Source: Deltaproteobacteria bacterium (lineage in GTDB: Bacteria; Desulfobacterota; Desulfobulbia; Desulfobulbales; Desulfobulbaceae). Taken from it: a DNA stretch of 35,569 nucleotides. The notes under the pieces were generated by a model. That model was not told the origin of the DNA, searched no databases, and was given only the letters and a program-made list of their open reading frames with translations. The position numbers were made by a program, and so were the translations under genes. The stretch covers positions 1-35,569 of the forward strand of contig JAJRQC010000045.1 in the NCBI GenBank assembly GCA_024280455.1, read 5' to 3'. This document shows positions 1 through 35,569 of the stretch, piece after piece (position 1 is the stretch's first letter; every line of letters begins with the position of its first letter).

Positions 1-1065
1 GGGTGAACTGCTTATTGCCGATGGCTGGGAGAATAAAACCGCCAGACAGCTTGCCGACTGGGATCCTTATGACCAGAATGCGTCCACTGGCTTCTTTGAC
101 CCGGAGTGGATGTTTGGGGTGAGTGACGGGTTTGATGTCGTGATTGGCAATCCGCCGTATGTGCAGATCCAGAAGTTCCCCAAAGCCCAAAAAGAACAAT
201 GGGTTTCCCAGGGATTCAAGACCTATGCGGCGACTGCTGATATTTACTGTCTGTTTTATGAGCGGGGGGCACAGTTACTTAAAATGGGCGGTCATTTATG
301 GTTTATCACTTCAAACAAATGGATGCGAACAGGTTACGGTAAAACCCTGCGCTCCTATTTATCGTCTGAAGTCAACACCACAACTGTTCTTGATTTTGGC
401 ATGGCGCAGAATTTTGGTGAAGCAACCACATACACCAACATTCTGGGTTTTGAAAACAGCCCATCAGCACACAAAACAAAGTGTTGCTATGCTACCGATG
501 ACAAGGCGGCCATGGCCGATCCCTCCAAATATTTTCCCCAAAATGTTTTATTATGACCAGCAAATCCGTTTCATTACAATATGTAACGGCAGTATTGAAT
601 TCAGCCCTGTTTAAATGTTGTTTTCGTGACAATTTCCCTGAATTGCTGGGTAATACTTACGAATTGAGCAAAATTTTCTTCGAAAAAATCCCCCTCAAAA
701 AGCCAACAGTCCAGCAATCAGCTCTTTTGTCACCGTTGGTGGAAATCATCCAACACGCCAAGTCACGGAAAATGGAAATTCCGGCTGTTACTATTGAAGG
801 AGTGATAGATGGTCTCATCTGCCAGCTCTATTTCCCCGACCATATGCAGGAAAAACAAATAGACATCCTGCAATTTGTGGAACAGGATCTTGCAGAAGTC
901 ATGCAAAACCGTGATTTCGACCAACTCCCGGACAGCGAAAAAGAAAATATCATCAACCAACTCCACGCCCGCTGGACCCATCCGGACAGCGAAGTCCGCA
1001 ACCGGATCAAACTCTTTGCCGTCCGCAGCCCCGATATCCTAAAACCCATCCTGGAATCCAGGTAG
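1..1065 (+). pseudogene. Type IIG restriction-modification enzyme, degenerate, missing its central specificity region
   Basis: The reading frame is open from base 2 to a stop at 554-556 and enters from outside the window. It carries the adenine-methylase motif NPPY in the context GNPPYVQIQKF, followed by the usual TADIYCLFYERG and WFITSNKWMR segments of Eco57I/TaqI-like enzymes. A second frame begins at 553 (ATGA overlap) and runs to 1065. Its opening, a SVSLQYVTAVLNSALF stretch with FPELLGNTYELSKIFFEKIP, matches the extreme C-terminal part of the same family. The target-recognition region normally lying between these two parts, about 250 residues, is absent. I infer an internal deletion. The product probably cannot choose a DNA target, although a solitary methylase fragment may still be made. 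Confidence 0.8.
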
Positions 1066-1072
1066 CAATATA

Positions 1073-1723
1073 ATGGACAAACAGGGAAGATACAAAACCA
1101 GCGGCATGGTGGAAGACCAGTATATGCCGGGTTCCGACGGTCTGGTGCTGAAAAATCTCCTCGATATAACAACGAAAGACGAAATAGACCGGGTAGAGAC
1201 AGAATTGCTTTTTGAGCTTACGGATCAACTGCTGGACGAGCTGGATGGTAGCCGGGAATTTTCTGCAGGAGATATCAGGGAGATGCATCGCAGGTGGCTG
1301 GGGTCGCTGTATCAGTGGGCAGGGTCATATAGACAGGTGATGGTGAGCAAGGGCAATTTCATGTTTGCCGCACCAGCACATATTCCGCAACTGATGACGG
1401 ATTTTGAGAATGAAGTCCTGAAAAAGTATACTCCGTGTAGTTTTGAAGCAAAGGAGCAGGTTATCACGGCGCTGGCCATCGTTCACACAGAGCTTTTTCT
1501 CATTCACCCCTTTCGGGAGGGCAATGGCCGGGTTTCCCGGCTGCTGGCCACATTAATGGCCTTGCAGGCTGGACTGCCGCCCCTTGATTTTAGTGATTTT
1601 GAGCAAGATCGCCGGGAAAAATATTTTGCTGCTGTCCGGTACGGACTTGATAGAAACTATCAACCCATGGAAGACGTGTTCAGTGCCGTGATTGCTCACT
1701 CACTAAAGGCTTTCGGGGAATAG
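1073..1723 (+). CDS. Fic/DOC family protein (probable AMP-transferase toxin)
   Basis: This 216-residue protein has the canonical Fic active-site motif HPFREGNGRVSR, with the catalytic His near residue 145. The flap region before it (SKGNFMFAAPAHIPQLM) is also typical. Fic enzymes transfer AMP or a related group to a hydroxyl side chain of a target protein and often act as toxins. I see no (S/T)xxxE(G/N) inhibition motif at its own N- or C-terminus, so it would need a separate inhibitor. A candidate lies antisense across its 3' end (1680-1880). The gene starts 7 bases after the methylase remnant, without a clear ribosome site, so it was probably co-transcribed with that gene. The target is unknown. 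Confidence 0.88.
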   Translation: MDKQGRYKTSGMVEDQYMPGSDGLVLKNLLDITTKDEIDRVETELLFELTDQLLDELDGSREFSAGDIREMHRRWLGSLYQWAGSYRQVMVSKGNFMFAAPAHIPQLMTDFENEVLKKYTPCSFEAKEQVITALAIVHTELFLIHPFREGNGRVSRLLATLMALQAGLPPLDFSDFEQDRREKYFAAVRYGLDRNYQPMEDVFSAVIAHSLKAFGE

Positions 1724-1880
1724 CTTTATCCCTTTTTTGCAGGAGATTGCGGATAACACTATCGGCGGTGGTGATACCTTCAATGGCAGAAGATGAACAG
1801 ACAGAGGCAATAAGCCCGGTTTGGCGTTTTACTCTGTCCCGCAGGTATGGATTTGCCTGGCTGACAAGCTCTTTTTTCAT
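1680..1880 (-). CDS. Small protein with a Fic-inhibition-like motif, antisense to fic; candidate antitoxin
   Basis: This is a 66-codon frame on the strand opposite fic. It starts at ATG 1880 and overlaps the last 44 bases of fic tail to tail. Around residues 29-36 it reads SSSAIEGI, which fits the (S/T)xxxE(G/N) motif by which Fic antitoxins push a glutamate into the ATP pocket. The N-terminal part (NPYLRDRVKRQTGLIASV) looks like a real helical protein. No Shine-Dalgarno sequence is visible. A TATAAT hexamer ends six bases before the ATG on this strand, so the mRNA could be leaderless. The frame could be extended upstream by 45 codons, but that stretch is unlike a protein. The antitoxin role is inferred from the motif and position. 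It could instead be the remnant of another toxin's partner. Confidence 0.5.
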   Translation of the reverse strand: MKKELVSQANPYLRDRVKRQTGLIASVCSSSAIEGITTADSVIRNLLQKRDKAIPRKPLVSEQSRH

Positions 1881-2897
1881 ACATATATTATAACACAGCC
1901 GGTTAAAATTTACATTTGCTTTATGATGCAACTGCACGGAAAAAATAGTCAAGTTAAATGCAGGTCGTTGCGAGACAGACAATCTCAGGAAAAAGATGAC
2001 ACATGAATTAACCATACAGGATGAACTGACCGAATTTCTCCTCTACACCACGCCGGACGGCAAGGTGAAGGTGGAGATTTTTTTCCATAATGAAAATATC
2101 TGGCTTACCCAGAAACGGATGGCTGAACTTTTCGGCGTTGGCGTGCCTGCTGTCTCCAAGCACCTGAAAAATATTTTTACCTCTGGAGAGTTGCATGAAC
2201 AGTCAGTTATTTCCATTCTGGAAACAACTGCCGATGACGGAAAAAAATACAAAACCAGGTATTACAACCTTGATGCTATTATCTCGGTAGGCTACCGGGT
2301 CAACTCCGCCCAGGCCACAAGGTTCAGAATATGGGCCACGGAGCGGCTTAAAGAATATATGCTCAAAGGTTTTATCCTTGATGATGAGCGTCTCAAGAAC
2401 GGGCGTTATTTTGGCAAGGATTACTTTAGAGAGCTGCTGGAAAGAGTCCGCTCAATCCGGGCCAGTGAACGGCGGATCTATCAACAGATCACTGATATCT
2501 TTGCCGAATGCAGTATCGACTATGACCGCACCTCGAAAACCTCTCAAACATTTTATGCCACCATCCAAAACAAGTTTCACTATGCCATCAGCGGCCAGAC
2601 AGCGGCAGAGATCATCTACACCAAGGCAGATAGCGAAAGGGAGTTTAAGGGGCTTGCCACCTGGAAAAATGCGCTAGACGGTAGAATTTTAAAATCAGAT
2701 GCCCGTATTGCCAAAAACTATCTGCCTGAAAAAGAGATTAAACGGCTGGAACGAACCATAACCGGATTCTTTGATTATATCGAAAACATCATTGAAAACC
2801 GGACACCCTTTACCATGGCAGAGTTTGCTGAAAGTGTTGATAGGGTGCATTCCCATTTTGTCGCAAAGGCTTAAGATGTTGTCATACACGTTGTTTT

Positions 2898-2946
2898 TTG
2901 GTGGGCGATGCCCACCCTCTGGAATTTGCTGGGCATCGCCCACCAA
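2898..2946. repeat. Hairpin repeat of the GGTGGGC-GCCCACC type
   Basis: A perfect 17-bp inverted repeat (2898-2914 and 2930-2946) brackets a 15-base loop. Each arm itself contains the palindrome GGTGGGC-GAT-GCCCACC. A close relative lies at 13256-13336, so this is a dispersed family rather than a one-off structure. It could form a strong RNA hairpin in either direction. Confidence 0.8.
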
Positions 2947-3005
2947 TCCAAAGCATGTTAAACCTCGTAGATTTCGAATGCCTGACTAACATAATAAGGC
3001 CTAAG

Positions 3006-3182
3006 GGCTTGTAGGAAAATAACATGGCTGATATTGCGCTTAGGTTTGGGTCAGATTTGGATGAGGAGATTGAACAAAACCGCAGGCGTAGCAGGGCTAC
3101 GTCGATGATTTTGTGATTGAGCCTCATTCAAATACGACCCGAAGATAAGATGCAAGATGGCCATGTTATTTACTTACAGGCC
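3006..3182. mobile_element. 177-bp palindromic element nested inside the 376-bp element
   Basis: The segment folds into one long imperfect hairpin. About 61 bases from 3006 pair with the complement of the right end (outer end GGCTTGTAGG against GGCCTGTAAG; AAATAACATGGC shared by both arms), and the centre GCGTAGCAGGGCTACGTC pairs with itself. The pentamer CTAAG flanks it on both sides (3001-3005 and 3183-3187), which I read as its own target duplication. It has no coding capacity. It must be younger than the host element, because it splits it. Confidence 0.7.
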
Positions 3183-3310
3183 CTAAGTATGAGGTTGCGA
3201 CAAAATGGGAATGCACCCGTGTTGATAAGTTTCTCAGCTTTAACGAATACCGGATATTGTCCGGCAAAGGGCAGATCTCCGATAAGATAATATGTTCATA
3301 TTGAACTTTT

Positions 3311-3350
3311 TCAGAAGATTATGACAAAAATCAGAAGATTATGACAAAAC
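3311..3350 (+). repeat. 20-bp tandem duplication covering a translation start
   Basis: Bases 3311-3330 and 3331-3350 are the same 20-mer with one mismatch, and each includes TCAGAAGATTATGACAAAA. The start region of the downstream gene is therefore doubled. The first ATG (3321) opens a seven-codon frame whose stop TGA (3342-3344) overlaps the second ATG (3341), which is the real gene start. This creates a leader peptide coupled to the gene. Confidence 0.8.
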
Positions 3351-4573
3351 CAAAAAAACATAAATGGCTTTTTCTATCCAAATTCAGGCGACACGCATTC
3401 GGCTGGCGTTCCCAGCGTGCAATTACGCGGGTCAAGGAAGCTGTAAAGGAAATTAAGGTAAGCGCTCGCAAGGACCCTCTGCCGGGGGCAGAGGGTGCAA
3501 TACTGCTCATAGAACGGCTGTCACCGGCCCTGGAGCAGGTTGACAGTTCCTCCGGAGCTATTGGCAACACCGTGAATAAAGCCATTGAAGCATTGGTGCC
3601 TGTCATTGCGAATGCTCCTGCTGACGATCAAGTACGTGGCAAATGGCTTGAACGACTCTGGAAGGCCATAGAAGAAGATGAAATCCCCTATATTGAGCTT
3701 CTCCCTGAACATTGGGGCACATTATGTCATAGTCCGCAGCTGGCCTCACACTGGGCGGATACACTCATGACACCGCTTCGGATCAGCTGGTCGCAGGAAC
3801 ATAGCGCCGGCAGCGGCTATTACAAGGGCACCTCGGCCTGTTTGAGCGCCTTGCTCAAGGCCGGTCGTTTTGAAGAAATTATGGAGTTGCTGGATCTTGC
3901 TCCATTCATGTTCTGGAATGATCGAAAATGGGGAGTAAAAGCCCTGGCCGCCATGGGGAAAAATGCGGCGGCCTTACGATATGCCGAGGATTCCCGCGAC
4001 AACTATTCCAGCCCTATTGCCATTGCCCAAGCCTGTGAAGAACTTCTCCTTGCAAGCGGCATGGCGGAAGAAGCCTACAGTCGATATGCCATAGAAGCCA
4101 ACCGGAAGAGCACCTATCTGGCGACCTTCAGAGCCATTGCCAAAAAATATTCCAACAAAACAGGGAAAGAAATTCTGTGCGACCTGGTGGCAAGCACTCC
4201 GGGAGATGAAGGGAAATGGTTTGCAGCGGCAAAATCGGTTCAACTCTACCAAGAGGCAATAGAACTTGTACGGAACAGTCCTTGTGATCCAAAAACGCTC
4301 ACCAGGGCAGCACGAGATTTAAAGGACAAAGAGCCACTCTTTGCTGCTGAAGCTGGAAGTGCGGCACTACGGTGGATCATTGCCGGCTATGGCTACGAAA
4401 TAACCAGTTTGGATGTACTGGATGCATACAGGTTCACTATGGAAGCCGCTGAAAATGCCGACTGCCGGGAAGAAGTCATGAATCGCATTCGCAGCATGGT
4501 CAACAATGATCTCTCCGGAGAAGGTTGGGTCGGGAGGATTCTTGAATCGGAACTTAGAATATCAAAGAGGTGA
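3341..4573 (+). CDS. Conserved helical protein of unknown function
   Basis: This 410-residue protein is predicted soluble, with no signal peptide or membrane span. The N-terminus is basic (MTKPKKHKWLF, FRRHAFGWRSQRAI), and the rest is an array of amphipathic helices reminiscent of TPR or HEAT-like solenoids, with spaced segments such as ALLKAGRFEEIMELLDLAP and AACEELLLASGM-type pairs. I recognise it as a family that recurs as an uncharacterised protein, but I cannot assign a reaction. It stands alone between the broken RhuM gene and a toxin-antitoxin pair, within a defence-rich stretch. Its intact length argues that it is still functional. A scaffold or protein-protein role is possible but only inferred from the helical repeats. 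Confidence 0.75.
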   Translation: MTKPKKHKWLFLSKFRRHAFGWRSQRAITRVKEAVKEIKVSARKDPLPGAEGAILLIERLSPALEQVDSSSGAIGNTVNKAIEALVPVIANAPADDQVRGKWLERLWKAIEEDEIPYIELLPEHWGTLCHSPQLASHWADTLMTPLRISWSQEHSAGSGYYKGTSACLSALLKAGRFEEIMELLDLAPFMFWNDRKWGVKALAAMGKNAAALRYAEDSRDNYSSPIAIAQACEELLLASGMAEEAYSRYAIEANRKSTYLATFRAIAKKYSNKTGKEILCDLVASTPGDEGKWFAAAKSVQLYQEAIELVRNSPCDPKTLTRAARDLKDKEPLFAAEAGSAALRWIIAGYGYEITSLDVLDAYRFTMEAAENADCREEVMNRIRSMVNNDLSGEGWVGRILESELRISKR

Positions 4574-4851
4574 AAAACAAGCAGGTAACGTAAATTCAAG
4601 ATACGCTGAGCAGCGTTGACGCGAGACTAGACCTGTAACACCTCGCCGGCAAAACGGGTAAACGATAGTATCCTTGCCCGCAGGTTGCGGAGTTGACCGG
4701 TTTTGGAACGGGGCGTATCAGAAGCCGGAGGACAGAGCGGATTGGGCCATGAACCTTGGATTAATGCAGGAAGAAATTCCGTGGACATAATGCAACTCCC
4801 TCCTCTGTCGCCCCGAGCGATTGTTCGCTGACGGATTCTGCTGAAAGCAGC
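4574..4851. other. Intergenic stretch without a recognisable gene
   Basis: No convincing coding frame was found. Two short hairpins are visible near the right end: AGCGA-TTGT-TCGCT around 4817-4830 and CTGCTGAAAGCAG around 4839-4851. A minus-strand frame crosses the region but also runs antisense through the AbrB-like gene and has no family resemblance I can see. Confidence 0.5.
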
Positions 4852-4893
4852 TTGACAGTCCTTTTTTCTTACCTTAGAGTAAAAATGTAAGAA
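4852..4893 (+). promoter_or_regulatory. Promoter and likely autorepression operator of the AbrB/PIN pair
   Basis: TTGACA (4852-4857) is followed by a 17-base spacer and TAGAGT (4875-4880). The inverted repeat TTCTTAC-N14-GTAAGAA (4866-4872 and 4887-4893) straddles the -10 box. It is well placed for binding by the antitoxin dimer. A GGAGGA ribosome site lies at 4904-4909, ahead of ATG 4916. Confidence 0.65.
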
Positions 4894-4915
4894 ATTTATC
4901 TGTTGGAGGAACATC

Positions 4916-5149
4916 ATGCAAACGGTCATCTCATCAAAATTCCAAACCACAATTCCAAAAAAAATCCGGGAACAGCTCTCTCTTTCCGTGAGTGACGCCC
5001 TGGAGTGGAAAGTGGAAGATGGTCGCATCATCGTAACCTCCCCCAAGGCTGATTTTTTGAAGTATAAAAATTCAATCCATGTTGGTACCGGCGATATCCA
5101 GGAAGATATTCAGCAGGCAAGGAGGAAGCGGGCGGACAGATACGCATGA
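4916..5149 (+). CDS. AbrB/MazE-like antitoxin of a VapBC-type pair
   Basis: This 77-residue protein has the swapped-hairpin barrel signature of the SpoVT/AbrB family (VISSKFQTTIPKKIREQL) in the first 25 residues, then EWKVEDGRIIV. The C-terminal half (about 50-77, ending in a basic QQARRKRADRYA) is probably the disordered toxin-binding tail. The ribosome site GGAGGA is strong. The stop codon overlaps the toxin start by ATGA, so the two are translationally coupled. The protein likely neutralises the PIN toxin and represses its own promoter through the inverted repeat upstream. Confidence 0.88.
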   Translation: MQTVISSKFQTTIPKKIREQLSLSVSDALEWKVEDGRIIVTSPKADFLKYKNSIHVGTGDIQEDIQQARRKRADRYA

Positions 5150-5562
5150 AAAAAATCATTATTGATACCAACTGCCTGATTTCTTATGTCAGCAATCGAA
5201 ATCCAGGCCAACAGGAGAAAATCGCCCCCCTCTTCCAAAAAGCCAGCCGCTTAAAAACAATACTTGTCTGCCATCACCATGTGGTCAGTGAATTTGTTTA
5301 TGTCCTGACCGGCGTGTACGCCATGCAGACGGAAAATGTTCAGCAGATGGTCGCTGACCTGGTTTCCATGCCCGGCGTGACCTATACCTCTGATGTGGAT
5401 ATGCAATCGCTTCTTTCGCTCTGGCCGGAAAGTATTCCGGATTACGGAGATGCCGTTCTTGCAGCCTATTGTCAAAAAACAAAGGGAACCCGAATTGCCT
5501 CCTTTGATAAGAAATTCAACAGCGCCTTGACCAGGGCCGGATTACCTGTTCAGAGACTATAA
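5146..5562 (+). CDS. PIN-domain ribonuclease toxin (VapC type)
   Basis: This 138-residue PIN protein has acidic metal-binding residues in the usual order: IIIDTNCLIS (Asp7), VVSEFVYVL (Glu near 50), PDYGDAVLAA (Asp near 105) and IASFDKKF (Asp near 125). VapC toxins are Mg-dependent endoribonucleases, often cutting tRNA or rRNA and so halting translation. The gene is coupled to the antitoxin by a four-base overlap. All catalytic residues are present, so I expect it to be active. Confidence 0.88.
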   Translation: MKKIIIDTNCLISYVSNRNPGQQEKIAPLFQKASRLKTILVCHHHVVSEFVYVLTGVYAMQTENVQQMVADLVSMPGVTYTSDVDMQSLLSLWPESIPDYGDAVLAAYCQKTKGTRIASFDKKFNSALTRAGLPVQRL

Positions 5563-5654
5563 ATTTCAAAATATCTTTTGGCCCCCCTCAGCATCAACTG
5601 CACATTCATGGGTACGATGATCCCCAAACATTCAATGTCATTTCTCCAGCCACC

Positions 5655-5939
5655 ATGCTGCCCCTGAATCCGCTCACCCTGCCCCTGCAGGGCCAGATCC
5701 TTATTGAGGCCAGTGCCGGTACGGGCAAGACCTATACCATTGGTCTGCTCTCCCTGCGGCTGCTGCTGGAACGGGGATTAAGCGTTGATCAGATCCTGGT
5801 GGTCACCTTTACCCGGGCCGCGACCGAGGAGCTGCGCGGCCGGATTCGCCTCCGTATCCGGGAGGCCCTGGATGTTCTTACCGGCCGGAGTCCCGGTGAA
5901 TGCCATGCTTTCCTACGGCTACACCCTGCTTTTTTATAA
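5655..5939 (+). pseudogene. Fragment duplicating the 5' end of recB
   Basis: The first 78 codons repeat the start of the intact recB at 7811, including the Walker A motif EASAGTGKTYT, and then diverge near 5890 into an unrelated tail that stops at 5937-5939. By hand count there are about 18 base differences in 234, mostly in third codon positions, giving three amino-acid changes. That pattern means the two copies diverged while both were under protein selection. The fragment is therefore more likely a recombined foreign allele than a fresh local duplication. The frame is also open upstream to 5563, immediately after the PIN gene. No functional product is expected. Confidence 0.8.
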
Positions 5940-6258
5940 TATTTACTCCTTTCTCCGGGCTCACGGCCTGAATCCCCAGGTCGGAGTCTTTCACCCAATC
6001 CGTGCATGTCACCCGGCCCTTGTCTCGGGCGTCCGGTTGAGTTCATATACGGACAGAGGATGGAGTCGATTATTTAGACAGGAATAAACCTCTCTGTCCC
6101 GGTGTCCTGCCCCTATTCCTATTGGCTCCAATTAGCAGGAGCCGGCCGGCGGGCGAATCAGACCCGAAAACAACAGATGGATGATCTTTCGGCCCAAGCC
6201 ACAATCCTGAGAAAATCAACAGCGGGCTTGCCCTTTTGTCTTTGTTTTGCTCACATAA
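5940..6258. other. Intergenic stretch of unknown origin
   Basis: No gene is recognised here. The sequence follows the break point of the recB fragment and precedes the Phd/PIN promoter. It probably came in with one of the rearrangements, but I see no terminal repeats that would define a mobile element. Confidence 0.4.
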
Positions 6259-6308
6259 TTGACACAACGGATCATAACCATTACATTATAGTCATAATGA
6301 CCATAATG
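6259..6308 (+). promoter_or_regulatory. Promoter/operator region of the Phd/PIN pair
   Basis: The perfect inverted repeat CATTAT-AGTC-ATAATG (6284-6299) is followed by a second CATAATGAC half-site, giving two spaced ATAATGAC motifs (6294-6308). Such short palindromes are typical operators for Phd/YefM autorepression. A TTGACA lies at 6259-6264, but its spacing to TATAGT (6287-6292) is 22 bases, so the exact promoter is uncertain. Confidence 0.55.
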
Positions 6309-6342
6309 ACCCGATTCGAGATTCAATATGCTGGAGAAAAAC

Positions 6343-6621
6343 ATGCCGACTGTATCTGTAGCAAATGCAAAAAGCCATTTATCCGAGCTTATCGCTAAAA
6401 GCTCCTTTGGCCATGAACGATTTATTATAACACGAAGGAACAAGCCCGTTGCCGCCCTCGTAAGTCTTGCCGACTTACAGATCATCGAACAACATGAGGA
6501 ACGACAGGGACTTATGAGTGTGGCTGGAACGTGGCCTGATTTTGAAGAGGTTTCTTCATCCCTTGAAGACCTTCATTCATTGCGTAAACCCGGTGGAAGT
6601 GGTCGAGATGTTTCTCTTTGA
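6343..6621 (+). CDS. Phd/YefM family antitoxin
   Basis: This 92-residue protein opens with MPTVSVANAKSHLSELI and continues with IITRRNKPVAALVSLADL, the DNA-binding and dimerisation fold of Phd/YefM antitoxins. I chose ATG 6343 over ATG 6328 because CTGGAGAAAAAC gives it a ribosome site at the correct distance and because the family begins at this methionine. The C-terminal part (about 60-92) is the likely toxin-neutralising tail. The gene overlaps the PIN toxin by 14 bases. It probably represses transcription through the ATAATG palindromes just upstream. Confidence 0.87.
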   Translation: MPTVSVANAKSHLSELIAKSSFGHERFIITRRNKPVAALVSLADLQIIEQHEERQGLMSVAGTWPDFEEVSSSLEDLHSLRKPGGSGRDVSL

Positions 6622-7009
6622 TACAGACGTTATCACCAATGTGTTAAAGAAAAAGCCATCCAAACGCTTGCTGAAACATCTTGCTGCCATACCAAGTAAC
6701 GAACAGTTTATTTCAACTATAACGATTAGTGAGATTGTTTACGGTGCCGTTCGAAGTGGGAGAGCAGAATTCCATTTACGTAATCTTGAAACAATTCTTC
6801 TCCCAGCGGTGAATGTTGTTGGATTTGATTCTAAGGCCGCCTACATTTGCGGTCAGCTTCGTGCTGAACTTGAGAAAAAAGGAACGCCTCTTCACCTTGC
6901 CGATCTTGAAATTGCCGCCATCTGTATAGCGGGAAATTTTATATTGATAACCGGGAACACCAGACATTTTTCCAGAATCAACACCCTTCGTCATGAGAAT
7001 TGGCTCTAG
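6608..7009 (+). CDS. PIN-domain toxin paired with the Phd antitoxin
   Basis: This 133-residue PIN protein begins MFLFDTDVITNVLKKKPS. It has the acidic positions Asp5, the Glu of ITISEIVYG, the Asp of HLADLEIAA and the later ITGNTRHFSRI segment. I prefer ATG 6608 to a start 90 bases upstream because the PIN fold begins directly at this methionine and the overlap with the antitoxin becomes a normal 14 bases. It is a probable ribonuclease toxin. It is the second PIN toxin within 2 kb, but its sequence is clearly different from the first one. Confidence 0.85.
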   Translation: MFLFDTDVITNVLKKKPSKRLLKHLAAIPSNEQFISTITISEIVYGAVRSGRAEFHLRNLETILLPAVNVVGFDSKAAYICGQLRAELEKKGTPLHLADLEIAAICIAGNFILITGNTRHFSRINTLRHENWL

Positions 7010-7031
7010 GCGGCCTTGAACAGAGCAGACA

Positions 7032-7121
7032 AATTGGAATTTTGGGTGGAATTTTGGGGACAAACCACGTTTTTCGTTAACCGTTCCCGGATTCTGCAAA
7101 AAATACAGGGAAAACGTGGTC
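7032..7121. repeat. Short REP-like inverted element
   Basis: ACCACGTTTT (from about 7065) is mirrored by AAAACGTGGT at 7112-7121. Just before it the phrase TGGAATTTTGGG occurs twice in tandem. The layout resembles small palindromic elements scattered by single-strand (Y1/RAYT-type) transposases. No transposase is in the window. Confidence 0.5.
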
Positions 7122-7174
7122 TCTATTGTTTCTCTATTTTCCTACGGAGCTTTCCATACCAGATCCGTATTGAG

Positions 7175-7363
7175 ATGAATGCTACTAAAAGACTAAAAAT
7201 CATCATCATTGCCGGTCCAAACGGTGCAGGTGAAACAACTTTTGCGCAAGAGTTTCTGCCCAACGAGGCCGGATGTCCTATTTTTATCAATGCTGACCTG
7301 ATTGCCGCTGGACTTGCACCTTTTGACCAGGAAAGACTCATTGCAGAAGGAACAAAAAAATGA
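7175..7363 (+). pseudogene. Zeta-toxin family P-loop kinase, internally deleted
   Basis: The 62-codon frame starts with the zeta-type N-terminus ([36 protein letters not shown]) and then jumps to RLIAEGTKK before the stop. That short tail resembles the end of full-length members of this family, which are close to 195 residues. I infer an in-frame internal deletion of roughly 130 residues. The Walker A lysine is also changed to glutamate (GAGETT instead of GAGKTT), so phosphoryl transfer should be lost. Its stop overlaps the next gene by ATGA, preserving the usual toxin/partner coupling. Confidence 0.75.
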
Positions 7364-7749
7364 CAGACAAGAACCCTCCCCAAAAACAAGCTGAACCAAA
7401 AAGAGACCCAGACTTGGTGAACGCTGAAATCGCGATAAACCAGCATGGCTGGACCAGATTTTTTACCGTCACAGCCACAACCAAGGATGAAAATATCCTG
7501 ATACGACACAGCTTCGCGGGCTATTTTCAGATAAACCAGCATGGCTGGACCAAGATTTTTAACGTCACAGCCACAACCAAGGATGAAAACAGCCCGGAAC
7601 GGTATCACTTCGTGGTCGATTTTCGGATAAAAAGGACTGCAAAAAGAGCCAGAGAATTTGCCTGGCGATCCGGCACACCAGTTGTAATTTATGAAAATGG
7701 GGTAATCAGGGAAGAGCGGGAACATTCAATAACTCATCAAGAGCAATGA
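7360..7749 (+). CDS. Zeta-toxin partner protein with two in-frame copies of a 96-bp repeat
   Basis: The outer parts ([10 protein letters not shown] at the start, [31 protein letters not shown] at the end, given here only as flanks of positions 25 and 90) fit the small protein usually encoded just after zeta-like kinases. Its middle, residues 26-89, is two tandem 32-residue blocks each opening INQHGWT. These are translated from a 96-bp DNA repeat that also occurs outside genes. Because 96 is a multiple of three and the units have no stop in this frame, the gene stays open at 129 codons. Removing both units gives a normal-looking protein of about 65 residues. Whether the lengthened protein folds is unknown, and its toxin partner is broken. 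Confidence 0.7.
7435..7626. repeat. Two tandem copies of a 96-bp dispersed repeat
   Basis: Unit 1 is 7435-7530 and unit 2 is 7531-7626. Both begin ATAAACCAGCATGGCTGGAC and share GTCACAGCCACAACCAAGG. The first 60 bases are nearly identical and the last third has drifted. GATAAA occurs at both outer junctions and at the internal one, as a possible target duplication. A longer relative lies at 23293-23430. Confidence 0.8.
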
Positions 7750-7810
7750 AGGAATACATTTTTTGTCTGTCAAAATCAACCTGTTCGATCTACGCTTATA
7801 ATAAGCAACC

Positions 7811-10800
7811 ATGCAGCCCCTGAATCCGCTCACCCTGCCCCTGCAGGGACAGATTCTTATTGAGGCCAGCGCCGGCACGGGCAAGACCTACACCATTGGT
7901 CTGCTCTTTCTGCGCCTGCTGCTGGAACGGGGATTGAGCGTTGATCAGATCCTGGTGGTCACCTTTACCCGGGCCGCGACCGAAGAGCTGCGCGGCCGGA
8001 TTCGCCTGCGTATCCGGGAGGCCCTGGATGTGCTGAACGGACGAAGCCGGGGTGACGAAGCCCTTCAGCAACTGCGGGCATCCATTTCCGAACCTGATCA
8101 GGCCGTAATCCTGCTCTCCGACGCCCTGACCCGCATGGACGAGGCGGCCATCTTTACTATCCACGGGTTCTGCCAGCGCATGCTCCAGGAACACGCCTTT
8201 GAATCAGGCGCCCCCTTTGAGATGGAGTTTCTGGAAACGGAACAGGTACTGCGCCGGCGAATTATCGAGGATTTCTGGCGCCTGCGTTTTTACAGGGCCC
8301 CGAAGGAGGAGGCTGCCTGGGCTGCCTCACAGTGGAATGAGCCCCAAGATCTGCTGACCAATCTGGGTGGACATCTGAGCCGATCCGGAGTGGAGTGTGT
8401 GCCGGTAATCGACGAGGAAGATCTGGCCGTGCAAATGGAAAAACTTCTGCCGGTTTTTGCTCAGGCATGGGCCCAATGGCTTGAACAACGCGTGGCAATT
8501 ACAACGCTTATGCAGGAGAGCAAACGATTGTCCCGGGATAAAACAAAAGGCTATGGTCTGCAGCGGCTCGAACAGGCTGTCGAAACCATGGATAGTTTTT
8601 TTGCTGAAAAAAGCATGCCCTGGCTGATGCCGAATACAAAAATGCTGGAGCTGTTCACCACCGGCAAGATTGAGACCTCGCTGAAAAAATCGACCAAGTA
8701 CGAATCACCGGTCCATCCGTTTTTTGACCTGTTCGACCGCTTTTTTCAGGCCCATCAGGATATGACCCGCAACCGAAAGGTTTTTATTCTACTGGAGGCC
8801 AGAAAATACCTGTTGAATGAACTCAAGCGGCGCAAGGAAGAACAGGGTCAGCTCTATTTCGACGACCTGCTCACCCAGCTGGATGCCGGCCTGCAGGGAG
8901 CCGGAGGCAGACAGCTTGCGGAGAGCATACGTACACGGTTCCCGGTTATCCTGGTCGATGAATTTCAGGACACCGACCCCCTGCAGTACCGCATCTTCTC
9001 TTCCATCCATCGGGACTTAAAAAATGCAAAAAATACTTCAGGTCTGTTTCTGATCGGCGATCCCAAGCAGGCCATTTATGGGTTCCGGGGGGCCGATATC
9101 TTCACTTATATTAAAGCCCGCCGGGATACAGCGACCGAAAACCGGTTCACAATGACCACCAACTACCGCTCCACCAGCCCCATGGTGGCCGCAGTCAACC
9201 AACTGTTTGACCGGCAGGAATCCTTTCTCTTTAATAAAGATGCAATAGAGTTCACTCCGGTCAAGGCGGCCGGGCCGGCCGACGACAAACCGCTCCTTTT
9301 TAACGACACACCGCCCCCTGCCCTGACCTGCCTCCTGCTGCCGGAGAATACAACCGATAAACCCCTGGCCAAGGGAACTGCGGCCGAACAGGCGGCCCGT
9401 TTCTGCGCCCATGAAATCGGTGATCTGCTGGCCGCCGGGTTGGCCGGAAGAGCCCGGATCGGCGACCAACCCTTGAGTGCCGGTGACATTGCCGTCCTGG
9501 TCCGCACCCATGTTGAAGCGGATCTTGTCCGCAAGGAGCTCGGCGCTCTTTTCATAACCAGTGTCTATTATAGTCAGGAATCGATTTTTTCCACCCCGGA
9601 AGCCGAACAGGTGGCCGTAGTCCTGTCCGGGCTGGTTGACCTTGCCGACAGCGGCCTGATCCGTACCGGACTGGTAACCGATCTCTTCGGCTACAATGCG
9701 GAGCAGCTGGACAGCCTGCGCAGTGATGAACAGCAGTGGGAAACGATCATGATCACCCTGGACCGCTATCAGCAGATCTGGCGGCATGAAGGGTTCACCC
9801 CCATGTTTCAGACCCTGCTTGCCGAACAGGAGGTTGTACGGCGTCTGCATGGCGCCGCTTCCGGAGAACGACGGCTCACCAATCTGCTCCATCTGGCCGA
9901 ACTGCTGCAGGAGGCATCCCGGCAGCAATTGGGCGTCGACGGAGTATTGCGCTGGCTCCTTGACCAGATCCAGGCCTCGGAAGAACAGGACGACAGCCGC
10001 CAGCTCCGGCTTGAAAGCGATGAAAATCTGGTCAAAATCGTCACCATCCACAAGGCAAAGGGAATGGAATACCCGGTGGTTTTTCTGCCCTTTCTCTGGT
10101 CCGCCCGGCCGTGTACTGCCGGTGAACCTCTTGCCTTCCACCACCCGGATCATCCGGACCAGCTCCTGATTGACCTCGGCACCGGTGAAGAAGAGCATTT
10201 CAAGCTGGCGGAACGGGAACGGCTTGCCGGTGATCTGCGCCTGCTCTACGTGGCCATGACCCGGGCCCGCTCCTGTTGTTTTTTCTGCTGGGGCCGGATC
10301 AACAAGATGGAACAGAGTGCACTCTGTTACCTGCTCCACGGGGGAACCATACCCGACGACCTGCAAGCATTAACCGCCGACCTGAGCAGCCTGGAGACTG
10401 AGCACTCTGCGCTGGTCCTCAAATCCTATCCGCAACAGTTTATCCGCCCGAACCTGCACAGCGACAACGAAAATACGCCCCTGGCTGCGGCCTGTTTCAG
10501 GGGACGGATTGATTCCGGCTGGAAAATGACCAGTTATTCCCGCCTGACCGCGCACCAGGATCCGCAGCCGGAACAGCCCGATTACGACCAGGAAGTTGCA
10601 GCCGAGGTCCGGACTCCAGGCTTTGATGTATTCGGTTTTGCCAAAGGGGCGGCCGCCGGGACCTGTCTCCATTCCATTCTGGAAGAGATCAGCTTTACCG
10701 ACCCTGCCGGACATGAGGAAATTATCAGGAAGCAGCTGGAAAAAGGAGGCTTTGATACATCCTGGACCCCGGTGGTCCTGTCCTGGATGGAGGCGGTTCT

Positions 10801-11329
10801 CCAGACGGAACTTGAGCCGGGCTTTGCGCTTGCCGACCTGCAGGAAGGCGACCGGATCAATGAAATGTCGTTTTATTTCCCCCTGCAGTCCATGAACCCG
10901 AACGATTTCAACCGGGTGCTGGATGATTTTTCCATCCCGGCCCTGCCCGACCAGCAGGAAATTCTTCGAGGATTGATGGTCGGGTTTATCGATCTGATCT
11001 ACCGCTATGACGGGCGCTATTATGTGGCCGATTACAAGTCGAATCATCTGGGCGGAAGTCCGGCTGATTACGGGTGCGAACAGTTGCAGGCTGCCATGCT
11101 GGAACACCGCTACGACCTGCAGTATCTTATCTACACTCTGGCCCTGCACCGCTTTCTGGCCGGTCGCATTGCGGACTATGACTATGAAATCCATATTGGC
11201 GGGGTCAGGTATCTCTTCCTGCGCGGCATGCATCCGGACAACCCTCCCGGAACCGGGATTTTTTCCACCCGGCCGCCGCTTGAGCTCATTGACCGGCTTG
11301 ACCGTTGCTGCCGGGGAATAGAGATATGA
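7811..11329 (+). CDS. recB: Exodeoxyribonuclease V beta subunit (RecB helicase-nuclease)
   Basis: At 1172 residues it is close to the usual RecB length. It has Walker A EASAGTGKT at residues 18-26, the UvrD-like motif II VDEFQDTDPLQ near 382, motif V/VI segments (VTIHKAKGMEYPVV near 745, LLYVAMTRARS near 810), and a C-terminal PD-(D/E)xK nuclease with the core VADYKSNHLGG near 1071. RecB is the 3'-5' helicase and sole nuclease of RecBCD, which processes double-strand ends and degrades foreign linear DNA. The gene overlaps recD by ATGA. recC, which normally lies next to it and recognises Chi, is not in the window. A diverged copy of the first 78 codons sits 2.1 kb upstream. Confidence 0.95.
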   Translation: MQPLNPLTLPLQGQILIEASAGTGKTYTIGLLFLRLLLERGLSVDQILVVTFTRAATEELRGRIRLRIREALDVLNGRSRGDEALQQLRASISEPDQAVILLSDALTRMDEAAIFTIHGFCQRMLQEHAFESGAPFEMEFLETEQVLRRRIIEDFWRLRFYRAPKEEAAWAASQWNEPQDLLTNLGGHLSRSGVECVPVIDEEDLAVQMEKLLPVFAQAWAQWLEQRVAITTLMQESKRLSRDKTKGYGLQRLEQAVETMDSFFAEKSMPWLMPNTKMLELFTTGKIETSLKKSTKYESPVHPFFDLFDRFFQAHQDMTRNRKVFILLEARKYLLNELKRRKEEQGQLYFDDLLTQLDAGLQGAGGRQLAESIRTRFPVILVDEFQDTDPLQYRIFSSIHRDLKNAKNTSGLFLIGDPKQAIYGFRGADIFTYIKARRDTATENRFTMTTNYRSTSPMVAAVNQLFDRQESFLFNKDAIEFTPVKAAGPADDKPLLFNDTPPPALTCLLLPENTTDKPLAKGTAAEQAARFCAHEIGDLLAAGLAGRARIGDQPLSAGDIAVLVRTHVEADLVRKELGALFITSVYYSQESIFSTPEAEQVAVVLSGLVDLADSGLIRTGLVTDLFGYNAEQLDSLRSDEQQWETIMITLDRYQQIWRHEGFTPMFQTLLAEQEVVRRLHGAASGERRLTNLLHLAELLQEASRQQLGVDGVLRWLLDQIQASEEQDDSRQLRLESDENLVKIVTIHKAKGMEYPVVFLPFLWSARPCTAGEPLAFHHPDHPDQLLIDLGTGEEEHFKLAERERLAGDLRLLYVAMTRARSCCFFCWGRINKMEQSALCYLLHGGTIPDDLQALTADLSSLETEHSALVLKSYPQQFIRPNLHSDNENTPLAAACFRGRIDSGWKMTSYSRLTAHQDPQPEQPDYDQEVAAEVRTPGFDVFGFAKGAAAGTCLHSILEEISFTDPAGHEEIIRKQLEKGGFDTSWTPVVLSWMEAVLQTELEPGFALADLQEGDRINEMSFYFPLQSMNPNDFNRVLDDFSIPALPDQQEILRGLMVGFIDLIYRYDGRYYVADYKSNHLGGSPADYGCEQLQAAMLEHRYDLQYLIYTLALHRFLAGRIADYDYEIHIGGVRYLFLRGMHPDNPPGTGIFSTRPPLELIDRLDRCCRGIEI

Positions 11330-13224
11330 TGCGCACACTTCTGCAACAGGCCTGTAATCAAGGAGAAATCCGCCTGCTGGACCTGCACCTCGGCCTGTTT
11401 CTGGAACAGCTCTCCGGGGTACGGTCTCCTGAACTGCTGCTGGCCGGAACCCTGGCCGGAACAGCGGTGGCCGGCGGTCATGTCTGCCTGCCCCTGGACC
11501 GACCGGACGCCTTGCCCCTGCAGATCGACCCTGCCCTGATCCCGGCCCCGGAAAACTGGGCCGACATCCTGCTCAGCACTCCGGTGGTGGGACGACCCGG
11601 TGCAACCACGCCCCTGATCCTTGATGAACAAAACCGGCTCTACCTGTATCGTTATTTCCGCTACGAACAGCAGATTGCCTCGGATCTGCGCAAACGGGCA
11701 GCCGGGACCATAGACGTTGATGGCCCAAGAGCCCGGCAGCTGCTGACCGATCTCTTTCCAGCAACGCAGGAACCCAATGACCAGAAAACAGCCGCCGCCC
11801 TGGCCCTGGTCAAACCATTGCTGGTTATTTCCGGCGGACCGGGCACGGGCAAGACCCATACCGTGGCCCGTATCCTCGCCCTGATCCAGGCCCTGCATCA
11901 ACAAAAAGAGAATACAAAAAGCACTGAGAATACGAAAGATAGAAAAAATACAAAAGGTACAAAAGGTACAAAAGGTACAAAAGGTACAGAAAGTCTTCGG
12001 ATCGGCCTGGCGGCGCCCACCGGCAAGGCGGCGGCGCGTCTGGAGGAATCCATCCGCCGGGCAAAAGCATCCATCCCGCCGAACCTTGCTGAAAATATCC
12101 CGGAACAGGCCCAGACCCTGCACCGGCTTCTGGGCTACCATCCGGACACCAACGATTTTCGGTATACCAAAAAAAATCCACTCCATCTCGACCTGCTGGT
12201 CCTGGATGAAGCCTCGATGATTGATGTGGTCCTCATGGCTCACCTGCTCCAGGCCCTGCCGGAAACAGCACAACTCATCCTGCTCGGTGACCGTAATCAA
12301 CTGGCCTCGGTGGAGGCAGGCAGCCTGTTTTCCGACCTCTGCGGGACCGGTGAACCGGCCTGGTCGCCACCCCTTTGCGCTGAACTTGAAACGCTGACCG
12401 GAGCGAAAAACCTGCCCCGGTCCACGACGACCGTACCGGCCATGGCCGACTCAGTGGTCCTGTTGCGGACCAGTTACCGTTTTCAAACCGGGAGCGGCAT
12501 CGGTTCCCTGGCCGCAGCAGTCAACAACGGCTCCATGGAAGAGGTCGACCGGGTGCTATCTTCTGTTTTCCCCGACCTGGATGTTCAATTCCTTGGCGGA
12601 CACAAACGACGGCAATGGCTGCAGGAACGGATCATCCAGGGATTTCAGGACATGGTCACCGCCCCTTCACTGGAGGCGGCCTTTGCGGCCATGGAACAGT
12701 TTCGCCTGCTCTGCGCGGTCCGCAAAGGACCCTGGGGGGTGGAGGGCGTCAACGAACTGGCGGAACAGACCCTGCATCAGGCCGGGCTCATCGCCCCCGA
12801 TACCGAATGGTACCAGGGAAAACCGATCATCATTCGCCGCAACCAGTATGAAATGCAGCTCTTTAACGGTGACACCGGTCTCCTGTGGCAGGATAAGGAG
12901 GGACGGCTCCGGGCCTGGTTCAGACGTCCGGACAACAGGCTGCATTCCTTCACCCCGGCCCGCCTGCCCAACCACGACACCGGGTACGCGATAACCATTC
13001 ATAAGGCCCAGGGCTCGGAATTTGATCAGGTTCTGCTCCTGCTGCCGGAAGAGAAAAGCCGGATCCTGGGCCGGGAGCTGCTCTACACCGGCATAACCCG
13101 GGCCCGCAGCAGACTCACTCTCTGCTGCGACCATGCAAACCTGGCTGTTGCGGTCAGAGAGCAGACCAGACGGTATTCGGGGTTGCAGGACCGATTATGG
13201 AACCCCGCCGGGACGGACAGATAA
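11326..13224 (+). CDS. recD: Exodeoxyribonuclease V alpha subunit (RecD helicase)
   Basis: This 632-residue SF1B helicase has Walker A SGGPGTGKTHT near residue 170, Walker B LVLDEASMIDV near 293, GDRNQLASVEAGSLF and the C-terminal motif VI LLYTGITRARSRLTL near 590. RecD is the 5'-3' motor of RecBCD. I start it at ATG 11326, which overlaps the recB stop (ATGATG); the next ATG is equally possible. Between motif I and motif Ia (APTGKAAARL) it has an unusual 27-residue Thr/Lys/Asn/Gly linker coded by a 9-bp tandem repeat. Such a linker would sit on the surface after the helix following the P-loop, so activity is probably kept. Confidence 0.94.
   Translation: MMRTLLQQACNQGEIRLLDLHLGLFLEQLSGVRSPELLLAGTLAGTAVAGGHVCLPLDRPDALPLQIDPALIPAPENWADILLSTPVVGRPGATTPLILDEQNRLYLYRYFRYEQQIASDLRKRAAGTIDVDGPRARQLLTDLFPATQEPNDQKTAAALALVKPLLVISGGPGTGKTHTVARILALIQALHQQKENTKSTENTKDRKNTKGTKGTKGTKGTESLRIGLAAPTGKAAARLEESIRRAKASIPPNLAENIPEQAQTLHRLLGYHPDTNDFRYTKKNPLHLDLLVLDEASMIDVVLMAHLLQALPETAQLILLGDRNQLASVEAGSLFSDLCGTGEPAWSPPLCAELETLTGAKNLPRSTTTVPAMADSVVLLRTSYRFQTGSGIGSLAAAVNNGSMEEVDRVLSSVFPDLDVQFLGGHKRRQWLQERIIQGFQDMVTAPSLEAAFAAMEQFRLLCAVRKGPWGVEGVNELAEQTLHQAGLIAPDTEWYQGKPIIIRRNQYEMQLFNGDTGLLWQDKEGRLRAWFRRPDNRLHSFTPARLPNHDTGYAITIHKAQGSEFDQVLLLLPEEKSRILGRELLYTGITRARSRLTLCCDHANLAVAVREQTRRYSGLQDRLWNPAGTDR
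11914..11994 (+). repeat. 9-bp microsatellite inside recD
   Basis: Nine units of nine bases run in frame. Four central units are exactly ACAAAAGGT (11950-11985), giving Thr-Lys-Gly each time, and the outer ones are degenerate (ACAAAAAGC, ACTGAGAAT, ACGAAAGAT, AGAAAAAAT, ACAGAAAGT). Gain or loss of units would change linker length without a frameshift. Confidence 0.9.
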
Positions 13225-13255
13225 TATCAGGTAATTCCGGGTAAATCTTCATTCA

Positions 13256-13336
13256 TGGTGGACGGTGCCCACCCTTTGGATATAATAGACAAAAATTAAA
13301 CAAAAAAATGTTGAGCCGGGTGGGCACCGCCCACCA
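13256..13336. repeat. Hairpin repeat, second member of the GGTGGGC family
   Basis: Nineteen-base arms (13256-13274 and 13318-13336) match at 18 of 19 positions around a 43-base AT-rich loop. The arm TGGTGGACGGTGCCCACCC resembles the hairpin at 2898-2946. It lies between recD and the LysR gene and may act as a terminator or simply be a dispersed palindrome. Confidence 0.8.
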
Positions 13337-13388
13337 ATTTTTTCCGGGTTAAACGATATTCAAAACAGAACAAAACATATAAAAAACA

Positions 13389-14297
13389 ATGGATCTACGA
13401 AAACTTGAAGTCTTCTGCACCCTGGTTGAATTAAAGAGCTTTACCAAAACGGCCGAGGCCGTTCTGCTCTCCCAGCCCACAGTCAGTGAACATATCCGCA
13501 ATCTGGAGCAGCTGCTGGGTCAGAAACTGGTTGATCGCCTGGGCAGAGAAGTCGAGCCGACCCCGGTGGGAAAAATACTCTACACCCATGCCCGAAAAAT
13601 CCTCCGTATGCAGCAGGAGGCCCTGCAGGCGGTGGAAGAGTACAGCGGCAGGATAAGCGGCAGAATCATGATCGGCTGCGGGACCATTCCCGGGACCTAC
13701 CTGCTGCCGAAACTGATCAGCGATTTTCGAATGCAATATCCTGAGATAAAGGCGACCCTGCATATCAGCAGTTCGCGGACCATTGCCCTAAAGGTACAGG
13801 AAGGAGAGCTTGAAATCGGGGTTGTCGGCGCCCGCTGGAATGAACCTTCCCTTGATTGGCAGACCATGTTTTCAGACGAACTCACCCTGGTTGTTCATCC
13901 GGAGCATCCCTGGGTAAAAGAACAATCAATCGACTGCAATCAGCTTACCGACGAGCCTTTTATCCTGCGCGAAGCCGGTTCCGGGACCCGCCGGGTCATT
14001 GCCCAGTTTCTTGAGCAGCAGGGCATGCGGGAAAGAGACCTGCAGGAGGTCGCGGAAATCGGGTCTACAGCAGCAATTAAAGAGGCGGTTAAGGCGGGTA
14101 TCGGCATCTCGATTATCTCAAAACGGGCCATAGCCGATGATCTGGCGTGCGGTCGGCTGGCCACTGTTGCCCTGAGCAACCTGCAGATTCTCCGCCCCTT
14201 TTATCTCATCCGACGTAAAAACCGACAACTCGCCCCGGTGGCAACCACCTTTGTCGATTTTCTTCAGACCCGGGCCGATCAACAAGAAAAGGACTAG
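13389..14297 (+). CDS. LysR-family regulator, selenium-metabolism-associated type
   Basis: The 302-residue protein has a typical N-terminal winged helix-turn-helix (MDLRKLEVFCTLVELKSF, then LSQPTVSEHIRNLEQLLG, residues 1-60) and a periplasmic-binding-like effector domain from about 90 to 295 (IMIGCGTIPGTYLLPKLI, ELEIGVVGAR, REAGSGTRRVIAQF, EIGSTAAIKEAVKAGIGISI). The effector domain closely resembles the CysB-like subgroup found beside selenium metabolism genes in anaerobes. The ligand is not deducible. It lies just upstream of the NifU-like/GGGtGRT pair in the same direction, so those genes are candidate targets; the 128-base gap leaves room for a separate promoter. Confidence 0.85.
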   Translation: MDLRKLEVFCTLVELKSFTKTAEAVLLSQPTVSEHIRNLEQLLGQKLVDRLGREVEPTPVGKILYTHARKILRMQQEALQAVEEYSGRISGRIMIGCGTIPGTYLLPKLISDFRMQYPEIKATLHISSSRTIALKVQEGELEIGVVGARWNEPSLDWQTMFSDELTLVVHPEHPWVKEQSIDCNQLTDEPFILREAGSGTRRVIAQFLEQQGMRERDLQEVAEIGSTAAIKEAVKAGIGISIISKRAIADDLACGRLATVALSNLQILRPFYLIRRKNRQLAPVATTFVDFLQTRADQQEKD

Positions 14298-14425
14298 AAA
14301 CTCCTGCAGGATCTGGTGTACAACGAATTTCCTGTTTAAAAATCATCCGTTTTCCGTTAAATATCCGTCCATAGCTTCCCAGCGGAAGTCTTCACAAACC
14401 TTTTCCTTGTATGCGGAGAATTATC

Positions 14426-15118
14426 ATGAACTACTCCCCTGAAGTGGAGAATATGCACTGTATTGCCCAGGGATCGAACCACGGCCCCGCCCCCATCCCC
14501 CAGGAAGGGCAATGGAATCAGGTCCGTCAGGTCACCGATATCAACGGCCTCACCCACGGAGTCGGCTGGTGCGCCCCGCAGCAGGGAGCCTGCAAGCTGA
14601 CCCTGAACATCAAGGACGGCATTATCGAAGAGGCCTTGATTGAAACCGTCGGCTGCACCGGTATGACCCATTCCGCAGCCATGGCCGCAGAGATCCTGCC
14701 GGGTAAGACCATCATGGAGGCGCTCAACACCGATCTGGTCTGTGACGCCATCAACGTCGCCATGCGGGAGTTGTTCCTGCAGATCACCTACGGCCGCAGC
14801 CAGTCTGCTTTCTCCGAGGGTGGACTGCTTATCGGAGCCGGACTTGAAGACCTGGGCAAGGGGTTGCGTTCGGTCACCGGCACCATGTACGGCACCAACC
14901 TCAAGGGGCCCCGGTATCTTGAAATGGCCGAAGGGTACGTGCTGGAAGTCGGCCTGGATGAGGGTGACGAAATTATCGGCTATAAGTTTGTCTCCATGGG
15001 CAAGATGATGGATGCCATCAAAGACGGAGTTGATGCCGCCACGGCCCTGGATGCGGCCACCGGCACCTATGGACAATTTGCAGACGCTGTGAAAATTATT
15101 GATCCGCGCAAGGAATAA
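14426..15118 (+). CDS. NifU-like iron-sulfur scaffold-type protein
   Basis: The 230-residue protein has an IscU/NifU N-terminal-like core with conserved cysteines Cys49 and Cys56 (GVGWCAPQQGACKLTL) and Cys77 (VGCTGMTHSAAMAAEILPGK). It continues with a family-specific half (SEGGLLIGAGLEDLGKGLRS, GPRYLEMAEGYVLE). I chose ATG 14426 because GGAG lies seven bases before it and homologues begin near MNYSPEVENMHC. The paired downstream gene encodes a GGGtGRT protein; the two occur together in many anaerobes. Cluster assembly or transfer is likely from the cysteine pattern, but the client is not known. Confidence 0.85.
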   Translation: MNYSPEVENMHCIAQGSNHGPAPIPQEGQWNQVRQVTDINGLTHGVGWCAPQQGACKLTLNIKDGIIEEALIETVGCTGMTHSAAMAAEILPGKTIMEALNTDLVCDAINVAMRELFLQITYGRSQSAFSEGGLLIGAGLEDLGKGLRSVTGTMYGTNLKGPRYLEMAEGYVLEVGLDEGDEIIGYKFVSMGKMMDAIKDGVDAATALDAATGTYGQFADAVKIIDPRKE

Positions 15119-15207
15119 GCGAAAACCGCTTCGAACTTTACAGAACTCCGGGTGTTACGGGATCTCTTGCCCGCCCGATGAACTGTTACAGAATATAAGG
15201 AAATATC

Positions 15208-16206
15208 ATGGCTCTTTTTGAAGGATATGAGAGAAGAATCGACAAGGTCAACACCGCCCTGGCCGAATACGGAATCAAGGATCTTGATGAGGCACAACAG
15301 ATCTGCACCGATGCCGGTGTGGATGTCTATACAATCGTCAAGGAAGTCCAGCCCATCTGTTTTGAAAACGCATGCTGGGCCTATATTGCCGGCGCAGCCA
15401 TTGCCCTGAAAAAAGGACAGACCCAGGCTGCCGAGATTGCCTCGACCCTGGGCATCGGCCTGCAGTCCTTTTGTATACCCGGCTCGGTTGCCGAAGACCG
15501 CAAGGTCGGCATCGGCCATGGCAATCTGGCCGCCATGCTGCTCTCCGAAGAAACCCGCTGCTTTGCCTTTCTGGCCGGTCACGAGTCCTTTGCCGCCGCA
15601 GAAGGCGCCATCGGCATTGCCAACTCGGCCAACCGGGTGCGAACCGAACCGTTGCGGGTAATTTTGAATGGATTGGGCAAGGACGCCGCCCACATCATAT
15701 CAAGAATAAACGGGTTTACCTATGTGAAGACCCAGTTTAATTACGCCGAAGGAACACTTGCCGTAACGAAAGAAAAACCGTTTTCCAAAGGTGAGCGGGC
15801 CAAGGTGCGCTGTTTTGGCGCCGACGATGTGCGGGAAGGGGTGGCGATCAACCATCTTGAAGGGGTCGATGTCTCTATTACCGGCAATTCCACCAATCCC
15901 ACCCGCTTTCAGCATCCGGTCGCCGGGACCTATAAAAAAGAATGCAACGAGCAGGGGAAAAAATATTTCTCAGTGGCCTCGGGCGGCGGCACCGGCCGGA
16001 CCCTCCATCCCGACAACATGGGCGCCGGGCCGGCCTCCTACGGCATGACCGATACCATGGGCCGGATGCACTGCGACGCCCAGTTTGCCGGTTCCTCATC
16101 GGTACCGGCCCACGTGGAGATGATGGGTTTTATCGGTATGGGCAACAACCCCATGGTCGGTGCTTCGGTTACCGTGGCTGTCGCCCTGCAGCAGGCCTTG
16201 GCCTAA
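15208..16206 (+). CDS. GGGtGRT family protein (function unknown)
   Basis: This 332-residue protein carries the family's naming motif in SVASGGGTGRTLHPDNMGAG, followed by SYGMTDTMGRMHCDAQFAGS and a conserved glycine-rich C-terminus (EMMGFIGMGNNPMVGAS). It appears cytoplasmic with no membrane span. A GGAAAT ribosome site precedes ATG 15208. It follows the NifU-like scaffold by 89 bases in the same direction, an arrangement conserved across anaerobic bacteria and archaea. An enzyme matured by the scaffold, or a partner in sulfur or selenium handling, is plausible given the LysR neighbour. No reaction is established. Confidence 0.88.
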   Translation: MALFEGYERRIDKVNTALAEYGIKDLDEAQQICTDAGVDVYTIVKEVQPICFENACWAYIAGAAIALKKGQTQAAEIASTLGIGLQSFCIPGSVAEDRKVGIGHGNLAAMLLSEETRCFAFLAGHESFAAAEGAIGIANSANRVRTEPLRVILNGLGKDAAHIISRINGFTYVKTQFNYAEGTLAVTKEKPFSKGERAKVRCFGADDVREGVAINHLEGVDVSITGNSTNPTRFQHPVAGTYKKECNEQGKKYFSVASGGGTGRTLHPDNMGAGPASYGMTDTMGRMHCDAQFAGSSSVPAHVEMMGFIGMGNNPMVGASVTVAVALQQALA

Positions 16207-16299
16207 AAATATCTTTAGATCATCCGTAATGTCCTGCACTGGGTTGACTCATCGATTCTCCACGCTTTCCTGTCTGCTGACGAGATGAGGACAGCCCAG

Positions 16300-16887
16300 C
16301 TACTGTACGTTGTTCCGGTTCTTTATCTTGAGAAGCTCCTGATTGACCTTCTGCGCCAGCTGCGGCGGAGGATTTGAGGCCAGAACCTGTTCAAAGGTTT
16401 CTCGTGCCTTGGCGATCTCTCCTTTATGCTGATGGATTACACCGATATAGTAGAGACTGTCGATATGGGTCGGATCAATGGCCAACGCCTTTTGAAACCG
16501 GGTAAGGGCATTGTCGGAGTCACCGGTATTTAAATAGAGCAGACCGAGATCATTTTCCACATGAACATTGGCGGAATCGACCTCTGCAGCCTTCAGAAAG
16601 ATGGGTATTGCCTCCTGATACCGGCGGTTGTCAAAATAGAGATCACCAAGACCGACTAGGGCCTTGATACTGTCCGGGTTCTTCTGCAGGATACTCTGAT
16701 AGGTGACAATCTTCGACTCCACGTCCAGGCTCTGCCCCTGTTCAACATACATCGTATTCTGCCCATCCTGATTTTCTGCAACATGGCTCCCGGTCGTTCT
16801 GGTAAGGGCAAAAAAGATCATGAGCGCGGTCGTCATCCAGAAAAAAGAGATGACCACAACCTCTTTGGTGCTTCTTGAATTGGTCAT
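16300..16887 (-). CDS. Membrane-anchored TPR protein, last gene of the ccm operon (CycH/CcmI C-terminal role)
   Basis: The 195-residue protein has one N-terminal membrane span (VVVISFFWMTTALMIFFAL, about 10-28) and then at least three tetratricopeptide repeats (SIKALVGLGDLYFDNRRYQEA, VENDLGLLYLNTGDSDNAL, SLYYIGVIHQHKGEIAKA). Its start overlaps the ccmD stop by ATGA. In other System I operons a TPR domain at the C-terminus of CcmI/CycH presents apocytochrome to the haem ligation machinery. This protein could supply that domain separately. The assignment rests on position and domain type. Confidence 0.75.
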   Translation of the reverse strand: MTNSRSTKEVVVISFFWMTTALMIFFALTRTTGSHVAENQDGQNTMYVEQGQSLDVESKIVTYQSILQKNPDSIKALVGLGDLYFDNRRYQEAIPIFLKAAEVDSANVHVENDLGLLYLNTGDSDNALTRFQKALAIDPTHIDSLYYIGVIHQHKGEIAKARETFEQVLASNPPPQLAQKVNQELLKIKNRNNVQ

Positions 16888-17036
16888 TTTCCCGCTCCCT
16901 GTTCACTGATAAGTTCCTCAAGGATCCGCACTCGTCCGGCCAGAACCTGCCGGCGGCCGGCGGCAAAAAAAACATAGCCAAACAGGCCGCCCCAGATGAT
17001 CGCATAGGCCGCGATTAAAAACAATTCACTGTTCAT
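16884..17036 (-). CDS. ccmD: CcmD-like small membrane protein
   Basis: A 50-residue frame with one membrane span (FLIAAYAIIWGGLFGYVFFA, about 6-25) is followed by a basic GRRQVLAGRVRILEEL segment, which is the classic CcmD layout. It overlaps ccmC by four bases on one side and the TPR gene by three on the other (ATGA in both cases). CcmD tethers CcmE to the CcmC/CcmAB haem-loading complex and aids release of holo-CcmE. Confidence 0.85.
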   Translation of the reverse strand: MNSELFLIAAYAIIWGGLFGYVFFAAGRRQVLAGRVRILEELISEQGAGK

Positions 17037-17719
17037 ATTCCTTCTCCATCAAGTTGTCTTTCCAATAATCGTACCCTGCCTGCCAGGGTGAGGGTTCTGG
17101 TTCTCTGGTAGAGCAGCAGGCCCCAGAGGCATGTAAACGCGATCAGGGCAACAATCAGGGTTGTAATCATCGCCGGGGCCATATCGATTGAACCGGCCCG
17201 GATAACCACCGGATGGATGGTGCGCCACAACCTGGCCGATAAAAAGACAATCGGCACATCGACAAAGCCGACAATGGCCAGCACTGCACAAAAAACCGCT
17301 CGCTTCTCCTGCCGGTCCACTGAGGAGCGCAAAATGAAATATGACCCATAGATGAACCAGAGAATCAGCGAGGTTGTCAGCCTCGGATCCCAGGTCCACC
17401 AGGCATTCCAGACCGGTCGTCCCCAGAGCATGCCGGTTGCCAGCACCAGAGTGGTAAAAACAAGCCCTATTTCCACACTGGCGGCACCCAGGATATCCCA
17501 TTTCAGATCTTTTTTAATCAGGTAGACAATGGCGCTGACAAAGGCGGTGAAAAACGAGAGGAACGTAACTAGAGCGCAGGAGAGATGAAAATAAAAGATC
17601 TTCTGGATCGGCCCCATGACCCGTTCGGTGGGGGCGTACACAAAAACCATGTAGATGGCAGTCATGAACAACAGGCCTGCCAGACTGATACATATTTTTT
17701 CTCTCAGAGATGAGGTCAT
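17033..17719 (-). CDS. ccmC: Haem-handling membrane protein CcmC
   Basis: This 228-residue six-span protein has the WWD haem-binding signature (WGRPVWNAWWTWDPRLT) and flanking periplasmic histidines (YFHLSCA; RTIHPVV). CcmC positions haem for attachment to CcmE. I start it at ATG 17719, where AGGAAA precedes by seven bases; an in-frame ATG 63 bases upstream adds an unlikely tail. It overlaps ccmD by ATGA. A 170-base gap with a CATGGC/GCCATG hairpin (17816-17836) separates it from ccmB, the only sizeable gap in the operon. Confidence 0.92.
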   Translation of the reverse strand: MTSSLREKICISLAGLLFMTAIYMVFVYAPTERVMGPIQKIFYFHLSCALVTFLSFFTAFVSAIVYLIKKDLKWDILGAASVEIGLVFTTLVLATGMLWGRPVWNAWWTWDPRLTTSLILWFIYGSYFILRSSVDRQEKRAVFCAVLAIVGFVDVPIVFLSARLWRTIHPVVIRAGSIDMAPAMITTLIVALIAFTCLWGLLLYQRTRTLTLAGRVRLLERQLDGEGI

Positions 17720-17889
17720 CGCTTTTCCTGAAATACCTTTATTACATTGGGTGTTCATTTGTCTCAAGTTTCTAATTTGCACTTATTGTCGAATAATCAT
17801 CATGGTGTGACCTTGCATGGCGCACCTTTTGCCATGTCGGAATTGATCCGGTATGACGTAACCAGCGATCTGTTCTGTTCATATCTTGG

Positions 17890-18558
17890 CTACTCTCGAA
17901 TAACCTGATCAAGAAGCAGAAAGCCAAGACCGGAAAAAATAAGGCCATAGGCGGTCATGACATAGAGCCAGGACGAATACTCCACCGGGCCCGCCCCTTG
18001 AAATATCATGGCGGTTACCTTAACGGTGATGCTGATAAGCGGTATCACCACCGGATAAAACAGCAGGGGCAGCAAGGCCTCATTCCTGTTTGTGCCTGCG
18101 GTAATGGCGGAGAACAGGGTACCGGTTGCCGCAAACCCGATATTGGCCAGAAAAACCACCAGCACCAGCATGGGCAGAGAGTGGAAAAACGTATCCCCGT
18201 ACAGAATAAAAAACAGAGGAATTATTGATAGCTCGGCCATCAGCATCAAAGTAAAATTCACCGCCATTTTGGCCCCGAACAGGGATTCCGCACTCATTGG
18301 GCTCAAGAGCAGACCATCCATACAGCAATTTTCCTTTTCCCGGCTCATGGTCCTGGCCAGTCCAAGAACGGAAGAAAAGGTGATCGCCACCCAGAGTATA
18401 CCGGCCCCGGTTTCAGGGGAAATCTCCGCCCCCATAGGTATCGCCAGATTCAGGATCACCAGAAGCAGAAACCCAAAAAAGGCCATGGAGATAACGGCTT
18501 CAGGTTTCCTGAACTCGGCATGGAGATCTTTGCGGACAAGAATCCAAAATCCGCTCAT
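17890..18558 (-). CDS. ccmB: Haem exporter permease CcmB
   Basis: The 222-residue protein has six predicted membrane spans and CcmB hallmarks (ILVRKDLHAEFRKPEAV at the start, SREKENCCMDGLLLSP in the first cytoplasmic loop, LLPLLFYPVVIPLI). Together with CcmA it forms the ABC complex that drives release of holo-CcmE from CcmC. It overlaps ccmA by four bases. Length and topology are normal for the family. Confidence 0.93.
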   Translation of the reverse strand: MSGFWILVRKDLHAEFRKPEAVISMAFFGFLLLVILNLAIPMGAEISPETGAGILWVAITFSSVLGLARTMSREKENCCMDGLLLSPMSAESLFGAKMAVNFTLMLMAELSIIPLFFILYGDTFFHSLPMLVLVVFLANIGFAATGTLFSAITAGTNRNEALLPLLFYPVVIPLISITVKVTAMIFQGAGPVEYSSWLYVMTAYGLIFSGLGFLLLDQVIRE

Positions 18559-19274
18559 GCCGCTCGCGCCCCATGGACATACTCCATATACAGTCCTTCA
18601 AAGGCCGATGGATCAATCGTATCCCGCTCCTCCAGATAAACCAGACGTCCGCCTGCCAGAATCCCGACCCTGGTTGCTGCGGCAAGACCACGATCAAGGC
18701 TATGGGTCACCATGATTACCGTTCGCGCTCTGCTCCTGAGCTCGCCTAACTGCTCGGTCAGGATGGCGGAAGCGTATTGGTCAAGACCGCTGAACGGTTC
18801 ATCAAGGAGCAACAAAGAGGGGTCATTGACCAGGGCCCGGGCAATGGAAAGGCGCTGACACATCCCCCGAGAAAACCGGCTGACCCGGGAATGACGCCGG
18901 GGATAGAGTTCGACGATCCTCAACAGCTCTTCGGCTCTCTGTTCGGGATCGTCCACCTTGTACAGTGAGCCGTAAAAAATCAGATTCTCCCGGGCGGTCA
19001 TATGTCCGTACAGCAGCGACTGGTGCGAGATAACGCCCAGCTGCATTTTAAAGGCTTCCGGCTCCTCGGCAAGATCAAAGCCCTTGATTTCAACCTTGCC
19101 GCTGCCGGCCGAGGTCAAAGTCGATATAATCCGTAACAGGGTACTCTTGCCGGCGCCATTGGGCCCAAACAGACTCAGGAAATCGCCCTGCTGGAGGCCA
19201 AAGGACACCTTATGCAAAGCGCGGCGGCCCTCATACTCCTTGCCCAGGTTGTTGACGGCTAGAAAATCCGCCAT
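18555..19274 (-). CDS. ccmA: Cytochrome c biogenesis ATPase CcmA
   Basis: This 239-residue ABC ATPase has Walker A GPNGAGKST near residue 37, a Q-loop in VISHQSLLYG, the signature-like FSRGMCQRLSIARAL and Walker B LLLLDEPFSGLD. The signature has SRGM instead of the canonical LSGGQ, which is common in CcmA. I start it at ATG 19274 (MADFLAVNNLG), one base after the upstream stop; a longer frame exists but its first 31 residues overlap the preceding gene and look non-family. It powers the CcmAB complex. Confidence 0.93.
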   Translation of the reverse strand: MADFLAVNNLGKEYEGRRALHKVSFGLQQGDFLSLFGPNGAGKSTLLRIISTLTSAGSGKVEIKGFDLAEEPEAFKMQLGVISHQSLLYGHMTARENLIFYGSLYKVDDPEQRAEELLRIVELYPRRHSRVSRFSRGMCQRLSIARALVNDPSLLLLDEPFSGLDQYASAILTEQLGELRSRARTVIMVTHSLDRGLAAATRVGILAGGRLVYLEERDTIDPSAFEGLYMEYVHGARAA

Positions 19275-19275
19275 C

Positions 19276-19782
19276 TCAGCCTTGTACTTTTTCTTTATCA
19301 AGTTTTTCCAAGATGGTTTCCAGTTCAAGCGTATATTCATCATGTAAGCGAATATATTCATCATCATCTATTGTGCAGGTATCCCAGTCTTGCTCCAGCC
19401 GGTCCATTTTTTCCCTGACTTCGGCAATACCCAATTCAACCAATTGTCTCTGCCCTTCAGCCGGTAATGATTTCTCAACCTTCACCGGAGGCGGTACCGG
19501 CTCGGTATCTCCCAGTTGTTCAAGATCACGAATAATCTTTGCTGCTTTGGCGCCATAATGCTTGCGCAGCTCAGCATAGTCCTGATCATTTATTTTATTG
19601 GAGGCATGTTCAAATTCAATGTCCTTCATGGCCCGAAGGTAGGACGTTTTTTCCGCTTCCAGGGCTTTTCTGGTTGTCCCTGATTCAACGGCCGCCAGCC
19701 ACCGCTCTTCACGGCGCAGCAAAGGGGCCAGGCTGTAGGCAACAATGGATGCGGTGATAAGAATAAAAAAGGCTATGGTCAT
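19276..19782 (-). CDS. CcmI-like N-terminal protein
   Basis: The 168-residue protein has one N-terminal membrane span (AFFILITASIVAYSLAPLL, 4-22) and a charged coiled-coil region with the CcmI-type segment SYLRAMKDIEFEHASNKIND. It lacks the TPR domain of full CcmI. That part appears to be encoded separately at the end of the operon (16300-16887), so CcmI is effectively split. Its start shares one base with the ccmH stop (TGATG). A role in holding CcmH and apocytochrome is inferred. Confidence 0.72.
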   Translation of the reverse strand: MTIAFFILITASIVAYSLAPLLRREERWLAAVESGTTRKALEAEKTSYLRAMKDIEFEHASNKINDQDYAELRKHYGAKAAKIIRDLEQLGDTEPVPPPVKVEKSLPAEGQRQLVELGIAEVREKMDRLEQDWDTCTIDDDEYIRLHDEYTLELETILEKLDKEKVQG

Positions 19783-20249
19783 CAGTCGTCCTCCAGTTTT
19801 TTCAACTCATCTTCCACCTGATCTTCAATCTTGCGATACAAGGCCTCGGATTCGGCATCATGCTCTCCAGCTCCGGTACCGGAGCGCCCGGCTGCGCCCC
19901 ATTTCCAGATAAGCATTCCTGCAATGACAAGGCCGATAAGCAGGGCAACAAAGGGGGCGGCATAGGCCACCAGGTTAAATCCCCTCTGGGGCGGCACAGT
20001 GAGGATATCTTCTCCAAACTGCTGGACAAAAAAATTGAGTATTGTCTGTTTGTCTTCGCCGAGGGCCAGCCTGCGGTCGATCTCCGCCCGCATCTGGTTG
20101 CCGCCGCTGCACCGGTCTATATTGAGCGCTTCACCCGGACAGGCGTAGCAAATCAAATTTTTTTCAACTTCACTTCGATTCAATGCATAGGCCGTGATGG
20201 CTACCCCGGACAAAAGGAGAGAAAATATAAAAATCCGAAATATGTTCAT
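19782..20249 (-). CDS. ccmH: CcmH-type apocytochrome thiol reductase
   Basis: This 155-residue protein has a signal-anchor (residues 1-22), a CxxC pair at Cys34 and Cys37 (LICYACPGEALNIDRC), the helical bundle QTILNFFVQQFGEDILTVPP and a second membrane span (APFVALLIGLVIAGMLIWKW). CcmH keeps apocytochrome cysteines reduced and works with CcmF. The motif differs from the common LRCPxCQ, and an extra Cys47 lies nearby. It overlaps ccmF by four bases. Its presence beside a cysteine-type CcmE is notable. Confidence 0.88.
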   Translation of the reverse strand: MNIFRIFIFSLLLSGVAITAYALNRSEVEKNLICYACPGEALNIDRCSGGNQMRAEIDRRLALGEDKQTILNFFVQQFGEDILTVPPQRGFNLVAYAAPFVALLIGLVIAGMLIWKWGAAGRSGTGAGEHDAESEALYRKIEDQVEDELKKLEDD

Positions 20250-22198
20250 GCCGTCTGCCTCCTGCTTCCGGCCGGAATAATTGCCATGATCCCGCCCAGA
20301 ACCATGAACACACCGCCGACCCAGCCCCAGACCAGCAGGGGGTTAACCGCCGCTTTAATGGTAATTTCATTATTTTTCCCGATCATCGGCATGGTCAGGT
20401 ACAGATCCTCTTTGGGCGATATTCGCAGACTGACCTCGGTTGTCGGTTGTTTGGCATTGATATAATAGCGGCGCTCGGTGGTAATATCACCGGCCGGTTT
20501 ACCGTTCTTCGTCACCCCCAGGGTAGCGGCATACACCGTTCGATTCCGGTCCTGAAAACTCTTAAAATCATTATACTGCAGCGTGTAATCGCCGATTGTC
20601 ATGGACTGGCCACGCTGGAGGGTCACCTCTTTTTCCAGTTTAAAGGTGGTCGACCCGGTAATACCGACAACCATCAAAACAATGCCGAAATGAACGATGT
20701 AGCCGCCGTAGCGCCGCCGCATCTTCCAGATCACCTTGGGAAAGGCAAGCAGCAAGCCCTCGCCGGTCAGCTTCTTCCTGGCCCTGGCACCGCCGATAAA
20801 TTCAAGCAGAATGGTGGCGGAGACAAACAGAGACAGGGTAAAGGCAAGCAGAGGGTAGAGTTCACGAATCCCGAAGGTAAACAACACCGCCCCACCGATC
20901 AGGGCCAGGCCGAAGGGAAGCAGAAAATTATGCTTGAGATTATTAATTGATGCCTTACGCCAGCTGATCAGCGGGCAGAGCCCGGTGATGGCCAGCAGGA
21001 GTAAAAAGAGCGGGGTGTTGACCATATTGAAAAACGGCTCACCCACGGTCAGTTTTTTACCGGTCACCATCTCTGAGATCAGGGGAAACATGGTGCCGAA
21101 CAGGGTGGAAAAGGCAATAGCCAGCAGGATAACGTTGTTAAAGAGAAAGGTGGACTCTCTTGAGAGCAGCGATTCCAGGGAGTGATTGGTTTTCAACTCG
21201 CTGTAACTCTCCGCGATCAGGAGAAAACTGCCCAGCGCCGCAACAATCATAAAGACAAGAAAATAGCCCCCCAGTCCGGTGGCTCCGAAATCATGGACCG
21301 ACTGAAGGATGCCGCTTCGAACCAGATAGGTCCCGAAAATACAGGCCAGAAAGGTCAGAACAATCAGTGACATGTTCCAGACCTTCATGATGTTTCTTCG
21401 TTCCTGGATAATCGAGGTATGAATAAAAGCCGTCGAGATCAGCCAGGGAATAAAAGAGGCGTTCTCGACCGGATCCCAGGCCCAGAAACCGCCCCAGCCG
21501 AGCTCCACATAGGCCCACTGCCCGCCGAGAATAATGCCGATGGTCAGAAAAATCCAGGACAGGATATTCCAGCGCCTGGTTTTTTTCAGCCAGTCGGGAT
21601 CAAGCCTGCCTGAGATCAGGGCCGCCAGGGCGTAGGCAAAGGGGATGGTAAAGCCGATATAGCCCAGAAACAGGGTGGGCGGATGGAAGATCATGCCCGG
21701 GTTCTGGAGCATGGGATTGAGTCCCTTGCCGTCTTTGGGCATAAACTGGAGCAGTTCAAAGGGTGAGGAAACGGTTATGAGCAGGAGGAAGAAAAAGCTG
21801 ACTATCCCGGCCAGGATAAGATAGATGTACGGGGTATTTTTCCGGGTGGTTTCTTTGCGGGTATTCCATGTGACCAGGGCAATATAGAGGCTCAGAACCC
21901 AGGCCCAGAATAAAAGAGATCCTTTCTGCCCGGCCCAGAACGAGGTCGCCTTATAGAACAGCGGCAGGGCCCGATCCGAGTAGGAGGCCACATACTCCAC
22001 CTGAAAGTTGTCGGTCATAAACAGCCAGGACAGGGCAAATGCGGCCATGGTCGCAAAAACCGCGAGTCCGGCAAGAGCGCGCCGGCCGGCCTCGATGAAA
22101 CGCAGATCGTTGCGCATCAGCCCGGTCAGCAACAGGAACATTGCCGACAGCCCGGTGATAAACGCCGCCGACTGCGACAGGTTGCCGAATGTTACCAT
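20246..22198 (-). CDS. ccmF: Cytochrome c haem lyase subunit CcmF
   Basis: This 650-residue polytopic protein carries the WWD motif (GWGGFWAWDPVENASFIPWL) and the usual histidines around it. A large periplasmic domain near the C-terminus (about 525-620) precedes the last span (WVGGVFMVLGGIMAIIPAG). CcmF transfers haem from CcmE to the apocytochrome CxxCH. I chose ATG 22198 because AAAAGGAG precedes it by the right distance; the longer frame overlaps ccmE. It starts two bases after ccmE. Confidence 0.95.
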   Translation of the reverse strand: MVTFGNLSQSAAFITGLSAMFLLLTGLMRNDLRFIEAGRRALAGLAVFATMAAFALSWLFMTDNFQVEYVASYSDRALPLFYKATSFWAGQKGSLLFWAWVLSLYIALVTWNTRKETTRKNTPYIYLILAGIVSFFFLLLITVSSPFELLQFMPKDGKGLNPMLQNPGMIFHPPTLFLGYIGFTIPFAYALAALISGRLDPDWLKKTRRWNILSWIFLTIGIILGGQWAYVELGWGGFWAWDPVENASFIPWLISTAFIHTSIIQERRNIMKVWNMSLIVLTFLACIFGTYLVRSGILQSVHDFGATGLGGYFLVFMIVAALGSFLLIAESYSELKTNHSLESLLSRESTFLFNNVILLAIAFSTLFGTMFPLISEMVTGKKLTVGEPFFNMVNTPLFLLLLAITGLCPLISWRKASINNLKHNFLLPFGLALIGGAVLFTFGIRELYPLLAFTLSLFVSATILLEFIGGARARKKLTGEGLLLAFPKVIWKMRRRYGGYIVHFGIVLMVVGITGSTTFKLEKEVTLQRGQSMTIGDYTLQYNDFKSFQDRNRTVYAATLGVTKNGKPAGDITTERRYYINAKQPTTEVSLRISPKEDLYLTMPMIGKNNEITIKAAVNPLLVWGWVGGVFMVLGGIMAIIPAGSRRQTA

Positions 22199-22200
22199 AA

Positions 22201-22620
22201 TTACTCCTTTTCCTGTTCGGTTTCGCCTTCGTATTTTGAGGGGCACTTAGCCAGGAGGGTTTCGGCATAGAACGTATTGCCCGGTTCGTCATACCGTCCC
22301 TCCAGAATCACCTCGACATCCTCCTTGAAGGCATCCGGCTTCACACCGTTGTAGACCACCTTCATGGTCTTGCCGGCGTCTTCCATGTCGCGCACTTCAA
22401 AGGACAATTTCAGCTCCTTCTGATCATAAAAAATAGTTCCTTCCTCAACCTCGCCACTGATCCGGACACCACGTTCTCCCGCCAGCCCACCGTCAGTCAG
22501 AATTTCAGCAACCGTCCGATAATAGACCCCGGTATCTGAGATCCCTTTCATGATAAGGAACCCGACTCCGGCCAGGATAAGCACAAGGGCCAGAACGGTT
22601 TTTTTCGAACTTTTTTTCAT
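22201..22620 (-). CDS. ccmE: Haem chaperone CcmE, cysteine (CxxxY) variant
   Basis: The 139-residue protein has one N-terminal span (VLALVLILAGVGFLIM, 9-24) and an OB-fold periplasmic domain (VRISGEVEEGTIFYD, VILEGRYDEPGNTFYAETLLAK). The haem-attaching residue is Cys126 with Tyr130 (CPSKY), in place of the usual HxxxY. Cysteine-type CcmE is known from archaea and Desulfovibrio. I use ATG 22620, which has GAGG six bases upstream. It is the first gene of the operon, so its promoter should lie in 22621-22800. Confidence 0.92.
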   Translation of the reverse strand: MKKSSKKTVLALVLILAGVGFLIMKGISDTGVYYRTVAEILTDGGLAGERGVRISGEVEEGTIFYDQKELKLSFEVRDMEDAGKTMKVVYNGVKPDAFKEDVEVILEGRYDEPGNTFYAETLLAKCPSKYEGETEQEKE

Positions 22621-22963
22621 TGAACCTCGTGTCGTACTCAATCACAGGGCGTATAACCCGGCGGTTTCACATATCTCAAAGCCGTAAGTTGGTACAGGTG
22701 CCCTAGATTTACGCACTTGCTTCTGCCCGCTATAGTCTCCCTATGCAGGCGGGAGCAACCGCGTGAAAATGGGGTGCCTGTGACGACTTACCTCATATCT
22801 CATAAAAACATCCCCAGCCGTCAGATCAAAAAAAACGGCCGGGGATGTGGATCAAGGGGAAAGTACATGCGATCAAAAAGCATTGATCACATTGCATCCA
22901 GGAAGCAATCGCTATGCCATGGAGAAGATGGAAGAGAAAAAAAGGGAAGGATTTTAAACAGAG
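22621..22963. other. Intergenic region upstream of ccmE with hairpins
   Basis: This stretch should hold the ccm promoter (minus strand). A 14-bp inverted repeat with one mismatch, ACATCCCCAGCCGT (22808-22821) against 22835-22848, forms a strong hairpin. A weaker imperfect inverted repeat links GTAAGTTGGTACAGG (from 22685) with CCTGTGACGACTTAC (to 22791). No gene was identified. Confidence 0.5.
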
Positions 22964-23261
22964 CAGGTTGGGTTAAAGTGAGTTATGAGTTTGATATTGT
23001 TTGGCTTATGCTAAGCATCATTTGCCGACGGGAACGCAATCTTTGCAACGACAAGCGTAACCCGACAAGTTTGAAGTAGAAGCCCGCTAACACCAACTTG
23101 CGACTAAAAACAGGCCGGTGTAGGTTGGGTTAAAGCGATTTATCGACCTGATATTGTTGGGTTACACTAAGCCTCACTTACCGGCGAGAACGCGATCTTT
23201 ATGCAACGACAAGCATAACCCAACAGGTTTAGAGTAGACGCCCGCTAACACCGACCTACAC
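22964..23261. repeat. Tandem pair of about 140-bp elements with AGGTTGGGTTA ends
   Basis: Copy 1 spans about 22964-23103 and copy 2 spans 23118-23261. Shared landmarks in the same order are AGGTTGGGTTAAAG, TTTGATATTGTT/CCTGATATTGTT, GCAACGACAAGC, TAACCC and CCCGCTAACACC. Copy 2 ends in matching inverted termini (GTGTAGGTTGGG against GTGTAGGTCGGT on the other strand). Copy 1 has lost part of its ends. This resembles the GTAGGTTGGGTT family of non-coding dispersed repeats common in bacteria. Confidence 0.75.
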
Positions 23262-23292
23262 ACAAAACCAAGCAGATAAGCCTGATTTTTAT

Positions 23293-23430
23293 ATAAACTT
23301 GCATGGCTGGACCAGGTAAGCGGAGCGAAGCGCAGACTCCGGACTATACTGGTCACAGCCACAACAGATAGCGTAGACTTCGAAGGATGAAAATAGCCTG
23401 ATACGGCATCACTTCGTGGGCGATTTTCGG
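23293..23430. repeat. Third, longer copy of the 96-bp dispersed repeat
   Basis: It starts ATAAACTTGCATGGCTGGAC and ends CACTTCGTGGGCGATTTTCGG followed by ATAAAA, matching the units at 7435-7626 at both ends. Two extra segments make it 138 bp: one after GGACCA (GGTAAGCGGAGCGAAGCG and on) and one after CACAGCCACAAC. It lies in non-coding DNA. Confidence 0.75.
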
Positions 23431-23518
23431 ATAAAAAAAATCCCCTGGAGAGATCACCTTATGGCAGGTGCGTGGGTACCCCTTGCAGACAAAAAACGGG
23501 ACAAAAAGAGACAGGCCC

Positions 23519-23540
23519 GGGACAAAATGTCCCATTTTTT
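23519..23540 (+). terminator. Short hairpin with T-run
   Basis: GGGACA (23519-23524) pairs with TGTCCC (23528-23533) around three bases and is followed by ATTTTTT. In sequence it is a plus-strand intrinsic terminator, yet no plus-strand gene lies upstream. It may be part of the repeat cluster or shield the minus-strand operon from read-through. Confidence 0.4.
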
Positions 23541-23563
23541 CAAGGGAAGGCCTGATATAAAAA

Positions 23564-24910
23564 TTATTCTTCCAGCCGGCGATGAATGGTTTTTCGGTTG
23601 ATACCGAGAAGGGCCGCGGCCTTTTGCTTGTTGCCGCCGCATCTCTCCAGCACGTGTCTGATGTATTCCACCTCCAGCTCAGCCAGCGGCTTTACGGAGC
23701 CAAACACCGTTCCGTCTTTGTTGCCACAGTTCTCCAGCATGTCGGCAGGAAGATCGTGCAGGGCTATTCGACCATCCTCGGCCAGAAAGACGCAGCGCTC
23801 GATCACGTTTTCAAGTTCACGGATATTTCCCGGCCAGGGATAGTCGAGAAAAAAGCGCATCACCTCCCGGGAAACCTCAACTTCCATTCCCCGCTGTTCA
23901 TGCCTGCCCAGAAATGCATGAATAAGCAGGGGGATATCTTCCCGCCGCTTTCTGAGCGGCGGGACATTGATCTTAAAGATATTCAATCGGTAGTAGAGGT
24001 CCTCACGGAAACGGCCGCCATCCACCTCTTCTTTCAACACCTTGTTGGTGGCGGCAATGACCCTGGTTTCAACGGAAACCGATTGCGTAGCCCCAACCGG
24101 CCGAATCTGTTTATCCTGCAAGACCCGCAATATTTTTGCCTGCACGGCAAAATCCATTTCACCGATCTCATCGAGCAGCAGTGTTCCTCCGGCCGCCTCG
24201 ACAAAGAGCCCTGTTTTATGAGTTGAGGCATCGGTAAACGCACCCTTGACGTGCCCGAACAACTCACTCTCAAGGAGCCCTTCCGGCAGAGCGGCACAGT
24301 TGACCGGCACAAAAGGGGCATCTTTTCTTGCCGAGGCCCCATGAATGGCCCGGGCAATGACCTCCTTGCCGGTGCCGGTTTCGCCTTCGAGCAGGACATG
24401 ACCGGATGAGTCGGCAATTCGCTCTATAAAATGAAAGAGCTTACGCATGGCCGGGCTTTTGCCGATCAGGCCATGGCTGCTTGAGCGGCTGCGGGCAACC
24501 TGCTCCAGCTCCCGTATCCTTCGGCGCATGGCAAGCTCGGCTGCCGCTTTATTGACCGCGATCAGCAGTTGTTCCATTTTGAAGGGCTTGATTATATAGT
24601 CATACGCCCCCCGGGTAATCAACTTGAGTGCCTGGTCAATATCGCCGAAAGCGGTAATGAGGATGACAAAGGGCTTGAGAACGTCCCGGGCATTGATCTC
24701 ATCCAGCAGGGCCTCGCCCCCCATAACCGGCATCTTCAAATCCGAGACCACCACGGGAAACGGTTTTTCCTCAAGCCGCTGCAAAGCCTCCTCTCCATGG
24801 GCGGCGGTGACAACGCCGTACCCGCGTTCGGTGAGAACTTCGCTGATCAGCTCCCGCATGTCCCGGTCATCCTCAACCACAAGAATGTCTATTTTTAATT
24901 GTTTACTCAT
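23564..24910 (-). CDS. NtrC-family sigma-54-dependent response regulator
   Basis: The 448-residue protein has three domains. The receiver occupies about 5-120, with acidic Asp14/Asp15 and phospho-acceptor Asp57 (VVVSDLKMP). The AAA+ domain has Walker A GETGTGKE at 175-182 and the sigma-54 contact loop GAFTDA at 223-228. The Fis-type C-terminal helix-turn-helix is NKQKAAALLGINRKTIHRRL. It overlaps the kinase gene by four bases, so they form an operon. It should activate sigma-54 promoters; its targets are not visible here. Confidence 0.94.
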   Translation of the reverse strand: MSKQLKIDILVVEDDRDMRELISEVLTERGYGVVTAAHGEEALQRLEEKPFPVVVSDLKMPVMGGEALLDEINARDVLKPFVILITAFGDIDQALKLITRGAYDYIIKPFKMEQLLIAVNKAAAELAMRRRIRELEQVARSRSSSHGLIGKSPAMRKLFHFIERIADSSGHVLLEGETGTGKEVIARAIHGASARKDAPFVPVNCAALPEGLLESELFGHVKGAFTDASTHKTGLFVEAAGGTLLLDEIGEMDFAVQAKILRVLQDKQIRPVGATQSVSVETRVIAATNKVLKEEVDGGRFREDLYYRLNIFKINVPPLRKRREDIPLLIHAFLGRHEQRGMEVEVSREVMRFFLDYPWPGNIRELENVIERCVFLAEDGRIALHDLPADMLENCGNKDGTVFGSVKPLAELEVEYIRHVLERCGGNKQKAAALLGINRKTIHRRLEE

Positions 24911-26433
24911 AAATTTTTCGTTGGTGCTGAGGAAGTATGCTTTTCCATGGAATTCTGTTGACCGGTAGTCGCTGCAGGCCGCCCGGGAAGCTCAATAATG
25001 AACCGTACTCCGACTTCAACTTCTTCATCAAGGTGTATCCGGCCCTGGTGCTCCTGGACAATATTTGCCACCATGAACAAACCGAGCCCTGTGCCCTCAC
25101 CGACCTCTTTGGTGGTGAAAAAAGGATCAAAAATTCTGTCGGTTATATCAGCCGGAATACCGGGTCCGGTGTCTTCATAGATGATGCGGACATCTCCTGC
25201 AGCCGTGTGTATTTCCTGGCTGGTAATGCGTATTGTACCGCCGCTGGGCATGGCATGGAAGGAGTTCAGCATCAGGTTGACAAAAAGCTGCCGCAGGCCG
25301 TCTTCATCGGCCATCAGATTCCGAACGGAAAGCTGCGATTCAAGTTCAATCTTCGGATAATCCGCCCGCTGCTTGAGCCGGCAGAGCGAAAACGCATCAT
25401 CAATAATCTTTGCCGGCGACACGGTTTTGAACCTGGCCGAGGGTTTTCTGGAAAAGGCGAGCATCTGCTGCACTGTTGCGGCAATGCGATCGGCCTGACG
25501 AATGATGATGTTTAAATTTTTCACATCCGGATGGTCTGCAGCCAATTTCTGCACAAGATGTTCCGCCCGGCCACTGATCACATTGAGCGGGGTCCCGATT
25601 TCATGGGCCAGCCCGGAGGCAAGCCTGCCGATGGAGGCCAGTTTATCCTGATGGCGAAGCCCCCGCTCCAGGTTGATCTTTTCCTTAAACAGGGCTTCTC
25701 TCTTACTGTTTTGCCGCTCAAGATTAAGGGCCATCCGGTTAAACTCTTCAATGAGGTCGTCAAGCTCTTTGACCCCGCTTTTTTCGATCCTCAGTCCCAG
25801 ATCACCACGACCAAGTTTTTCCGAGGCCTCTTTGAGCCTTGATATCGGGTAGGTAATATTCCAGCGGCTGACCAGGTAAATGAGAATGCCGAGCAACAGG
25901 GAGGTGAAGAGGATAAAGGCAATAAATTTCCGCATCAATGCAGCAAGGGTTGCGTTTACACTATCAAGCGAAAGCAGCACCTCCACCGTTCCCTGAAATT
26001 CACCACCACTGTCAACGATCGGGCTGGCCACTGAAAAATATTCATGAGCCCCGTTTTTGATTATCCGCTCGCGTCTTCCCTGCAAAAGAGTGCCGGGTCC
26101 GCCGTCCTGCCTGAGAACCTGTTTATCGGCTCCATGTTCAAAGGTGAGGTTGATCCGTTGTCCACGGCGATCGTAAATGTTCAATAGCAGGTTTTCGACA
26201 TGATCATCATGGGGCAGCACGGCATGGATCAGCTCACCCAGGCGCTGGTGCTGATCTTCCATGTGATAATATTTAAAGGTGGCGGCCAGGGTTCGGGCCA
26301 GGGTTCGGGCCGTCATCTTGGTGCTCTCCATCAGGTGGAGGCGCTCATCACGGACGGAGAGATACCCGAACCCGATGGAGGTCAGGATAAGCAGAGTGGA
26401 AATATAGAGAAAAAGCCGGGTTGATATTTTCAT
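24907..26433 (-). CDS. Membrane sensor histidine kinase, partner of the NtrC-type regulator
   Basis: The 508-residue protein has a first span at about 7-25, a periplasmic sensor domain of about 140 residues, a second span (FIAFILFTSLLLGILIYLV), HAMP (ITYPISRLKEASEKLGRGDL), a HisKA dimerisation helix with phospho-acceptor His in LAHEIGTPLNVIS, and an HATPase domain with N box NLMLNSFHAM, DTGPGIP and GTGLGLFMV. The two genes overlap, so kinase and regulator are a pair. The periplasmic ligand is unknown. A terminator-like hairpin sits 60-90 bases before its start. Confidence 0.93.
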   Translation of the reverse strand: MKISTRLFLYISTLLILTSIGFGYLSVRDERLHLMESTKMTARTLARTLAATFKYYHMEDQHQRLGELIHAVLPHDDHVENLLLNIYDRRGQRINLTFEHGADKQVLRQDGGPGTLLQGRRERIIKNGAHEYFSVASPIVDSGGEFQGTVEVLLSLDSVNATLAALMRKFIAFILFTSLLLGILIYLVSRWNITYPISRLKEASEKLGRGDLGLRIEKSGVKELDDLIEEFNRMALNLERQNSKREALFKEKINLERGLRHQDKLASIGRLASGLAHEIGTPLNVISGRAEHLVQKLAADHPDVKNLNIIIRQADRIAATVQQMLAFSRKPSARFKTVSPAKIIDDAFSLCRLKQRADYPKIELESQLSVRNLMADEDGLRQLFVNLMLNSFHAMPSGGTIRITSQEIHTAAGDVRIIYEDTGPGIPADITDRIFDPFFTTKEVGEGTGLGLFMVANIVQEHQGRIHLDEEVEVGVRFIIELPGRPAATTGQQNSMEKHTSSAPTKNL

Positions 26434-26489
26434 AGTGGTGTCAAATCAGGCGGATATTGCATGGGAAAATACCTTCTCCGGTCATTAAC

Positions 26490-26523
26490 AAAAAGATCCC
26501 CCCAGCTGCTTCCAACCGGGATC
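26490..26523 (-). terminator. Terminator-like hairpin upstream of the kinase gene
   Basis: On the minus strand GATCCC pairs with GGGATC across 26495-26523 and is followed directly by TTTTT. It lies between the minus-strand kinase start (26433) and the plus-strand microprotein gene. It could be a 5' leader attenuator of the kinase operon or stop antisense transcripts. Confidence 0.45.
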
Positions 26524-26590
26524 CTTTGAGCTGATGGTGATATATCTTCTTGACATTCCCGGTTTTTCATGGATGACTGTACAATAATAT

Positions 26591-26635
26591 GACTATCAGG
26601 GAAAACACGTTGTTTTCACCGATCTCAAGATAGTC
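26591..26635 (+). promoter_or_regulatory. Nested inverted repeat in the leader of the Lys/Cys microprotein gene
   Basis: GACTATC (26591-26597) is mirrored by GATAGTC (26629-26635), and inside it GAAAAC (26601-26606) is mirrored by GTTTTC (26612-26617). The structure ends about 30 bases before ATG 26667 and could be an operator or an RNA fold controlling translation. Confidence 0.5.
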
Positions 26636-26666
26636 GCTTACGCACTTCTACCAGAGGAGCAGCAGG

Positions 26667-26792
26667 ATGGCAAAAGACAAAGATAAAAAGAAAAAGGACA
26701 AGAAGAAAAAAGATGCCAAGAAAAAATGCTGTGTAAAGTCCGCCTGCAAGAAAAAAGACGCCAAGAAGAAGAAAAAAAGTTGCAAGAAATAA
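26667..26792 (+). CDS. Lysine- and cysteine-rich 41-residue microprotein
   Basis: The frame ATG 26667 to TAA 26790-26792 has a good ribosome site (AGAGGAGC, about ten bases upstream). It encodes 41 residues, of which 24 are Lys, five Asp and four Cys (Cys21, Cys22, Cys27, Cys39). KKKKDAKKK occurs early and a similar KKKDAKKKKK late. No membrane span or signal is present. A nested inverted repeat lies before it and a strong terminator after it, so it looks like a free-standing gene. The charge suggests nucleic-acid or polyanion binding, and the cysteines suggest metal or redox chemistry. Both are inference; low-complexity A-rich DNA could also produce this by chance. Confidence 0.55.
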   Translation: MAKDKDKKKKDKKKKDAKKKCCVKSACKKKDAKKKKKSCKK

Positions 26793-26894
26793 CCTGAAAA
26801 GTTGAATCGCGCCCGACACTTTCATTCCTGCCGCCGGGCTGGACGCTTCTCCGGAAGAACAAATTTGCAAAACACAGTGTAGTCCCGATAACAA

Positions 26895-26924
26895 CAGGGC
26901 GTTAAGAGAAACCTTAACGCCCTG
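26895..26924 (+). terminator. Intrinsic terminator after the microprotein gene
   Basis: A perfect 12-bp stem, CAGGGCGTTAAG (26895-26906) with CTTAACGCCCTG (26913-26924), encloses a six-base loop. The following tail, CTTTCATAT, is only moderately T-rich. Confidence 0.7.
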
Positions 26925-26941
26925 CTTTCATATGGAGTGTC

Positions 26942-27097
26942 ATGAAAAAGCATCTCCTTATCATCGAAGATGAACATTCCGTCGCTAAAGACCCTTCGTG
27001 TCCTCCCAGAATCCACAATGAACGACTTTGGCGTAAAATACCATTAATCAACGGGTTCAGTGTATGGATAAGAGACAACCTCTGGAACAGTGAATAA
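26942..27097 (+). pseudogene. Response-regulator receiver stub
   Basis: The 51-codon frame starts MKKHLLIIEDEHSVAKD, an excellent match to the first strand and acidic pocket of CheY-like receivers, then abruptly changes to DPSCPPRIHNERLW and other unrelated sequence before TAA 27095. The phospho-acceptor Asp and the rest of the domain are missing. GGAG precedes the ATG by five bases. It is best read as the surviving 5' end of a deleted regulator gene. A short expressed peptide cannot be excluded. Confidence 0.65.
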
Positions 27098-27119
27098 AAA
27101 AAATATTTGAGGGAATATA

Positions 27120-27800
27120 TTGCGCAACCTGAACAGGTACAAAATATTACAAAAACCCTGGCTGCCCTATGTCGCCCCCTTTGTTCTGTTTTTACTGTTG
27201 ACCGAACCGGGCCGCTTTTTCCCGGCCGCTGTCCCCTATCTCTATATTGCCAAAACTTTTCTGGTCGGCACTCTGATCTGGTTCTGGCGCCACAGCTATG
27301 CGGCGGACTTTACCGGCGGCCTCACCTTTTCCGAACTGCTGACTTCCATTGGTTGCGGCCTGCTGGTGCTGGTGCTCTGGATTGTGCCGGAAGGGTATCT
27401 CTTTCAACTGGAGCAAAAATCCGTTTTTGATCCTCAAGGACTGGGCCAATCACAGGCCGCAGTCATCGGCTGGATCAGCATTCGTCTGCTGGGGGCGGCA
27501 CTGATCGTGCCGATCATGGAAGAGCTGTTCTGGCGTTCTTTTCTGATGCGCTATCTGATTGAGCCGGACGACTTTCGATCCGTGCCCATGGGTGCCTTTA
27601 CCTGGCTGTCTGTTGCGGGGGTGGCGATCTTTTTCGGCCTGGAGCATAACCGGTTGGTTGTAGGTGTCATTGCCGGGCTGCTCTACGGCCTGTTGCTGAT
27701 CCGGCAGAAAAAACTGACCGGCGTCATTCGGGCCCACATGGTCACCAACCTTGGTCTGGGGGTGTATGTTGTATCGACCGGGAGCTGGTGGTTCTGGTGA
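27120..27800 (+). CDS. CPBP-family intramembrane protease, exosortase-associated type
   Basis: This 226-residue polytopic protein begins with TTG (27120). It has the CPBP (CAAX protease and bacteriocin-processing) motifs EELFWRSFLMRYL, FFGLEHNRLVVGVIAG and HMVTNLGLG, supplying the conserved Glu-Glu, Arg and His residues of these glutamate intramembrane proteases. The N-terminal part (LPYVAPFVLFLLLTE, YLYIAKTFLVGTLIWFWRH) resembles the CAAX-protease-related family found with PEP-CTERM/exosortase systems. No exosortase or PEP-CTERM gene is in the window. The substrate is unknown. A ribosome site GAGGGAA lies just before the start. Confidence 0.8.
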   Translation: MRNLNRYKILQKPWLPYVAPFVLFLLLTEPGRFFPAAVPYLYIAKTFLVGTLIWFWRHSYAADFTGGLTFSELLTSIGCGLLVLVLWIVPEGYLFQLEQKSVFDPQGLGQSQAAVIGWISIRLLGAALIVPIMEELFWRSFLMRYLIEPDDFRSVPMGAFTWLSVAGVAIFFGLEHNRLVVGVIAGLLYGLLLIRQKKLTGVIRAHMVTNLGLGVYVVSTGSWWFW

Positions 27801-28682
27801 TGGTTGTGATTTTGACCCCGACGAATACGCTCTTGTTGATCCCCGCGCAGCAACCCCGTCATACATACAACCTCCTTCCAGATTTCGGCTCCCCGATAAC
27901 AGCATTCAGGGCTGACTGAGACCGACGAGGTCCGGTATACGTCATACATTTGTCAAATTTCCCGACACCTATTCCTTGGAGATTTTTCTATGGTCCGTTC
28001 AGGTAAGATTGATACGGCGAGAGCAACCAGACTGTTTGAACAAATGCGGGATGCAGTTGTTACCGGAAAAATACAGGAAAAGAGAAATGATGAAGTTGTA
28101 CTATAGCCGAACAAACAGCTTACCGCTTCAGCACAATCAGGAGGCCACAAAGTATATCTGGTTGATGACCTTGCGCTACCGGAGATGGAAAAGGAAAAAG
28201 AGCTGCCTGGATAGGCTGGGCATTTGACCTATAAAAATAAGACAATCAACTTATTGTCGGGAAGGGACAGTGTATGGTTTTATTGTGTGATGGCCTCGTA
28301 AAAAGTCAAAACGAACTTTGTATGACATGGAAAAACAACAGGTTAAGACCTCTCCGCCGTCGGTGGTGAGGCTTCTCGGAGTCTCACTAGTTCGCTTACG
28401 GGAGTCTCGTTGTACTCGCTATCTACGACACCGACAATTTTAAAAAGCTGTAACTCTTCAGGCAGCGCAAAAAGCTCCTGAGCCAGGGGACTGATTTTGC
28501 AGAACGGTCAGGTAAGCGTAAGGTCGGAGCCGTCCGGCTGTTTTTCAACCACGGCGATAGAATGATTTCCGCAAGCTGCAAGAGATCATCGAATATTTCC
28601 TGCCATGACAGGAAAAAAAATTCAGCCCCCTACACGAGTTGAATGGCAACCTGAATAGGTACAAAAAACTTTAAAAAATATC
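27801..28682. other. Long intergenic region with gene and repeat debris
   Basis: No intact gene is supported. A 38-codon frame at 27990-28106 (MVRSGKIDTARATRLFEQMR and on) has GGAG nine bases upstream but no family I recognise. GATGGCCTCGTAAAAAGTC at about 28290 looks like a dispersed-repeat boundary. A short hairpin with T-run, AGCCG-TC-CGGCT then GTTTTT, lies at 28528-28545. Near the right end CAACCTGAATAGGTACAAAA (28651 on) nearly copies the start of the protease gene at 27124. The region looks like a scrap zone of past insertions. Confidence 0.5.
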
Positions 28683-29441
28683 ATGCCAGATACACTGATG
28701 CTCTATACCGGCGCAATGACACTCGGCGCTTTGCATGCTTTTGAACCCGGCCATGGCAAAACCCTGATATCTGCCTACATGGTCGGTTCCCGCGGCAGCT
28801 CCTGGGACGGTATCGCTCTTGGGGCTATTGTTACCTTTACTCATACATTCAGCGTTATCCTGCTCGGCCTGGCTGCCAAAATCCTTTCCAAGTCCTACTC
28901 TGACACGGAACTGCATAACTGGCTCGGCCTGGTTTCCGCCACAATCATTCTGATAGTCGGCATCTGGATGCTTAGACAGCACCTGTGGGGAAATTCTGGT
29001 TATCACCATTTTCATCTTTTCGGCCAAGAGCACAGCCACGCAACTCACCAAGATCACGCTCACGATCATGATCATAGCCACGACCATGGCCATAAACATG
29101 ACCAAGATGGAAATGCTCAAACGGTCAACAGTAAATGGCATCTTCTTTTACTTGGAATTTCCGGAGGGATCATCCCCTGCCCTGCGGCCATCGCTATCCT
29201 GTTGACAGCAGTTGCGTCAGGGCGGATTGCCCAGGGACTGAGCGTAACAATTTTCTTCAGCCTTGGACTTGGACTGGTGATGATGGGTATCGGCCTTACC
29301 GTGTCCCGACTCGGTCGACTTACAGAGAAAATTACCGAAAATTTAAAAATCGCCAGGCGGATGGGCGTGGTAAGCGCTGTACTCATTACCTCGCTCGGTT
29401 CCTATACTTTATTTAATTCCATCCAAAATATCTGGTTTTAG
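28683..29441 (+). CDS. NicO/RcnA-type nickel-cobalt efflux permease
   Basis: The 252-residue membrane protein has the family signature HAFEPGHGKT at 18-27, a second conserved segment TFTHTFSVILLG, a cytoplasmic His/Asp-rich loop at 108-140 (HATHQDHAHDHDHSHDHGHK) and GGIIPCPAAIAILL at 161-174. Such proteins export Ni(II) or Co(II), with the His loop binding the metal. It ends tail to tail against the ABC operon, overlapping its last gene by four bases. It is opposite in direction to a nickel/peptide-class uptake operon, which supports a metal theme. Confidence 0.88.
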   Translation: MPDTLMLYTGAMTLGALHAFEPGHGKTLISAYMVGSRGSSWDGIALGAIVTFTHTFSVILLGLAAKILSKSYSDTELHNWLGLVSATIILIVGIWMLRQHLWGNSGYHHFHLFGQEHSHATHQDHAHDHDHSHDHGHKHDQDGNAQTVNSKWHLLLLGISGGIIPCPAAIAILLTAVASGRIAQGLSVTIFFSLGLGLVMMGIGLTVSRLGRLTEKITENLKIARRMGVVSAVLITSLGSYTLFNSIQNIWF

Positions 29442-31177
29442 GATTTAAGCCGCATTGAGCACATTGACCCAGCTGCGGCAATCTCCAACAGGGCACGGGT
29501 ATACGGGTGGCGTGGATGGGTAATGATTTTCGAAGTCTGTCCTGTCTCGACAATGCGGCCGTTCCGTATAACCGCCATCCGATCACTTACTTTTCTGGCC
29601 AGAGCAATATCATGGGAGATAAAGAGAAGGGCAAGACCCTTTTTTTCCTGCAAATTTAACAGATATCGAATTATCTTTTCCTGAACGCTTGGGTCAAGGG
29701 CTGAAGTTGGTTCATCGGCAATCAAAAGCCTAGGTTCCAGGGCCAGAGCTCTGGCTATCGCAACTCTTTGTGCTTCCCCACCACTCATGTGGTGAGGGTA
29801 ACTTTGCAGGAAGATTTTGTTATTTGGCAGTTCAGCTGCATTAAGTACCTTCCGTACCTGATCGTCCCGGTCAGCCGACCGGCCGATTTTCTGGATAGCC
29901 AGTGGTTCTCCAACAGCCTGCAGCACGTTCATTCCGGGATTGATGGATTCCATGGGATTTTGGCAAATCATCTGGACTCTGTTGTAAAAATTTTTATCCC
30001 GCTTACCGACGGTTTTTCCTTCAAGAAGGATCTCGCCGCCATCCTCATGGACCAATCCCATTATTGTCCTGGCCAGAGTGGTTTTCCCGGAACCGCTCTC
30101 ACCGATCAGCGCCAGTGTCTCACCTTCTGCAAGAATGCATGATACATCCTGCAGGACTTTGGTTGAACCAAAAGAGGTGCTGATATTACGGCACTCAAGC
30201 AGGGGAATGACGCCGCCCCGATGACAGGCAATCAGATGACGTTTATCTCCCTGTAAAATTGGCTGCCGATCCTTGCAGATGCTTATGCTCTGGGTGCAAC
30301 GCGGTTGAAAGGAGCAGCCGTCCTGCAGCCATTCACTTCTTCCCGGAATCCCCTGGAGATCCTTTCCTCTCATCATATCGGGAAATGACCTGATGAGTCC
30401 CCTGGTATATGGATGTCGAGGTTTTTGCAGCAGTTCCCTGGATCGGCCGTATTCAATAACGCGCCCTTCATAGAGAACGGCAGTCCAATGAGAAAGCTGA
30501 GCGGCAACCGACAGATCGTGGGTGATAATTATGGCAGACCGGCCCTGGATGCTTTTTTTGAGCAACCGTATTATGGTAGCCGTTGTTAACGGATCCTGTA
30601 GTGCCGTTGGTTCATCCAAAATCAACAGATCAGGCGAGTTCACCATGGCAATGGCGATAAGAGCCCGCTGTTTGGCCCCGCCGCTGAGTTGATGGGGAAA
30701 AGCAGACCATTTGTCGCGATCCAGCTCTACGCTGACAAGGACATCCTCCACCCATTGAGCCATATTTTTTTTAGGCAGGAAAGATTTATGTACTTGGGCT
30801 GCTTCCGCAACCTGATCCTTTACCTTGAGTACAGGATTCAAGGCATTTGCCATGCTCTGAAAGACCATGGCAATTTCCCTGCCACGCAATTTTTGCAGCT
30901 CGTTAAGTGGTAGTGCCAGTATGTCTCGATTCTTAAATGCAATCTCTCCACTGACTTGTCCCCGACTGAGACCAAGGATACTTAAGCCAAGGGTTGTCTT
31001 GCCTGCCCCGGACTCACCGATAACTGCCAGTGGTTGATCAGGCGTCAGCTCAAGGTCAATCCCCTGCAGAATACTCTTTTCTCCATAGTTGACCTTAAGT
31101 CCTCGTATCTGCAAGACAGGTTGATCAGTGACGTGTTCTGCAACCATATTTTGGTTAAAATTCACTTTGGCATTCAT
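29438..31177 (-). CDS. Fused double ATPase of a nickel/peptide ABC transporter
   Basis: The 579-residue protein has two complete ABC domains. The first has Walker A GESGAGKTT, signature LSGGAKQR and Walker B LLILDEPTAL; the second has Walker A GESGSGKTT, signature MSGGEAQR and LLIADEPTSALDP. Between them is the oligopeptide/dipeptide-type C-terminal motif with cysteines (GCSFQPRCTQSISICKDRQP), which binds an iron-sulfur cluster in some relatives. It is equivalent to DppD plus DppF (or NikD plus NikE) in one chain. I start at ATG 31177, five bases after the permease stop; the longer frame overlaps that gene. Confidence 0.9.
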   Translation of the reverse strand: MNAKVNFNQNMVAEHVTDQPVLQIRGLKVNYGEKSILQGIDLELTPDQPLAVIGESGAGKTTLGLSILGLSRGQVSGEIAFKNRDILALPLNELQKLRGREIAMVFQSMANALNPVLKVKDQVAEAAQVHKSFLPKKNMAQWVEDVLVSVELDRDKWSAFPHQLSGGAKQRALIAIAMVNSPDLLILDEPTALQDPLTTATIIRLLKKSIQGRSAIIITHDLSVAAQLSHWTAVLYEGRVIEYGRSRELLQKPRHPYTRGLIRSFPDMMRGKDLQGIPGRSEWLQDGCSFQPRCTQSISICKDRQPILQGDKRHLIACHRGGVIPLLECRNISTSFGSTKVLQDVSCILAEGETLALIGESGSGKTTLARTIMGLVHEDGGEILLEGKTVGKRDKNFYNRVQMICQNPMESINPGMNVLQAVGEPLAIQKIGRSADRDDQVRKVLNAAELPNNKIFLQSYPHHMSGGEAQRVAIARALALEPRLLIADEPTSALDPSVQEKIIRYLLNLQEKKGLALLFISHDIALARKVSDRMAVIRNGRIVETGQTSKIITHPRHPYTRALLEIAAAGSMCSMRLKS

Positions 31178-31182
31178 AAGAA

Positions 31183-32028
31183 TTATCTGTTTCCGGCAGG
31201 CAGCAGACGGGGGTCGGAGATTGTTTCCAGGGCAAAGCCGAGCAGCGCCAGGCCTGTGATCGTCATGGATAAAAGCAGCCCGGTGGGCAGCATCCACCAT
31301 TTCCAGACATCAAGATAGGTGTATCGCAGAGCATGCTGCAACATGGAGCCCCAGCTGATCAGGGTCGGATCGGAAACACCCAGAAAGGAAAGTCCGGCTT
31401 CCATAAAAATTGCCCGTCTCCCATGCTGGACAATAACGGCAGACAATATAGGGCCAAGCAACGGTAAAATATGGCGTACCATCAGGTAGGTTTCGGAAGC
31501 ACCAAAGGTACGGGCCGCTGAAATATACCCCTCTTCCTTGAGTGAAAGAATCCGAGCTCGGAAAATGCGTGCCGCCTGTGGCCAGATTAATGAGGCAAGC
31601 AGGATAATCAACAAGGAAATTCCGGGGACCAGATATGCTGAAGCCAGAATTGCAATAAGTACCGCAGGCAGCACCAGCAGGGCGTCCACAAATCTCATGA
31701 CCACCTGGTCATAGAGACCGCCGCATAAGGCTGCGCTACCGCCCACGACAAGGGCGGTTAAGGTGGCAAGCAGAGCAACGCCGCCTCCGATCAGCAGCGA
31801 CGTCCGTGCTCCATACAGCAGACGGGTCCAGATATCCTGACCGACATCGTTTGTGCCGAGCCAGTAGCTGCCTGAGGGCGGTGCAAAAATACTGCCGCTG
31901 TATTCACCGGGCAGATAGGGTGAAAGCAATGGCGCCGCCAGGGCCGGCAGCAGCACTAATAAAATAAGCCCGATTCCGGCCCTTCCCATCCCGTTATTTT
32001 TTAACAGGGTTTTGTAGTTATCATGCAT
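31183..32028 (-). CDS. ABC transporter permease, DppC/NikC type
   Basis: The 281-residue protein has about six membrane spans. It has the N-terminal DppC pattern (LLSPYLPGEYSG, YWLGTNDVGQDIWTRLLYGARTSL) and the EAA loop (EEGYISAARTFGASETYLMVRHILP) that docks to the ATPase. I chose ATG 32028, preceded by AGGGTGG, giving an eight-base overlap with the other permease. It forms the channel together with the DppB-type subunit. Confidence 0.9.
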   Translation of the reverse strand: MHDNYKTLLKNNGMGRAGIGLILLVLLPALAAPLLSPYLPGEYSGSIFAPPSGSYWLGTNDVGQDIWTRLLYGARTSLLIGGGVALLATLTALVVGGSAALCGGLYDQVVMRFVDALLVLPAVLIAILASAYLVPGISLLIILLASLIWPQAARIFRARILSLKEEGYISAARTFGASETYLMVRHILPLLGPILSAVIVQHGRRAIFMEAGLSFLGVSDPTLISWGSMLQHALRYTYLDVWKWWMLPTGLLLSMTITGLALLGFALETISDPRLLPAGNR

Positions 32029-32989
32029 GGGCCACCCTGGGGTCAAATCTGGTATAGAGCAGATCAACCAGCAAATTGATGACCAGTACCATAAGGGTCA
32101 TCATCAACAATATTCCCTGGATCATCGGGTAATCACGGTTCAGGAGGGATTCATAGAGCAGATTACCGAGACCTGGATAGGAAAAAACACGTTCGACAAA
32201 GAGGGCACCGGTGATAATTGATGCCATCTGGGTACCAATCAGAGTCAGAACCGGCAGCAGAGAATTTCTCGCACTGTGATGATACCGGACTTTACATTCG
32301 CTGCAGCCCTTTGCTCTTGCGGTCATGATATACGATTCTTCCATCTGCATGACCATAGAGTTCCTGGTCAGCAGATAAATACCCGGTATTCGAACCAGGA
32401 TGAAGGTACCAAGGGGAAGGGCCAGGTGGTGCAGTATATCAATCACCAGAGAAAAACCTGTTTCACCGCTATAGGGCGTTACAGCTCCGGCCAGCGGAAA
32501 AATTGCCAGCAGGACCCCGAACAGTAACAGGAGCAGAATGCCCATAACAAAATCAGGAAAACCATTGAGCAACATCAGGCAGGTGAGTAATGATCTGTCC
32601 AGCCTGCCGCCACGACGGGAGCCGGATTCAATCCCCAGCAGGATGCCGAATAGGGCAGAAATTATGAAAGCCGATCCCACCAGAAGCAGGGTCCACGGCA
32701 GGGCTTTGACAATAACTTCAGCCACCGGAGCATTATAGGCATACGATTCACCCAGGTCACCGTGTGCCAGTGCTCCCCAGAAGGCGACAAACTGCTCAAA
32801 AAGAGTTTTGTTCAAGGCGAATCGCTCAATGAGTTCTGCCTGCAGTTGCGGCGTCATCACAACCAGGGCCTCGTCTCCGTACAGGGCCATCAGGGGATCG
32901 CCGGCCATCATTTTCGGCAGGATAAAACAGAGGGTCAAAATAAGCAGAAAGGCTGTCAAGTAGGTGAGCAGTATTTTTATTTTTCCCAT
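32021..32989 (-). CDS. ABC transporter permease, DppB/NikB type
   Basis: The 322-residue protein has the DppB N-terminus (ILTLCFILPKMMAGDPLMAL, FALNKTLFEQFVAFWGALA), six spans, the EAA loop (EESYIMTARAKGCSECKVRYHHSARNS, here in its usual place) and the ending NLLVDLLYTRFDPRV. Its start at ATG 32989 follows AGGGG by ten bases and leaves a 38-base gap to the solute-binding gene. Cys residues in the loop (GCSEC) are unusual and might be metal-sensitive. Confidence 0.9.
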   Translation of the reverse strand: MGKIKILLTYLTAFLLILTLCFILPKMMAGDPLMALYGDEALVVMTPQLQAELIERFALNKTLFEQFVAFWGALAHGDLGESYAYNAPVAEVIVKALPWTLLLVGSAFIISALFGILLGIESGSRRGGRLDRSLLTCLMLLNGFPDFVMGILLLLLFGVLLAIFPLAGAVTPYSGETGFSLVIDILHHLALPLGTFILVRIPGIYLLTRNSMVMQMEESYIMTARAKGCSECKVRYHHSARNSLLPVLTLIGTQMASIITGALFVERVFSYPGLGNLLYESLLNRDYPMIQGILLMMTLMVLVINLLVDLLYTRFDPRVAHA

Positions 32990-33027
32990 GACTGTGCAGC
33001 CCCTGTTATCTTGAGACGGTGTCCATG

Positions 33028-34665
33028 TCAATTGTCCATGTCAACAAAAGAGAGCTTATTTAAGGGCAGCGGCACCCCGATGGCTATTCCCTGGTTTGTG
33101 TAAAAAAGGTCGGCGCTGTTGTCATGAGCCCAGAACCAGGTTGGATAATACAGTGGCAGAGTCGGCATCTCATAGGCATAGAGCTCCTGAATCTCTCCGA
33201 GCAGTTTTTTTCTCTTCTGTTCTCCGGTCTCACCGGTTTGCTGCTGCATCAGTACGTTAAGCTGCTTGTTCTTTTCATAGCGAGAGCTGTTAAAGCTTTT
33301 GCCTCCAATGAACCTGTTGACAGATGCCGGATCACCGCCCAGACCTCCATGGCCGCTTAAGGCGAGATCAAACTTCCAGTTTTTGATCATTGCATCAAGG
33401 GTCTTGGGGTCAAGACTTCTCAGGGTAATCTTAATCCCTGCCAGGGCCAGCTGGTCTCTGATCAGTTCAGCTTCCCGTTCGCCGGGATGGCCCTGTGTTC
33501 GCTGACCACTGCCGCTCATCAACAATTCAAACTGCAGCAGTTTGCCGTCTTTTTCATAGAACCTGTCTTTTTTCACATAACCAAGGCCCTCAATGATGCG
33601 ACTTGCCCTGTTCAAATCATAGGGGTCGTCATCCGTCACCTTGCTGAACCAGCGGTTATCAGACGGCAGCAAACCATTACCGCCCGCCAAGGCAAATCCT
33701 CGTTGGCAGATATCAACAAGGGCCTGCCTGTCGATAGCCGCAGCCAGGGCATGGCGGAATTGCCGATTGGCCAGGATTCCTTTCTTATGGTTTATTGTCA
33801 TTTTTGCTACCCAGTCATGGGGGCCGGCCAGGACCGTGAATCCCTTCTGCCTGAGGCTGTCGGCAATTTCTCCGGGAACCTGGCCCGCATTTATCCGGCC
33901 GCGCTCCAGGGCGGTGGCATACATTTCCTGTCGCATTTTTATGAACCTGATCCGGTCAAAAATCGGACGTCCCATACGGTAATCGGAATTGGCCTGGTAC
34001 AGATAGGTTCCCTGCTGTTTATTGTAGTCAACGACCTTGTAGGGACCTGTGCCGATCAAGGCAACGCTTTCACGAAAGGTGACCGGTGAATCAATGTTCC
34101 CCATGATATGCTCGGGCAGGATCGGCATGGTACCGGCAATATTGTGCAGAAAAGGGGCATACTTTTTATTCAGCACCAGCTTTACGGTATGGTCATTGAT
34201 CACCTCGACCCTTTTCACGACACTGCCATCCACCCATTTATAGGGATGTTTCTTGATGTATTCAAAGGTGAAGGCAACATCCCGGGCGGAAAACGGCTGT
34301 CCGTCATGCCAGCTGACGCCTTTTTGCAGAGTAAAGAGATAGCTGTTTTCTTCTTTATTAAATTGCCAGCTGCTTGCCAGATCAGGAACCAATCCTTTTG
34401 TGTCCTTCCACAGCAAGGTGTCAAAAACAAGACTCATCCGGATATAGCCAGGTCCCCGCGGATAATGTCCATATGGTGAAGGCATGCCCCAGTCACCTGT
34501 TTGATCTGCAATGGTATACATTGAACCGGCTCCTGCAGGTTGTATGTACACAATACTTGCCATAAGCAGACAGCAGATGCTCAATAAAGACCTTTGTAAA
34601 GCCGACGGGTACGAACTGTTCTTTCTTGTCATGTTGTTCAATAGTGTTTTTAGCGTATTTTTCAT
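33028..34665 (-). CDS. Family-5 periplasmic solute-binding protein (nickel/peptide class)
   Basis: The 545-residue protein carries an N-terminal signal sequence (about residues 12-47, ending near QPAGAG) and the SBP family 5 fold (LVPDLASSWQFNKEENSYLF, GVSWHDGQPFSARDVAFTFEYI, GTGPYKVVDYNKQQG, FRHALAAAIDRQALVDI). Family members bind peptides, nickel chelates, opines or sugars; the ligand cannot be read from the sequence. I chose ATG 34665, 28 bases after the FmdE-like gene. A 13-bp tandem repeat around the stop codon (33022-33047) may have altered its last residues. Confidence 0.88.
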   Translation of the reverse strand: MKNTLKTLLNNMTRKNSSYPSALQRSLLSICCLLMASIVYIQPAGAGSMYTIADQTGDWGMPSPYGHYPRGPGYIRMSLVFDTLLWKDTKGLVPDLASSWQFNKEENSYLFTLQKGVSWHDGQPFSARDVAFTFEYIKKHPYKWVDGSVVKRVEVINDHTVKLVLNKKYAPFLHNIAGTMPILPEHIMGNIDSPVTFRESVALIGTGPYKVVDYNKQQGTYLYQANSDYRMGRPIFDRIRFIKMRQEMYATALERGRINAGQVPGEIADSLRQKGFTVLAGPHDWVAKMTINHKKGILANRQFRHALAAAIDRQALVDICQRGFALAGGNGLLPSDNRWFSKVTDDDPYDLNRASRIIEGLGYVKKDRFYEKDGKLLQFELLMSGSGQRTQGHPGEREAELIRDQLALAGIKITLRSLDPKTLDAMIKNWKFDLALSGHGGLGGDPASVNRFIGGKSFNSSRYEKNKQLNVLMQQQTGETGEQKRKKLLGEIQELYAYEMPTLPLYYPTWFWAHDNSADLFYTNQGIAIGVPLPLNKLSFVDMDN

Positions 34666-34693
34666 CTTGTTTTTCTTCAGTGGAATCGACACC

Positions 34694-35233
34694 TCACCAT
34701 CCGCGTGAATAATCGGCAAAACAATCCAGACAGAGTTTCTTGTCATCGTTCAGCCGGATTTTATGCTCCGACGCACTTTCACCACATTGCTCACAGATAA
34801 TGCTATTGAAAATCCGCGCCCGCTGGGGAAGTTCAAAAGAAGGCTCACTGAATGTCAGTATTTCCTCGTCAGGCGCATCCAGGATATAGTTTTGGAATTG
34901 TTCTTTATCCCAATCCTGATCCTTTTTGATCTGTTTGTTGAAATTGATCCGGACTTGACTCTTGTCTCTGCGGTTGAAAAAACTGAAGGCGTGTTTGCCG
35001 GTATCACGGTACAGCAGGTTTCCCTTGCCCATTGTGCAACCGGTTAATACCTGCACCGCATCAACACCACAGGCATCATTTTCAGTGACGCAAACTATTT
35101 CTTCGTCTTCTGAAAAGGTAACACCTAATCGGTCAGCTGCTGCCAGGGCAATCCGATAACCAATGGCCAGCCCCGGACAGGAATGGCCATGAAACTCCAC
35201 ACAGTGATCCCAGGCGGTTTGAGGAGCACACAT
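34694..35233 (-). CDS. FmdE-like metalloprotein leading the ABC operon
   Basis: This 179-residue protein has the FmdE core: HGHSCPGLAIGYR with His15, His17 and Cys19, ENDACGVDAVQVLTGCTMGKGNL with Cys55 and Cys66, and RDTGKHAFSF. It also has a C-terminal zinc ribbon with Cys147, Cys150, Cys168 and Cys171. FmdE was named for formylmethanofuran dehydrogenase, but this family is widespread without that enzyme. It starts at ATG 35233 with the strong ribosome site AAGGAGA and is the first gene of the transporter operon. A role in binding or handing over the transported metal is inferred from its cysteines and position. Confidence 0.88.
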   Translation of the reverse strand: MCAPQTAWDHCVEFHGHSCPGLAIGYRIALAAADRLGVTFSEDEEIVCVTENDACGVDAVQVLTGCTMGKGNLLYRDTGKHAFSFFNRRDKSQVRINFNKQIKKDQDWDKEQFQNYILDAPDEEILTFSEPSFELPQRARIFNSIICEQCGESASEHKIRLNDDKKLCLDCFADYSRGW

Positions 35234-35569
35234 TATTCGCTCTCCTTGTTAAAAATTATTATTTTTGTGAAACGCAGTGAAAAAAGTTTACAACATGATG
35301 CCTGCCCGGACAATGAGCGGAACTCCTCATTCCTATAGGGAAAAATCCCGGGCGTAACAGGATGATATTCAGCTCGGATATGTCATGAATCGCCGTGGAA
35401 TCAAAGGACAAGCATGGTCAGGCGTGAATTTAACACCGATTTTCGCGTAACGTTTCCCACTAACATTTAACCCGTCACCTCCTTTCCCTGCTCCCCCTTA
35501 TGCCGCCTCACTCCACGGATTCTCTCGAATCCAAATTTTTCTGACCGATCTATTTGTTATACAACATGA
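35234..35569. other. Leader region of the FmdE/ABC operon
   Basis: No gene is seen on either strand. It should hold the operon promoter and any metal-responsive site. AAGGAGA at about 35239-35246 is the ribosome site. The 10-mer TACAACATGA occurs at 35289-35298 and again at the window end, 35560-35569. I found no recognisable nickel, cobalt or molybdenum cofactor riboswitch core by eye. Confidence 0.45.

Follow-up and report, generated by a model that had tools for sequence, protein, structure and literature searches.

An operon headed by a gene for an FmdE protein appears to form the import part of a TonB-linked regulon for nickel (or a nickel chelate), in which a facing NicO gene would be co-regulated. 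We consider this the best explanation as a whole, and we hold it with somewhat better than even confidence. The window, that is, the whole stretch of 35,569 nucleotides that was analysed, is an entire contig, and its readable leader 5' of FmdE is 336 bp long. An earlier note on this DNA had described a Cys-rich FmdE protein leading an uptake operon with fused ATPases, and an opposing NicO gene with a His loop whose 3' end overlaps the operon. Our open reading frames (ORFs) and Pfam searches confirmed each of these points:

34694-35233, (-) strand: fmdE, PF02663 (1.8e-37) and C4 zinc finger PF01258 (4.8e-10), 10 Cys in 179 aa
33028-34746, (-) strand: solute-binding protein family 5, SBP_bac_5 (SBP5; Pfam 3.3e-62)
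32021-33031, (-) strand: ABC permease, DppB/NikB class (Pfam 2e-40)
31183-32067, (-) strand: ABC permease, DppC/NikC class (Pfam 1.4e-15)
29438-31300, (-) strand: fused double ABC ATPase, two ABC_tran and two oligo_HPY stretches (Pfam 1.5e-60)
28683-29441, (+) strand: NicO/RcnA-type Ni/Co transporter with a His-rich loop, 20 His in 252 aa (Pfam 3.2e-14)

The first five genes form one operon, convergent with the NicO gene, whose ORF shares its last 4 bp with the end of the ATPase ORF (29438-29441). Some starts in the mechanical ORF list were called too long; judged from the ORF overlaps, the true ATPase start is probably near 31177, and that of SBP5, which also has a signal-like segment, probably near 34665. 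The contig looks native because its CcmF shares 94% identity with the CcmF of G003, a genome of the same genus. The same search gave no match at 1e-60 in six further genus members, and the contamination of the genome bin is 4.83%.

A promoter-like element lies upstream of both transcription units:

35300..35363, (-) strand: promoter-like element of the FmdE operon, about 64 bp, from the alignment of own-genome copies
28204..28267, (+) strand: weaker copy of the element 5' of NicO, from flank identity to the FmdE copy
28288..28446, (+) strand: copy of an interspersed repeat between the NicO element and NicO (51 aligned pieces in the genome, itself included)

The core of the FmdE element is a 20-bp palindrome, AATGAG-N8-CTCATT (35312-35331); the 4.15-Mb genome has just one other perfect core. 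The NicO core, AATAAG-N8-CTTATT (28236-28255), has two mismatches to the strict core. A third copy, on contig C84, has a NarL-type response-regulator gene on one side and a TonB-receptor/DUF4198 operon on the other, and the three copies align over 64 bp. The motif was found in 14 of the 37 upstream regions of a discovery set that includes near-duplicates (L039/L040, L154/L155), compared with at most 3 in five shuffles that preserved base composition only. Alternative RNA hairpins formed by the CGGG/CCCG flanks were considered and dropped, since the element should sit upstream of transcription: its right half coincides in part with a -35-like TTGTnC, and a -10-like box follows at about 17 nt. 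Read by eye, the FmdE copy has a putative -35 box TTGTCC (35308-35313), a 17-nt spacer and a putative -10 box TAAACT (35285-35290). FmdE and NicO would share a sigma70-type promoter design, with the palindrome overlapping the -35 box.

The earlier note had considered sites for NikR or another metal regulator in the leader of FmdE. The NikR part did not hold for the single consensus tried: the deltaproteobacterial sequence, at one spacing and with up to 3 mismatches, matched nowhere in the window. A less strict regular expression, applied to 13 loci, gave only loose matches. The genome does contain NikR_C matches outside the window. A search for cobalamin, NiCo and Moco riboswitches gave none in positions 34200-35569, and none exceeded the gathering score in the 30 of 80 named FmdE loci that were scanned.

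We compared the distribution of core sites with that of the regulator, which has a GerE (PF00196) and a receiver (PF00072) domain. The 13 regulator-positive genomes of the family held 96 looser core sites against 9 in the reversed control, and the identical search in 30 regulator-negative genomes, hand-picked out of 46, gave 13 against 10. A Fisher value computed from the comparison depends on this selection and leaves kinship out of account. These counts depend partly on discovery, most positive genomes having supplied loci to the discovery set; G032, which had no motif-bearing region in that set, gave 6 sites against 1. Regulator absence is itself uncertain, at most 31 first-look candidates of up to 139 having been scored per genome. 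Two perfect cores also occur in G013, a regulator-negative genome that is not among the 30, and no metal-uptake gene adjoins either of them. In four regulator-positive genomes from other families the sites were not in excess (1 vs 5 in the control), and three of their regulators are closer to our own (60-67%) than the in-family ones are (55-59%); one of the four, G066, has a site with 2 mismatches after its regulator gene. The co-occurrence is confounded by kinship because most positive genomes come from two genera; our own genome is the one further family case.

Among the core sites examined, 52 of 61 in regulator-positive genomes carry the extended element and 0 of 8 in negative ones do, its flank features having been picked by eye on the very sites scored. 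The 61 are the cores in retrieved loci rather than all 96, with duplicates merged by flanking sequence and cores too close to a locus end excluded; no core of G039 is among the 52. By phmmer, the first same-strand gene behind the 52 elements was a TonB receptor (15), NicO (6) or FmdE (5), the window counting in both of the latter, ExbB (3), FecCD (2) or a permease (2); NikL-like, SBP5, ABC ATPase, a receiver-domain protein and the MFS member of a YcaO pair occurred once each, eight were other genes and six elements had none. A metal-uptake-type gene lay within 600 bp of 39 of 64 sites, a count that includes loci retrieved for FmdE or NicO (22 of 43 by hand count for site-retrieved loci only), and of 1 of 8 sites in negative genomes. 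Eight of the 13 regulator-positive family genomes belong to the genus of the cable bacterium Ca. Electrothrix scaldis (G049 being its genome; PMC10926707), in which sites precede TonB receptors, RcnA, FmdE, SBP5 and NikL-like genes.

The regulator gene also lies upstream of FmdE in L041-L043 and L049, with no element core there in L041 and L049. Its kinase partner in relatives carries a His-rich sensor segment; our own contig C84 ends just past the regulator. The palindrome is most likely the binding site of this regulator, as predicted from sequence, and we infer both the binding and its sign, activation or repression. We found no report of this regulon.

Gene order in relatives was then considered. 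Among 96 relatives there are 7 SBP5 homologues (own included; E < 1e-119), and each of the 7 has an FmdE no more than 4.1 kb away, a grouping that exceeds chance; 3 of these FmdE (G013, G062, G084) belong to another FmdE subfamily. Three relatives combine FmdE, SBP5 and permease genes with NicO: in L046 and L048 the set is complete, and in L036 it lacks an adjacent ATPase gene. In these three and in L038, NicO is on the strand of FmdE and upstream of it; the convergent layout is particular to our genome. Of 30 genomes with NicO, 5 have it near FmdE. For the FmdE clade we took the best 80 of 587 relatives, of which 78 loci were usable (the FmdE of L112 and L140 escaped ORF picking). The neighbours were a FecBCD-type importer in 40, an SBP5-type in 13, both in 2 and neither in 23, and importer type changes often across the FmdE tree, with ABC-3, CbiM and ECF transporters as single cases. 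A SAM methyltransferase is a frequent neighbour, and CbiM is followed by FmdE in Clostridium carboxidivorans. The metal homeostasis unit proposed in the earlier note is therefore well supported, by the common element 5' of FmdE and NicO, by the occurrence of the genes together in relatives, and by their TonB, NikL-like, CbiM and nicotianamine-synthase-like partners; neighbours restricted to peptide or opine genes, which would have spoken against it, were not what the survey of relatives found.

Nickel is the best-supported candidate metal, as assigned from gene context. In L161 NicO has a NikR-like gene close by, and in L165 it is accompanied by NikR-like, CbiM-like and ATPase genes (all named by eye); L214 has CbiM, L154 has two nicotianamine-synthase-like genes after NicO, and our own genome has NiFe-hydrogenase matches. 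The cargo could instead be zinc, cobalt or several divalent metals, with the remaining scheme unchanged, which is possible but rather unlikely. One published FmdE structure, purified over nickel resin, had mixed Zn/Ni in its His2Cys2 site (PMC2954224), and NicO proteins handle both Ni and Co. In L115 FmdE stands beside ABC-3 and a protein that scores exactly at the ZnuA cut-off, and in G063 (L234) the regulator gene adjoins a ZnuA-type protein, so zinc is possible. However, the nickel-type neighbours (NicO, NikR-like, CbiM, nicotianamine-synthase-like) are commoner, and the FmdE gene set is greatly expanded in the cable bacteria, whose fibres bear nickel (PMC11247825).

FmdE structures with a metal site were solved over fifteen years ago; to our knowledge, as the earlier note held, FmdE has no settled function outside methanogens. 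The protein of the window scored 128.8 bits against PF02663 (cut-off 22.9). Its four predicted metal ligands, H15, H17, C19 and C55, do not vary across the clade alignments (12 and 21 members); further cysteines are C48, C66 and those of the C-terminal C4 zinc finger (C147, C150, C168, C171). The predicted model (mean pLDDT 80.0) matched the folds 2gvi, 2glz and 3d00, and at E up to 0.001 only these three known FmdE structures. FmdE is probably a metal or metal-chelate handling protein that is independent of importer type; it may capture or insert the metal, and sensor or chelate-processing roles are also possible. Axelrod et al. proposed a role in metal-ion sensing or regulation (PMC2954224), and FmdE might be a metal-responsive regulator or signalling partner of the kinase-regulator pair, combining a metal-sensing core with its DksA/TraR-like zinc finger, rather than a carrier. 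In L041 and L042 FmdE comes after the kinase and regulator genes and has no importer next to it, and in L043 and L049 at least one small gene lies between. We regard this role as unlikely: an importer accompanies FmdE in 55 of the 78 named loci, and the zinc finger is missing from some family members (PMC2954224).

SBP5 reached the cut-off of none of the 11 NCBIfam models listed, whether nickel, metallophore or peptide, and for CntA it fell far short (99.4 of 800 bits); its structure model is poor (mean pLDDT 62.5). The NikA, NikB and NikC equivalog cut-offs were missed (116.5/393, 179.3/447 and 148.3/358.45 bits); the NikD score, 350.7 bits against a cut-off of 318.7, is a whole-protein value that takes in both ATPase domains of the fusion. 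NicO passed PF03824 (53.4 vs 27.7 bits) and remained under the nickel/cobalt efflux subfamily NF007454 (134.6 of 195 bits). The nearest solved relatives of SBP5 are mixed, the best matches including Lmo0135, DppA and AppA, and its class is rich in peptide binders; an ordinary importer of peptides or another organic solute under a general nutrient regulon is nevertheless quite improbable, given the FecBCD-type, ABC-3, CbiM and ECF replacements at the FmdE locus and the TonB-receptor, NikL-like and NicO genes behind the same element. It is equally doubtful that NicO is an unrelated neighbour with a chance match upstream: 428 bp, including the repeat, separate its core from the NicO start, and cores with up to 2 mismatches are near background in the genome (85 vs 75 in the control), but 25 of 44 flank positions agree with the FmdE copy, a similarity equalled at 0 of 20000 random window positions, and NicO is the first same-strand gene behind five elements in relatives.

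On the nickel regulon reading, TonB receptors with ExbBD-TonB would carry the metal or chelate across the outer membrane, and the SBP5, permeases and ATPase, as the inner-membrane import arm, would carry it into the cytosol. There FmdE, with a dimer-type His2Cys2 metal site and a zinc finger, may receive the metal or help its release from the chelator, working together with the SAM methyltransferase in many relatives. NicO would be the co-regulated Ni export or buffering arm, and the NarL-type regulator would act at the palindrome of the common promoter. More tentatively, FmdE and the methyltransferase might be a general cytosolic unit that obtains nickel from chelates behind any importer, under NarL-type nickel-sensing two-component control via the 64-bp element, and cable bacteria might have amplified this regulon for their fibres. 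If true, the controlling two-component system is previously undescribed. The regulon offers a testable physiological assignment for FmdE, with a promoter and a candidate sensor, and for cable bacteria a list of likely nickel receptors and metallophore genes.

The system is similar to NikABCDE with NikR control in having an SBP5, two permeases and two ATPase domains. However, its ATPases are fused, FmdE stands in front, the scores are under the NikA/B/C equivalog cut-offs, and the window has a different promoter element and no site for the NikR consensus tried. Opine/nicotianamine-type metallophore systems (Cnt, pseudopaline class) combine an SBP5-type importer with a TonB receptor. Both are shared here, and nicotianamine-synthase-like genes occur in a relative's regulon, whereas none was noted among the window ORFs read by eye.

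The conductive fibres of cable bacteria depend on nickel, and Hiralal et al. (2024, PMC11247825) described for them a His-loop RcnA, a Nik/Opp/Dpp importer with an upstream TonB receptor, and NikMLKQO, all of which resemble our regulon. The main text of that inventory does not mention FmdE, nicotianamine, a motif or a two-component system. Unlike those bacteria, the genus of the window (g1, not g14) has a short NicO loop and is apparently not a cable genus. RcnA was in no other Desulfobulbales of their set, whereas we found RcnA/NicO-like relatives in other families of the order. With the PF02663 proteins of Axelrod et al. (2010, PMC2954224), our FmdE shares the FHGHxC motif, the fourth ligand Cys55 and the C4 zinc finger, and its clade adds Cys48, invariant in the members aligned. 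These authors already stated that most family genes adjoin metal-ion transporter genes; to this we add the common promoter, the regulon, the repeated swapping of importers and the frequent methyltransferase neighbour.

The FmdE operon of the window is of interest for a shared promoter-like element, a candidate two-component system and an importer-independent FmdE. Our ORF list and Pfam search agreed with the gene set and coordinates described in an earlier note. With clear Pfam matches, we found five minus-strand genes, namely fmdE (34694-35233), a gene for a solute-binding protein of family 5 (SBP5), two permease genes and a fused double ABC ATPase gene, and also a plus-strand gene for a NicO/RcnA-type Ni/Co transporter (NicO, 28683-29441), whose ORF overlaps that of the ATPase by 4 bp. 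Because the window is a complete contig (G000:C52), just 336 bp can be read before fmdE. The profile search gave one PF02663 (FmdE) match in this genome. A CAAX-protease-related gene lies near NicO (27120-27800; TIGR03008, 172 versus 81 bits). The window CcmF has no in-frame TGA codons; its matches in the relatives G003, G012 and G069 (85-94% identity) contain them.

The gapped-palindrome search over 37 regions upstream of FmdE and NicO genes returned the core AATGAG-N8-CTCATT. With one mismatch allowed, it was present in 14 of these regions, the window fmdE leader among them, and in at most 3 regions in five shuffles. Two perfect cores were found in the own genome, one in the fmdE leader and the other on contig C84, where a response-regulator gene and a TonB receptor gene flank it. 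The receptor gene is followed by DUF4198, by genes for proteins of 168 and 613 aa, and by ExbD-like and TonB-like genes (both named by eye). Four copies of the looser pattern AATRAG-N8-CTYATT occur in the genome, versus 2 for the reversed control, and two of the four lie in the window, 79 bp before fmdE and 428 bp before NicO. Over 64 bp, the numbers of identical flank positions out of 44 were 33 (FmdE-C84), 25 (FmdE-NicO) and 22 (C84-NicO). None of 20,000 random window positions reached 25 identities with the FmdE copy, and 6 reached 22 with the C84 copy. By eye, a promoter can be read at fmdE as TTGTCC overlapping the right half-site, then 17 nt, then TAAACT. Between the NicO element and NicO lies an interspersed repeat with 51 aligned pieces genome-wide. 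This copy (28288-28446) is possibly a non-autonomous mobile element, and the longer genome pieces are mostly 74-84% identical.

The response regulator on C84 combines a receiver with a GerE domain; we found close homologues of it (E no higher than 1 × 10−55) in at least 17 of 96 genomes, with up to 31 candidates scored per genome. At two loci (L041, L042) regulator and kinase genes directly precede FmdE; at two others (L043, L049) one or more small genes intervene. L042 and L043 hold a core before FmdE, and none was found there in L041 or L049. Perfect cores numbered 26 over 57 genomes, and the reversed pattern gave 4. Inside the family, 96 looser sites (control 9) fell in the 13 regulator-positive genomes, at least 2 in each, whereas 30 of the 46 regulator-negative genomes, chosen by us, had 13 (control 10) and none had 2 (Fisher test, 2.7 × 10−11, not corrected for kinship). 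Two findings run counter to this association. G013, regulator-negative and outside the 30, had two perfect cores (control 1), neither adjoining a metal-uptake gene. The excess was absent in four regulator-positive genomes outside the family (1 site versus 5 for the control).

Extended elements, defined as 4 or 5 of 5 flank features picked by eye, made up 52 of 61 examined cores in positive genomes and 0 of 8 in negative ones. Taking as target the first same-strand gene within 900 bp (phmmer classes at 1 × 10−5, some weak), we obtained TonB receptor 15, NicO 6 and FmdE 5 (window copies counted), ExbB 3, FecCD 2, permease 2, other 8 and none 6, with one each of a NikL-like gene, SBP5, ABC ATPase, a receiver-domain protein and the MFS of a YcaO pair. 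At L219 the element follows the regulator, and a same-strand gene downstream was not found. YcaO and MFS genes share loci with metal-uptake genes at L035:392-2891 and L214:3460-6971; the L214 MFS gene was named by eye, and an element precedes that pair. A RiPP-type metallophore from these loci is conceivable. Our searches of open-licence PMC papers on FmdE, cable-bacterial nickel and Electrothrix nicotianamine turned up no report of this regulon.

The genome-context survey of FmdE, SBP5 and NicO proposed in the earlier note was run on 96 genomes, the own included, to ask whether the grouping exceeds chance. PF02663 was found in 83 of them. The window SBP5 gave 7 matches below 1 × 10−119 (own included), all within 4.1 kb of FmdE, which in three cases belongs to another subfamily; the next best match was 1.5 × 10−25. 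The FmdE-SBP5-permeases-ATPase set is complete at L046 and L048, and at L036 the permeases have no ATPase after them. NicO homologues (E up to 1 × 10−10) occurred in 30 genomes and near FmdE in five (G000, G015, G024, G038, G055). In the four other than G000, NicO precedes FmdE in the same orientation; therefore the convergent arrangement of the window looks like a local rearrangement. At the thresholds used, neither the close SBP5 nor, among the candidates scored, the regulator was found in the partly incomplete genomes of the same genus (G001-G007), nor was NicO, except for a 25% match in G006. This suggests that the own genome acquired the three jointly.

That most PF02663 genes lie next to genes for metal-ion transporters was already reported by Axelrod et al. 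(2010). A clade search seeded by a 12-member FmdE alignment gave 587 loci, and the best 80 were mostly from Clostridia, with some from Desulfobulbales, Campylobacterota, Geobacteraceae and Spirochaetota. Counting same-strand importers within 6 kb at the 78 classified loci of these best 80, we found the FecB/FecCD type at 40, the SBP5 type at 13, both at 2 and neither at 23, some of which have short flanks. A SAM-methyltransferase match lay within 3 kb of FmdE at 24 of the 78. At least three of the 23 carry other importer genes at the FmdE locus:
L097: CbiM with PDGLE
L115: ABC-3 and a ZnuA match with a score equal to the cut-off
L104: an ECF component
On an FmdE tree of 100 rows (SBP5 label 20, Fec label 45), 13 label changes were needed, and strongly supported branches require at least 5 of them; the mean after shuffling the labels was 17. 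The importer is thus repeatedly swapped while FmdE remains, which points to a role of FmdE after import.

Both alignments of the FmdE clade show no variation at the four published metal ligands, at C48 and C66, or at the four zinc-finger cysteines. Other aligned subfamilies have Ala, Val or another residue at position 48. Within the taxonomic order of the own genome, some FmdE genes of other subfamilies lie near a gene for MoCF_biosynth or for a U32 peptidase (one case each was tested); we therefore claim the proposed function for the own clade only. MoCF_biosynth adjoins FmdE at L064, and the U32 peptidase is two genes away at L070. L066, L063 and L068 have similar layouts by eye, and the PF02663 family thus looks functionally split. 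In G049 (Ca. Electrothrix scaldis), a 397-aa protein under an element (L040:10842-12032) has its FmdE domain at 221-310 and, by eye, a signal-like N-terminus. A weakly FmdE-like gene lies near FmdE at L072.

The metal interpretation of the earlier note was right in direction, and nickel is the best-fitting metal, with zinc and cobalt also possible; NikR control of the operon, which the note had raised, gained no support in the test used. NikR-like genes lie near NicO at L161 and, with CbiM-like genes, at L165 (all named by eye). The own genome has two NikR_C matches, the first in a NikR-like gene that stands alone. The second, in a gene among transport genes, is probably not a nickel regulator; by eye, it lies amid urea-amidolyase-like and taurine/nitrate-type ABC genes (L181, G000:C60:50057-50287). 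NiFe-hydrogenase matches occur at several places in this genome, two of them full length. In G049 an element precedes NicO. Further along that strand come genes for an ABC ATPase, a pair of nicotianamine-synthase-like proteins (PF03059, 76.5 and 92.4 bits), a TonB receptor, a methyltransferase-like protein and components of an SBP5 system. The adjacent synthase-like pair, at L154:4500-6235, is a possible metallophore pathway.

Genus g14, with 8 of the 13 positive genomes, was taken as Electrothrix. A paper on nickel in cable bacteria (PMC11247825) describes a nickel cofactor in their fibres and RcnA loops with 33-53 His; the terms FmdE, formylmethanofuran, nicotianamine, motif, two-component, methyltransferase and YcaO are absent from its main text. 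Six g14 loci had 38-56 His in RcnA loops of approximate bounds, a rough fit in His count to the loops described in that paper.
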